IMG/VR virus record: IMGVR_UViG_3300020074_000055
Span: 1 to 36,767 of that record
Source of the DNA: a virus
Direction: 5' to 3' (one strand)
DNA: 36,767 bases
The notes beneath the pieces are model-generated. The model saw only the letters and a list, made by a program, of their open reading frames with translations. It ran no database searches and had not been told where the DNA came from. Both the position numbers and the translations under genes were made by a program. Below are positions 1 through 36,767 of this stretch, in pieces; position 1 is the first letter of the stretch; every line of letters begins with the position of its first letter.

Positions 1-72
1 AAGTAACTCTCTACCTTTTTTCGTAAGAATTGCATCTACGGTGATTGTGCCACTATTGCTCAAATAACCCAT
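1..72 (-). CDS. Virion-type protein, N-terminus only (partial)
   Basis: Only the first 24 codons are in the window; the gene runs off the left edge. The peptide starts MGYLSNSGTITVDAILTKKG. The ATG at 70-72 is preceded by a strong Shine-Dalgarno sequence (AGGAGTATTAAC then ATG), so the start is well supported. Short N-termini of this style occur on virion proteins of T4-like phages, and the gene follows the tail block on the same strand, so a structural role is likely. That is inference from context; the family is not identified. Confidence 0.6.
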   Translation of the reverse strand, partial: MGYLSNSGTITVDAILTKKGRELL

Positions 73-201
73 GTTAATACTCCTTTATTTTTAATTAGTA
101 TATTAAAATACATTTTATTGATACCCAAAACAAATAGTGGGTAGATTTCCAATATAAATATGGTTGTAAAATAATTTACCACAAATAATTGTTATTTTTA
201 A
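73..201 (-). promoter_or_regulatory. Intergenic leader with TATTTATA motif
   Basis: This AT-rich gap separates the 1332-residue tail gene from the next late gene. Read on the minus strand it holds CATATTTATATTGG (about 150-164), one of the recurring TATTTAT motifs found upstream of late genes here. A weak TACCC/GGGTA inverted repeat (about 121-146) is too short for a confident terminator. No open reading frame of note is present. Confidence 0.3.
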
Positions 202-3200
202 TTATTGTATATTATATTCAATGTCAGTATCAAGATTTGATGTAATTACAACAACAACCGGTCCACCGTCTGGCGTTACTGCAGGTATACAATCTTGGTT
301 TATTGCTTCATTATTTTTTCCACGAAGTTTTGTTCCAATAAATCTATGATTTTTTATACCAGTTGGTAAATTTTCAGATTTACGATAATCTGTTGATATT
401 TTTTCATAAGATGTTGGTGCTTCCATATTGTAACTTAATATGGTTGCATATCTTGGATCAAATTTTTGATAATAACTATCATCTCTGTATCTATCTATTT
501 GTTGATAGTAAGCAGTTTTTCTTTCTTTAGCATTATACCCAATTGAAGTTAAATTTTCAAAATCTATTCTATTTGAACGCAATGGAATAATGGATAATAT
601 TCCAGTTGGAGAATAAAACATATTTGATTGAACACTTATCTTTGATGATTTTGCAATCAATGTAGTTTCAAGTGAACTAATACTTGGTAGTATTGACTTA
701 AATGTTGATTGTATTTTTGTTTTAATAGTTGGTTTATATTGACTTTCAATTTTTTTGAATTTTGGAGTAATTTTTGCCTTTTTTCTAAATTGTATTTTAG
801 GTTTTACTTCAGCTTTTATATCTCTATCACCTTCAATATCATCAACTACAACACTAAAATTAGTTTCAACATCATATTCACCTTCAACATTTGCAATGTT
901 ACTTCCAAAGTTTTCTTCAAATCCAATCAATAAAGTTGATTTTTTTCTTGAAATAGATACTGCCGGTTTTGGTGCCTTATCCAAAACATTAGTATCAACT
1001 ACATTTACATTTTCAGCAGAAAAATCTCTATTTACTTTTACTTTTGAGCGTTCAAGAACATTTGGTTCTACAACCACACCTAAAATTTCATTTGTTCTTA
1101 ATGGTAATGTTTGACGAATTTGATCAAATACACTAAAATCAAATTTTGCAATTAAACGAATATATGCAGTAAAATCATTTTTGTTTGGATATTTTTTCCA
1201 GTATTCTCTTGCAAAATGTTTTAAGTTTACATATTCATCGGAATTTACAGCAGAGTATTCACCAAAATAATCATCAAGTGTTGTATATCCTAATGCCTCA
1301 TATATGTCTTCATTTATTATATGGTTTGGTGAAAATGCAACCATCAATTTATTTGTATCAATAGAAAATTTATCAAAATTTGAAACGGCAAATGATTCAT
1401 CAACTTTTAATGGAGCAAGTAATGATGCGGAGTCAATTCGGATTTTTTCTGTAAACGGTGTGTTATTTCCTGCAGTTACAATTTCCATATTATATGTTTC
1501 AACAAAACTTTCAAATGCACCGGAATCAAATCCATAAAAATAAGCATTTTTTGAAGAACTATAAAATGTATTTTTTGTTTGGTCTGGATGTGAACTTTGT
1601 ATACTTGTTGTAACTGCAACATCAAATTTTTGCCAAAATTTCCATTGTGCCTGTAAATCATAGAAAGAGGATGTTGGTGTATTACCATTGTAAGCACGAG
1701 CAGATAACACATGGTTATTGAAAGAAGTTTCATTTAATTGTTTTGCCCAATATCTCAATTCAAAAATTGAACCTGAAAGTATATTATTTGTTTGTGTATT
1801 TGATCCAGAACCAATGTATAATTGTCCACTTGATACCCATGCACGATTGTAATTTGATTCGGTGCTTCCAGTTACGGATATACTAGCAGACCTTTCTATT
1901 ACAACTTTTCCGTATTTTTCAGTTTTAACTATAAAATCATAAATTTGATTTGAAGAAGAATTATCATTTGTATATCTTCTTTTAATCATTAAATTTAATG
2001 GAACATCATCATAGAAATAATCATCGTTTATTGATGCACTTTTGTAACTACTACCATTTCCTAAATAAAAAGTTAAACTTCCTTTTTCAATATCAGTTCC
2101 ATTTTTATTTGCAGTAACAAACCAATCCACTCGACTACCACTTTGTTTTTGCAATACAGTTTGTATTGGATCCAAATCATATTTATACATTTTGTTTGGT
2201 TCCATTTTCCAACGAAATGTTAATGTATCTGGATATTGCCAATTGCCATCTTCATTGTTAATTTGTTCCCACGGAACTTCAACATAACGATTTGTTGTTG
2301 GTAGCGGATAACTTCCTGAAAAATTTAGATAATAAGTTTGTTTTTCAAATTCTGTTCTTGGTGTTTCACCGAAATCGGCATTATCTGGACCACCGTATTC
2401 TCTTATACTTAAAAGAGTTTTTGGTATGCCATAAGCAGCAAGTAATGCCCGTATTCCTCTTGCAGTTCCTTTTGTTTTGTAAATATATGGTAAATTATTT
2501 AGTATTCTACGCCAAACTTCTTTTGTTCTTTCTTCTTCTGTTTTTGCAAGGTATTTGTTTGTAGTTACTTTTCCAGACCAAATTGGTTCGCCACTACCAC
2601 TTAAACCAAGTGCATATTCCCAAAGGTCTTTTGCTTGTGTTCCATGTGATAATGTCCAACCTAAATTTTTTGCAGTTTCATATATTAAATCTTGTGATAA
2701 TCCGTCTTTTGGATTTTCTTTTCTTTGATTTTTTTTCAAAATATGGTCGGTATACAAATATATTATATCAAAATGTTGTCCAATCATATTTACAAAAACT
2801 GTAAATTCATCGTTATCTTCGTCATCTCTTAAAAATTCTGGTATTGCTTTATTGAGAGAGTTGTAATTTTTTAAATCATAGTTACTCGCAGACTCATATA
2901 AGTTATCATACCAATTTTGTCCTTCGGCAGATAATGTTGAATATAAACCAAATTTACCCTCTTTTGTTGCTATATTGTAATTACTTGCAGTTATATCCAA
3001 TTCATATTTTGGAAATGGTGTAATTGTTGATGATAGTTGTGATGTGTAATAATTACTACCGGTGGTTTCGTAATACATCCATTTTTCAAATTCATCAAAA
3101 CCACCAATTACCTTATCCCTTAAATTTGTAACTTTAATAACATTAGCATCAACGGAACCCGTATATGTAGATAATAAAACAAGTTGTGTGTTGTAATTTT

Positions 3201-4200
3201 CTATTAAACCCAATTTGAAAAAGAAATTTGCAAGTCTATCAGCAGCAGAAGAATAAAATATAAAGTTCTTAAACTCACGAAAATCTACATTTAATTTTAC
3301 ATTACTTCCGTAATCAAATACATATCTATTTAATAATTCTTGTGATGTTTGAACATTTGTGGATAATAAATCATTCCAAGATTTGTAATCAGTTTCAGTT
3401 GATAGCCAATAATCATAATCAACTTCAAAATTAGGTCCACTAATATATGGTATTTTACCAACACCTTCTTCTCTACGAACTGATACATTTTCTATCCAAG
3501 GTTTAAGTATCTGACTACCTAACCAACATTCGTAATAAACATCAACATCTGCTGGTAATGGCTCATATAATTTTGCATAAAAATATGTATCATCACCATC
3601 AGTTGTAATGTTTATTACATCTACTATTAAATTTTCACCAAAGTTTAATACTATCGGTGGCAAATATGTTGTTGATGATAGATATGTTAAAACAAAATCA
3701 CTTAATCTTTTAATTGCTTCTTGATTTGCAGCGTATTTTAAGGAAAGTCTAACTTCTCTACGATCTGCAGACAAATCGGATATAAATAATCTATAAGCAT
3801 CAGTTGATGGATCTCCAACCAAATTTCTAAAAAAGTTGTAAACAAATTTATATTCACCAACTGGTAATTTCAAAAACTCATGGATATGTCTATGAACATC
3901 CAATACAACATATTTTCTTTCTACGGTTGTTGATACACCATCAATTGTAACTTGTTCATTTACAGTTTTTGTTGTAAAAGGTATATCATATAACGATGCA
4001 CCATCAACATATGCAGTTGTTGGTAAAAATGCATGAAGTTCTAAACTGGCATCAGGATATTCAAAAAATTGAGTTGTTGGTGCATCCAAAACAGGAACAA
4101 CCAATTTTCTTTTTAATCTAATTGGTGTAAATCTGGTTCCTCGAATTGGACCTTTTGCTAATAAAATATCGTCTATATTTTTGTAACTAAAATTTGTCAC
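202..4200 (-). CDS. Large tail/baseplate protein, P2 gpI-like plus LamG-like domain
   Basis: This 1332-residue protein ends the visible tail block. Residues about 480-610 resemble the P2 gpI / wedge-periphery family: a conserved stretch of the type LPYIYKTKGTARGIRALLAAYG followed by IREYGG. Residues about 640-870 look like a concanavalin/LamG beta-sandwich, with alternating strands around TLTFRWKMEP and ELRYWAK. The C-terminal third is charged and beta-rich. In contractile-tail phages a gpI-type protein follows the gpJ/gp6 wedge protein, which is the arrangement here (gp6-like at 6454-8349), so it probably sits at the baseplate rim and may bind glycans through the LamG-like part. The start is GTG at 4200 because the nearer ATG at 4206-4208 runs into a stop after one codon. 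Structural role is fairly sure; the exact T4 counterpart (gp7?) is not. Confidence 0.75.
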   Translation of the reverse strand: MTNFSYKNIDDILLAKGPIRGTRFTPIRLKRKLVVPVLDAPTTQFFEYPDASLELHAFLPTTAYVDGASLYDIPFTTKTVNEQVTIDGVSTTVERKYVVLDVHRHIHEFLKLPVGEYKFVYNFFRNLVGDPSTDAYRLFISDLSADRREVRLSLKYAANQEAIKRLSDFVLTYLSSTTYLPPIVLNFGENLIVDVINITTDGDDTYFYAKLYEPLPADVDVYYECWLGSQILKPWIENVSVRREEGVGKIPYISGPNFEVDYDYWLSTETDYKSWNDLLSTNVQTSQELLNRYVFDYGSNVKLNVDFREFKNFIFYSSAADRLANFFFKLGLIENYNTQLVLLSTYTGSVDANVIKVTNLRDKVIGGFDEFEKWMYYETTGSNYYTSQLSSTITPFPKYELDITASNYNIATKEGKFGLYSTLSAEGQNWYDNLYESASNYDLKNYNSLNKAIPEFLRDDEDNDEFTVFVNMIGQHFDIIYLYTDHILKKNQRKENPKDGLSQDLIYETAKNLGWTLSHGTQAKDLWEYALGLSGSGEPIWSGKVTTNKYLAKTEEERTKEVWRRILNNLPYIYKTKGTARGIRALLAAYGIPKTLLSIREYGGPDNADFGETPRTEFEKQTYYLNFSGSYPLPTTNRYVEVPWEQINNEDGNWQYPDTLTFRWKMEPNKMYKYDLDPIQTVLQKQSGSRVDWFVTANKNGTDIEKGSLTFYLGNGSSYKSASINDDYFYDDVPLNLMIKRRYTNDNSSSNQIYDFIVKTEKYGKVVIERSASISVTGSTESNYNRAWVSSGQLYIGSGSNTQTNNILSGSIFELRYWAKQLNETSFNNHVLSARAYNGNTPTSSFYDLQAQWKFWQKFDVAVTTSIQSSHPDQTKNTFYSSSKNAYFYGFDSGAFESFVETYNMEIVTAGNNTPFTEKIRIDSASLLAPLKVDESFAVSNFDKFSIDTNKLMVAFSPNHIINEDIYEALGYTTLDDYFGEYSAVNSDEYVNLKHFAREYWKKYPNKNDFTAYIRLIAKFDFSVFDQIRQTLPLRTNEILGVVVEPNVLERSKVKVNRDFSAENVNVVDTNVLDKAPKPAVSISRKKSTLLIGFEENFGSNIANVEGEYDVETNFSVVVDDIEGDRDIKAEVKPKIQFRKKAKITPKFKKIESQYKPTIKTKIQSTFKSILPSISSLETTLIAKSSKISVQSNMFYSPTGILSIIPLRSNRIDFENLTSIGYNAKERKTAYYQQIDRYRDDSYYQKFDPRYATILSYNMEAPTSYEKISTDYRKSENLPTGIKNHRFIGTKLRGKNNEAINQDCIPAVTPDGGPVVVVITSNLDTDIEYNIQ

Positions 4201-4214
4201 TAAACCATCCGTTG

Positions 4215-5285
4215 TTAAATTGGGAATATCTTATCAATTGCCTGTTCAGCAGTATCAGTAGACAATACAGATGCCGCCTTTCTATTTGCCTCATTTATTT
4301 TGAAGGTTGAAGCATTAGCATCATTTCTAGCAGAATTTGATTGATCAATCGCATCATCTGCTGTATCTTGTGCATCTCTAATTTCTCCATCTTGTCTTGT
4401 ATTATCAACACTTATATCTTTTACATCACTTGCTAGACCAGTAACAACCGCCTGTGTAGTTGCAACATCGGATTGAATATTAGTGATTTCGTCTCTTTGG
4501 TCTGCAACATCAAGTAATGCTTCTTTTAATTCTTCAGCAGCTTTTGCAGATTCTTCTCTTTGTTTAATAACTTCCAATTCGGTTCTGAAAAGTGTTTCAT
4601 CTGCCTGTTGTTGTAGTGAAACTTTTGCTTCTCTTTGTTTTTCTGCAGTTGTTAAAGCATTTGCCCTCTCTGCACTAACGGATGAAAGAACATCATCAAA
4701 ATTAGAAATGGTTTGTAATTGATCACTAATAATAGAGTCTTTTCTAGCGTTTTCAGATTCAAGTTCGGAAATTCTAACTTGCAAACCACCTATTGTATTA
4801 TCACCTGCATTTGTTAAGTTATTTACTTTTGTTAAAAATTCTTTTTTTGCCAATTCACGAATTTGTTGATCATTTAATCCAGCTGGTAATGGTTTTCCTG
4901 TTATTTTTTCAAATTCACCTGGTAATAAAGCTCTGTTTTGTATACTTGATATTTTATTAAATACACTTTGTTCAGCGCTAATTGCGTCTGGTAATGACTT
5001 AAATTTTGTATCTATTATTCGTGTAAAATCACTACGAACATATCTACCGTCAAGAACAGCAACTTCTATAGATCCAAAGTTTTGAATTTCACTTTGTGGA
5101 ACATAACTTATTATACGGCCATTTAACTGATCTCTTTTTAGCATATTTATCATATCACTACCGAGTCTACCACCTGGAGTAAGGAAAGGAGGTGGTGGCG
5201 CTGGTGGAGCCGGTGGAACACCAGGAGGCGCTGGTGGAGCCGGTGGAACAACAGGAGGCGGCGGTGGAGTAGGTGATGAATACAT
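4215..5285 (-). CDS. Proline-rich, coiled-coil tail protein
   Basis: The 356-residue product begins with a Pro-rich stretch (residues 5-35, repeated PPAPPAPP), followed by a short globular part (about 40-165) and a long heptad-rich coiled coil (about 170-340, many E/K/A/Q residues). No enzyme motif is visible. It starts 2 nt after the stop of the upstream tail gene and lies 14 nt before the gpI-like gene, so it belongs to the tail operon. A trimeric fibre, whisker or connector role fits the coiled coil but is inference. The Pro-rich tract is coded by a 30-nt GC-rich repeat that is far from the base composition around it, and it matches, inverted, the Gly-rich repeat of the endolysin gene at 13081-13161. 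Confidence 0.7.
   Translation of the reverse strand: MYSSPTPPPPPVVPPAPPAPPGVPPAPPAPPPPFLTPGGRLGSDMINMLKRDQLNGRIISYVPQSEIQNFGSIEVAVLDGRYVRSDFTRIIDTKFKSLPDAISAEQSVFNKISSIQNRALLPGEFEKITGKPLPAGLNDQQIRELAKKEFLTKVNNLTNAGDNTIGGLQVRISELESENARKDSIISDQLQTISNFDDVLSSVSAERANALTTAEKQREAKVSLQQQADETLFRTELEVIKQREESAKAAEELKEALLDVADQRDEITNIQSDVATTQAVVTGLASDVKDISVDNTRQDGEIRDAQDTADDAIDQSNSARNDANASTFKINEANRKAASVLSTDTAEQAIDKIFPI
5197..5247. repeat. GC-rich 30-nt tandem repeat, two copies
   Basis: GGCGCTGGTGGAGCCGGTGG occurs on the plus strand at 5197-5216 and 5227-5246, with period 30. It encodes the PPAPPAPP tract on the minus strand. The same sequence appears in inverse orientation at 13094-13114 and 13121-13141. 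Confidence 0.9.
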
Positions 5286-5287
5286 AG

Positions 5288-6457
5288 TTATCGTGTAACC
5301 TTAAAGTAATAATTGTTATCAAAAATTTGGACATTATCACCACCATCTGTTTCTACTTTCAAAACTATACGATAAAATCTTTCTGGTTGAAATGCATTCA
5401 TCCAAACATTAAAGTAACTACTTGTTCCATCACAACTAATTTTTGAACCAGTGTAATTAAATGGTAGTATTATTTCATCCGTATGTGCATCTCTAATTTC
5501 ATAATAAGATGATGATGGTAGATAATAATTTACAGTATGATACGATTGAGTTGTATAATTTTTTTGTGGATATTTTGTATTTGCATAAATTTTTACTTTT
5601 GCTTTTTCATCTTGTGAATAAAACTTTTTTAATTTCAAATTTATATTCATATTACTATCAGTTATTGGACTCAAACTTCCAGTAATAAAAACAGAATCAT
5701 TCCAAATAACATGCAATCTTGGAACATATATTGTATTACTATCTGTTCCAAAAAATTTCAAACTGTTTAATGTATCTAATGAACTTTCAATATCATTACT
5801 AAATTTAAGTATAAAACCATCATTTTCAAATCTACCAGAACCAGTAACCCATTTTTTTACTATCTGTGTAACATCCATATACAAATCACTTGTCTGAAAA
5901 GAAAATGATTGTGTGCATTCAATATTATCATAATCCCACCATGTTCCTCCACCTTCTTTTGAGAAATATGATGACGTAACATTTGCAGATAAATTTGAAC
6001 CAAATAATATGGCAGCATCAACCCATGTTTGTGAAATACTATCCCATTCCAATGAGGATGTTGCAGGCGGTACATCCCATTCTGTTCCAACAGTTTTTGA
6101 AGTTCTATATTTCCAAGAAACACCGTCTGTTGAAAATGGATTATTAAAAAATCTACCAGTTCCATTTGTCCATGAAGAACTTACGGGATATGCATAAACA
6201 TCATATTCTTGTGGTATTTCTCTTACATCTGCTGTTCTCAATGATAAATAGTATTTTGCATTATTTGATATTTTACCTGCATTTATTTTTTCTTCAATTT
6301 CACTAATATCAAATTTTATTAGTATTCTACTATTGTATTTGGATGCAGTTCCAACTAATTCATGGGATAATTCTAATAATGAATCAAGACCTGAATTTTT
6401 TGATTCGGTTTTTTCATAAATTGTTGCATCTTTTTCAGCATATATCGAATATATCAT
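5288..6457 (-). CDS. Beta-rich tail protein, DNRLRE/CBM-like
   Basis: The 389-residue protein opens with YAEKDATIYEK and continues with SRILIKFDIS, a layout typical of DNRLRE-type or CBM-like jelly-roll modules in which a beta-sandwich starts with 'D-ATIYE' and a conserved LIKFD strand. Residues about 1-245 form this module, and about 255-389 look like a second beta domain (VKIYANTKYPQKNY, FYRIVLKVET). No catalytic motif is seen. Its ATG overlaps the stop of the gp6-like gene by 4 nt (ATGA), so translation is probably coupled. A baseplate-peripheral or receptor-contact role is likely by context. The family match is from memory and moderate. Confidence 0.65.
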   Translation of the reverse strand: MIYSIYAEKDATIYEKTESKNSGLDSLLELSHELVGTASKYNSRILIKFDISEIEEKINAGKISNNAKYYLSLRTADVREIPQEYDVYAYPVSSSWTNGTGRFFNNPFSTDGVSWKYRTSKTVGTEWDVPPATSSLEWDSISQTWVDAAILFGSNLSANVTSSYFSKEGGGTWWDYDNIECTQSFSFQTSDLYMDVTQIVKKWVTGSGRFENDGFILKFSNDIESSLDTLNSLKFFGTDSNTIYVPRLHVIWNDSVFITGSLSPITDSNMNINLKLKKFYSQDEKAKVKIYANTKYPQKNYTTQSYHTVNYYLPSSSYYEIRDAHTDEIILPFNYTGSKISCDGTSSYFNVWMNAFQPERFYRIVLKVETDGGDNVQIFDNNYYFKVTR

Positions 6458-8349
6458 CCAAATGCCCTCACTCTACCAATAATATCATTATCGGGATATT
6501 TTATTTCAAAAATAGATGGATCAAGTGACGGAAATATAATTCCATCTTTTGTTGCTTGTGGTATATTGTAAGCATTAGAAGAATATCCTAATGTTTGATC
6601 GTATAAATTATTTATTTTTACATCAACAACAGTTTGGACACCTTCTACTTTATCAAGTTCCGTATAAACATTACTGATAATAATTGGTTGGTTTATCTGC
6701 CATTTTTTTGTATTAAAGTATTGTTTTAATTTGTTTATACAACGAAGAACAACTTGGTTTGAATTTTGATCAGGAAATATGATTATATCAAATTCAATAC
6801 CGATGTTTATTATGTAAGCGTCACGAATGTTAATTGCATCCGTAAGCATTCTATAATGATTTAGATATGTTTTTAGATTTTCTTTTGTTGCATTATTTAC
6901 AGTAGTTAATTGTTTGTTAGCATCATACCCTAAAACATAAAAATTTAATGCTAAATCATTTTGTACCCGTTCACTATTAAAAATTGCTTCGGATATTAAC
7001 TGTGTATCTTTTGTAATATATGCTTTAGCGATAGAACCATATTTTGAAGGCAAACTATATGCACGAATTATGTAATCTTCTTTTGTAACAGCACGATTTT
7101 GAGCAGCAAAAGAAGCAAGTGCATTTTGACGAATTTCGTTTATTCCTTCTGCTGTTTTTCCACCAGTAGCTGGTACAGAATTTGTTACCGCAAGACTCGA
7201 TACCACTTGGTTGTATAAAACATTATCTAATCCAGTTTCATCAAGTAATATATTTCTGCTAATTACTCTTGTTAAAACATCACTTTGAACATTATCATCA
7301 ATACCTTTTCCAATAGTATAATGAATAGTTAGTGTTGTATTGTTTGGAGCAAGACCATATGTTTTTGTATAGAGAAAATTTGAAGGATCAATATCAATTG
7401 AAGTATTTGCTTCTAAACCAGTTAATGATGAACCAACTAAATCTGGATTTGGAATAAGAACTTCATCATCTAAATCAGCAACACCTGCACCGAATTGTAT
7501 TTCATATGATCCCAAATCAACAGTTCTTGTTGTAAATCTTCTAGCAACTTTTTTAAGTTTTAATAAATAAGGTGTTTCTGTTCTGTGTTGTGATAGGGTT
7601 TTATCATTTCTTGAAACGTTAATAACGGAATCAAAAATAGTATCTTGTGCTAAATATGGAACATGATGCCATACGTTTCCATCCGAGTCAATTGCATATA
7701 AAACTTCAATCATATCCAAATCTTGTAAAACAATTTTATCATAGGGTTTTGGATCTGTAAATTCGTAATCTACTGTTTTTATTGTTCCCGAAACAGCTTT
7801 AACTGATTTTTTTAATAACCAAAATAAAACTTCACCACTTCCATTTACTTCAAAAGGAGTTACTTCGGTTGGATCATTAGGACTACTAAACTTAAAATCA
7901 ACAAAATCAACTGTTCTAAACTCAATAGTATTAAATCCACCGCCGGTTGTTCCAACAACCATACCCGGTTCTATTGCAAATGCATACGCATAATCTGGTA
8001 CAATTTCACCATCAACTGTTTTTGCAGGAACTATTTGAAATATATCCAATACAACATTTGATGCAATTCTATTTTTTGGTTTATATCCCAATGATTGTGC
8101 CAAATTTAATATATTTGTTCTTTCACTAGAATGTAATATCATTGATTCTTGTAATGTAACATCGGTGTAATACGATAATACATCACCAACATAAGCGGCC
8201 ATTTCCAAAAACATCATACCCGGAGATGTTTCATTAAAATCTTGGTATGTATTTGGAAAGTAATTTTTAGCAAAATCAATAAGATTTTGTTTAAGAGAAG
8301 AAAAATCTCTTGATAAATAACGAATGTCTTTTTTTACCAAATCAGCCAT
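6454..8349 (-). CDS. gp6: Baseplate wedge protein, gp6 / baseplate-J family
   Basis: The 631-residue product shows the conserved N-terminal signature of T4 gp6-like wedge proteins: residues about 8-25 (RYLSRDFSSLKQNLIDFAKN), then SPGMMFLEMAAYVGDVLSYY and RTNILNLAQSLGYKPKNR. The middle contains KTAEGINEIRQNALASFAAQ and RAVTKEDY, characteristic of baseplate-J proteins. In T4, gp6 dimers form the inner iris of the baseplate and join wedges to each other. The preceding gene is gp25-like, the same order as in many T4-like phages. An SD-like GAGG lies upstream of the ATG at 8349. The length is close to that of T4 gp6 (660 residues). Confidence 0.92.
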   Translation of the reverse strand: MADLVKKDIRYLSRDFSSLKQNLIDFAKNYFPNTYQDFNETSPGMMFLEMAAYVGDVLSYYTDVTLQESMILHSSERTNILNLAQSLGYKPKNRIASNVVLDIFQIVPAKTVDGEIVPDYAYAFAIEPGMVVGTTGGGFNTIEFRTVDFVDFKFSSPNDPTEVTPFEVNGSGEVLFWLLKKSVKAVSGTIKTVDYEFTDPKPYDKIVLQDLDMIEVLYAIDSDGNVWHHVPYLAQDTIFDSVINVSRNDKTLSQHRTETPYLLKLKKVARRFTTRTVDLGSYEIQFGAGVADLDDEVLIPNPDLVGSSLTGLEANTSIDIDPSNFLYTKTYGLAPNNTTLTIHYTIGKGIDDNVQSDVLTRVISRNILLDETGLDNVLYNQVVSSLAVTNSVPATGGKTAEGINEIRQNALASFAAQNRAVTKEDYIIRAYSLPSKYGSIAKAYITKDTQLISEAIFNSERVQNDLALNFYVLGYDANKQLTTVNNATKENLKTYLNHYRMLTDAINIRDAYIINIGIEFDIIIFPDQNSNQVVLRCINKLKQYFNTKKWQINQPIIISNVYTELDKVEGVQTVVDVKINNLYDQTLGYSSNAYNIPQATKDGIIFPSLDPSIFEIKYPDNDIIGRVRAFG

Positions 8350-8363
8350 TTGTAACCGCCTCT

Positions 8364-8858
8364 TTATTTATTTATTATTGACTCTTTAATTTCTAAATTG
8401 CCTGTGTCATCAATAAATATCTGAATTGGCAAATATATGTTTGTTCCACCTATTTTTACAGTTAATTTTATTTCAACTGAATGGTCTTTTTCAACAATAT
8501 AATCTTGTTCACTTGGTATTATTGTTTCCAATTCTTGTATTACAAGATATGGCATCCATTCTTGAATTGCACTTTCAATTTCACCGTTTATTCTATTGAA
8601 AAAATCTTCTTCATTTGTAATGTTTTCAAATAGTATAGTTCTAATATCTGTTCCAAATGTTGGCAACATATATCGTTCACCACGAGCAGTCAATAACAAA
8701 TTTTTAAGATTTGAAAGAACTTGTTTTACATTAGTAAAACTTTGAAAAAATACACCATTTGGATTGTTAAACGGTATAGTTATACCAATTGGTCTTGCAT
8801 ATTTTAAGTTTGGAACTGCAGTATTTACAATTTCTCTTTTTCTACGGTAAAATGACAT
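8364..8858 (-). CDS. gp25: Baseplate wedge protein, gp25/GPW family
   Basis: The 164-residue protein carries the gp25/GPW signature: LSNLKNLLLTARGERYMLP (about 49-67), then FGTDIRTILFEN and the C-terminal sheet VEIKLTVKIGGTN. In T4, gp25 sits at the core of the wedge and contacts the sheath initiator; the old name 'gp25 lysozyme' is not supported by an active site. The start ATG (8858) has GGGAGATGATAA in front of it. The stop lies 14 nt upstream of the gp6-like start, and the unknown 139-residue gene ends 3 nt before this start, so the three are one translational unit. Confidence 0.92.
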   Translation of the reverse strand: MSFYRRKREIVNTAVPNLKYARPIGITIPFNNPNGVFFQSFTNVKQVLSNLKNLLLTARGERYMLPTFGTDIRTILFENITNEEDFFNRINGEIESAIQEWMPYLVIQELETIIPSEQDYIVEKDHSVEIKLTVKIGGTNIYLPIQIFIDDTGNLEIKESIINK

Positions 8859-8861
8859 TTA

Positions 8862-9281
8862 TCATCTCCCTTTTTTTTCTTCTATCTTTTTCATAAGAGC
8901 AGAATAATCTTTGGTTAAAGCAGACATTACTTCGTCTGGTATTTGATTTGGTGTATAACCTTGTGGAACTGCACCAGTATTTTGTCCAAAATTTTGAGCC
9001 ATATCGGCAGTAAACATAAATTCACCTTCCATATCTGCACTTTCATTTAGTGTTCTACGCGTTTCTTCCAATAAATCTTGTATAGAATTAAAATTTATTT
9101 TTGATTGTATTGGTTTTTTTACTGTTTTTTGAGCTTCTGTATAAAGAGACATACCGTGTTCAATTGCACGTTTTTGCGAAGGTTTACTTGCTTCTTTTTT
9201 TGTCACCTTTTTTTCCAAAGCAATTTCAATTTCTTCACGGATTATTTCTCTAATTTTTTTGAAAAAACCATTGCTGTCCAT
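8862..9281 (-). CDS. Small charged protein of the baseplate operon, unknown
   Basis: This 139-residue product has a charged helical N-terminus (FFKKIREIIREEIEIALEKK), a linker and a Gln/Asn/Pro-rich patch (about residues 100-120), then a Lys/Glu-rich tail. I do not recognise the family. A GTG at 9284 could also start it, but AAAGGTGATGTG puts the SD at better spacing for ATG 9281. It lies just before gp25, so a baseplate assembly or wedge subunit role is plausible by context only. Confidence 0.6.
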   Translation of the reverse strand: MDSNGFFKKIREIIREEIEIALEKKVTKKEASKPSQKRAIEHGMSLYTEAQKTVKKPIQSKINFNSIQDLLEETRRTLNESADMEGEFMFTADMAQNFGQNTGAVPQGYTPNQIPDEVMSALTKDYSALMKKIEEKKGR

Positions 9282-9330
9282 CACATCACCTTTATATTGT
9301 TAATTGTTTATGTAAATAAATATAATAATT
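9282..9330 (-). promoter_or_regulatory. Short leader with TATATTTATTTA motif
   Basis: On the minus strand the sequence TATATTTATTTAC lies about 30-40 nt before the start at 9281. It belongs to the recurring TATTTAT set seen upstream of late genes, and is a candidate late promoter. Confidence 0.3.
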
Positions 9331-12300
9331 TTATCTTCCATCCCAAAGTTTAGGGTAGTTTCCAGGTTTTCTAGTATCTGTTTTATATGAAAAATGCCAA
9401 ACTTCATTCCAATATGGATACCAACCAAATTGCATACCATTTTTACGAATCCATAATTGTGCCGTAGTAGCATTTGCTTGATGGTATCTCTCTATTGCTT
9501 CTAGGTTTTTCGTTCCCGCTCCACTTCCTGTTTTGCCTCTTGTATCTATCGCTCTCCCTTGTTGGTGTGGTCCACCAGCTTTTTCACCTTTCAGATTATG
9601 TTTGCCCATAGGTGGAGCTACTAACGAAGTGTCACCATTTATTGAATTAAATCTTCCGCCGGGTGTTACATAACTACCAGCATAGGGTCTCCAAACATCA
9701 ACTTGTCCTTGCTGAGTTCTAAATGAATCACTTATCATCAATAATTTGCCTCCAAGATTTCCTTTTACATCTGCACCTGGAGTAGGAGTCGGCAAAAGTC
9801 CTGAAGCAAATCCGGCTTCAAACATTCTAATCACTGCAGCTACAGCAGGTGTTGCTAAGTAATTATCACCAGTATTTCTTCTATATTTTGGAGGAATTGC
9901 TGTTAAAATACCTCTTGCTAATGCATCTTTTGGATCACCCAAAACAGTTTTACCATCCCCTCCACCTGCACCAGTTTGTGCAGGTTGGTTATGGCTTGCA
10001 GCAATTTTATCACCAATACTTTCTCCATTTGGTATTGGATCCGGAGCAGGTGCAGCTGGTTTTTTTGAAATATATGGAACAAGAGTATTATACATTCTTC
10101 CTGTTAATTTTCCAGGTTCTTTGTCTATTCTCTCATAATAATCCTTATAGATAGAACTAACGTAAATTTTTGAATCCAATCCACCCTCTCTATGTCCATC
10201 TGGTGCAGATTTTACATTAGATATAAATACTGCTCCATGAACCCATGCATCATTTGCAATTTGAGTAAATTCCTTAAAATTTGTTTCTTTTATTGCAATA
10301 TGATGTCCTGATGATGCAGATGAATCTGCACCTTTTGGTGTTGTGTTTCCTCCAATAGTTACCATTCTACCAAATTCATCAAGAAATATCAATACTTCAG
10401 CATATAACTGACTATTTTGAACAGTATGATGCTTTACTGCTGAAATTACACCTATTTTCCAATTTAATTTTATTAGTTGTTTTAATAGTTTTTCACCTTT
10501 TGGTGTAATTCCACCATCTTTTGTAAAATGAAAATCTGGAATAAAAATAGCAATATTACCGGAATCTTTAATCAATTCTTCTGAATTTAAGTTAGCAGGA
10601 TCTAACCAAATTTTACTTGGTTTGAAAACATTATCTTGTGTTCCTGCCGATTTCAAGTCTTTCCATTTCCACTGTTTATTTCCAGGATAATTTATCAATT
10701 TTTCTTTTTTTAGTATTTCTTCGTGGTAATTATTTATGTTTCCCTCTATACTTGTTGATAGTAATGCATATCCAGAATGTTTAAGACAATGATTAACCCA
10801 AATACCAGACCATTTTGGCCAATTTCGCCATGATGAATCTAAATTTTTTTTCTCAATTACATTAGTATTTGCAGATTTACCTATTCCTATTTGACTTTTT
10901 CCATTTGTAATTATAGATCCATCTACTATTGTCATATGTAATTCATTACCAGCTTCAAAAATATATTCTATATTATTATTATAGACACCAACATCGTATA
11001 CATTCAAAAGTATTGGTATGTCCAAAAAAGATTCAATACTTTTTTGGCCTTCTATTAAATTTTTCCATTTTCCAAGTATTGTTGGATTTTTTTCACGAGA
11101 TCCATCGGTTGGTGATGCTGATCCAGTCATTTCTGGAGGTGGCCAGTATGGTATCAATCCAGCAATTAAACTTGTTCCTGTTGGTGATGTAACAACATTT
11201 TCATTTTCTTTATATCCAAATCCTGGACCTTCATCTGGTCGCCATCCCCAATATCTTTTGTGATATTTATTTTCTTTTTTAACCATATCTGCAAGTGACA
11301 TTGGTTGATTATCTTTTAATGGAACTAAATAAAACCTATGGTTATACTTACCATCTGCACTAACAGGAGCATCATTTTTTGAAGGTGGTAGTGGATCTTT
11401 ATCAACACCATCAGCACCTTGTGGACTTTCATTTGCCTTCGCCTTTGCATCTAATTTTGTTAAATCACCACAATCATTTCCAGATGTTACTGGTTGACCT
11501 GATGTGTCATCTGGTGTTCCACCGTCTTGTCCTCCGCCACCGCCATCATTTACACCCTGTGTGCCGTTTGTTCCAGATGTTCCTGTTGTTCCAGATGTTC
11601 CTGTTGTTCCAGAAGTTCCTGTTGTTTCACCAGGATTAGTAGGTGGGTTTGATGATTGTGCGGTATTATTTACCGGAACATTATTCAAAATATAACTTGC
11701 CATAGCATTTGGAAGACCAGAATGTGAAGTTGCACCAAATGGTTTGTCTATAAAATGACCACTTTTTGCAGCATCTTTTAATTTTTTAGTTGCAGGAACT
11801 CCAGTTCCATCTTCACCGGAAGAAAAATAATATACTTTATCTGGATATTTTACAAGATGGCTAGCAATTCTATCAACTGATTGTAAAATTGTATCTCTTC
11901 CTGGATCACCTTGTCTAGAATAAACACCACCTATTAAAATTAAATCCCATTTTTCATAACCACCGCCAAATTCGTCAATTGCTATTTGATATGCCTCACA
12001 ACCTTTTGAAAATGCAACAATAATGTGTTTGGTTGGAGATATGCCATTATCCGATAGAATTTTTTTACATTCCGCAGTTCCTCTTTTTATACCATTACCA
12101 TCAACTTTTTTTTGTGATTTACCACTTACAATTGCAACTTTTGTTAAATTGTAAACATTAAAATCTGCACATCTACTAAAACCTTTACTATACCCACCTG
12201 CACTACTATTATTTGTTCCCCACATATATTCTCCTGGAAAAACAACAGGTGTTTTTGGATTTGTTGGAACACCCACACCACCTACTAAAAAAATAAGTGG

Positions 12301-12381
12301 AGCATTCAAATCTTTTATAGATGATTTGAACGAACCGTATTCAAAATTTTTATCTATTCTTGGTTCTTTGGGCGCTGCCAA
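9331..12381 (-). CDS. Giant multi-domain tail hub lysin (hydrolase-like, amidase-like, M15 peptidase)
   Basis: The 1016-residue protein has four visible parts. (1) Residues 25-235 look like an alpha/beta hydrolase: candidate nucleophile Ser125 in VAFSKGCEAY, acidic GEDG near 190, and His220 in GATSHSGLP. (2) Residues 252-280 are collagen-like GTS/GTT triplets. (3) Residues about 510-720 resemble CHAP/DUF2272-type amidases (WSGIWVNHCLKHSGY, later MVTIGGN and SGHHIAI). (4) Residues 875-1005 are an M15 (VanY-like) peptidase: HQQGRAID supplies His939 and Asp946, and NEVWHFSY supplies Glu993 and His996, the zinc ligands and general base of that family. It probably sits at the tail tip and digests peptidoglycan on entry. 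The start is TTG, with AGGAG six bases upstream. Parts 1 and 3 are less certain than part 4. Confidence 0.8.
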   Translation of the reverse strand: MAAPKEPRIDKNFEYGSFKSSIKDLNAPLIFLVGGVGVPTNPKTPVVFPGEYMWGTNNSSAGGYSKGFSRCADFNVYNLTKVAIVSGKSQKKVDGNGIKRGTAECKKILSDNGISPTKHIIVAFSKGCEAYQIAIDEFGGGYEKWDLILIGGVYSRQGDPGRDTILQSVDRIASHLVKYPDKVYYFSSGEDGTGVPATKKLKDAAKSGHFIDKPFGATSHSGLPNAMASYILNNVPVNNTAQSSNPPTNPGETTGTSGTTGTSGTTGTSGTNGTQGVNDGGGGGQDGGTPDDTSGQPVTSGNDCGDLTKLDAKAKANESPQGADGVDKDPLPPSKNDAPVSADGKYNHRFYLVPLKDNQPMSLADMVKKENKYHKRYWGWRPDEGPGFGYKENENVVTSPTGTSLIAGLIPYWPPPEMTGSASPTDGSREKNPTILGKWKNLIEGQKSIESFLDIPILLNVYDVGVYNNNIEYIFEAGNELHMTIVDGSIITNGKSQIGIGKSANTNVIEKKNLDSSWRNWPKWSGIWVNHCLKHSGYALLSTSIEGNINNYHEEILKKEKLINYPGNKQWKWKDLKSAGTQDNVFKPSKIWLDPANLNSEELIKDSGNIAIFIPDFHFTKDGGITPKGEKLLKQLIKLNWKIGVISAVKHHTVQNSQLYAEVLIFLDEFGRMVTIGGNTTPKGADSSASSGHHIAIKETNFKEFTQIANDAWVHGAVFISNVKSAPDGHREGGLDSKIYVSSIYKDYYERIDKEPGKLTGRMYNTLVPYISKKPAAPAPDPIPNGESIGDKIAASHNQPAQTGAGGGDGKTVLGDPKDALARGILTAIPPKYRRNTGDNYLATPAVAAVIRMFEAGFASGLLPTPTPGADVKGNLGGKLLMISDSFRTQQGQVDVWRPYAGSYVTPGGRFNSINGDTSLVAPPMGKHNLKGEKAGGPHQQGRAIDTRGKTGSGAGTKNLEAIERYHQANATTAQLWIRKNGMQFGWYPYWNEVWHFSYKTDTRKPGNYPKLWDGR
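11546..11626. repeat. Collagen-like (GTS/GTT) repeat in the hub lysin gene
   Basis: An 18-nt unit, GTTCCTGTTGTTCCAGAT/A on the plus strand, repeats about three times and encodes Gly-Thr-Ser/Thr triplets on the minus strand. Its flank at 11546-11577 is identical over 32 nt to 15992-16023 in the spike gene, so the module has moved between the two genes. Confidence 0.85.
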
Positions 12382-12421
12382 TTATTTCTCCTTTACTATT
12401 TAATATAAATAGATTTTTGTG
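12382..12421 (-). promoter_or_regulatory. Leader with CTATTTATATT motif before the hub lysin
   Basis: On the minus strand CTATTTATATTAAATAG precedes AGGAG and the TTG start. It is one of the recurring TATTTAT candidates for a late promoter; the 40-nt gap holds no gene. Confidence 0.3.
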
Positions 12422-13453
12422 TTATATTGCACCTAAAATTTTTGCAAACTCTAATGTAAATTTTTCTCTTTTATCTTGGTGAACAGGAACTGAATTTACA
12501 GTTAATGAAACTGCTTTACAATTTGCAGAAGAAAAACCAGCATCAGCTTTTTTTAATGTACCTCGACTTGAACAATAATGTCCAGCTGATGCAGGAGACA
12601 ATTCACCTGCAACCAAATCTGAATTTGTCAATATGTCTTGTCTGTTCATTGAATTAGCAAACGATTTGTAATTGGATTTGCCTGTTAATTGAATCCACCC
12701 TTTGCCTCTAAATCTGAAACCGTCACCTGTTTCTTCTGAACCATTTCCTAGTTTATTAGCATATATTATATTTGCAATTTTTTCAGGATTTCCTATAAAT
12801 TGTGCAGCTCTATTTCCTCTCGTACTACCAAATAACTTAATCAACGACGCAGGTTTTGTGTAATTAGTATTTTCCGATCTTGGTATTATCAAACTACATT
12901 CAGTTTTACATTGACCTAAAAAATGTGCCATTCTAACATTAGTATTAACATTATATTTTTCAACACAAAGAATAAGACCAGAAAAGGCATTGGGTGGAAC
13001 ATGACCTTTTAATTTACCCAAATCCACTTTTCCAGCTTTAACTGGTATTGGAACTTCTACTGGTGGACTACCAGTTCCACCAGCGCCTCCTGCTCCACCG
13101 GCTCCACCAGCGCCTCCTGCTCCACCGGCTCCACCAGCGCCTCCTGCTCCACCGGCTCCACCACCTGAAGTTGCAGTTCCACCTGTATTATCGGAGCTTA
13201 AACATGGTGATTTTGATACACTACTTGAACCAGCTCTATATGTATCTGCTGTTTCAGCTGTTAATGTTTTATATGCTTCACGATTCATTAAATCATCAGA
13301 CCAATCTTCTTCTCTAACATCAGTTAAAGCAACTTCTGCTTCTTCATCGGATATTACAACATTTTCTAAAAGTTGTGCCCTATAAGCACCAACAAAATTA
13401 TTTATGTCTGGTTCAGCTTCTATTTCTTCTCTATCAGCATCAGTTAATGCCAT
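12422..13453 (-). CDS. GH19-family endolysin with Gly-rich linker
   Basis: The 343-residue protein has a charged N-terminal part (1-90), a Gly-Gly-Ala linker (about 97-123) and a C-terminal GH19 (chitinase/lysozyme-like) domain. Diagnostic stretches are MAHFLGQCKTECS (Glu182, the usual acid in AHExG-type motifs), the ENTNY block, then IANIIYANKLGNG and GDGFRFRGKGWIQLTG. Phage GH19 enzymes cut the peptidoglycan glycan strand. Its place inside the tail operon, next to spike and hub lysin, suggests a virion-associated lysin rather than a late holin-partner endolysin, though both are possible. The start is set at ATG 13453, which has GGAG at 7-nt spacing; an in-frame TTG 12 nt upstream lacks support. 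Confidence 0.85.
   Translation of the reverse strand: MALTDADREEIEAEPDINNFVGAYRAQLLENVVISDEEAEVALTDVREEDWSDDLMNREAYKTLTAETADTYRAGSSSVSKSPCLSSDNTGGTATSGGGAGGAGGAGGAGGAGGAGGAGGAGGAGGTGSPPVEVPIPVKAGKVDLGKLKGHVPPNAFSGLILCVEKYNVNTNVRMAHFLGQCKTECSLIIPRSENTNYTKPASLIKLFGSTRGNRAAQFIGNPEKIANIIYANKLGNGSEETGDGFRFRGKGWIQLTGKSNYKSFANSMNRQDILTNSDLVAGELSPASAGHYCSSRGTLKKADAGFSSANCKAVSLTVNSVPVHQDKREKFTLEFAKILGAI
13081..13161. repeat. Perfect 27-nt tandem repeat, three copies
   Basis: Three identical 27-nt units (13081-13107, 13108-13134, 13135-13161) encode the (Gly-Gly-Ala)n linker of the endolysin. They are GC-rich in an AT-rich gene and have no sequence drift, so the expansion looks recent. They contain, inverted, the repeat of the Pro-rich tail gene at 5197-5247. 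There are no spacers, so this is not a CRISPR array. Confidence 0.93.
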
Positions 13454-13465
13454 AATAATCTCCAA

Positions 13466-15244
13466 TTAAACTTCATATGTTATGTCACTACCAAATTTAT
13501 CTTGTAATAACCTTGAATTTAATACACCGTCTCTTTGATTTTTTGCAATAAATTTAGTTTTTACTCTTATTAAACATCTTTGTAAATTCAAATTATCATT
13601 TGACAATTGATTTGAAGAAATGTTAAATTCTCCGTCTACTGTTATATCACCGCTAAGTAGTGATTTAATATCGTTATTACTAACATTAAAATTTCCTCCA
13701 TTAAGAATAGATACTGGATATGATATGTCCAATGAACTTATGTCATTTTGTCTTAATGTTATACCACTACACGATCTAGGTAAACCTTCTAATGATGTTA
13801 TTTTATTATTTGCAGCATTAAATTCACCATTTACTTGTTTAGGTGCACCTTGTAAAGATTGTAAATTATTATTTGAACAATCAAAATTTCCAGTTACCAA
13901 ATCTGGCGCATTTGTTAAATCTTTCAACCCAATATCTCTACAAATAAAATTACCATTTACAGTCTTAAATTTGAATGGTATGCTGGTAACTATTTCTCCA
14001 GTAGTATATTGTTTCTTATTCCTTAAATCAATAGTTCCATTATAGCCAATAATTTCATTTGTTATTTCTTCTCTTATTACAAGTTGTGGTGATAGTCCCA
14101 ACTCCCATATTGGATCGTTTGATGTTCTTGCATCACCACCAGTTTCTTCTTCATTTTCTGGTGTATCTGGATTATCTCTTTCATCGGGATCTACTGCTTC
14201 ACTGCATAATGCATCTTCTCCAAAATTTGTAAATTCTGGAGAAAATGCTGTTTGTATAGATTCATCAAATTCTTCATCATTTAATCCATGTTCTTCTTTA
14301 TAGTTCTTAAAAGCATCTTTATTATTAACACTTTGTAATTCTATATCATTGATATGGTCAGTTAATGATGTTCTTAACGAGTTTGACTCAGCAGATAATT
14401 GCACATATTTATTTATTTTTTCTATCATATCTCGCAATTCAAGTACACCACTTTCTTCAATTCCAAAACCCATTGCAATTGCAGCTACTTTTTGTACCCT
14501 ATAATCTATTTTTGAAAAATTAGTTATCCAGATACTTTGTTCTATTGGTAAACTATTTGGATAATTTTCTATATCAGGTTCTGTATCTCTAGGTGTCATT
14601 AAATCAATAAAATCTATTTCAAGTGATAATGCCAATTTTTCTGCTTCTTTTCTATCATCTTCATTTTTTGAATATAATAATGTAGAAATTTTAACAACCG
14701 ATTCAAGTAATTTTTCATCTCGAAGACCATTATCATCTATCAATTTTTTCTTAAAAACAGAATCCAATATATTGTATATTTCCATATTTTTTATATCTGA
14801 AAATGTTTTTATTTTTATTGAAGAATTTAACATTTTATCAAGAGTTGGAACAGAAATACCAACAGATTGCGCCAACATTTCTAATACATCTGGATTCAAT
14901 GCATCTTCTACTAAATTTGTCAATTCAAGTTGTTCTAATAATCTTTGTTTTATTTTATTTATATCACCACTTGCAATATCAGATAAATTTATACTATCAG
15001 TTATTCTTGATAATTTTCTTAATATGTTTGTATTTGATCCAATACTTTTAGCAAAAGATCCTAATTTATTTGCGGATAAATTTGATATGTCATCTATACT
15101 AGGAATATCTTTTAGTATATTGTTTTTTACACTACCAATTATATTTGAAGTTCTATCACCTATCGCTTTTGATTTGGAATACTCATACGATAAATTTTCT
15201 TGTGAAACATTTTCAAATAATTTATTTATATTAGGGTTTGGCAT
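13466..15244 (-). CDS. Baseplate-region protein with C-terminal leucine-rich repeats
   Basis: The 592-residue product has a helical N-terminal two-thirds (about 1-385, rich in L/K/D/N, with an acidic spacer about 345-370) and a C-terminal repeat region (about 400-575). The repeats follow the pattern L-SL-GAP--V-G-F-C--N-L, as in LQSLQGAPKQVNGEFNAANN. Such repeats form a curved beta-solenoid and occur in large-phage virion proteins. The spike encoded just upstream carries the same kind of repeat. The start lies 14 nt after the spike stop, behind GGAGAAGTTTA. The N-terminal family is not recognised; a hub or tail-tip partner of the spike is likely from position. Confidence 0.7.
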   Translation of the reverse strand: MPNPNINKLFENVSQENLSYEYSKSKAIGDRTSNIIGSVKNNILKDIPSIDDISNLSANKLGSFAKSIGSNTNILRKLSRITDSINLSDIASGDINKIKQRLLEQLELTNLVEDALNPDVLEMLAQSVGISVPTLDKMLNSSIKIKTFSDIKNMEIYNILDSVFKKKLIDDNGLRDEKLLESVVKISTLLYSKNEDDRKEAEKLALSLEIDFIDLMTPRDTEPDIENYPNSLPIEQSIWITNFSKIDYRVQKVAAIAMGFGIEESGVLELRDMIEKINKYVQLSAESNSLRTSLTDHINDIELQSVNNKDAFKNYKEEHGLNDEEFDESIQTAFSPEFTNFGEDALCSEAVDPDERDNPDTPENEEETGGDARTSNDPIWELGLSPQLVIREEITNEIIGYNGTIDLRNKKQYTTGEIVTSIPFKFKTVNGNFICRDIGLKDLTNAPDLVTGNFDCSNNNLQSLQGAPKQVNGEFNAANNKITSLEGLPRSCSGITLRQNDISSLDISYPVSILNGGNFNVSNNDIKSLLSGDITVDGEFNISSNQLSNDNLNLQRCLIRVKTKFIAKNQRDGVLNSRLLQDKFGSDITYEV

Positions 15245-15258
15245 TAAACTTCTCCATT

Positions 15259-17607
15259 TTATTCAACAAAAATATTTGTTGCACCCGTAAATTCTTTTAT
15301 CATTTCTTTGTCTAATAAAACACCATCATCGTCAAAATAATTATTTTGTGATCCAACAGATATTGTTCCACCTGTAATTTTTAATTGGGTCATTCCTGCA
15401 AATATAGTATCATTTTTCAAATCACAATCTCTTGCTACAACTCTTTGGAAAGCCCATCCAGTATAATCACTTGGTAGTCCAACCAAAGATTTTAGGTTTA
15501 CATTACCACTACATTCAAATTGAGCTTTATCTCCAAATTTTGTAGGTGCTCCAGTTAAACTATTCAAATTATTATATCTAACATCCATACCTAATTTAAC
15601 ATATTCAGGACCACCCACAAGATTTGTTATACCAGTTTTCTTACATCCAAAAAATTCTACTCTTTTAGGACCACCAACAAGTGATTTTAAGTCACGGTTA
15701 TCATCACAGAAGAATTTTTCTGCCTCTTGTGGTGCATTTACAAGTGATTTTAATTTACAATTACTTACTATAAATGATCCTTTTACCTTCCCAAAAGGTA
15801 TTGGGATTTCATATAAATCTGGTCCAGTTGTGGATTGAACTTTATTTAATATATTTTTACCAACAAATGATATACTACCATCATAATCCCACTTACCATT
15901 AACAAATTTCATTTTAGTCTTATCTACACCCATTTGCTCAAATGTTATACCATTTGGATTTGTTGATGAAACTGTTCCTGGAATTACATTTTCATTTACA
16001 CCCTGTGTGCCGTTTGTTCCAGAAGTTCCTGTTGTTCCAGAAGTTCCTGTTGTTCCAGAAGTTCCTGTTGTTCCAGAAGTTCCCGATGTACCAGAAGTTC
16101 CCGATGTACCAGATGTATCTTGACTATTTGGATCAATATTTACAGGTGCAGGATCTGTTGAAACGCCGGATTTTTCTGATATTTCTTTTAGTATTTTTTG
16201 TTTTTCTTCTTCAACTTTTTTAATATCAGTCAGTATAGTCACAACATTAGTTGGTTGAGGATCTTCTGGTTCAGCAGCTAATGAATCTGCTCTATCACCA
16301 CCATGTTCACTTGTTGGTGTTGGTTCAACATACCCTTTATCACTATCTGCCCTTTCTTCCGCTTTTTCTTGTTCCGCTGCACTTGGTCCACCACCAGATT
16401 CACATACAAAAACTAAATCACTTGGTAAATTTTTTAATGATGATCTTAACGATTTTATTTTTGATTTTACTAAATTAAATGCGGCAGCATTTATTGGTGG
16501 ACCAGATGGTCCTGTTCCCGTTGGATGTGTTTGATTTGATATATTTGTGCATAAATTTGCCAATGCGTCACATAAATCACCAAGCCATTGAAGTGTTCTA
16601 TCCCCCATTAAAACAGGAGAAACTGCATTTATACCCAAATTTATTCTCTGTGATTCTAACTCTACTACCTGTCCACCATCAATAGTAACACCTTTGTTTG
16701 AAGATAATCCTATACCTTCCGAACTAAATGCCATAATTTCTTGTTTTCGTGCATTTAGTATAATTCTATCAGAAGCCATGAGAATTTGATTTCCTGAAAA
16801 GGCATTTGCACTATGAAGATCAACACTTCTATTTGTTGCAGCATCCTTGTATTCGGATGCAGGTGTAAAGTTTAATGCTTGACCAGATGTCATCCAAATT
16901 GCAGAATCATCTTTATCTGGATCTTCAAGTATAAATTCATTGAAAGGTTTTGAATCTGGATTGGTTCCATTTGATATTATTAGTATTGGGTTTCCTGTAT
17001 CACCCAATCCTTTTTTCCATAATGGTTTTTGTGGATATTCTCGTCTTTCATCAACGGTAGAACCAAATCGTATTGATTGTCCCCATCTACCTTCTATGAT
17101 AATATCTCCAGGAAATGGTTGTATTGGGTAAACATCATTTCTTTCTGGAAATCCTGGATCTATTGTCTTATTTACATTTAGTCTTGATGTTACTTGTGCA
17201 GTAACACCATCTTGTGCATTTTCTCTAGCACTAGGACTGGTATTTAGTGCAGATTTACCCATGTCAGTTATTCCTGGCAAACCATTGTGGTGTATTGAAC
17301 TCTGCACAGAAACAGGATTTGTATAATAGTATTCTTGACCAGTTCTTAATGCACTATTATATGCAGTTGGTGCTTTTAATAACATAACAACTTCGCCCTT
17401 TATGGGTATATTTTTTATGTTAGCATCAAGTGCACGAGCGGCAACTACATTATTATTTGCTTGAGAGCCAAATGCACCAATCAATTTACATTGAATTGTA
17501 TACAATTTCTCTTTACTCTTTCCATCAAAATCAACAGCAACTACCTCTGCAGGTATATTCTCATAGGTCTGGCCGTTGATTTGGGTCTTTTGTGGATCTA
17601 GTGCCAA
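15259..17607 (-). CDS. gp5: Baseplate central spike, gp5/VgrG-like, with collagen and LRR modules
   Basis: The 782-residue protein starts with an OB-fold-like domain (about 15-110), followed by a segment around [17 protein letters not shown] and TNPILI-type strands typical of gp5-like spikes. Residues about 270-335 repeat [15 protein letters not shown] and [16 protein letters not shown], a spike beta-prism pattern. Collagen-like GTS/GTT triplets fill about 498-533 and leucine-rich repeats about 600-715. The lysozyme domain of T4 gp5 is absent; that activity may come from the two neighbouring lysins. The TTG at 17607 is used because no in-frame ATG lies nearby and GAGG lies about 10 nt upstream; this overlaps the preceding gene by 47 nt. 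Role: membrane-piercing trimer at the tail tip. Confidence 0.8.
15992..16112. repeat. Collagen-like (GTS/GTT) repeat in the spike gene
   Basis: About five 18-nt units of the GTTCCTGTTGTTCCAGAA type, then two variant units with CCCGATGTACCAGA, encode Gly-Thr-Ser/Thr triplets on the minus strand. The first 32 nt (15992-16023) are identical to 11546-11577 in the hub lysin gene. Confidence 0.87.
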
Positions 17608-17950
17608 TTTCTTCTTCCTCTTGTTCTTCTTGAATTTCTTGAATGCCCTTTAATAGAGCTTCTTTTTCTTCATCAGTCAAGAACGAAGATGTTTCTTCAC
17701 CCTTATTACTAACAGCACGTTGTATAACAGCAGCTAATTTAACTAAATGTTCATCATTCTTAACTGAAACTTCAATGAAATCTTTGATAGCTGGAACTAA
17801 AATAGCAGCATCACTTATGTTATTTAACATAGGTTTTAGATCAGCAATAAGTAAATTTATTTGCCGATCTTTCTTTTTCTGATTGTCATAGATGTCTTTT
17901 AACAAGTCAGAAAATTTTTTATTACCAAAAAGTTCTTGATTAAAGTTCAT
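17561..17950 (-). CDS. Small acidic protein upstream of the spike, unknown
   Basis: The 129-residue product is helical, with a Lys-rich N-terminal third (KDIYDNQKKKDRQINLLIAD) and a Glu-rich tail (about 85-115). I do not recognise the family. The ATG at 17950 has no Shine-Dalgarno sequence: the bases in front read TATATTTATTTAT then ATG, so a very short or absent leader is possible. It overlaps the spike gene start by 47 nt, which suggests coupled translation and a role in spike or hub assembly; that role is inference. Confidence 0.6.
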   Translation of the reverse strand: MNFNQELFGNKKFSDLLKDIYDNQKKKDRQINLLIADLKPMLNNISDAAILVPAIKDFIEVSVKNDEHLVKLAAVIQRAVSNKGEETSSFLTDEEKEALLKGIQEIQEEQEEEEIGTRSTKDPNQRPDL

Positions 17951-17965
17951 ATAAATAAATATAGT
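17951..17965 (-). promoter_or_regulatory. TATATTTATTTAT directly before a start codon
   Basis: The motif TATATTTA followed by TTTAT abuts the ATG at 17950 on the minus strand, with no SD between. It resembles the TATATTTGTT-ATG arrangement on the plus strand at 33626 and 34249, though no TTG box is present at the matching upstream distance. Confidence 0.3.
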
Positions 17966-18700
17966 TTAGTTTGAAATAATGTCTTGTATTTGATACCATG
18001 ATAAATTATCTATATTAACACCATTTTTGTATTCACCATATAATTTTGCATATATTAGTTTTACTTTTGTTATTACATTTGTTATGTATTGTGATGTTAT
18101 TCCAGTTCTTTCTCGTATCAAAATATAAATTGCCTTTTTATTATAGTTTTCAATGTTATCTCTTGTTCTAAAAAGATAGATTATTGTGTCAGCAACTTGA
18201 ATGTCTCTCTTTTTTGAAAAAAATAATGGTAAGTATTTTTCAAAAACAATTATGAACTGATCAATAAAGTCTGATTTTTCTTCAATTAAATCTTTTCTTA
18301 TTTTTTCATTTACAACATTTCTTTCCAAATCAATTGCACCAATATCTTGACTACGCTTAAAATGATAATAGTTTTTATTATTTTCTGCAATTAGATAATT
18401 CTTAGCAACAATTGAAAAGTAAGAAAATGCTTTACCGTTTTCTGCTTTATATTTTCCAATTTTTTCGTGAAGAAAAGATATGACTTCATGTTTAACATCT
18501 TCGTGTCCTACATCAAAATTGTAAAACTTAAAACGATGTATCATTATTTCTGCTAATTTGTAAAATGCAGGATGTATTTTTTTAGTATAAATGATATTTC
18601 TTTGAATGTCATCTTCCATCGAATTATACAATACTATCGCATCTTCCGTTTCTTGTGTAAAGTAAATATTAGGTTTTTTGGGAGTTCGTTTTTGTTTCAT
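17966..18700 (-). CDS. gp55: Late-transcription sigma factor, T4 gp55-like
   Basis: The 244-residue protein shows the gp55 signature: YFTQETEDAIVLYNSMEDDI at residues 13-32, then HPAFYKLAEIMIHRFKFYNF and DVKHEVISFLHEKIGKY, followed by GKAFSYFSIVAKNYLIAEN, which corresponds to sigma region 2. T4 gp55 is a small sigma-family protein that directs host RNA polymerase to late promoters together with the sliding clamp. The length (T4: 185 residues) is increased by a C-terminal extension with a helix-turn-helix-like stretch (KKAIYILIRERTGITSQYITNVI). It overlaps the upstream small membrane gene by 4 nt. It is the likely reader of the TATTTAT motifs seen upstream of the structural genes. Confidence 0.88.
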   Translation of the reverse strand: MKQKRTPKKPNIYFTQETEDAIVLYNSMEDDIQRNIIYTKKIHPAFYKLAEIMIHRFKFYNFDVGHEDVKHEVISFLHEKIGKYKAENGKAFSYFSIVAKNYLIAENNKNYYHFKRSQDIGAIDLERNVVNEKIRKDLIEEKSDFIDQFIIVFEKYLPLFFSKKRDIQVADTIIYLFRTRDNIENYNKKAIYILIRERTGITSQYITNVITKVKLIYAKLYGEYKNGVNIDNLSWYQIQDIISN

Positions 18701-19062
18701 AGATAGTCCTTTTCAAATCTTACATCAAATTTTGGTTTTTCAAGAACAGAACTTCTTTGATCATCCAATGGTGCTTCACCAAAATAAACTACAATATCAT
18801 TTACAATATCTTTCATTTCTTTGAAAAAATATCCTGTTTCATCGTCGGCTTCAAACGAACCAATCCTATCTAATTGTCTTAAATAGGATTGTTGTGATAA
18901 AACTCTATTTTTTAATTCGGTTAGGAACCTTTCATTTTCTAAAAGTGTATCAACACTATTTTCTGCCATTTCTTCCAATTTATCAAACTTTTTATACAAG
19001 TTTACATTTACATATACCGATGCCGTTAATAAAACGGATAAAACAATTATTTCAATTATCAT
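18697..19062 (-). CDS. Small membrane-anchored protein upstream of the sigma factor
   Basis: The 121-residue product has an N-terminal membrane segment (residues 3-22, IEIIVLSVLLTASVYVNVNL), then a coiled-coil region (about 25-65) and a soluble acidic tail. The topology suggests an N-terminal anchor with the rest in the cytoplasm or periplasm. The family is not recognised. It sits one base from the clpP-like gene and overlaps gp55 by 4 nt, so the three are co-translated. Confidence 0.6.
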   Translation of the reverse strand: MIIEIIVLSVLLTASVYVNVNLYKKFDKLEEMAENSVDTLLENERFLTELKNRVLSQQSYLRQLDRIGSFEADDETGYFFKEMKDIVNDIVVYFGEAPLDDQRSSVLEKPKFDVRFEKDYL

Positions 19063-19063
19063 A

Positions 19064-19723
19064 TCAACCTCTCTTATGTTTTGGTGGAATTATTGCATCA
19101 ATTACACCCATATCTAATGCATCTTTCGGTGTGATATAATAATCCTTGATTGTTACATTTTTCCAATACTCTTTTTCTTTGTTTGAATTTGATTTTAGTA
19201 TTCCCAAAAGTATTTCTTCCAATTTTTCCATGTGTTGAACATTGGCTTTCATATCAGAAGATTTACCGTAAATATCTGAACTTATTTCATGGAACATGAT
19301 TGTGCTGTATTGAGAAGCAGCACGAATACCGGTTCCTGCACAAAGAATAAGAGCAGCAGCAGACATTGCTCTACCCCTACAAATTGTGTTTACTTTAACA
19401 TCAAGACTTTGAATATAATCAATGATGCCAAGTGCCTCATATACTGAACCACCATCTGAATTGATAATCAAGTTAATAGGATCATTTTTATTTTCATCTT
19501 TTCTCATGTGTAGTATTGCACGAATACGAGTGATAATATCATATAAACTACCATCCATTATTTCACCGAACAACAATACAGAGGATGTCTCAACATCAAT
19601 ACCATAATCCATTTGTGTAGTTGCTTCTTTCCACCTAACTGGAATATCATTTTCACTTTCTTTTGATTTATTACTTGCTAATTTTTCTTCATCAGTATCT
19701 TCACCATCATAAAAATCGTTCAT
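19064..19723 (-). CDS. clpP: ClpP-like serine protease
   Basis: The 219-residue protein matches ClpP (S14): INSDGGSVYEALGIIDYIQ at 88-106 is the oxyanion-region signature, Ser121 in GRAMSAAAL is the nucleophile, His145 in TIMFHE the base, and Asp194 in TIKDYYIT the third triad member. An acidic N-terminal extension of about 40 residues precedes the domain. The start has AAGGAGTTCTACT before ATG. Phage ClpP may form a mixed proteolytic ring with host ClpX/ClpA, or act as a virion maturation protease; its place directly before gp55 and the tail genes allows either. No scaffold or capsid gene is in the window, so a prohead role cannot be judged. Confidence 0.87.
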   Translation of the reverse strand: MNDFYDGEDTDEEKLASNKSKESENDIPVRWKEATTQMDYGIDVETSSVLLFGEIMDGSLYDIITRIRAILHMRKDENKNDPINLIINSDGGSVYEALGIIDYIQSLDVKVNTICRGRAMSAAALILCAGTGIRAASQYSTIMFHEISSDIYGKSSDMKANVQHMEKLEEILLGILKSNSNKEKEYWKNVTIKDYYITPKDALDMGVIDAIIPPKHKRG

Positions 19724-19758
19724 AGTAGAACTCCTTGTTAAAATATGATAATGACATT

Positions 19759-20802
19759 CTAAAAAGATATTCCCCTCCTATAACCTAAATCGGGTCTAGG
19801 TGGTTCTTCATAGAATGCCCTTTGTTCTTCTTGTTCGTCTAATATACCAATTTCTTCTTGAACTGCCAAATCTTTTTTTATTTTTTGTTTTTTGTGTGTA
19901 ACAATTTTTTTTTCTTTTGGGGGTTCCACAACATCTACAACGGTTTCCACAACTTTTTTATTTTTTGGTGGTGGTGGACTTTCATCATCTTCCGGTGGTA
20001 TCTCCTTTTCCTTATGACGAAGATGATTTGCTGCTATTACCAAACTAACTGCAAGGGGATCAAATACTGATACAAGAACGAGTATAAACCAATTAACTAT
20101 TATGTCCATTGGTGCACCAGTTAATCTACTCAAATACAATAATGGTCCTATTTCTGATGTAAATGTAGAATTTTCTAATATCAATTTTTCTTGTTCCAAT
20201 TTAGCAAGACTATCAGATAAACCAATAGATTTTTGATTTAGTTCCGATATTTCTTTATTTAGTGTTTGAGTTGAATTATCTACGGATTGAATATTTCTCT
20301 GCAATCCCTTTGTTCCTTTCTTTGATGATAGTTGTGCGTTCAAAGATGTTTCTTGGGTAAATCTCAATTGGTCATAAGATGATATTCTTTGTGATTTTTG
20401 TTTTACAAGAGTATCTATTTGGTTTTTTTGTTCAACAAAGATTTCTTTTTTCTTATCAATTAGTGCAATTTTATTCTGTGTTTCATATATTGACTTTGCA
20501 GTTTCCTGGTAAGAATTGGTTAAATATCCATAAACACCAACCGATGTCAATATCATAAGGACAGCGGCTGCACTAATAAGGTAAACTTTGAAGGTAGTTT
20601 TTAGGGTTTTATAGTGGTCATGTAGGAATGTGATAACCACTAATTTTGAAAATTCCAACATCCCAGCCATCCCCACGATTGACCAAGATCCACCAGAAAA
20701 TAATTTGGATATGCCGTAAACAGAATAATAACCCGAAAAAACAGCTAATCCAATCGCACAAAACCAGATTAGATTTTTCAGAGAAAGTAATTTACTTGAC
20801 AT
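19759..20802 (-). CDS. Multi-pass membrane protein with central coiled coil
   Basis: The 347-residue protein has hydrophobic segments at about 9-28, 41-60, 73-95 and, after a long coiled coil (about 100-215), a last one at about 232-256 (IIVNWFILVLVSVFDPLAVSLVI). The tail is charged, with PPPP and Lys-rich stretches, and is likely cytoplasmic. The FDPLAV-LVIAAN stretch is a recurring motif in unassigned membrane proteins of large phages. No catalytic motif is visible. The coiled coil between membrane parts suggests a periplasmic stalk or oligomer. Candidate roles are envelope remodelling or superinfection control; both are guesses. Confidence 0.65.
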   Translation of the reverse strand: MSSKLLSLKNLIWFCAIGLAVFSGYYSVYGISKLFSGGSWSIVGMAGMLEFSKLVVITFLHDHYKTLKTTFKVYLISAAAVLMILTSVGVYGYLTNSYQETAKSIYETQNKIALIDKKKEIFVEQKNQIDTLVKQKSQRISSYDQLRFTQETSLNAQLSSKKGTKGLQRNIQSVDNSTQTLNKEISELNQKSIGLSDSLAKLEQEKLILENSTFTSEIGPLLYLSRLTGAPMDIIVNWFILVLVSVFDPLAVSLVIAANHLRHKEKEIPPEDDESPPPPKNKKVVETVVDVVEPPKEKKIVTHKKQKIKKDLAVQEEIGILDEQEEQRAFYEEPPRPDLGYRRGISF

Positions 20803-20863
20803 TTATATCCCATTTTTGTTCATAATCATGTAATCATAAATATGAACTTTTGGAATTTATAGG
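20803..20863 (-). promoter_or_regulatory. Leader with CATATTTATG motif
   Basis: On the minus strand CATATTTATGATTAC lies about 32-45 nt before the ATG at 20802. It fits the TATTTAT set of late-promoter candidates. No terminator is visible after uvsE. Confidence 0.25.
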
Positions 20864-21769
20864 TTAGATACCATATTCGGTTAGGTATTGTTTGAGGGCT
20901 AATTCTTTGGCTTTACATTCCAACATAATATCAACATTATGTCCGTATGTGTTGATTTTTTCTAATATGTAATCAGCGTGTGCCTGTGGTTTTTCTTTGG
21001 AATTACCTGTTTCTTTCAGTCGTGATGATGAATAATGAACAACTGGTGTAATACCATCTGGCCAAGTAGATATGGCAAGTTCAAGAGCTTGTTGTTCTGA
21101 TAAGTCACCTGTGCAAAATTGGTGGTGGTGATAGTCAAATACAATTGGAATACCAATACATTCGTGAATACGCATAAGGTCTTTGACTGAATACATACTG
21201 GCTTTGTCATCATTTTCAATAGTCATTCTTGAACGAACACTATGGGATAATAAGTTGAAGTTACGGCACCAACGGTCAAGTGACGCAATCTTGTCACCAT
21301 AAACACCGTTGCAATGTATATTGATTTTGTTGTATGGTGTATGTGATAATCCCATCATATCGAATACTTTACCGTGTAATTCCAAATCAACGATTGTATT
21401 TTTTACAACATTTTCGTTTGGTGAACAAAGAACATTGAAAGGTCCAGGATGACATGATAAACGAATACCGTGTTCATTTGCATAGTCACCAATTCGTTTG
21501 AGAACGATTTTGATTTCTTCAATGTCTGGTAGTGTTTTCAAGTCATATTCAGAACCCCAAGGAAATACATTTGATGATGTTCGGAAGAAATAGATACCAT
21601 TCTCAACATTCCATTTGAGTATAGTTTCCATATCTTTAACATTTAGGAGAGCAAGTTCGGAACAATAATTGATACCTTTTTGTAGAAAGGTTTTTTTAAT
21701 CATTGAACGATTTGTAGTAATCTTATCTTTTGATAAGGTCATATTGATACAGGCATAGCCGAGTTTCAT
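20864..21769 (-). CDS. uvsE: UV damage endonuclease UvsE/UvdE
   Basis: The 301-residue product is a TIM-barrel UV damage endonuclease. Diagnostic stretches are the start MKLGYACIN, then FFRTSSNVFPWGSEY, RLSCHPGPFNVL, KINIHCNGVYGDK and RMTIENDD, followed by IPIVFDYHHHQFC with the metal-binding histidines. The length fits the bacterial UvdE family. The enzyme cuts 5' of UV photoproducts and starts alternative excision repair; large phages use it to protect their DNA in sunlit water, where T4 uses DenV. A promoter of the fixed-spacing family lies at 21806-21840. The C-terminal DIMLECKAKELAL matches the family's end. Confidence 0.92.
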   Translation of the reverse strand: MKLGYACINMTLSKDKITTNRSMIKKTFLQKGINYCSELALLNVKDMETILKWNVENGIYFFRTSSNVFPWGSEYDLKTLPDIEEIKIVLKRIGDYANEHGIRLSCHPGPFNVLCSPNENVVKNTIVDLELHGKVFDMMGLSHTPYNKINIHCNGVYGDKIASLDRWCRNFNLLSHSVRSRMTIENDDKASMYSVKDLMRIHECIGIPIVFDYHHHQFCTGDLSEQQALELAISTWPDGITPVVHYSSSRLKETGNSKEKPQAHADYILEKINTYGHNVDIMLECKAKELALKQYLTEYGI

Positions 21770-21805
21770 AGTAGTTGGCTTTAATGTATAATGTTTAATT
21801 CAACA

Positions 21806-21840
21806 CCAATATACGGATCTTTTTTGTAAGATCAAAATTT
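21806..21840 (-). promoter_or_regulatory. Host-type promoter before uvsE
   Basis: On the minus strand TTTG (21833-21836), a 19-nt spacer (21814-21832) and TATATTGG (21806-21813) repeat the layout of the plus-strand promoters. The stretch TTTGATCTTACAAAAAA is identical to the plus-strand promoter at 28484-28500. Confidence 0.5.
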
Positions 21841-22522
21841 ATTTTACTTTATGACCGTGAAACTCTGCCAGACTATCATACATGCCATCCATATTAAATC
21901 CACCATCAACTATTTGTTGGCATCTTTTTTGGAATAATTCTATATGGTCTCCCCATCTACTTTCAAAAAGATGATAAGTTTTATTTTCATAAACAGTTCC
22001 TATACCATAGTAACCATAATTAGATAATCTCCATACACCATCTTTTTTAGGAACACCATCGAACTTTGTTGGATAAAGACAACGGTATCTCTTTCCAATT
22101 TCATCAGCAACATGACTGATTTCTTCTGCAACATCTGAACGAATTGTTGGATAGAAGGTTGGTTTTCCCAATTGTTCATAACATGATTTTGTTATTACAA
22201 AAAATGACGGTGCAACAAACACATGAGTTTTTGGGTGTATATGATTTGATACTTGTGCATTACCAAATAGACTATCATTTGCAGTAACATAATGGATTGC
22301 TTCGTCATAAACTTCTCTATTGAGTGGAACACAATCAACATCGAAGAAAACATAAACATCTGCATCTGTATTACGGCAAACTGCATTCATCCATAGCCCA
22401 TGTTCGATATTCATATTGTGATATTCGATAGGAATATCAAAGTGTTTCATAACCATTTTATGTGATTCCAGTATTCTGGTATCTACATTATCCCAATGAA
22501 GTGAATTTACAGAAATTTTCAT
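21839..22522 (-). CDS. Glycosyltransferase-like protein with DxD motif
   Basis: The 227-residue protein has the layout of a short GT-A enzyme: N-terminal strands (MKISVNSLHW, IPIEYHN), and ADVYVFFDVDCVPLNREVYD at about 54-73, where Asp61-Val-Asp63 is the metal and nucleotide-sugar binding DxD. Downstream GNAQVSNHI, APSFFVITKSCYEQLG and a Trp/Gly-rich end fit an acceptor region. The donor and acceptor cannot be told from the sequence. Phage enzymes of this kind modify DNA bases or virion and host surface glycans; no base-hydroxylase gene is seen nearby. A terminator lies just upstream of it, so it probably has its own start of transcription in 22523-22540 or relies on readthrough. Confidence 0.6.
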   Translation of the reverse strand: MKISVNSLHWDNVDTRILESHKMVMKHFDIPIEYHNMNIEHGLWMNAVCRNTDADVYVFFDVDCVPLNREVYDEAIHYVTANDSLFGNAQVSNHIHPKTHVFVAPSFFVITKSCYEQLGKPTFYPTIRSDVAEEISHVADEIGKRYRCLYPTKFDGVPKKDGVWRLSNYGYYGIGTVYENKTYHLFESRWGDHIELFQKRCQQIVDGGFNMDGMYDSLAEFHGHKVK

Positions 22523-22540
22523 AACATAACCTTTAATATA

Positions 22541-22581
22541 AAAAAACCCACCGGTTTACATTTCTGCATTAACACGGTGGG
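22541..22581 (-). terminator. Rho-independent terminator after the lipoprotein gene
   Basis: On the minus strand a 7-bp GC-rich stem, CCCACCG (22581-22575) paired with CGGTGGG (22553-22547), encloses a 21-nt loop and is followed by TTTTTT (22546-22541). It lies 31 nt past the stop of the lipoprotein gene. Confidence 0.8.
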
Positions 22582-22611
22582 AATAAGATACCCATTCCGA
22601 ACAATAGGTAA

Positions 22612-23139
22612 TTACGGTTTAACTCTATCACATGGAATTTTACCAGTTGCCTTCCATAAATTCCAAAGAGTGAGTTGGTCTTTTCTTAAAATTGCTTCAA
22701 TATAAATGAATGTATTTTTTACACATTGTTCCATTTTAAGTCTATGTTCTTTTAACAAGTCTCGGTGTAATTGACGAAATTCAAAATTTATTATTTCAAT
22801 TTCTTTTTTTATTTCATCTGTTTTACGAACACCACGATACTTTTCTAATTTTGCCTTATGTTGTTCTTGTAATGTTTTAATGGCATCATTAAATTCTTTT
22901 TTACATTCCATTGTGCAAATTTGTTCTTCACGAATTATACTATCAATCACCAATCTTTGTTCTCTTGTCAAATTAAGACATTCTAATGCTCTTTGAAGTG
23001 GAACACGATTTTTTACACTATCACGATTTGTGATGGGTGTTCTTTTTTCAAACATACTGATGTCTTGTGGTTGGTTGATATTCTCATTACAACCAACAAA
23101 GAACAAAGTTACAAATAATAAACTGATAAAACTTTTCAT
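22612..23139 (-). CDS. Lipoprotein, Spy/LTxxQ-like helical protein
   Basis: The 175-residue product begins with a lipoprotein signal (MKSFISLLFVTLFFVGC; lipobox FVGC with Cys17 as the acylated residue). The mature part is helical and contains LNLTREQRLVIDSIIREEQ near residue 55, similar to the LTxxQ pattern of Spy/CpxP periplasmic chaperones. Four further cysteines are present. It ends at a clear terminator and is preceded by GGAGGAATAAA and ATG, 14 nt after the Fib_succ-domain gene. It should be anchored at the inner or outer membrane facing the periplasm. Superinfection exclusion or chaperoning of the neighbouring adhesin are possible roles, not shown. Confidence 0.7.
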   Translation of the reverse strand: MKSFISLLFVTLFFVGCNENINQPQDISMFEKRTPITNRDSVKNRVPLQRALECLNLTREQRLVIDSIIREEQICTMECKKEFNDAIKTLQEQHKAKLEKYRGVRKTDEIKKEIEIINFEFRQLHRDLLKEHRLKMEQCVKNTFIYIEAILRKDQLTLWNLWKATGKIPCDRVKP

Positions 23140-23153
23140 TTTATTCCTCCGAA

Positions 23154-23783
23154 TTAAAACATATTGGTAATATCAAAATCACCGTCTGAACAATTTTGAC
23201 TTGATCCGGTGCAAATCAATCTAACTGAAAGTCCCATATCGATTGGTGCATCAACAGATATACACTTTCTATTTGACCAATACAATCTTTTACTGATAAT
23301 TTCGGAAGCAGATGCTGTTGTTTGTGTCCAAAAGTTACTACTCCATCCGAGATCCCAAAATTCTGCGGTTGCAGATTTGATATATCCACCAGGATTTGCT
23401 TTGAAATTACTTTCATTTGAACCATTACCAGATGTTCTACCCAAGGTCAACCAGTATTCCCTATTTTTCATTTTGTAACCAGCTGGATCAATTCCACCTA
23501 AATAAGTTACTAATGTTGAATAATCGGCTTCAGTTGGTATTCTAAATCCTATTGGACATATTGCAGATGATTGAGAAACTGCATACCAATTATAGAGTTT
23601 TCCATAAAGATCACCATTACTCGAATCAAATTCATAATATGACCATCCTGGTATATTTGCATCAGCATATTCAGTCCATTGTTCAGATGAGGATATTTCA
23701 GCGATAGGTGTTCCATCTTGAAATGTTTGAACATCTAAATTTGTATCACTCCATTTTTGTGTACCTATTGTTTTAATTGCCAT
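23154..23783 (-). CDS. Fibrobacter succinogenes major paralogous domain protein
   Basis: The 209-residue protein is essentially one Fib_succ_major domain: IGTQKWSDTNLDVQTFQDGTPI at the start, YGKLYNWYAVSQSSAICPIGF, RIPTEADYSTLVTYLGG, then FKANPGGYI, FWTQTTAS and GLSVRLIC. In Bacteroidota and Fibrobacterota this domain, probably a C-type-lectin-like fold, sits in secreted surface proteins. Here it has no signal peptide, which fits a virion tip or adhesin instead of an exported protein. It has a strong SD (TAGGAGATATAA) and a promoter-like box upstream. It co-occurs with the lipoprotein gene 14 nt downstream. It is a strong clue to the host group. Confidence 0.85.
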   Translation of the reverse strand: MAIKTIGTQKWSDTNLDVQTFQDGTPIAEISSSEQWTEYADANIPGWSYYEFDSSNGDLYGKLYNWYAVSQSSAICPIGFRIPTEADYSTLVTYLGGIDPAGYKMKNREYWLTLGRTSGNGSNESNFKANPGGYIKSATAEFWDLGWSSNFWTQTTASASEIISKRLYWSNRKCISVDAPIDMGLSVRLICTGSSQNCSDGDFDITNMF

Positions 23784-23863
23784 TTATATCTCCTACAAAT
23801 AAAAAAATGGTTGTTATTGATATAAATATATGTCAAACAATTAAAAAAACAAATAAATATTTT
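23784..23863 (-). promoter_or_regulatory. Promoter region of the Fib_succ-domain gene
   Basis: On the minus strand TTTATTTG, a 19-nt spacer and TATATTTA (23830-23823) precede ATAACAACC and the SD. The spacing equals that of the plus-strand promoters and the downstream AACAACC is shared with them; the box ends in A rather than G, as in the late-type motifs. Confidence 0.45.
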
Positions 23864-24115
23864 TTATTTTTTATCAGTATTTTTTGTGACTTTTTTAACT
23901 TTTTGGGTTTTAGTAACTTTTGCATTATGTTCTTTTGCAAATGTTTTTACATTTTCTCTTTCGAGTTGATTTGCATGTTCGTGGATTGTTGAAATGATAA
24001 TTTTTTTATCTTCCAATTCCGTTAATACTTTTCGGAATTTATCTCGGTAATAAAGCCAAGATGATACAATTCCTACAATGAATCCTGCAACAAAAATTAA
24101 AATAAGTTCTAACAT
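23864..24115 (-). CDS. Small membrane protein with coiled coil and Lys-rich tail
   Basis: The 83-residue product has one membrane segment (residues 3-22, ELILIFVAGFIVGIVSSWLY), a short heptad region and a Lys/Thr-rich C-terminus. The family is not recognised. The start has AGGAG seven bases upstream of ATG 24115. An N-anchored topology with the basic tail in the cytoplasm is likely. It follows the Rossmann-type gene by 13 nt. Confidence 0.5.
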   Translation of the reverse strand: MLELILIFVAGFIVGIVSSWLYYRDKFRKVLTELEDKKIIISTIHEHANQLERENVKTFAKEHNAKVTKTQKVKKVTKNTDKK

Positions 24116-24128
24116 AACATAGCTCCTG

Positions 24129-24662
24129 TTATTTTATTATATGAAAAATATACTTACCCGCATCTATTTTTTTAACAGTAACGGCATTATATGCATTTGT
24201 AAAATGTGAGAATAGATATATCATACTATACTTAAAATCCGATGATACATTTTCATCTATCGTTAATATAACATTATCAGAAAACTCTAAACAAGCTGTT
24301 ATTATAGTATCTATGTATTGATACTGCCTCTCACTATAAAGTGGTTTATCAAATAAACCGGTTATTATTGTCCATTTATATTTTTGGTCTTCGATGTTGT
24401 CTATAAATTCTTGCATACTTTCTTGGGTAGAAATCCATATATGAGTTCTTTCCATTGGTTCAAAGTCTGTGAATAATGTTTTTACTTCATCTTTAACATC
24501 AACAGCAGTATATTGAATATCAAGACCATGTTCATCCAAATTTTGGATAAAATTTAGATTATGATCACATGCACCAAAATGCAATACACTTTCATATTGT
24601 CCAATTCCACAATAAATTATTTCTCTTGCGAAATTTCTATCATTTTCATAGTCATAAATCAT
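24129..24662 (-). CDS. Rossmann-type protein, methyltransferase-like
   Basis: The 177-residue protein reads like a compact class I methyltransferase fold: ESVLHFGACDHNLNFIQNL at about 24-42 (glycine motif I, degenerate), IQYTAVDV with a motif II aspartate, and WTIITGLFDKPLY in the place of motif IV, followed by alternating helix and strand (FSDNVILTIDE, YSMIYLFSHF). Glycines of motif I are fewer than usual (HFGACDHN), so SAM binding is not certain. No target-recognition domain is present. The neighbour thyX lies 12 nt upstream and could share a nucleotide-related role. A degenerate, non-catalytic member is equally possible. Confidence 0.5.
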   Translation of the reverse strand: MIYDYENDRNFAREIIYCGIGQYESVLHFGACDHNLNFIQNLDEHGLDIQYTAVDVKDEVKTLFTDFEPMERTHIWISTQESMQEFIDNIEDQKYKWTIITGLFDKPLYSERQYQYIDTIITACLEFSDNVILTIDENVSSDFKYSMIYLFSHFTNAYNAVTVKKIDAGKYIFHIIK

Positions 24663-24674
24663 TTTATTCTATCC

Positions 24675-25355
24675 TTAATTATTTTTCCAATTTAGTGCTT
24701 CTGAAATATTTGGAAATTGATTATTAAAAATTGATTTTATACTTTCCGCAATTAGTCTATGTTCCTTCTGTGTATCAGGCGAACATCGTAGTTCAAGATA
24801 GTGGATCCAACTTCTAACAGAACCTTTCATATACATTGTAGTTTCTGTTGAAAGTGGAAGAACATCACGAGCAGTTTCTCTTGAAATACCTTGTTTTATT
24901 AACTTATCATATAACATTTTTGAATTTGCAAAGTGTTGTTCAATATCCCTTTCAAGTATAAAATCCGAAACAGTTTCTTCACTACTTTGTCTATTTGTCT
25001 TTCCTTGTTTACGCATTTCAATCGGTTGAATTTCAGTTGCAGTTGAATATCTTTGAGAAAATTCTTGAAATGAAAATGATTTGTGACGAAGAATTTGAGC
25101 AGCAATACTTCTACGAGTAATTATTTCAACTGTCATATCTACAAATTCAAATGGCGACCAATGTTTATGTTTAATCAAATAGTTTATCAATTTAGAAGCT
25201 GTTTGAATATTTTTCTGATTAGATGGATTACTGACTCTTGCAATATAAACTATCAATTCTTCAGAAGACAATTTTTCAAAAGGATTTATGTCTTCAATGA
25301 TCATGCTTCCTTTTTCAATTATAGGTTGAGTTACTGAAACTAATTTTACGGACAT
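24675..25355 (-). CDS. thyX: Flavin-dependent thymidylate synthase ThyX
   Basis: The 226-residue product carries the ThyX signature RHKSFSFQEFSQRY at residues 90-103, matching RHRxxSxNxxSxRY with a Lys and a Gln variation. HWSPFEF (65-71) and ARDVLPLSTETTMYMKGSVRSWIHYLELR (about 155-185) are the other family blocks for FAD and dUMP binding. ThyX makes dTMP from dUMP with a methylene-folate and a flavin, and supports phage DNA synthesis. The length fits the family. The gene lies in a run of closely spaced minus-strand genes. Confidence 0.92.
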   Translation of the reverse strand: MSVKLVSVTQPIIEKGSMIIEDINPFEKLSSEELIVYIARVSNPSNQKNIQTASKLINYLIKHKHWSPFEFVDMTVEIITRRSIAAQILRHKSFSFQEFSQRYSTATEIQPIEMRKQGKTNRQSSEETVSDFILERDIEQHFANSKMLYDKLIKQGISRETARDVLPLSTETTMYMKGSVRSWIHYLELRCSPDTQKEHRLIAESIKSIFNNQFPNISEALNWKNN

Positions 25356-25358
25356 AAC

Positions 25359-25835
25359 TTATTTTTTGCCTTTATTTATTTTTACCAATTTGATATTGAT
25401 ACCATTTCTATCTTCTGTAATAATAACTGAATGGTCACCTGTATAAAGTATCATCGTAAGCCATTTCAGAAATTTATTTATATCGGTATCTATTGAATCA
25501 TTAAAGTTTTTATCTTTACCTTTCAAATTATTTTTACCAAAAAAATCTTCAGGATTTTTCATCATTTCATTTTCAAATGTATCTTCATCCATGTTTGGTA
25601 ATTCTTTTGGTGGCATCATAAAGTCTTGTTCATCATCATCACCATCTATTTCTTCTCTGCGTTTTTCTTTAATTTTACTCATTATTTCTTCAAGAGTATA
25701 AAAGTCATAAATTTTATTAAAGCTATCAAGAAATTTACTTAATGTTTTCTTTGACATCTTTTCATCCTTTTTTCCACCTAAATTAACTTCATAGTAATTT
25801 AACATGGATTTTAATTTATGTTCTTGTTTTGTCAT
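25359..25835 (-). CDS. Acidic helical protein, unknown
   Basis: This 158-residue product is charged and mainly helical, with an acidic stretch (EIDGDDDEQDF) and a Met/Pro/Glu-rich linker (about 65-95), then a hydrophobic helix (KFLKWLTMILYTGDHS). I do not recognise it. It begins 20 nt inside the end of the preceding small membrane gene and ends 3 nt before thyX. Confidence 0.5.
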   Translation of the reverse strand: MTKQEHKLKSMLNYYEVNLGGKKDEKMSKKTLSKFLDSFNKIYDFYTLEEIMSKIKEKRREEIDGDDDEQDFMMPPKELPNMDEDTFENEMMKNPEDFFGKNNLKGKDKNFNDSIDTDINKFLKWLTMILYTGDHSVIITEDRNGINIKLVKINKGKK

Positions 25836-26067
25836 TATTTTGCCTTTTAATTATATCTATGACTTCAACATACTCATAGTTTCCATTCTTTATTTGTTTG
25901 ATGGAATAATCTTTTAACTCTTTACAGATTTTTTGATTACCGCCATATTGTGTTGCCATTTCAATCATTGTATTTTTAATTTGAACTTTACTTGGTTTCA
26001 TTATATCAAGTCTAAGCACAAGCCACATCGATACAAACCCTAATAAAAATGATGTTAGTATTTCCAC
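25816..26067 (-). CDS. Small membrane-anchored protein
   Basis: The 83-residue product has an N-terminal hydrophobic segment (residues 2-20, EILTSFLLGFVSMWLVLRL) followed by a basic soluble part. The start is GTG at 26067, with GGAG six bases upstream. It lies directly downstream of the transglycosylase-like gene and its hairpin. A holin or spanin partner is conceivable, since exported lytic enzymes lie upstream, but nothing in the sequence proves it. Confidence 0.5.
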   Translation of the reverse strand: MEILTSFLLGFVSMWLVLRLDIMKPSKVQIKNTMIEMATQYGGNQKICKELKDYSIKQIKNGNYEYVEVIDIIKRQNNDKTRT

Positions 26068-26171
26068 CTAACTCTCCGATTATGGATAACTGTTTGTAAA
26101 TAAATAGAAACTTTACGAGAGAAAAATGGTCGGTATGTAAAAAAATTCTCTCGTTTATGATATAACAGTTG
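26068..26171. promoter_or_regulatory. Regulatory gap with hairpin, palindrome and repeated sites
   Basis: The gap holds four items. ACGAGAGAA (26115-26123) and TTCTCTCGT (26146-26154) form a 9-bp stem with a 22-nt loop. The loop holds ATGGTCGGTATGT (26126-26138), which recurs inverted at 26744-26758. TATAACA-GT-TGTTATA (26161-26176) is a palindrome over the upstream stop codon. TTATGGATAA (26080-26089) lies next to the SD of the small membrane gene and recurs at 26690-26699. On the minus strand CTATTTATTTAC (about 26096-26107) is a TATTTAT motif. Confidence 0.5.
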
Positions 26172-26675
26172 TTATACCTTAACTCCCCTTTCTTTTAGGT
26201 CTTTATAGACCATCTTTGAAACTTTATTCCAATAGTGCTTAGTAGCACCTTTTTTATGTCCATTAGGACCTCCATTCCACTTTCGTGCAATGATCTCCAT
26301 CTCACTCATTGTGATGGTTTCCCAGTTAATGTTGGGATTGTAGAAATTCTGAAAAATCCAAAACATTTGTTCTGACTTTTCAGGATTTAGCCTATCTTGT
26401 AAAGTAAAAGTTTTATTGATACCTTTCATTTTACAGATACGGTTCACTTCCTTCACCATTACTGGTAAAATTTGAACTATTCCAAGTGAACCATCCTTTG
26501 ATCGTGCGGTTGCATTGCCTTTTGACTCAACCCAAACGATAGATGAATATAGCACTTTTTTCATTGTTACCGATTTTATTTCAGCACTTCTGTTTAGAGT
26601 AGTAGTCATTGCTACTAACGGAAAACAGAAACCAATGAAAAACAATGATATAACCCGTTTACATTTGTTAGTCAT
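26172..26675 (-). CDS. Exported lytic transglycosylase-like protein
   Basis: The 167-residue protein has an N-terminal signal or anchor (basic residues 3-7, hydrophobic 9-24) and an SLT domain: WVESKGNATARSKDGSLGIVQI at about 48-69 with catalytic Glu50, and a downstream ARKWNGGPNG plus YWNKV block as in other transglycosylases. It would cleave peptidoglycan glycan strands in the periplasm without needing a holin for export. The next gene upstream, 26950-27603, also encodes an exported enzyme. The start has GAGGACAAGATT before ATG. Confidence 0.82.
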   Translation of the reverse strand: MTNKCKRVISLFFIGFCFPLVAMTTTLNRSAEIKSVTMKKVLYSSIVWVESKGNATARSKDGSLGIVQILPVMVKEVNRICKMKGINKTFTLQDRLNPEKSEQMFWIFQNFYNPNINWETITMSEMEIIARKWNGGPNGHKKGATKHYWNKVSKMVYKDLKERGVKV

Positions 26676-26949
26676 AATCTTGTCCTCATTTATGGATAAT
26701 ATATTTAACGAACCATTCCGTTGAAATTAACGATATGGTTAAAACATATACCGACCATGTTTTCAAAGAACTTACTTTGAGTATCTATCAAAGATACGAA
26801 AAATATAAATATGTAGCAAGCACTTTTTTACTTCTTAGATCTATAGATCTATATTAGATCTATATCTGATCACTTTCTTTGTGTTCACACTTTCTCCGTG
26901 TTCACTGGCAAGATAATACATTTTACCTATATGATCAAAGCAATTATTA
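26676..26949. promoter_or_regulatory. Repeat-rich intergenic region upstream of the transglycosylase gene
   Basis: No gene is visible. From right to left it holds two tandem 17-mers, CACTTTCTTTGTGTTCA and CACTTTCTCCGTGTTCA (26871-26904), an AGATCT cluster with four GATC sites in about 35 bp (26837-26872), the small hairpin GTATCTATCAAAGATAC (about 26779-26795), ACATATACCGACCAT (26744-26758) and TTATGGATAA (26690-26699). It looks like an operator or control region for the minus-strand gene. Confidence 0.5.
26837..26904. repeat. AGATCT cluster and tandem 17-mers
   Basis: Three AGATCT palindromes and one TGATCA lie within 26837-26872, giving four GATC sites in about 35 bp. They run straight into two 17-nt direct repeats (26871-26887 and 26888-26904) that differ at two positions. 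The density of repeats exceeds that of other gaps in the window. Confidence 0.75.
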
Positions 26950-27603
26950 TTACCAAGCAAGAACATTCGGATATTTCCTCATTTTTTTAATTGGCATTTG
27001 AACATAATCATATTTGTTACCACGATATAGGAATGTTGAACCGCCACCATCCATGTTGATGGCATCCTTACAACCAAGTTCCAATAATCTTTTTGGTAAA
27101 TCTACCACTCTGATACCAGTATTGATGTAAATGAACACACTATCTTGATGATGACTGCCAAACACCGTTCTCGGCCGTCTGGCTGTTGTAAAACTGTTTT
27201 TACCTATCTTTTGTGGTAAACTATCCTTAACGAGTAGTGGCGTCCCCGCAAAGATGTATTTTGACCATATAGCAGGTACACCAAACCGGTCGCTGAAGTG
27301 TAAATGTGGTCTTAAATTTGGAACACCAAAATCATGTGGATCATCAATAGATACAAATGGCCAACCATGTGGGTTGTTTGGTTTGATATAATCATGGTTC
27401 TTGAACGGTGGAACTACCGCCTTTGTAGTAAAGAACGATAGATTTATCATATTCCTCAATTTATACTTTACAGAATACCATGATGGGTGGCGTAGTGTAT
27501 CAGATGAATACACCCGAACTTTTTTGAGTGGCAACTTAATAACCCATTCCTTCCCCCAAGTAATAGATGATGCCAACAATAATACTAAAATAAACCTTAA
27601 CAT
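26950..27603 (-). CDS. Exported phosphodiester glycosidase-like (NAGPA/DUF2233) protein
   Basis: The 217-residue protein starts with a Sec signal (MLRFILVLLLASSITWG, likely cut near 17). The C-terminal half matches the NAGPA/DUF2233 family: RPRTVFGSHHQDSVFIYI, then LPKRLLELGCKDAINMDGGGSTFLY, where Asp185 and the Gly-Gly-Gly-Ser loop are the family's core. Family members remove sugar-phosphate diesters, for example from mannose-6-phosphate precursors or wall polymers. Here the substrate is unknown; a phosphate-linked host surface glycan is a reasonable guess. Its start is divergent to the plus-strand block, with the promoter of the latter in the same gap. Confidence 0.8.
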   Translation of the reverse strand: MLRFILVLLLASSITWGKEWVIKLPLKKVRVYSSDTLRHPSWYSVKYKLRNMINLSFFTTKAVVPPFKNHDYIKPNNPHGWPFVSIDDPHDFGVPNLRPHLHFSDRFGVPAIWSKYIFAGTPLLVKDSLPQKIGKNSFTTARRPRTVFGSHHQDSVFIYINTGIRVVDLPKRLLELGCKDAINMDGGGSTFLYRGNKYDYVQMPIKKMRKYPNVLAW

Positions 27604-27650
27604 TGTTTTCCCTTGTTGAAAATAATAACTATAATAAAAAATTTCAAAAA

Positions 27651-27685
27651 TTGCTTGCTTCGTATCAAACTATTTCTTATATTCG
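27651..27685 (+). promoter_or_regulatory. Host-type promoter P1 of the plus-strand block
   Basis: TTGCTTGC (27651-27658), a 19-nt spacer, then TATATTCG (27678-27685) precede the DUF4494-like gene. The pattern fits the Bacteroidota -33 TTG and -7 TAnnTTTG elements. Confidence 0.6.
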
Positions 27686-27729
27686 TATCAAATATAATCA
27701 TTTTATTTCACATTTCCAAAGGAATTGTT

Positions 27730-27936
27730 ATGGCGTTCTACCTCGCAAAAGTTCAATTTGAAATCACAAATGAACAAGGTAAAGTAAAAAAACACAACCG
27801 CACCTATCTAGTTAGTGCAGTTTCAGTAACCGATGCAGAAGTTTTGGTGAATAAGTATCTAAAAGATAGCACCGAACCATTTGAAGTCAAAACTATTGCA
27901 GAATCAAAAATTGTGGATTGTATCTATGAGCAATGA
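27730..27936 (+). CDS. DUF4494-like small protein
   Basis: The 68-residue product begins MAFYLAKVQFEITNEQGKVK and continues TYLVSAVSVTDAEVLVNKYL and FEVKTIAESKIVDCI. This matches the repeat unit of DUF4494 proteins of Bacteroidota (Y-V-A-S-T-DAE; F-V--I-ES-I), though only one unit of the usual two is present. The function of the family is unknown. The start ATG has AAAGGAATTGTT upstream; a longer in-frame start is rejected. It overlaps the next gene by 11 nt. The family match is from memory. Confidence 0.65.
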   Translation: MAFYLAKVQFEITNEQGKVKKHNRTYLVSAVSVTDAEVLVNKYLKDSTEPFEVKTIAESKIVDCIYEQ

Positions 27937-28363
27937 AAAATTTAATCAACTACTTGATGAATTTAAGAAGAATTTTGAGTTGGTTTCAAATTCAAATGAT
28001 TTACAAGACTTAAAAGAAAAGTATAGTGCTCTTGAAATCAGTCGTGAAAATATCTTTGAATGGATTATGTCATCCATTCAACATGATGAACAAAAAGGTG
28101 AATACATGAACAAGTTTGGTAAATTTGAAAATTCATTGTGGTATAATGACAATGAAGATAGTGGAATACCTATTTTTGATTTAGACACAAGTTTCGATGA
28201 AATTGATGATATGTTTGAAGAATATGGTTCATATTTTCAAAGATACGGATGTCTTACACCGGATCAAATTGTATCATGGGATAAAGAGAATGTTCTTTTC
28301 GATGATGAATTTGGGAATGTAGAAATAGTAAAAAGACCAGATGTTTTGCTGAATATTCAGTAA
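27926..28363 (+). CDS. Acidic protein, unknown
   Basis: The 145-residue product starts MSNEKFNQLLDEFKKNFELV and is acidic and Asp/Glu/Phe-rich (FDLDTSFDEIDDMFEEYGSYF). I do not recognise the family. It starts inside the end of the preceding gene (11-nt overlap), so they are co-translated. It ends before a strong terminator. Its charge and size resemble small phage inhibitors of host proteins or DNA mimics, which is speculation. Confidence 0.55.
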   Translation: MSNEKFNQLLDEFKKNFELVSNSNDLQDLKEKYSALEISRENIFEWIMSSIQHDEQKGEYMNKFGKFENSLWYNDNEDSGIPIFDLDTSFDEIDDMFEEYGSYFQRYGCLTPDQIVSWDKENVLFDDEFGNVEIVKRPDVLLNIQ

Positions 28364-28385
28364 AAATCGGTTAAGTCTTTATATT

Positions 28386-28427
28386 TCAAGGATTTACGTC
28401 ATTTCCGGCGTAAGTCCTTGATTTTTA
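28386..28427 (+). terminator. Rho-independent terminator
   Basis: TCAAGGA-TTTACG (28386-28398) pairs with CGTAAG-TCCTTGA (28409-28421) across a 10-nt loop, giving 13 pairs with one U-G. TTTTT follows (28422-28426). It ends the first plus-strand operon. Confidence 0.9.
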
Positions 28428-28479
28428 TAGACTTAGCGTAACTCCTTAAAAATCAACGGTTTACAAATTATTTTCATTA

Positions 28480-28514
28480 TTGCTTTGATCTTACAAAAAA
28501 ATGCCTTATATTTG
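28480..28514 (+). promoter_or_regulatory. Host-type promoter P2
   Basis: TTGCTTTG (28480-28487), 19-nt spacer, TATATTTG (28507-28514). It is the first of two near-repeats upstream of the 28652 gene, with ATGACAACC downstream. Confidence 0.6.
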
Positions 28515-28575
28515 TAATATGCAATGATGACAACCAAACAAACAAATATGAACATTGTTACAATTATTTCAAAAA

Positions 28576-28610
28576 TTGCTTTGATCTTAGTTGGCAATGC
28601 CTTACATTTG
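28576..28610 (+). promoter_or_regulatory. Host-type promoter P3
   Basis: TTGCTTTG (28576-28583), 19-nt spacer, TACATTTG (28603-28610). It is the second of a tandem pair, 96 nt after P2, with ATAACAACC downstream. Confidence 0.6.
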
Positions 28611-28651
28611 TATTGTAAACTGATAACAACCACATATTCAAGGATCTCAAA

Positions 28652-28984
28652 ATGAGACAAGTAACACAGCTCGCCGTATCAAATTGGTTGATGCGTAAAA
28701 AATTCCGCAGAGACAATACCCAAACAGACGGCACAACCTTATACCTACATGGCCATGCCATTGCAAAGATTGACGATACTGACGGAATTATTTATGTTCG
28801 TTCTGCCGGTTGGGAAACTAATACTACCAAAGAAAGATTGAACGGTATTCCTGGTGTCCGTATTCACCAAAAAAATTGGATGTGGTTCTTGAACAACCAA
28901 CCTTGGCCTCATAGCCAAAATTGGACACCTATCGGTAGATATTCTTCTGAAAATGGTGGTATGGTAATCACAAACCATATTTAA
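28652..28984 (+). CDS. Conserved small phage/plasmid-type protein, unknown
   Basis: The 110-residue product has a basic start and the stretch TTLYLHGHAIAKIDDTDG, then WETNTTKERLNGIPGVRIHQ and WMWFLNNQPW. The NTTKERLNG-PGV--Q pattern recurs in small unassigned proteins of phages and Bacteroidota accessory DNA, as far as I recall. No function is known. It lies behind the tandem promoters P2 and P3 and before the Lys-rich gene. Confidence 0.6.
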   Translation: MRQVTQLAVSNWLMRKKFRRDNTQTDGTTLYLHGHAIAKIDDTDGIIYVRSAGWETNTTKERLNGIPGVRIHQKNWMWFLNNQPWPHSQNWTPIGRYSSENGGMVITNHI

Positions 28985-29037
28985 TCCACCACAACAACGG
29001 TATTGAGAAATAATTTATTATGATAAGGAAACAAAAT

Positions 29038-29598
29038 ATGAAACGCAAAGGAACTGCAAAGAAACAAACAAGAAATCTTGAAAATATCAAGATGCGAACC
29101 GTAACTTGTGAAGGTGGAAATCCCGCAAGTAAATGGTATTCTGGTCGTGACTGTAACGAAAAACTGCGTGTCATGGAAGGTGTTGTCTCTGCCACTTGTT
29201 GGCGATGTGTTGCTGGAAAGATTCCAGGTCCTACTCTCAATGAGAAAACAGTTTCGACTGGCTTTCCTCGCGGTTGGAAATTTTTTAAGGAATTTGTACA
29301 TGAGAACGGCAAGGTATATCATAAGGGCGTAGAAAAACCAGAATTGTTCGGTAGTTTACCGGCAACAGAAATCAAACCCGCAACACCAAACAAGAAAAAG
29401 AAAGTCACGCTTGATGATAAAATTTCCGCAGAGATAACCAAAAAGTTGAAGAAGAAAAAGACACCTGCAAAGGCGGCTACGAGAACTACGAAGAAGAAAA
29501 CTGCCAAACCGAAGACTGCGAAGACAACGAAGAAAACTACAAAGAAAACGATAACTAAATCTATTAAACCAACCAAAACAACCAGGAGAAAGAAATGA
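29038..29598 (+). CDS. Cys-rich protein with histone H1-like basic tail
   Basis: The 186-residue protein has two parts. Residues about 15-100 hold a Cys set (TCEGG, DCNEK, CWRC) that could bind one zinc, and a conserved block GFPRGWKFFKEFVHENGKVY. The C-terminal 80 residues are Lys/Thr/Ala-rich (TPAKAATRTTKKKTAKPKTA) like histone H1 tails and should bind DNA non-specifically. The start at ATG 29038 has AAGGA eight bases upstream; an in-frame ATG at 29020 lacks an SD. Its ATGA overlap with the HTH gene indicates coupled translation. A role in DNA binding or compaction is likely by composition. Confidence 0.7.
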   Translation: MKRKGTAKKQTRNLENIKMRTVTCEGGNPASKWYSGRDCNEKLRVMEGVVSATCWRCVAGKIPGPTLNEKTVSTGFPRGWKFFKEFVHENGKVYHKGVEKPELFGSLPATEIKPATPNKKKKVTLDDKISAEITKKLKKKKTPAKAATRTTKKKTAKPKTAKTTKKTTKKTITKSIKPTKTTRRKK

Positions 29599-29885
29599 TT
29601 GACACCCCACAAGGAAAATGGTACACAGTACCAGAAGTTGCAAAAATTCTCGGATGTTCATTCCAATATGTTCGCCGTCTTACAAATGGAAGAACCCGAA
29701 AATATCAAAGTTACAAAATACAAGAGAAACCCGTAGTTGATCAAACTCTTGTTATGAAAATTCAGAAAGAGAACCAAAAGAAAGTAAAATATATGGTTCA
29801 CGAAGATGCAGTTAAGTTTTTGGTAGATAAGAAATTATCTAAAATTAACAAAAAAAATCAAAATAATGCTTTGATCTCTCAATAA
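29595..29885 (+). CDS. Helix-turn-helix DNA-binding protein (MerR/excisionase-like)
   Basis: The 96-residue product has a winged-helix start of the excisionase type: WYTVPEVAKILGCSFQYVRRLTNG (about 9-32), with a basic C-terminal part. Such small proteins act as Xis/recombination factors or as regulators. It overlaps the Lys-rich gene by 4 nt and has AGGAGAAAGAA before ATG. Promoter P4 begins inside its last codons. No integrase lies in the window, so a regulator is as likely as an Xis. Confidence 0.7.
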   Translation: MIDTPQGKWYTVPEVAKILGCSFQYVRRLTNGRTRKYQSYKIQEKPVVDQTLVMKIQKENQKKVKYMVHEDAVKFLVDKKLSKINKKNQNNALISQ

Positions 29886-29900
29886 AATGCCTTATATTCG
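29866..29900 (+). promoter_or_regulatory. Host-type promoter P4 of the MoxR gene
   Basis: ATGCTTTG (29866-29873), 19-nt spacer, TATATTCG (29893-29900). It starts inside the HTH gene and shares AATGCCT with P2 and P3, plus AACAACC downstream. Confidence 0.6.
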
Positions 29901-29946
29901 TATATGTTAAAAAACAACCTTATTCATTTCTTACAGGAATTGTTCT

Positions 29947-30894
29947 ATGTCTAGAACCAAAACAACCAAAACCAAAACACAAAATTTGTCTGTTGCAGAT
30001 ATTGTTGCTACAGCTCCATCATTCCGCCCGGAGTCTTTAATTCTTTCGGACATAAAATGGAAATATCTTGTCCGTAGTGTTCTCCGTGGTCAAAATCTTA
30101 TGATAACTGGTCCTGCAGGTTCCGGTAAAACACTTGCCGTCAGAACGGTTGCAGACGCAATGGATAGACCGTTCTTTTATTTCAATTTGGGTTCAACGCA
30201 GGATCCAAGAACGGCTCTCATTGGCACCACACATTTTGACAAATCAACAGGAACATATTTCAATCAATCAACCTTTATCAAGGCAATTCAGATTGAGGAT
30301 GCTGTTATCCTGCTCGATGAATTATCCCGTGCCCATCCAGAGGCATGGAATATCTTGATGACCGTTCTTGATGACGGACAAAGATATGTGCGTGTAGATG
30401 AAAGTCCTGATGCAGAAGTTATCAAGGTTGCACCCGGTGTTTCTTTCCTTGCTACCGCCAATATCGGTGTGGAATATACCTCAACCCGTGTAATTGACCG
30501 TGCTATCCAAGACCGTTTTCTCCTTCTTGAAATGGATTTGTTGGACAAAACACAACAAGGTAAACTTATCAATTATGTTTGTCCAAACCTTGACGAAAAA
30601 ACAGTAGATATTTTGTCCTCAATCTATACACAAGTTTACACCGAAGTTCTTTCCGGTCACGGTAAAGTTTCAACCACAATATCAACCAGAACCATCCTCC
30701 GTGCTGCTGCTCTTATATGTGACGGCTTTACTATCGGTGAGGCACTTGAAGTGTGTGTATTCCCATATTTCACCGAAGAAGGTGGTGCTGATAGTGAGAG
30801 AACTTATGTTCGCCAGATTGTTCAAAAGTTTATTCCTATTGACAGTCTTGATAATGACAATATGTTCGATGAAGGCGATACTGCTAAATCTTGA
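29947..30894 (+). CDS. MoxR/CobS-type AAA+ ATPase
   Basis: The 315-residue protein is a MoxR/CobS-type AAA+ ATPase: Walker A GPAGSGKT at 55-62, Walker B AVILLDE at 119-125, sensor-1 ATAN at 169-172 and arginine fingers near 184-190 (VIDRAIQDRF). MoxR ATPases act as chaperones that remodel a VWA-domain partner, and a VWA protein is encoded 93 nt downstream. CobS homologues also occur in T4-like cyanophages. The start has AGGAATTGTTCT before ATG 29947. A UUCG hairpin follows the gene. Confidence 0.88.
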   Translation: MSRTKTTKTKTQNLSVADIVATAPSFRPESLILSDIKWKYLVRSVLRGQNLMITGPAGSGKTLAVRTVADAMDRPFFYFNLGSTQDPRTALIGTTHFDKSTGTYFNQSTFIKAIQIEDAVILLDELSRAHPEAWNILMTVLDDGQRYVRVDESPDAEVIKVAPGVSFLATANIGVEYTSTRVIDRAIQDRFLLLEMDLLDKTQQGKLINYVCPNLDEKTVDILSSIYTQVYTEVLSGHGKVSTTISTRTILRAAALICDGFTIGEALEVCVFPYFTEEGGADSERTYVRQIVQKFIPIDSLDNDNMFDEGDTAKS

Positions 30895-30915
30895 AATGAA
30901 CCACTTTTCTAAAAA

Positions 30916-30941
30916 TAGTGTGGGGGTTCGCTTCCACACTA
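30916..30941 (+). terminator. UUCG-capped hairpin between MoxR and VWA genes
   Basis: TAGTGTGGGGG (30916-30926) can pair with CTTCCACACTA (30931-30941) around TTCG, giving 11 pairs with two G-U. The UUCG loop makes it very stable. No U tract follows, so it may be a processing site, an RNA stabiliser or a weak terminator rather than a classical terminator. Confidence 0.55.
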
Positions 30942-30944
30942 TGT

Positions 30945-30954
30945 TATATTTATA
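30945..30954 (+). promoter_or_regulatory. TATATTTATA box before the VWA gene
   Basis: TATATTTATA lies 34 nt before the ATG at 30988 and is followed by AACAACC twice. It resembles the TATTTAT boxes of the minus-strand late genes. No TTG box is present 19 nt upstream. Confidence 0.3.
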
Positions 30955-30987
30955 CAAACAACCAATAACAACCATAAGGGATATGTA

Positions 30988-33126
30988 ATGAGTATTTTCA
31001 AAAAGTCCGTAAAAGGTATGCTTGCAGAAGCAAGTGCTAGAACAAACCAATTTTGGAACAAATATGCGTCTAATTATCAGGACGAGTATTCAGCCGGAAC
31101 CAATTACTGGCTCAAAGGTAGCTTGTTTGATAAGAAACAATCCATGTTTGAACATGAATATGGCTTCAAAGAAGAAAAATATGACTACTTTGCCCTCGCA
31201 CAATACCAACGAGCCGTTGCAAACTTTGTTCATATTATGACCGGTGATCCAAACATTCATGTCCAATACAACAACAATGGTCAAAATATGACCGATGGAA
31301 AAACCGTTCACCTTTCTGCATCCATAAATGAAAAAGACTTTGACTCAAATGTTGGCCTTGCCCTACATGAAAGTAGCCACATTCTTTATACGGATATGGG
31401 AAAGTTTCGTGATGCAGTATCTAATCTGGTATATCATGCCCATCAACATTTGAGGGATGAAAACGGTAATTATCTGTTTCAAGAACAAGGTGATATAGAA
31501 AAATTGTTTGAAGGTTATACCGATAAACAAAACTTTTTCAAATCTCTTGTCAATATCATTGAAGACTTGTATATTGATGCGATGACATATACGGCTGCTC
31601 CCGGATATCGTATCTATTACAAATCTCTTTACAATAAATTCTTCGGTGACGAGAAAGTAACCCGTGCTTTCTATGACGAAGAATTTATGAAACCTACGGC
31701 ACACAATTATCTTTTTCACTTGTGTAATTTCCGTAGCCCATACCGTAATCTCAATGCCCTACCTGCATTGCAATTAGTTTGGGACACGCTTGACTTGCAG
31801 AACATTCGTAGATTGAAAACTGATGAAGACCGTATCAAACTTGCTTATACGGTTGCCGGTATCATTCTGAAACAATTAAGTGAGATTGAAAAAGATGACC
31901 AACCAGATGACCAAGACGGTTATGGTGACGGTGGTGGCATAGGTGACGGTGAAGGTGACGATATGGAACCAACCACTGGTAGACCAAATCCTATTCCAGA
32001 CGGCGTTAGTGACAAACCACTAACAGACAAACAAAGAGAACAAGTTGAAAAGTTGTTTCAGAAACAAAGAGACCTTATCAACGGTGATACCAAAAAAACA
32101 AAGTTGTCCAAAGCTGATGCTCAGAAGGTTGATGCGGTATCTTCTGTGGATCTTGACGAACAAATTGTTGCCAAGAATTTTGAGGATGACTACGGTAGAT
32201 TTAATCCACGCGGTATCAAAACTTTTATTGTCCGTAATATCAACCGTAAATTTATGGAAAGTGATGTGTCTGCACCATTCGGTGTTCGTAAATCCGGCTG
32301 GAGAAGACGCGATGTATCCAGATACATTGCTTTAGGTAAAGTGCTCGCCAAGAAGTTGCAAATTCGTAACGAAGAAAGAGTAACTACTTCTACCCGTCTC
32401 AAATCTGGCAGAATTGATGCAAGATTGTTACATGAAATTGGTAGTAGTAATTATGAAATCTTCAAACAAATTACTATCCACGAATACCAACCATCATTCA
32501 TTCACTTATCAATTGACCAATCCGGTTCAATGTCTGGTGACAAGTTTGAAGAATCAGTCAAACTTGCTGTGATGTTTGCGGTTGCTGCTAAACAAATTAA
32601 GAACCTTCATGTTGTAGTTAGTGCTCGTTCTGTATATTCAGATAATTATAGTGGTGGTAGAGGTAAATCATCAATGCACGATACACCTTATCTTATTTAC
32701 CTATATGATTCAACCAAACATAACATTGCTCACATTCGTGATGTTTTTGAGACAATCTATGTCACTAATACAACACCAGAAGGACTTTGTTTTGAGGCAA
32801 TCATGGGTGAAATCATCAAACAATCTGCTAATACGGATGCTTACTTTATCAACCTATGTGACGGCGAACCATTTATGACACATGATAAACAACATTTTTC
32901 ATATCGTGGACAGTCCGCTCAGACACACTCCAGAAAACAAGTTGAGCGTATGCGTGCTCGCGGTATCAATGTCCTCACATACTTCATTGGTGGTGCCCAT
33001 GATTTCTGTAAAGTTGTTGAAACATACAAAACAAATTGTGTTCACTTGCGTCGTGCTGATGAAATTGCAAAAGTTGTTAAGGCCATGAACGATGAGTTAT
33101 TATCGGCGAGTAAAAAGAATGGTTAA
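30988..33126 (+). CDS. CobT-like VWA protein with N-terminal metallopeptidase-like domain
   Basis: The 712-residue protein has three parts. Residues about 70-210 hold LALHESSHILYTD (His127, Glu128, His131) and NIIEDLYIDA (Glu192), a zinc-peptidase pattern like that of DUF2201-N/CobT-type proteins. Residues about 300-400 are an acidic Asp/Gly-rich linker. Residues about 500-700 are a VWA domain with MIDAS DQSGSM (Asp510, Ser512, Ser514); the block RLKSGRIDARLLHEI before it is CobT-typical. It should partner the MoxR ATPase, which could open or load it. The substrate is unknown. The SD is AAGGGATATGTA before ATG. The metallopeptidase domain may be catalytic or only structural. Confidence 0.85.
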   Translation: MSIFKKSVKGMLAEASARTNQFWNKYASNYQDEYSAGTNYWLKGSLFDKKQSMFEHEYGFKEEKYDYFALAQYQRAVANFVHIMTGDPNIHVQYNNNGQNMTDGKTVHLSASINEKDFDSNVGLALHESSHILYTDMGKFRDAVSNLVYHAHQHLRDENGNYLFQEQGDIEKLFEGYTDKQNFFKSLVNIIEDLYIDAMTYTAAPGYRIYYKSLYNKFFGDEKVTRAFYDEEFMKPTAHNYLFHLCNFRSPYRNLNALPALQLVWDTLDLQNIRRLKTDEDRIKLAYTVAGIILKQLSEIEKDDQPDDQDGYGDGGGIGDGEGDDMEPTTGRPNPIPDGVSDKPLTDKQREQVEKLFQKQRDLINGDTKKTKLSKADAQKVDAVSSVDLDEQIVAKNFEDDYGRFNPRGIKTFIVRNINRKFMESDVSAPFGVRKSGWRRRDVSRYIALGKVLAKKLQIRNEERVTTSTRLKSGRIDARLLHEIGSSNYEIFKQITIHEYQPSFIHLSIDQSGSMSGDKFEESVKLAVMFAVAAKQIKNLHVVVSARSVYSDNYSGGRGKSSMHDTPYLIYLYDSTKHNIAHIRDVFETIYVTNTTPEGLCFEAIMGEIIKQSANTDAYFINLCDGEPFMTHDKQHFSYRGQSAQTHSRKQVERMRARGINVLTYFIGGAHDFCKVVETYKTNCVHLRRADEIAKVVKAMNDELLSASKKNG

Positions 33127-33598
33127 AACAAAATCACTTAAACGATTTGCAATGGCTCCGCCGGTAAAACCAATACCGGCGGAAACTATGTATCTGTCTC
33201 GCAAGAATGTTTCCGATGATATTATTTCATCTATAATTGACCATACTATTGACTGGTGTATTGATACCTTTGGTATGAACACCAATAGAGAACATCCGTA
33301 TATTTCTTGGGAATGGAATACTCTTGATAGTGATGACAATGACAAACAATCTATTGCAAGATATGATCCAGATACCAATACAATATCGCTTAAGGTTCGT
33401 GGCCATAGAACTGCTAAAGTCTTTATCAAGACTATCATACATGAATACATACATTACCTACAACCCACAAAGGGCGGTTGGTATGAACGATGGAACAAAG
33501 AACATGGTTACTATAAAAATCCTTATGAAATTGAAGCATACTATTTAAGTGATATGTATGCACAAACCGCAACTAATTTTGTCATGGAAAAAATTTAA
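33119..33598 (+). CDS. SprT/HExxH-type zinc metalloprotease
   Basis: The 159-residue product contains IIHEYIHYLQP (His108, Glu109, His112), with a candidate third ligand in PYEIEAYYLSDMY (Glu137 or Glu139), spaced as in small zinc proteases of the SprT/minigluzincin kind. It overlaps the VWA gene by 8 nt at ATG 33119, which has an A-rich leader; ATG 33092, with AAGG upstream, would add 9 residues and a 35-nt overlap. The gene is likely co-translated with the VWA protein. A proteolytic module together with MoxR/VWA is inferred. Confidence 0.72.
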   Translation: MVKTKSLKRFAMAPPVKPIPAETMYLSRKNVSDDIISSIIDHTIDWCIDTFGMNTNREHPYISWEWNTLDSDDNDKQSIARYDPDTNTISLKVRGHRTAKVFIKTIIHEYIHYLQPTKGGWYERWNKEHGYYKNPYEIEAYYLSDMYAQTATNFVMEKI

Positions 33599-33635
33599 TT
33601 GCTTGCTTTGTTAATAAATTTTTCGTATATTTGTT
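33599..33635 (+). promoter_or_regulatory. Host-type promoter P5, leaderless type
   Basis: TTGCTTGC (33599-33606), 19-nt spacer, TATATTTG (33626-33633), then TT and ATG at 33636. With the usual start distance of a TAnnTTTG promoter the mRNA would begin at or next to the start codon. Confidence 0.6.
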
Positions 33636-33929
33636 ATGATTGAAATGAAAAATAATGATGATAAAAAATTGAACATGGGTTGTCTTTCTGTGTTCTTTAC
33701 GGGCATGAAAGGATTTATTATGATATGTGCTTTAATAGTGGTATTATTTATCATGGTAGCTCTAGGTATAACTGTGTTCTATTGGTATATGAATTTCTTA
33801 TTATCTGCACCCATGTGGCTTACTTTAATTGGTATTGCAATTCCAATTATATTTTTCATTGGATATTATACCCGGTTATTCCAATGGACAGTAATTAAGG
33901 CAGAAGAATATGAGAAAGAAAATAAATAA
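33636..33929 (+). CDS. Small two-pass membrane protein
   Basis: The 97-residue product has two membrane segments (about 24-50 FIMICALIVVLFIMVALGITVFY and about 57-79 MWLTLIGIAIPIIFFIGYY) with short charged ends. It starts two bases after a TATATTTG promoter box, so translation is probably leaderless; an ATG at 33645 gives a start 3 residues shorter. The family is not recognised. It lies just upstream of the tRNA genes. A holin-like or anti-superinfection role is possible but not shown. Confidence 0.6.
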   Translation: MIEMKNNDDKKLNMGCLSVFFTGMKGFIMICALIVVLFIMVALGITVFYWYMNFLLSAPMWLTLIGIAIPIIFFIGYYTRLFQWTVIKAEEYEKENK

Positions 33930-33934
33930 TGGTA

Positions 33935-34006
33935 GGTCCCATCGTTTAATGGTTAGGACACCGCCCTTTCACGGCGATAATAGGGGTTCGAGTCCCCTTG
34001 GGATCA
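33935..34006 (+). tRNA. tRNA-Glu (anticodon TTC)
   Basis: The 72-nt cloverleaf has acceptor GGTCCCA paired with TGGGATC, anticodon loop CTTTCAC with TTC, and T-arm GGGGTTCGAGTCCCC. The anticodon arm CCGCC/GGCGA has one mismatch at its base. CCA is not encoded. It is very close to bacterial tRNA-Glu. Confidence 0.9.
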
Positions 34007-34012
34007 CAATAA

Positions 34013-34086
34013 GGGCTTATAGCTCAATCGGTTAGAGCAAACGACTCATAATCGTTAGGTTGCAGGTTCAAGTCCTGCTGGGCCCA
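34013..34086 (+). tRNA. tRNA with CAT anticodon, probably Ile2
   Basis: The 74-nt cloverleaf has acceptor GGGCTTA with TGGGCCC, D-arm AGCTCAATCGGTTAGAGC, and anticodon loop CTCATAA with CAT in a stem AACGA/TCGTT. That arm resembles bacterial tRNA-Ile2, whose CAT is changed to lysidine by TilS, more than elongator Met. CCA is not encoded. It lies 6 nt after tRNA-Glu. Confidence 0.85.
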
Positions 34087-34100
34087 CATAGGAGAATAAA

Positions 34101-34247
34101 ATGAATAATAAAGAAAAATTAGAACAAATGATTGAAGTTGCTAAACAAGTTCTGAAAGAAAATCCAGATGATACATGGGTTCGTAAAGGTTTAGTTGAAA
34201 TGGAAGCAGAACTGAAAAGACTTGAAGAATTACAACAAAAACAATAA
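34101..34247 (+). CDS. Small helical protein (48 residues)
   Basis: This short gene has a strong SD (AGGAGAATAAA then ATG 34101) and codes 48 residues, acidic and helical (NNKEKLEQMIEVAKQVLKEN, VEMEAELKRLEELQQKQ). It sits 14 nt after the tRNA pair. Function is unknown. Confidence 0.6.
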   Translation: MNNKEKLEQMIEVAKQVLKENPDDTWVRKGLVEMEAELKRLEELQQKQ

Positions 34248-34258
34248 TTATATTTGTT
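34222..34258 (+). promoter_or_regulatory. Host-type promoter P6, leaderless type
   Basis: TTG (34222-34224) stands at the same distance as in P1-P5 before TATATTTG (34249-34256), which is followed by TT and ATG 34259. The box plus TT plus ATG is identical to P5. Confidence 0.5.
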
Positions 34259-34507
34259 ATGAATGAAGAATACAAATACTATCAAAAAAAATATGTTCGT
34301 GTTGGTGACAAAATTCGTGTTTGGGTAGAAAGCATGAATCGATGGTCTGATGAACTTATTGTTACTAAACTTACAGCGTTGCGTATTGTTGTTAAACTTA
34401 CCAATGGAAAAGAAATAAATTTTTATAGGAAATCGTTTGAAACATCAAATGAATTTATATTTTCCAGTTGTAGACCGTTAGACTATGTAGTGGAAAATGA
34501 CAATTAA
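34259..34507 (+). CDS. Small basic beta-rich protein, unknown
   Basis: The 82-residue product starts MNEEYKYYQKKYVRVGDKIR and has an SH3-like run of short strands (KIRVWVES, ELIVTKLTALRIVVKLTNG). No family is recognised. The start codon follows the TATATTTG box by two bases, so its mRNA is probably leaderless. Confidence 0.55.
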   Translation: MNEEYKYYQKKYVRVGDKIRVWVESMNRWSDELIVTKLTALRIVVKLTNGKEINFYRKSFETSNEFIFSSCRPLDYVVENDN

Positions 34508-34519
34508 AATGGAAAAAAT

Positions 34520-34897
34520 ATGAGTGAATTAAAATTAAAACAAATAGAAGATAAACTTGAACAGTTAGAACACAATCAAATGCTAATAATAGATTTATTG
34601 TATTCTATAAGAACAGCGGTTTTAGATAAAGAAACAATGGAAAAGGAAATAGATACCGTTTATTGGATGAACAGATTTTCAGAAGTCTATCCGTCCATGC
34701 AAAAATTCAAACAACTTTCTCAAAAAACATATATTTTCCATAATGATTTGATGTCAAAACTAGCTGATACTTCAGCAAAATATAGACGAGAATTTGATGG
34801 TATTCAAGATGATTGGGGTATTTCAAATATCAAAGACACCAATGACCAAGATAATACACCCGATGGTCCAGAAATGATTGATAGAAATTCTTACTAA
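34520..34897 (+). CDS. Coiled-coil protein, unknown
   Basis: The 125-residue product has an N-terminal heptad region (LKLKQIEDKLEQLEHNQMLI) and an acidic tail (about 95-125). The family is not recognised. It starts 12 nt after the preceding stop, with GGAAAAAAT before ATG, and ends before a terminator, closing the plus-strand operon that includes the tRNAs. Confidence 0.55.
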   Translation: MSELKLKQIEDKLEQLEHNQMLIIDLLYSIRTAVLDKETMEKEIDTVYWMNRFSEVYPSMQKFKQLSQKTYIFHNDLMSKLADTSAKYRREFDGIQDDWGISNIKDTNDQDNTPDGPEMIDRNSY

Positions 34898-34937
34898 ATA
34901 ATTACTCCCTACATACTCCTCCCCGGAGTTTGCAATC

Positions 34938-34979
34938 GGGGCACCGTTTTCGTGGTTGTTTTCGGTGCCCCACTTTTTA
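34938..34979 (+). terminator. Rho-independent terminator
   Basis: GGGGCACCG (34938-34946) pairs with CGGTGCCCC (34963-34971) across a 16-nt loop, and ACTTTTTAT follows. A smaller hairpin ACTCC/GGAGT lies just upstream (34916-34930). It ends the tRNA operon. Confidence 0.9.
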
Positions 34980-34998
34980 TTAACCAACCGAATAAACT

Positions 34999-35151
34999 AT
35001 GATTAAAGGAAACGATCTAACTCTTGTTGAGGAATCATATAACGAAGGATATGAGACCGGTATAATGGACTTTATTGCCAGATTGAAAACAGTATTCCCT
35101 ATTGACGAAGAACACTTTATTACTATTGCAAGAGACTTACTTGACGAGTGA
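34999..35151 (+). CDS. Small acidic protein (50 residues)
   Basis: A 50-residue reading frame starts at ATG 34999 and ends TGA 35151: MIKGNDLTLVEESYNEGYET then GIMDFIARLKTVFPIDEEHF. The charge pattern and helical repeat look real, but there is no strong SD and no promoter box. It overlaps the end of the minus-strand gene at 35137 by 15 nt, tail to tail. Function is unknown. Confidence 0.45.
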   Translation: MIKGNDLTLVEESYNEGYETGIMDFIARLKTVFPIDEEHFITIARDLLDE

Positions 35152-35715
35152 TTGCATGAATAGTTTATATCCATCAACATCCCTTACTTCGATACCATTG
35201 TATTGTTGTGACCACTTTTCTCTACTTGGAAATAGGAATGTTGGAACACCTGCACCTATTGATGTTTTTATTAACTTTGCAGTATCATATCCCGTACATT
35301 TTCTACTGACATCCACATCAATTCTCTTGATATAATTTAATGCATTAGGAATATACATATCTTTTGAATAGATACGGTCTTCGTATTCTTCGTATTCATC
35401 ATTACCGTGCATGCCATGATAATAATTGTAAGCACCACCTTTATATTTGTTTCCTAATTTTGTCCCATCCAATTCAAATCTAACAAAGTGACATGCATAC
35501 CGGAATGACTTTGTATACCCTTCTATCTTTGTTCTTGCAACGGACATATAATACCCATCGTCATACTTTCTGCCAGGATCAACATTGGGTTCAACCGGCA
35601 CATCAGTCAATCTAAAACGGTTTGTTTCTATTATATTATTTGCCGCTTCCGTAGTAGTAAAGTGATATACTATGTCGGATATGCGTTCCATCAATATGTC
35701 TTTTAATTTAATCAT
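35137..35715 (-). CDS. ADP-ribosyltransferase-like protein with MIKLKDIL tag
   Basis: The 192-residue protein starts MIKLKDILMER, then DIVYHFTTTEAANNIIETNRFRL, YYMSVARTK and FVRFELDGTKLGNKYK. The YHFT...I...N-F-L opening and the later DEYEEYEDRI block resemble ART-like folds in which a Tyr-His-Phe start binds NAD; I rate that as moderate. The first 8-10 residues match the neighbouring gene's start, which looks like a targeting tag. T4 packages its Alt ADP-ribosyltransferase in the capsid with a short N-terminal targeting peptide, so a co-injected toxin-like effector is an attractive guess. Its ATGA overlap couples it to the upstream gene. Confidence 0.6.
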   Translation of the reverse strand: MIKLKDILMERISDIVYHFTTTEAANNIIETNRFRLTDVPVEPNVDPGRKYDDGYYMSVARTKIEGYTKSFRYACHFVRFELDGTKLGNKYKGGAYNYYHGMHGNDEYEEYEDRIYSKDMYIPNALNYIKRIDVDVSRKCTGYDTAKLIKTSIGAGVPTFLFPSREKWSQQYNGIEVRDVDGYKLFMQSLVK

Positions 35716-36182
35716 ACCATGTTTACCTTATTTGTTATTTTGTATAAATTCAATGCCCTACCACTACCAACCTTAACAGGATTTTGTTTAATCAAATATC
35801 CGTCTCTCACAAGGGTATTGAAAAATTTTTCACCATCATCATAGAATGTACTTGTGCCAAACCATTCAGAACCCATACCAACATCACGAAGACCCCGTGA
35901 ACCCCATTTAGCATTTAACTCGTTGTCGTAGTTGAGTCTTCCCATTTTCCAATCTCCAAGATACTTTAATACCCATGCTTTAGTAAATCCTTTTCCCCTA
36001 AACTCTTCCTTTGGAAAAAATGAGTGGATATAAAGAATAGGACTCGGCAATTCAGGATACGAATCAAAATTACCCCTAATATCATCTGGCAGTTCATTGG
36101 TGATTATATCAACGCCCTTGAAGGGTTTAGGGACATCCGGTGGTATATCCAACTCTAACATTATATTTTTTAATTTAATCAT
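35712..36182 (-). CDS. Protein with MIKLKNIM tag, possibly GNAT-like
   Basis: The 156-residue product starts MIKLKNIMLELDI. The middle PSPILYIHSFFPKEEFRGKGFTKA resembles the core of GNAT acetyltransferases, where R-GKG-T binds acetyl-CoA phosphate. The C-terminus has FFNTLVRDGYLIKQNP. The acetyltransferase idea is tentative. A strong SD (GAGGAGTTAGA before ATG) marks the start. It overlaps the next gene by 4 nt. The shared N-terminal tag suggests both products go to the same place. Confidence 0.5.
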   Translation of the reverse strand: MIKLKNIMLELDIPPDVPKPFKGVDIITNELPDDIRGNFDSYPELPSPILYIHSFFPKEEFRGKGFTKAWVLKYLGDWKMGRLNYDNELNAKWGSRGLRDVGMGSEWFGTSTFYDDGEKFFNTLVRDGYLIKQNPVKVGSGRALNLYKITNKVNMV

Positions 36183-36259
36183 TCTAACTCCTCAAGGGCC
36201 GGGCGCCCACCCAACCGATCTCCAATGACTTATGTATTTGTGTCGCCGTTTACAACACC
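36183..36259 (-). promoter_or_regulatory. Gap with GGGCGCCC palindrome
   Basis: This short gap contains the GC-rich stretch GGGCCGGGCGCCCACCC, with an 8-bp palindrome, just before the SD of the tagged gene. Nothing else is visible. Its base composition is unlike the surrounding sequence. Confidence 0.3.
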
Positions 36260-36767
36260 TTAAAATAAACCAGCAAACCTTACTGCCGGATAAAACAACC
36301 ATATGACATACCACAATATTACAGCATACACAGCAATATGAAATACCGATATGCCACTTGTCCCCCTACCCATCCAACGATTCATCATACCCAATGGTGT
36401 CCACCACAGCCAAAACATATCACCATATCTAACCATGTCCTTCAATCGACCAAGAAGTATGTAGAATAAAACATCACATACTCCCATCCACCATAGGTAA
36501 AAAAATCCTAACACCACCCAAGTGTTCCAATCCGATAATAAACCCATAAGGGTTATGATAAGGATTTGCACACTTGTCTGCCCTATACGATAACGAACCA
36601 TATTCTCACGATTGTCCGACCTAGCAGCTATCTCATAACATATCGCATCCCATGCTGAGAATAAGGTTATACCCAATAACAGTATAAGGGGATTACTGAT
36701 GCCAAACCACCCATCAAGAGCAAGACCGAATAACGATACCACAAGTGCAGGAAATGACAAATCTCTT
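36260..36767 (-). CDS. Multi-pass membrane protein (cut by the window edge)
   Basis: The visible part is at least 166 residues and has four to five membrane segments (about 5-38, 70-87, 95-107, 139-160) with Trp-rich loops (FFYLWWMGVCDV, MFWLWWTPLGMM). A TTG at 36760 could start it, but the frame stays open to the window edge, so the true start may lie outside. I do not recognise the family. No signal or enzyme motif is visible. Confidence 0.55.
   Translation of the reverse strand, partial: RDLSFPALVVSLFGLALDGWFGISNPLILLLGITLFSAWDAICYEIAARSDNRENMVRYRIGQTSVQILIITLMGLLSDWNTWVVLGFFYLWWMGVCDVLFYILLGRLKDMVRYGDMFWLWWTPLGMMNRWMGRGTSGISVFHIAVYAVILWYVIWLFYPAVRFAGLF

Follow-up and report, generated by a model that had tools for sequence, protein, structure and literature searches.

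Glycine-rich repeats that lie between structural domains and vary in length by whole repeats are known from the collagen-like Gly-X-Y tracts of phage tail and prophage fibre proteins (e.g. PMC3368898), and modular phage endolysins, with their exchangeable GH19 and CHAP modules, likewise join a conserved adaptor through a linker to a swapped lytic domain. Small segments can also stand in frame within genes for unrelated proteins, as the Rickettsia palindromic elements or coding MITEs of about 105-146 bp do (PMC2229807), and in the coding palindromes of Nematomorpha mitochondria both arms of an inverted repeat code for protein (PMC6649704). The phage locus described here resembles each of these systems in the respect just named, but departs from each in another. 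It differs from collagen-like tracts in that a DNA-level inverted copy between genes appears to be involved and the product is rich in Pro instead of Gly; against the Pfam Collagen model, a 782-aa gene of this phage scored 24.9 bits, below the 27.2 cut-off, and its lysin gave no match. The 141-nt segment studied here is, as with coding MITEs, an in-frame insertion in a protein gene that is absent from relatives, but it lacks terminal inverted repeats, belongs to no dispersed multi-copy family and has a coding linker as its probable source. The Nematomorpha palindromes are long and perfect, lie within genes and have arms in conserved regions, whereas here an imperfect arm connects the low-complexity linkers of two distant genes. 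Set beside modular endolysins, the locus shows ordinary modularity, with the putative inverted copy of the linker elsewhere as the sole unusual point. The literature that we consulted on inverted duplication, intragenomic linker exchange, tail-fibre duplication and antisense peptides from repeat expansions, which took in few of the subscription journals, yielded no phage case among the titles listed.

Two GC-rich linkers in a baseplate module

The window, by which we mean the whole 36,767-nt stretch of viral DNA that was analysed, comes from a lineage of freshwater phages; among isolates, Microcystis phage Mel-JY01 is the closest in gp6, at 70%. The region of interest is a myovirus-like baseplate module with gp25 (GPW_gp25), the gp6 wedge, a 389-aa CBM96-like protein whose similarity to CBM96 falls below the cut-off, a 356-aa coiled-coil protein (ccP) and a 1332-aa protein. 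Outside the module, a 39-48-nt motif (TTGCTTTGATCTT...TGCCTTATATTTGTA) occurs four times between small genes (28470-28612, 27641-27688 and 29864-29902) and is possibly an early promoter. Features of the two linker-bearing genes and of a second linker pair are collected in Table 1.

Table 1 Positions in the window of the two genes, their shared segments and a direct linker pair
Feature	Position	Strand	Basis
Right member of 10-nt target-duplication-like pair, GATAAATATG	5142..5151	-	sister sequence GATAATTATG
Ancestral start codon of ccP, ATG of MLKRD, internal in the window	5142..5144	-	start position in relatives
In-frame insert of ccP, 141 nt = 47 codons, MYSSPTPPPPPVVPPAPPAPPGVPPAPPAPPPPFLTPGGRLGSDMIN	5145..5285	-	absent in relatives
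ccP, 356-aa coiled-coil baseplate-region gene with Pro-rich N-terminal extension	4215..5285	-	ORF, 20-member alignment, AF2
ccP arm of inverted homology, 81 nt, ~30-nt repeat unit (tandem period 30), reads PPAPPAPP	5188..5268	-	alignment to lysin linker, score 47.5
Exact 26-mer, copy 1	5222..5247	+	exact sequence match
Left member of 10-nt target-duplication-like pair, GATAACTATG	5283..5292	-	9/10 identical to 5142-5151
GTSG linker of hub gene (9331-12381), direct copy	11546..11629	-	96% over 84 nt with 15992-16075
Lysin slot gene: adaptor, Gly-rich linker, GH19-type endolysin module	12422..13465	-	PHROG 181, PDB endolysins, shared adaptor
Tandem array coding (GGA)n, 27 nt x 3.3, units 100% identical	13076..13163	-	tandem-repeat analysis
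Lysin arm of inverted homology, 75 nt	13076..13150	-	alignment to ccP insert
Exact 26-mer, copy 2, inverted	13094..13119	-	exact sequence match
Exact 26-mer, copy 3, inverted	13121..13146	-	exact sequence match
GTSG linker of 782-aa gene (15259-17607), partner of hub linker	15992..16075	-	96% over 84 nt

The lysin slot gene, whose true start is likely the ATG at 13453, matched the PHROG 181 endolysin at E=1.7e-36 and phage endolysins of the PDB at E values down to 8e-16; tblastn found GH19 endolysin similarity in 731 phage records, and the score against the curated Pfam Glyco_hydro_19 model was 15.6 bits, below the 25.5 cut-off. An earlier note on this DNA had labelled the product a hub lysin, a label that calls for refinement, since the slot gene encoding the lysin is distinct from the hub gene and lies upstream of it. 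Its adaptor (QLLE...DWSD...SPC) is conserved in the window and in relatives L040, L046, L048, L108 and L129, and the lytic domain that occupies the slot is exchangeable, being of GH19 type in the window and CHAP in L040 and L046. The sisters L108 and L129 combine a closely related adaptor and a GGAGGAG linker with another C-terminal module that has no Pfam or PHROG match.

The earlier note had reported that one 26-mer, CAGGAGGCGCTGGTGGAGCCGGTGGA, recurs exactly and inverted between these two genes, and we found it once in ccP and twice in the lysin linker at precisely the positions given there. It is read as PPAPPAPP in the 356-aa gene and as GGAGGAGG in the lysin, also as described, and the contrast between GC-rich tracts (69-73% GC) and AT-rich surroundings (32.6% across the window) was confirmed. 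A further, imperfect copy that is 23/26 identical lies at 5192-5217. The 26-mer proved to be only the core of a more extended inverted match, itself imperfect: the reverse complement of the ccP insert could be aligned with the lysin linker along 81/75 nt, three repeat units being in register and the indels 3 nt long.

The same note had raised the possibility of inversion between the repeats at the two ends of this 8-kb segment, and we considered whether they are recombination sites for a flip of the kind seen in phase variation. The repeats do flank the segment, but gene order and orientation were the same in all four independent assemblies covering both sites, the exact arms measure just 26 nt and, to judge from the sequence, inverting the segment would break both genes, since the body of ccP and the catalytic domain of the lysin would each be parted from the start codon. 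We therefore consider such inversion extremely improbable.

Coding constraint, chance and other sources

The 26-mer arose in none of the dinucleotide shuffles, but we rejected these as too weak because PPA codons, when reverse-complemented, match GGN-GGN-GCN everywhere but at the wobble positions, and used instead nulls in which the amino acids were fixed and synonymous codons were redrawn or shuffled. Under these nulls, amino acids alone yielded inverted words of 11-14 nt, and a shared inverted word of at least 26 nt appeared in 0-0.8% of trials, depending on the null, which leaves some room for convergence, that is, for two independent low-complexity tracts matching through the complementarity of GGA and PPA coding outside the wobble positions and through the use of few codons. 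Short Gly tracts of unrelated phages point the same way, one in a halovirus reaching 96% identity over 26 nt, and since such convergent tracts exist the claim of common origin rests on the full-length match. Against convergence, the full 81/75-nt score of 47.5 was reached in 0 of 12,000 synonymous nulls (3 x 4000; null maximum 46), and the rare codons CCG, GCG, GGC and GCC coincide in register between both arms. Most of the match follows of necessity from the Gly and Pro patterns, and the evidence lies in the wobble positions and the repeat register.

Database comparisons gave a similar picture. In 67 stretches with a length of at least 8 kb, most of them from related viruses, no inverted exact word exceeded 17 nt, as against 26 nt in the window. 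The 26-mer was confined to the window's lineage among 2.9 million viral contigs and occurred in 0 of 84,980 prokaryote genomes, and a related 137-kb contig carries it at these three sites only, so that it is not one of many such repeats scattered through the genome, an outcome that the earlier note had named as fatal to its own proposal. In view of these results, we regard convergence as quite unlikely. We also considered an RNA duplex between the ccP and lysin transcripts as a means of regulation and rejected it; the predicted energy was -168.6 kcal/mol, with the nulls averaging -140.8, and such a value is not evidence of function because every GGA/PPA pair is strongly complementary.

A common origin does not by itself name the lysin gene as donor, and the insert might have come from an inverted Gly-rich tract of another phage or another gene, or both tracts from a common donor. 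The ends of the insert (MYSSPT..., FLTPGGRLGSDMIN) are not present in the lysin, and a degenerate pattern for them matched only the window's own lineage among viral contigs, while a search of phage records gave no match; in addition, at least four genes of this phage have Gly tracts, and GGA tracts occur in the sister hub genes of L024 and L129. In all searches, however, the insert matched the lysin linker of the same phage best, at 85 bits, whereas the best match in 50,697 phage records (2.3 Gb) reached 61 bits in a single piece from an unrelated Pseudomonas phage. As donor we also tried, and rejected, a fourth Gly-rich gene near 79 kb of the 137-kb contig, whose tract scored only 19. A third source is thus unlikely.

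Insertion into ccP and probable direction of the copy

In a 20-member alignment of ccP, residues 1-45 stand ahead of the conserved start region in the window's row only, and an AlphaFold2 model left residues 1-47 unstructured, with a helix at 165-337 and a mostly helical body (pTM 0.27). The insert is absent from L022-L025, which are 78-80% identical in ccP, and all more distant homologues checked start at or beside the ancestral ATG (MLKRD or MIKRD) without a Pro tract; relatives free of the tract amount to some 11-12 lineages when near-identical contigs are counted once. More diverged homologues with a different N-terminal domain likewise lack it. Near-identical contigs of up to 137 kb have both tracts as in the window, and on the 137-kb contig the full insert is present in one copy, with the lysin linker as the only other strong match. 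Since the contigs that carry the insert are essentially one population, a single event is seen. As a separate observation, the ccP homologues of L046 and L048 (13074-14663) contain a stretch rich in Pro and, at the C-terminus, an additional repeat domain similar to the one in the 592-aa gene.

A search for terminal inverted repeats found no inverted pair of 8 nt or more in 5135-5300. The insert is flanked by a 10-nt start-context pair of 9/10 identity, for which the chance probability is about 0.25% given the ATG, the pair having been spotted post hoc; it looks like a target duplication.

Relatives also bear on which tract came first. The gp25 encoded by L108 and by L129 is identical, over the overlap, to that of L025, a sister contig without the Pro tract, and the Gly-rich lysin linker is thus found in sisters whose lineage lacks the Pro tract, indicating that the Gly linker predates it; the two observations come from separate contigs joined by lineage through the identical part of gp25, none of the sister contigs reaching across both sites. 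In alignments to the insert, the window's own linker scored 47.5, above that of L129 (31.5) and that of L108 (23.5), and this best fit places the copy in the window's lineage. The opposite order, in which the Pro tract arose first and was then copied inverted into the lysin linker, draws some support from the 27-nt unit of the window's linker, which is not that of the sister lysin linkers. Yet the sisters with a Gly-rich linker at the same site belong to a lineage in which the Pro tract is missing, that tract represents the derived condition, and among the relatives compared we saw no lineage that pairs a Pro tract with a non-Gly lysin linker. We accordingly hold the reverse order to be very unlikely.

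The earlier proposal that one gene gained its linker as an inverted copy of the other's is supported by these comparisons, and the relatives add a direction, from lysin linker to ccP; nor do they reveal two tracts of unrelated origin, since they are without the Pro tract and the Gly linker is the older. Most probably, then, the lysin linker or its immediate ancestor was copied inverted into ccP in the window's lineage and gave rise to the Pro tail. Best supported within this reading, as shown by sequence comparison, are a common DNA origin beyond amino-acid constraint, the absence of the insert in relatives, the Gly linker in sisters and the keeping of the frame.

The proposed course of events would begin with an old, fast-changing Gly-rich linker between the conserved adaptor and the exchangeable lytic domain of the lysin. 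From this GC-rich linker, or from its immediate ancestor, some 80 nt would have been copied inverted to the start-codon region of ccP, 8 kb away; alternatively, the copy may have comprised one unit that was duplicated afterwards. The likely route is template switching or microhomology-mediated repair during phage replication, in which about 10 nt at the start site would have been duplicated, and small changes or tandem duplication may have followed. Read on the opposite strand and in a shifted frame, GGN codons become CCN, so that one of the three antisense frames of Gly-Gly-Ala spells Pro-Pro-Ala; the insert can therefore be read in frame and without stops, as a disordered N-terminal tail of 47 residues rich in Pro, behind which the rest of ccP would have stayed intact. 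The tail may serve as a flexible spacer and is possibly neutral.

Linker sharing among baseplate genes

Linker DNA is also shared in direct orientation within this phage group. The 84 nt common to the hub gene and the 782-aa gene of the window include a non-repetitive flank, GTNGTQGVN, and the match was reached in 0 of 2000 synonymous nulls; the sister L108 does not share it. In L129, the linkers of hub (8104-11226) and lysin (6727-8043) are both of the GGAGGAGGTDGG type, whereas the hub linker of its close relative L108 is GTSG-type, which suggests a recent exchange between the two genes; synonymous nulls reached this sharing of GGA-type tracts in 20/1000 and 4/1000 trials, so that it is suggestive only. 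Exact direct repeats within Gly-rich tracts at distant sites were further found in the L034 group (27 nt, at 2606 and 5480 of L034) and in L095 (81 nt, at 1700 and 5609, a candidate pair located by position). A further gene, in L126 at 2161-3018 (near 79 kb of the related 137-kb contig) and outside the baseplate module, codes for a collagen-like GTGGTSG stretch some 70 residues long.

Taken together, these cases suggest that linker DNA passes from one baseplate gene to another in this group of phages, for the most part without inversion; direct sharing recurs, and the inverted copy is the unusual case. A more general process, in which low-complexity linker DNA is copied between neighbouring baseplate genes regardless of orientation and inverted copies turn Gly-rich into Pro-rich tracts, is a tentative possibility that we would not put forward as the probable one. 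If it were true, direct copies would be frequent and inverted ones occasional, and new disordered tails would arise regularly from the antisense of Gly linkers.

In-frame insertion and linker duplication are both already known; what is found here is one event, in one lineage, in inverted orientation. The locus offers a small but clear case in which one DNA segment appears to have supplied two unrelated protein linkers, and a well-polarised one, with outgroups, a donor candidate and an insertion point, of a protein segment that probably derives from the strand opposite another protein's coding sequence. One rule that it suggests is that Gly-rich linkers, when copied inverted, read as Pro-rich in one of three frames and are usually free of stops. 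Because protein comparison is blind to such events, the linkers of phage baseplate genes would be worth comparing at the DNA level within a genome, on both strands.
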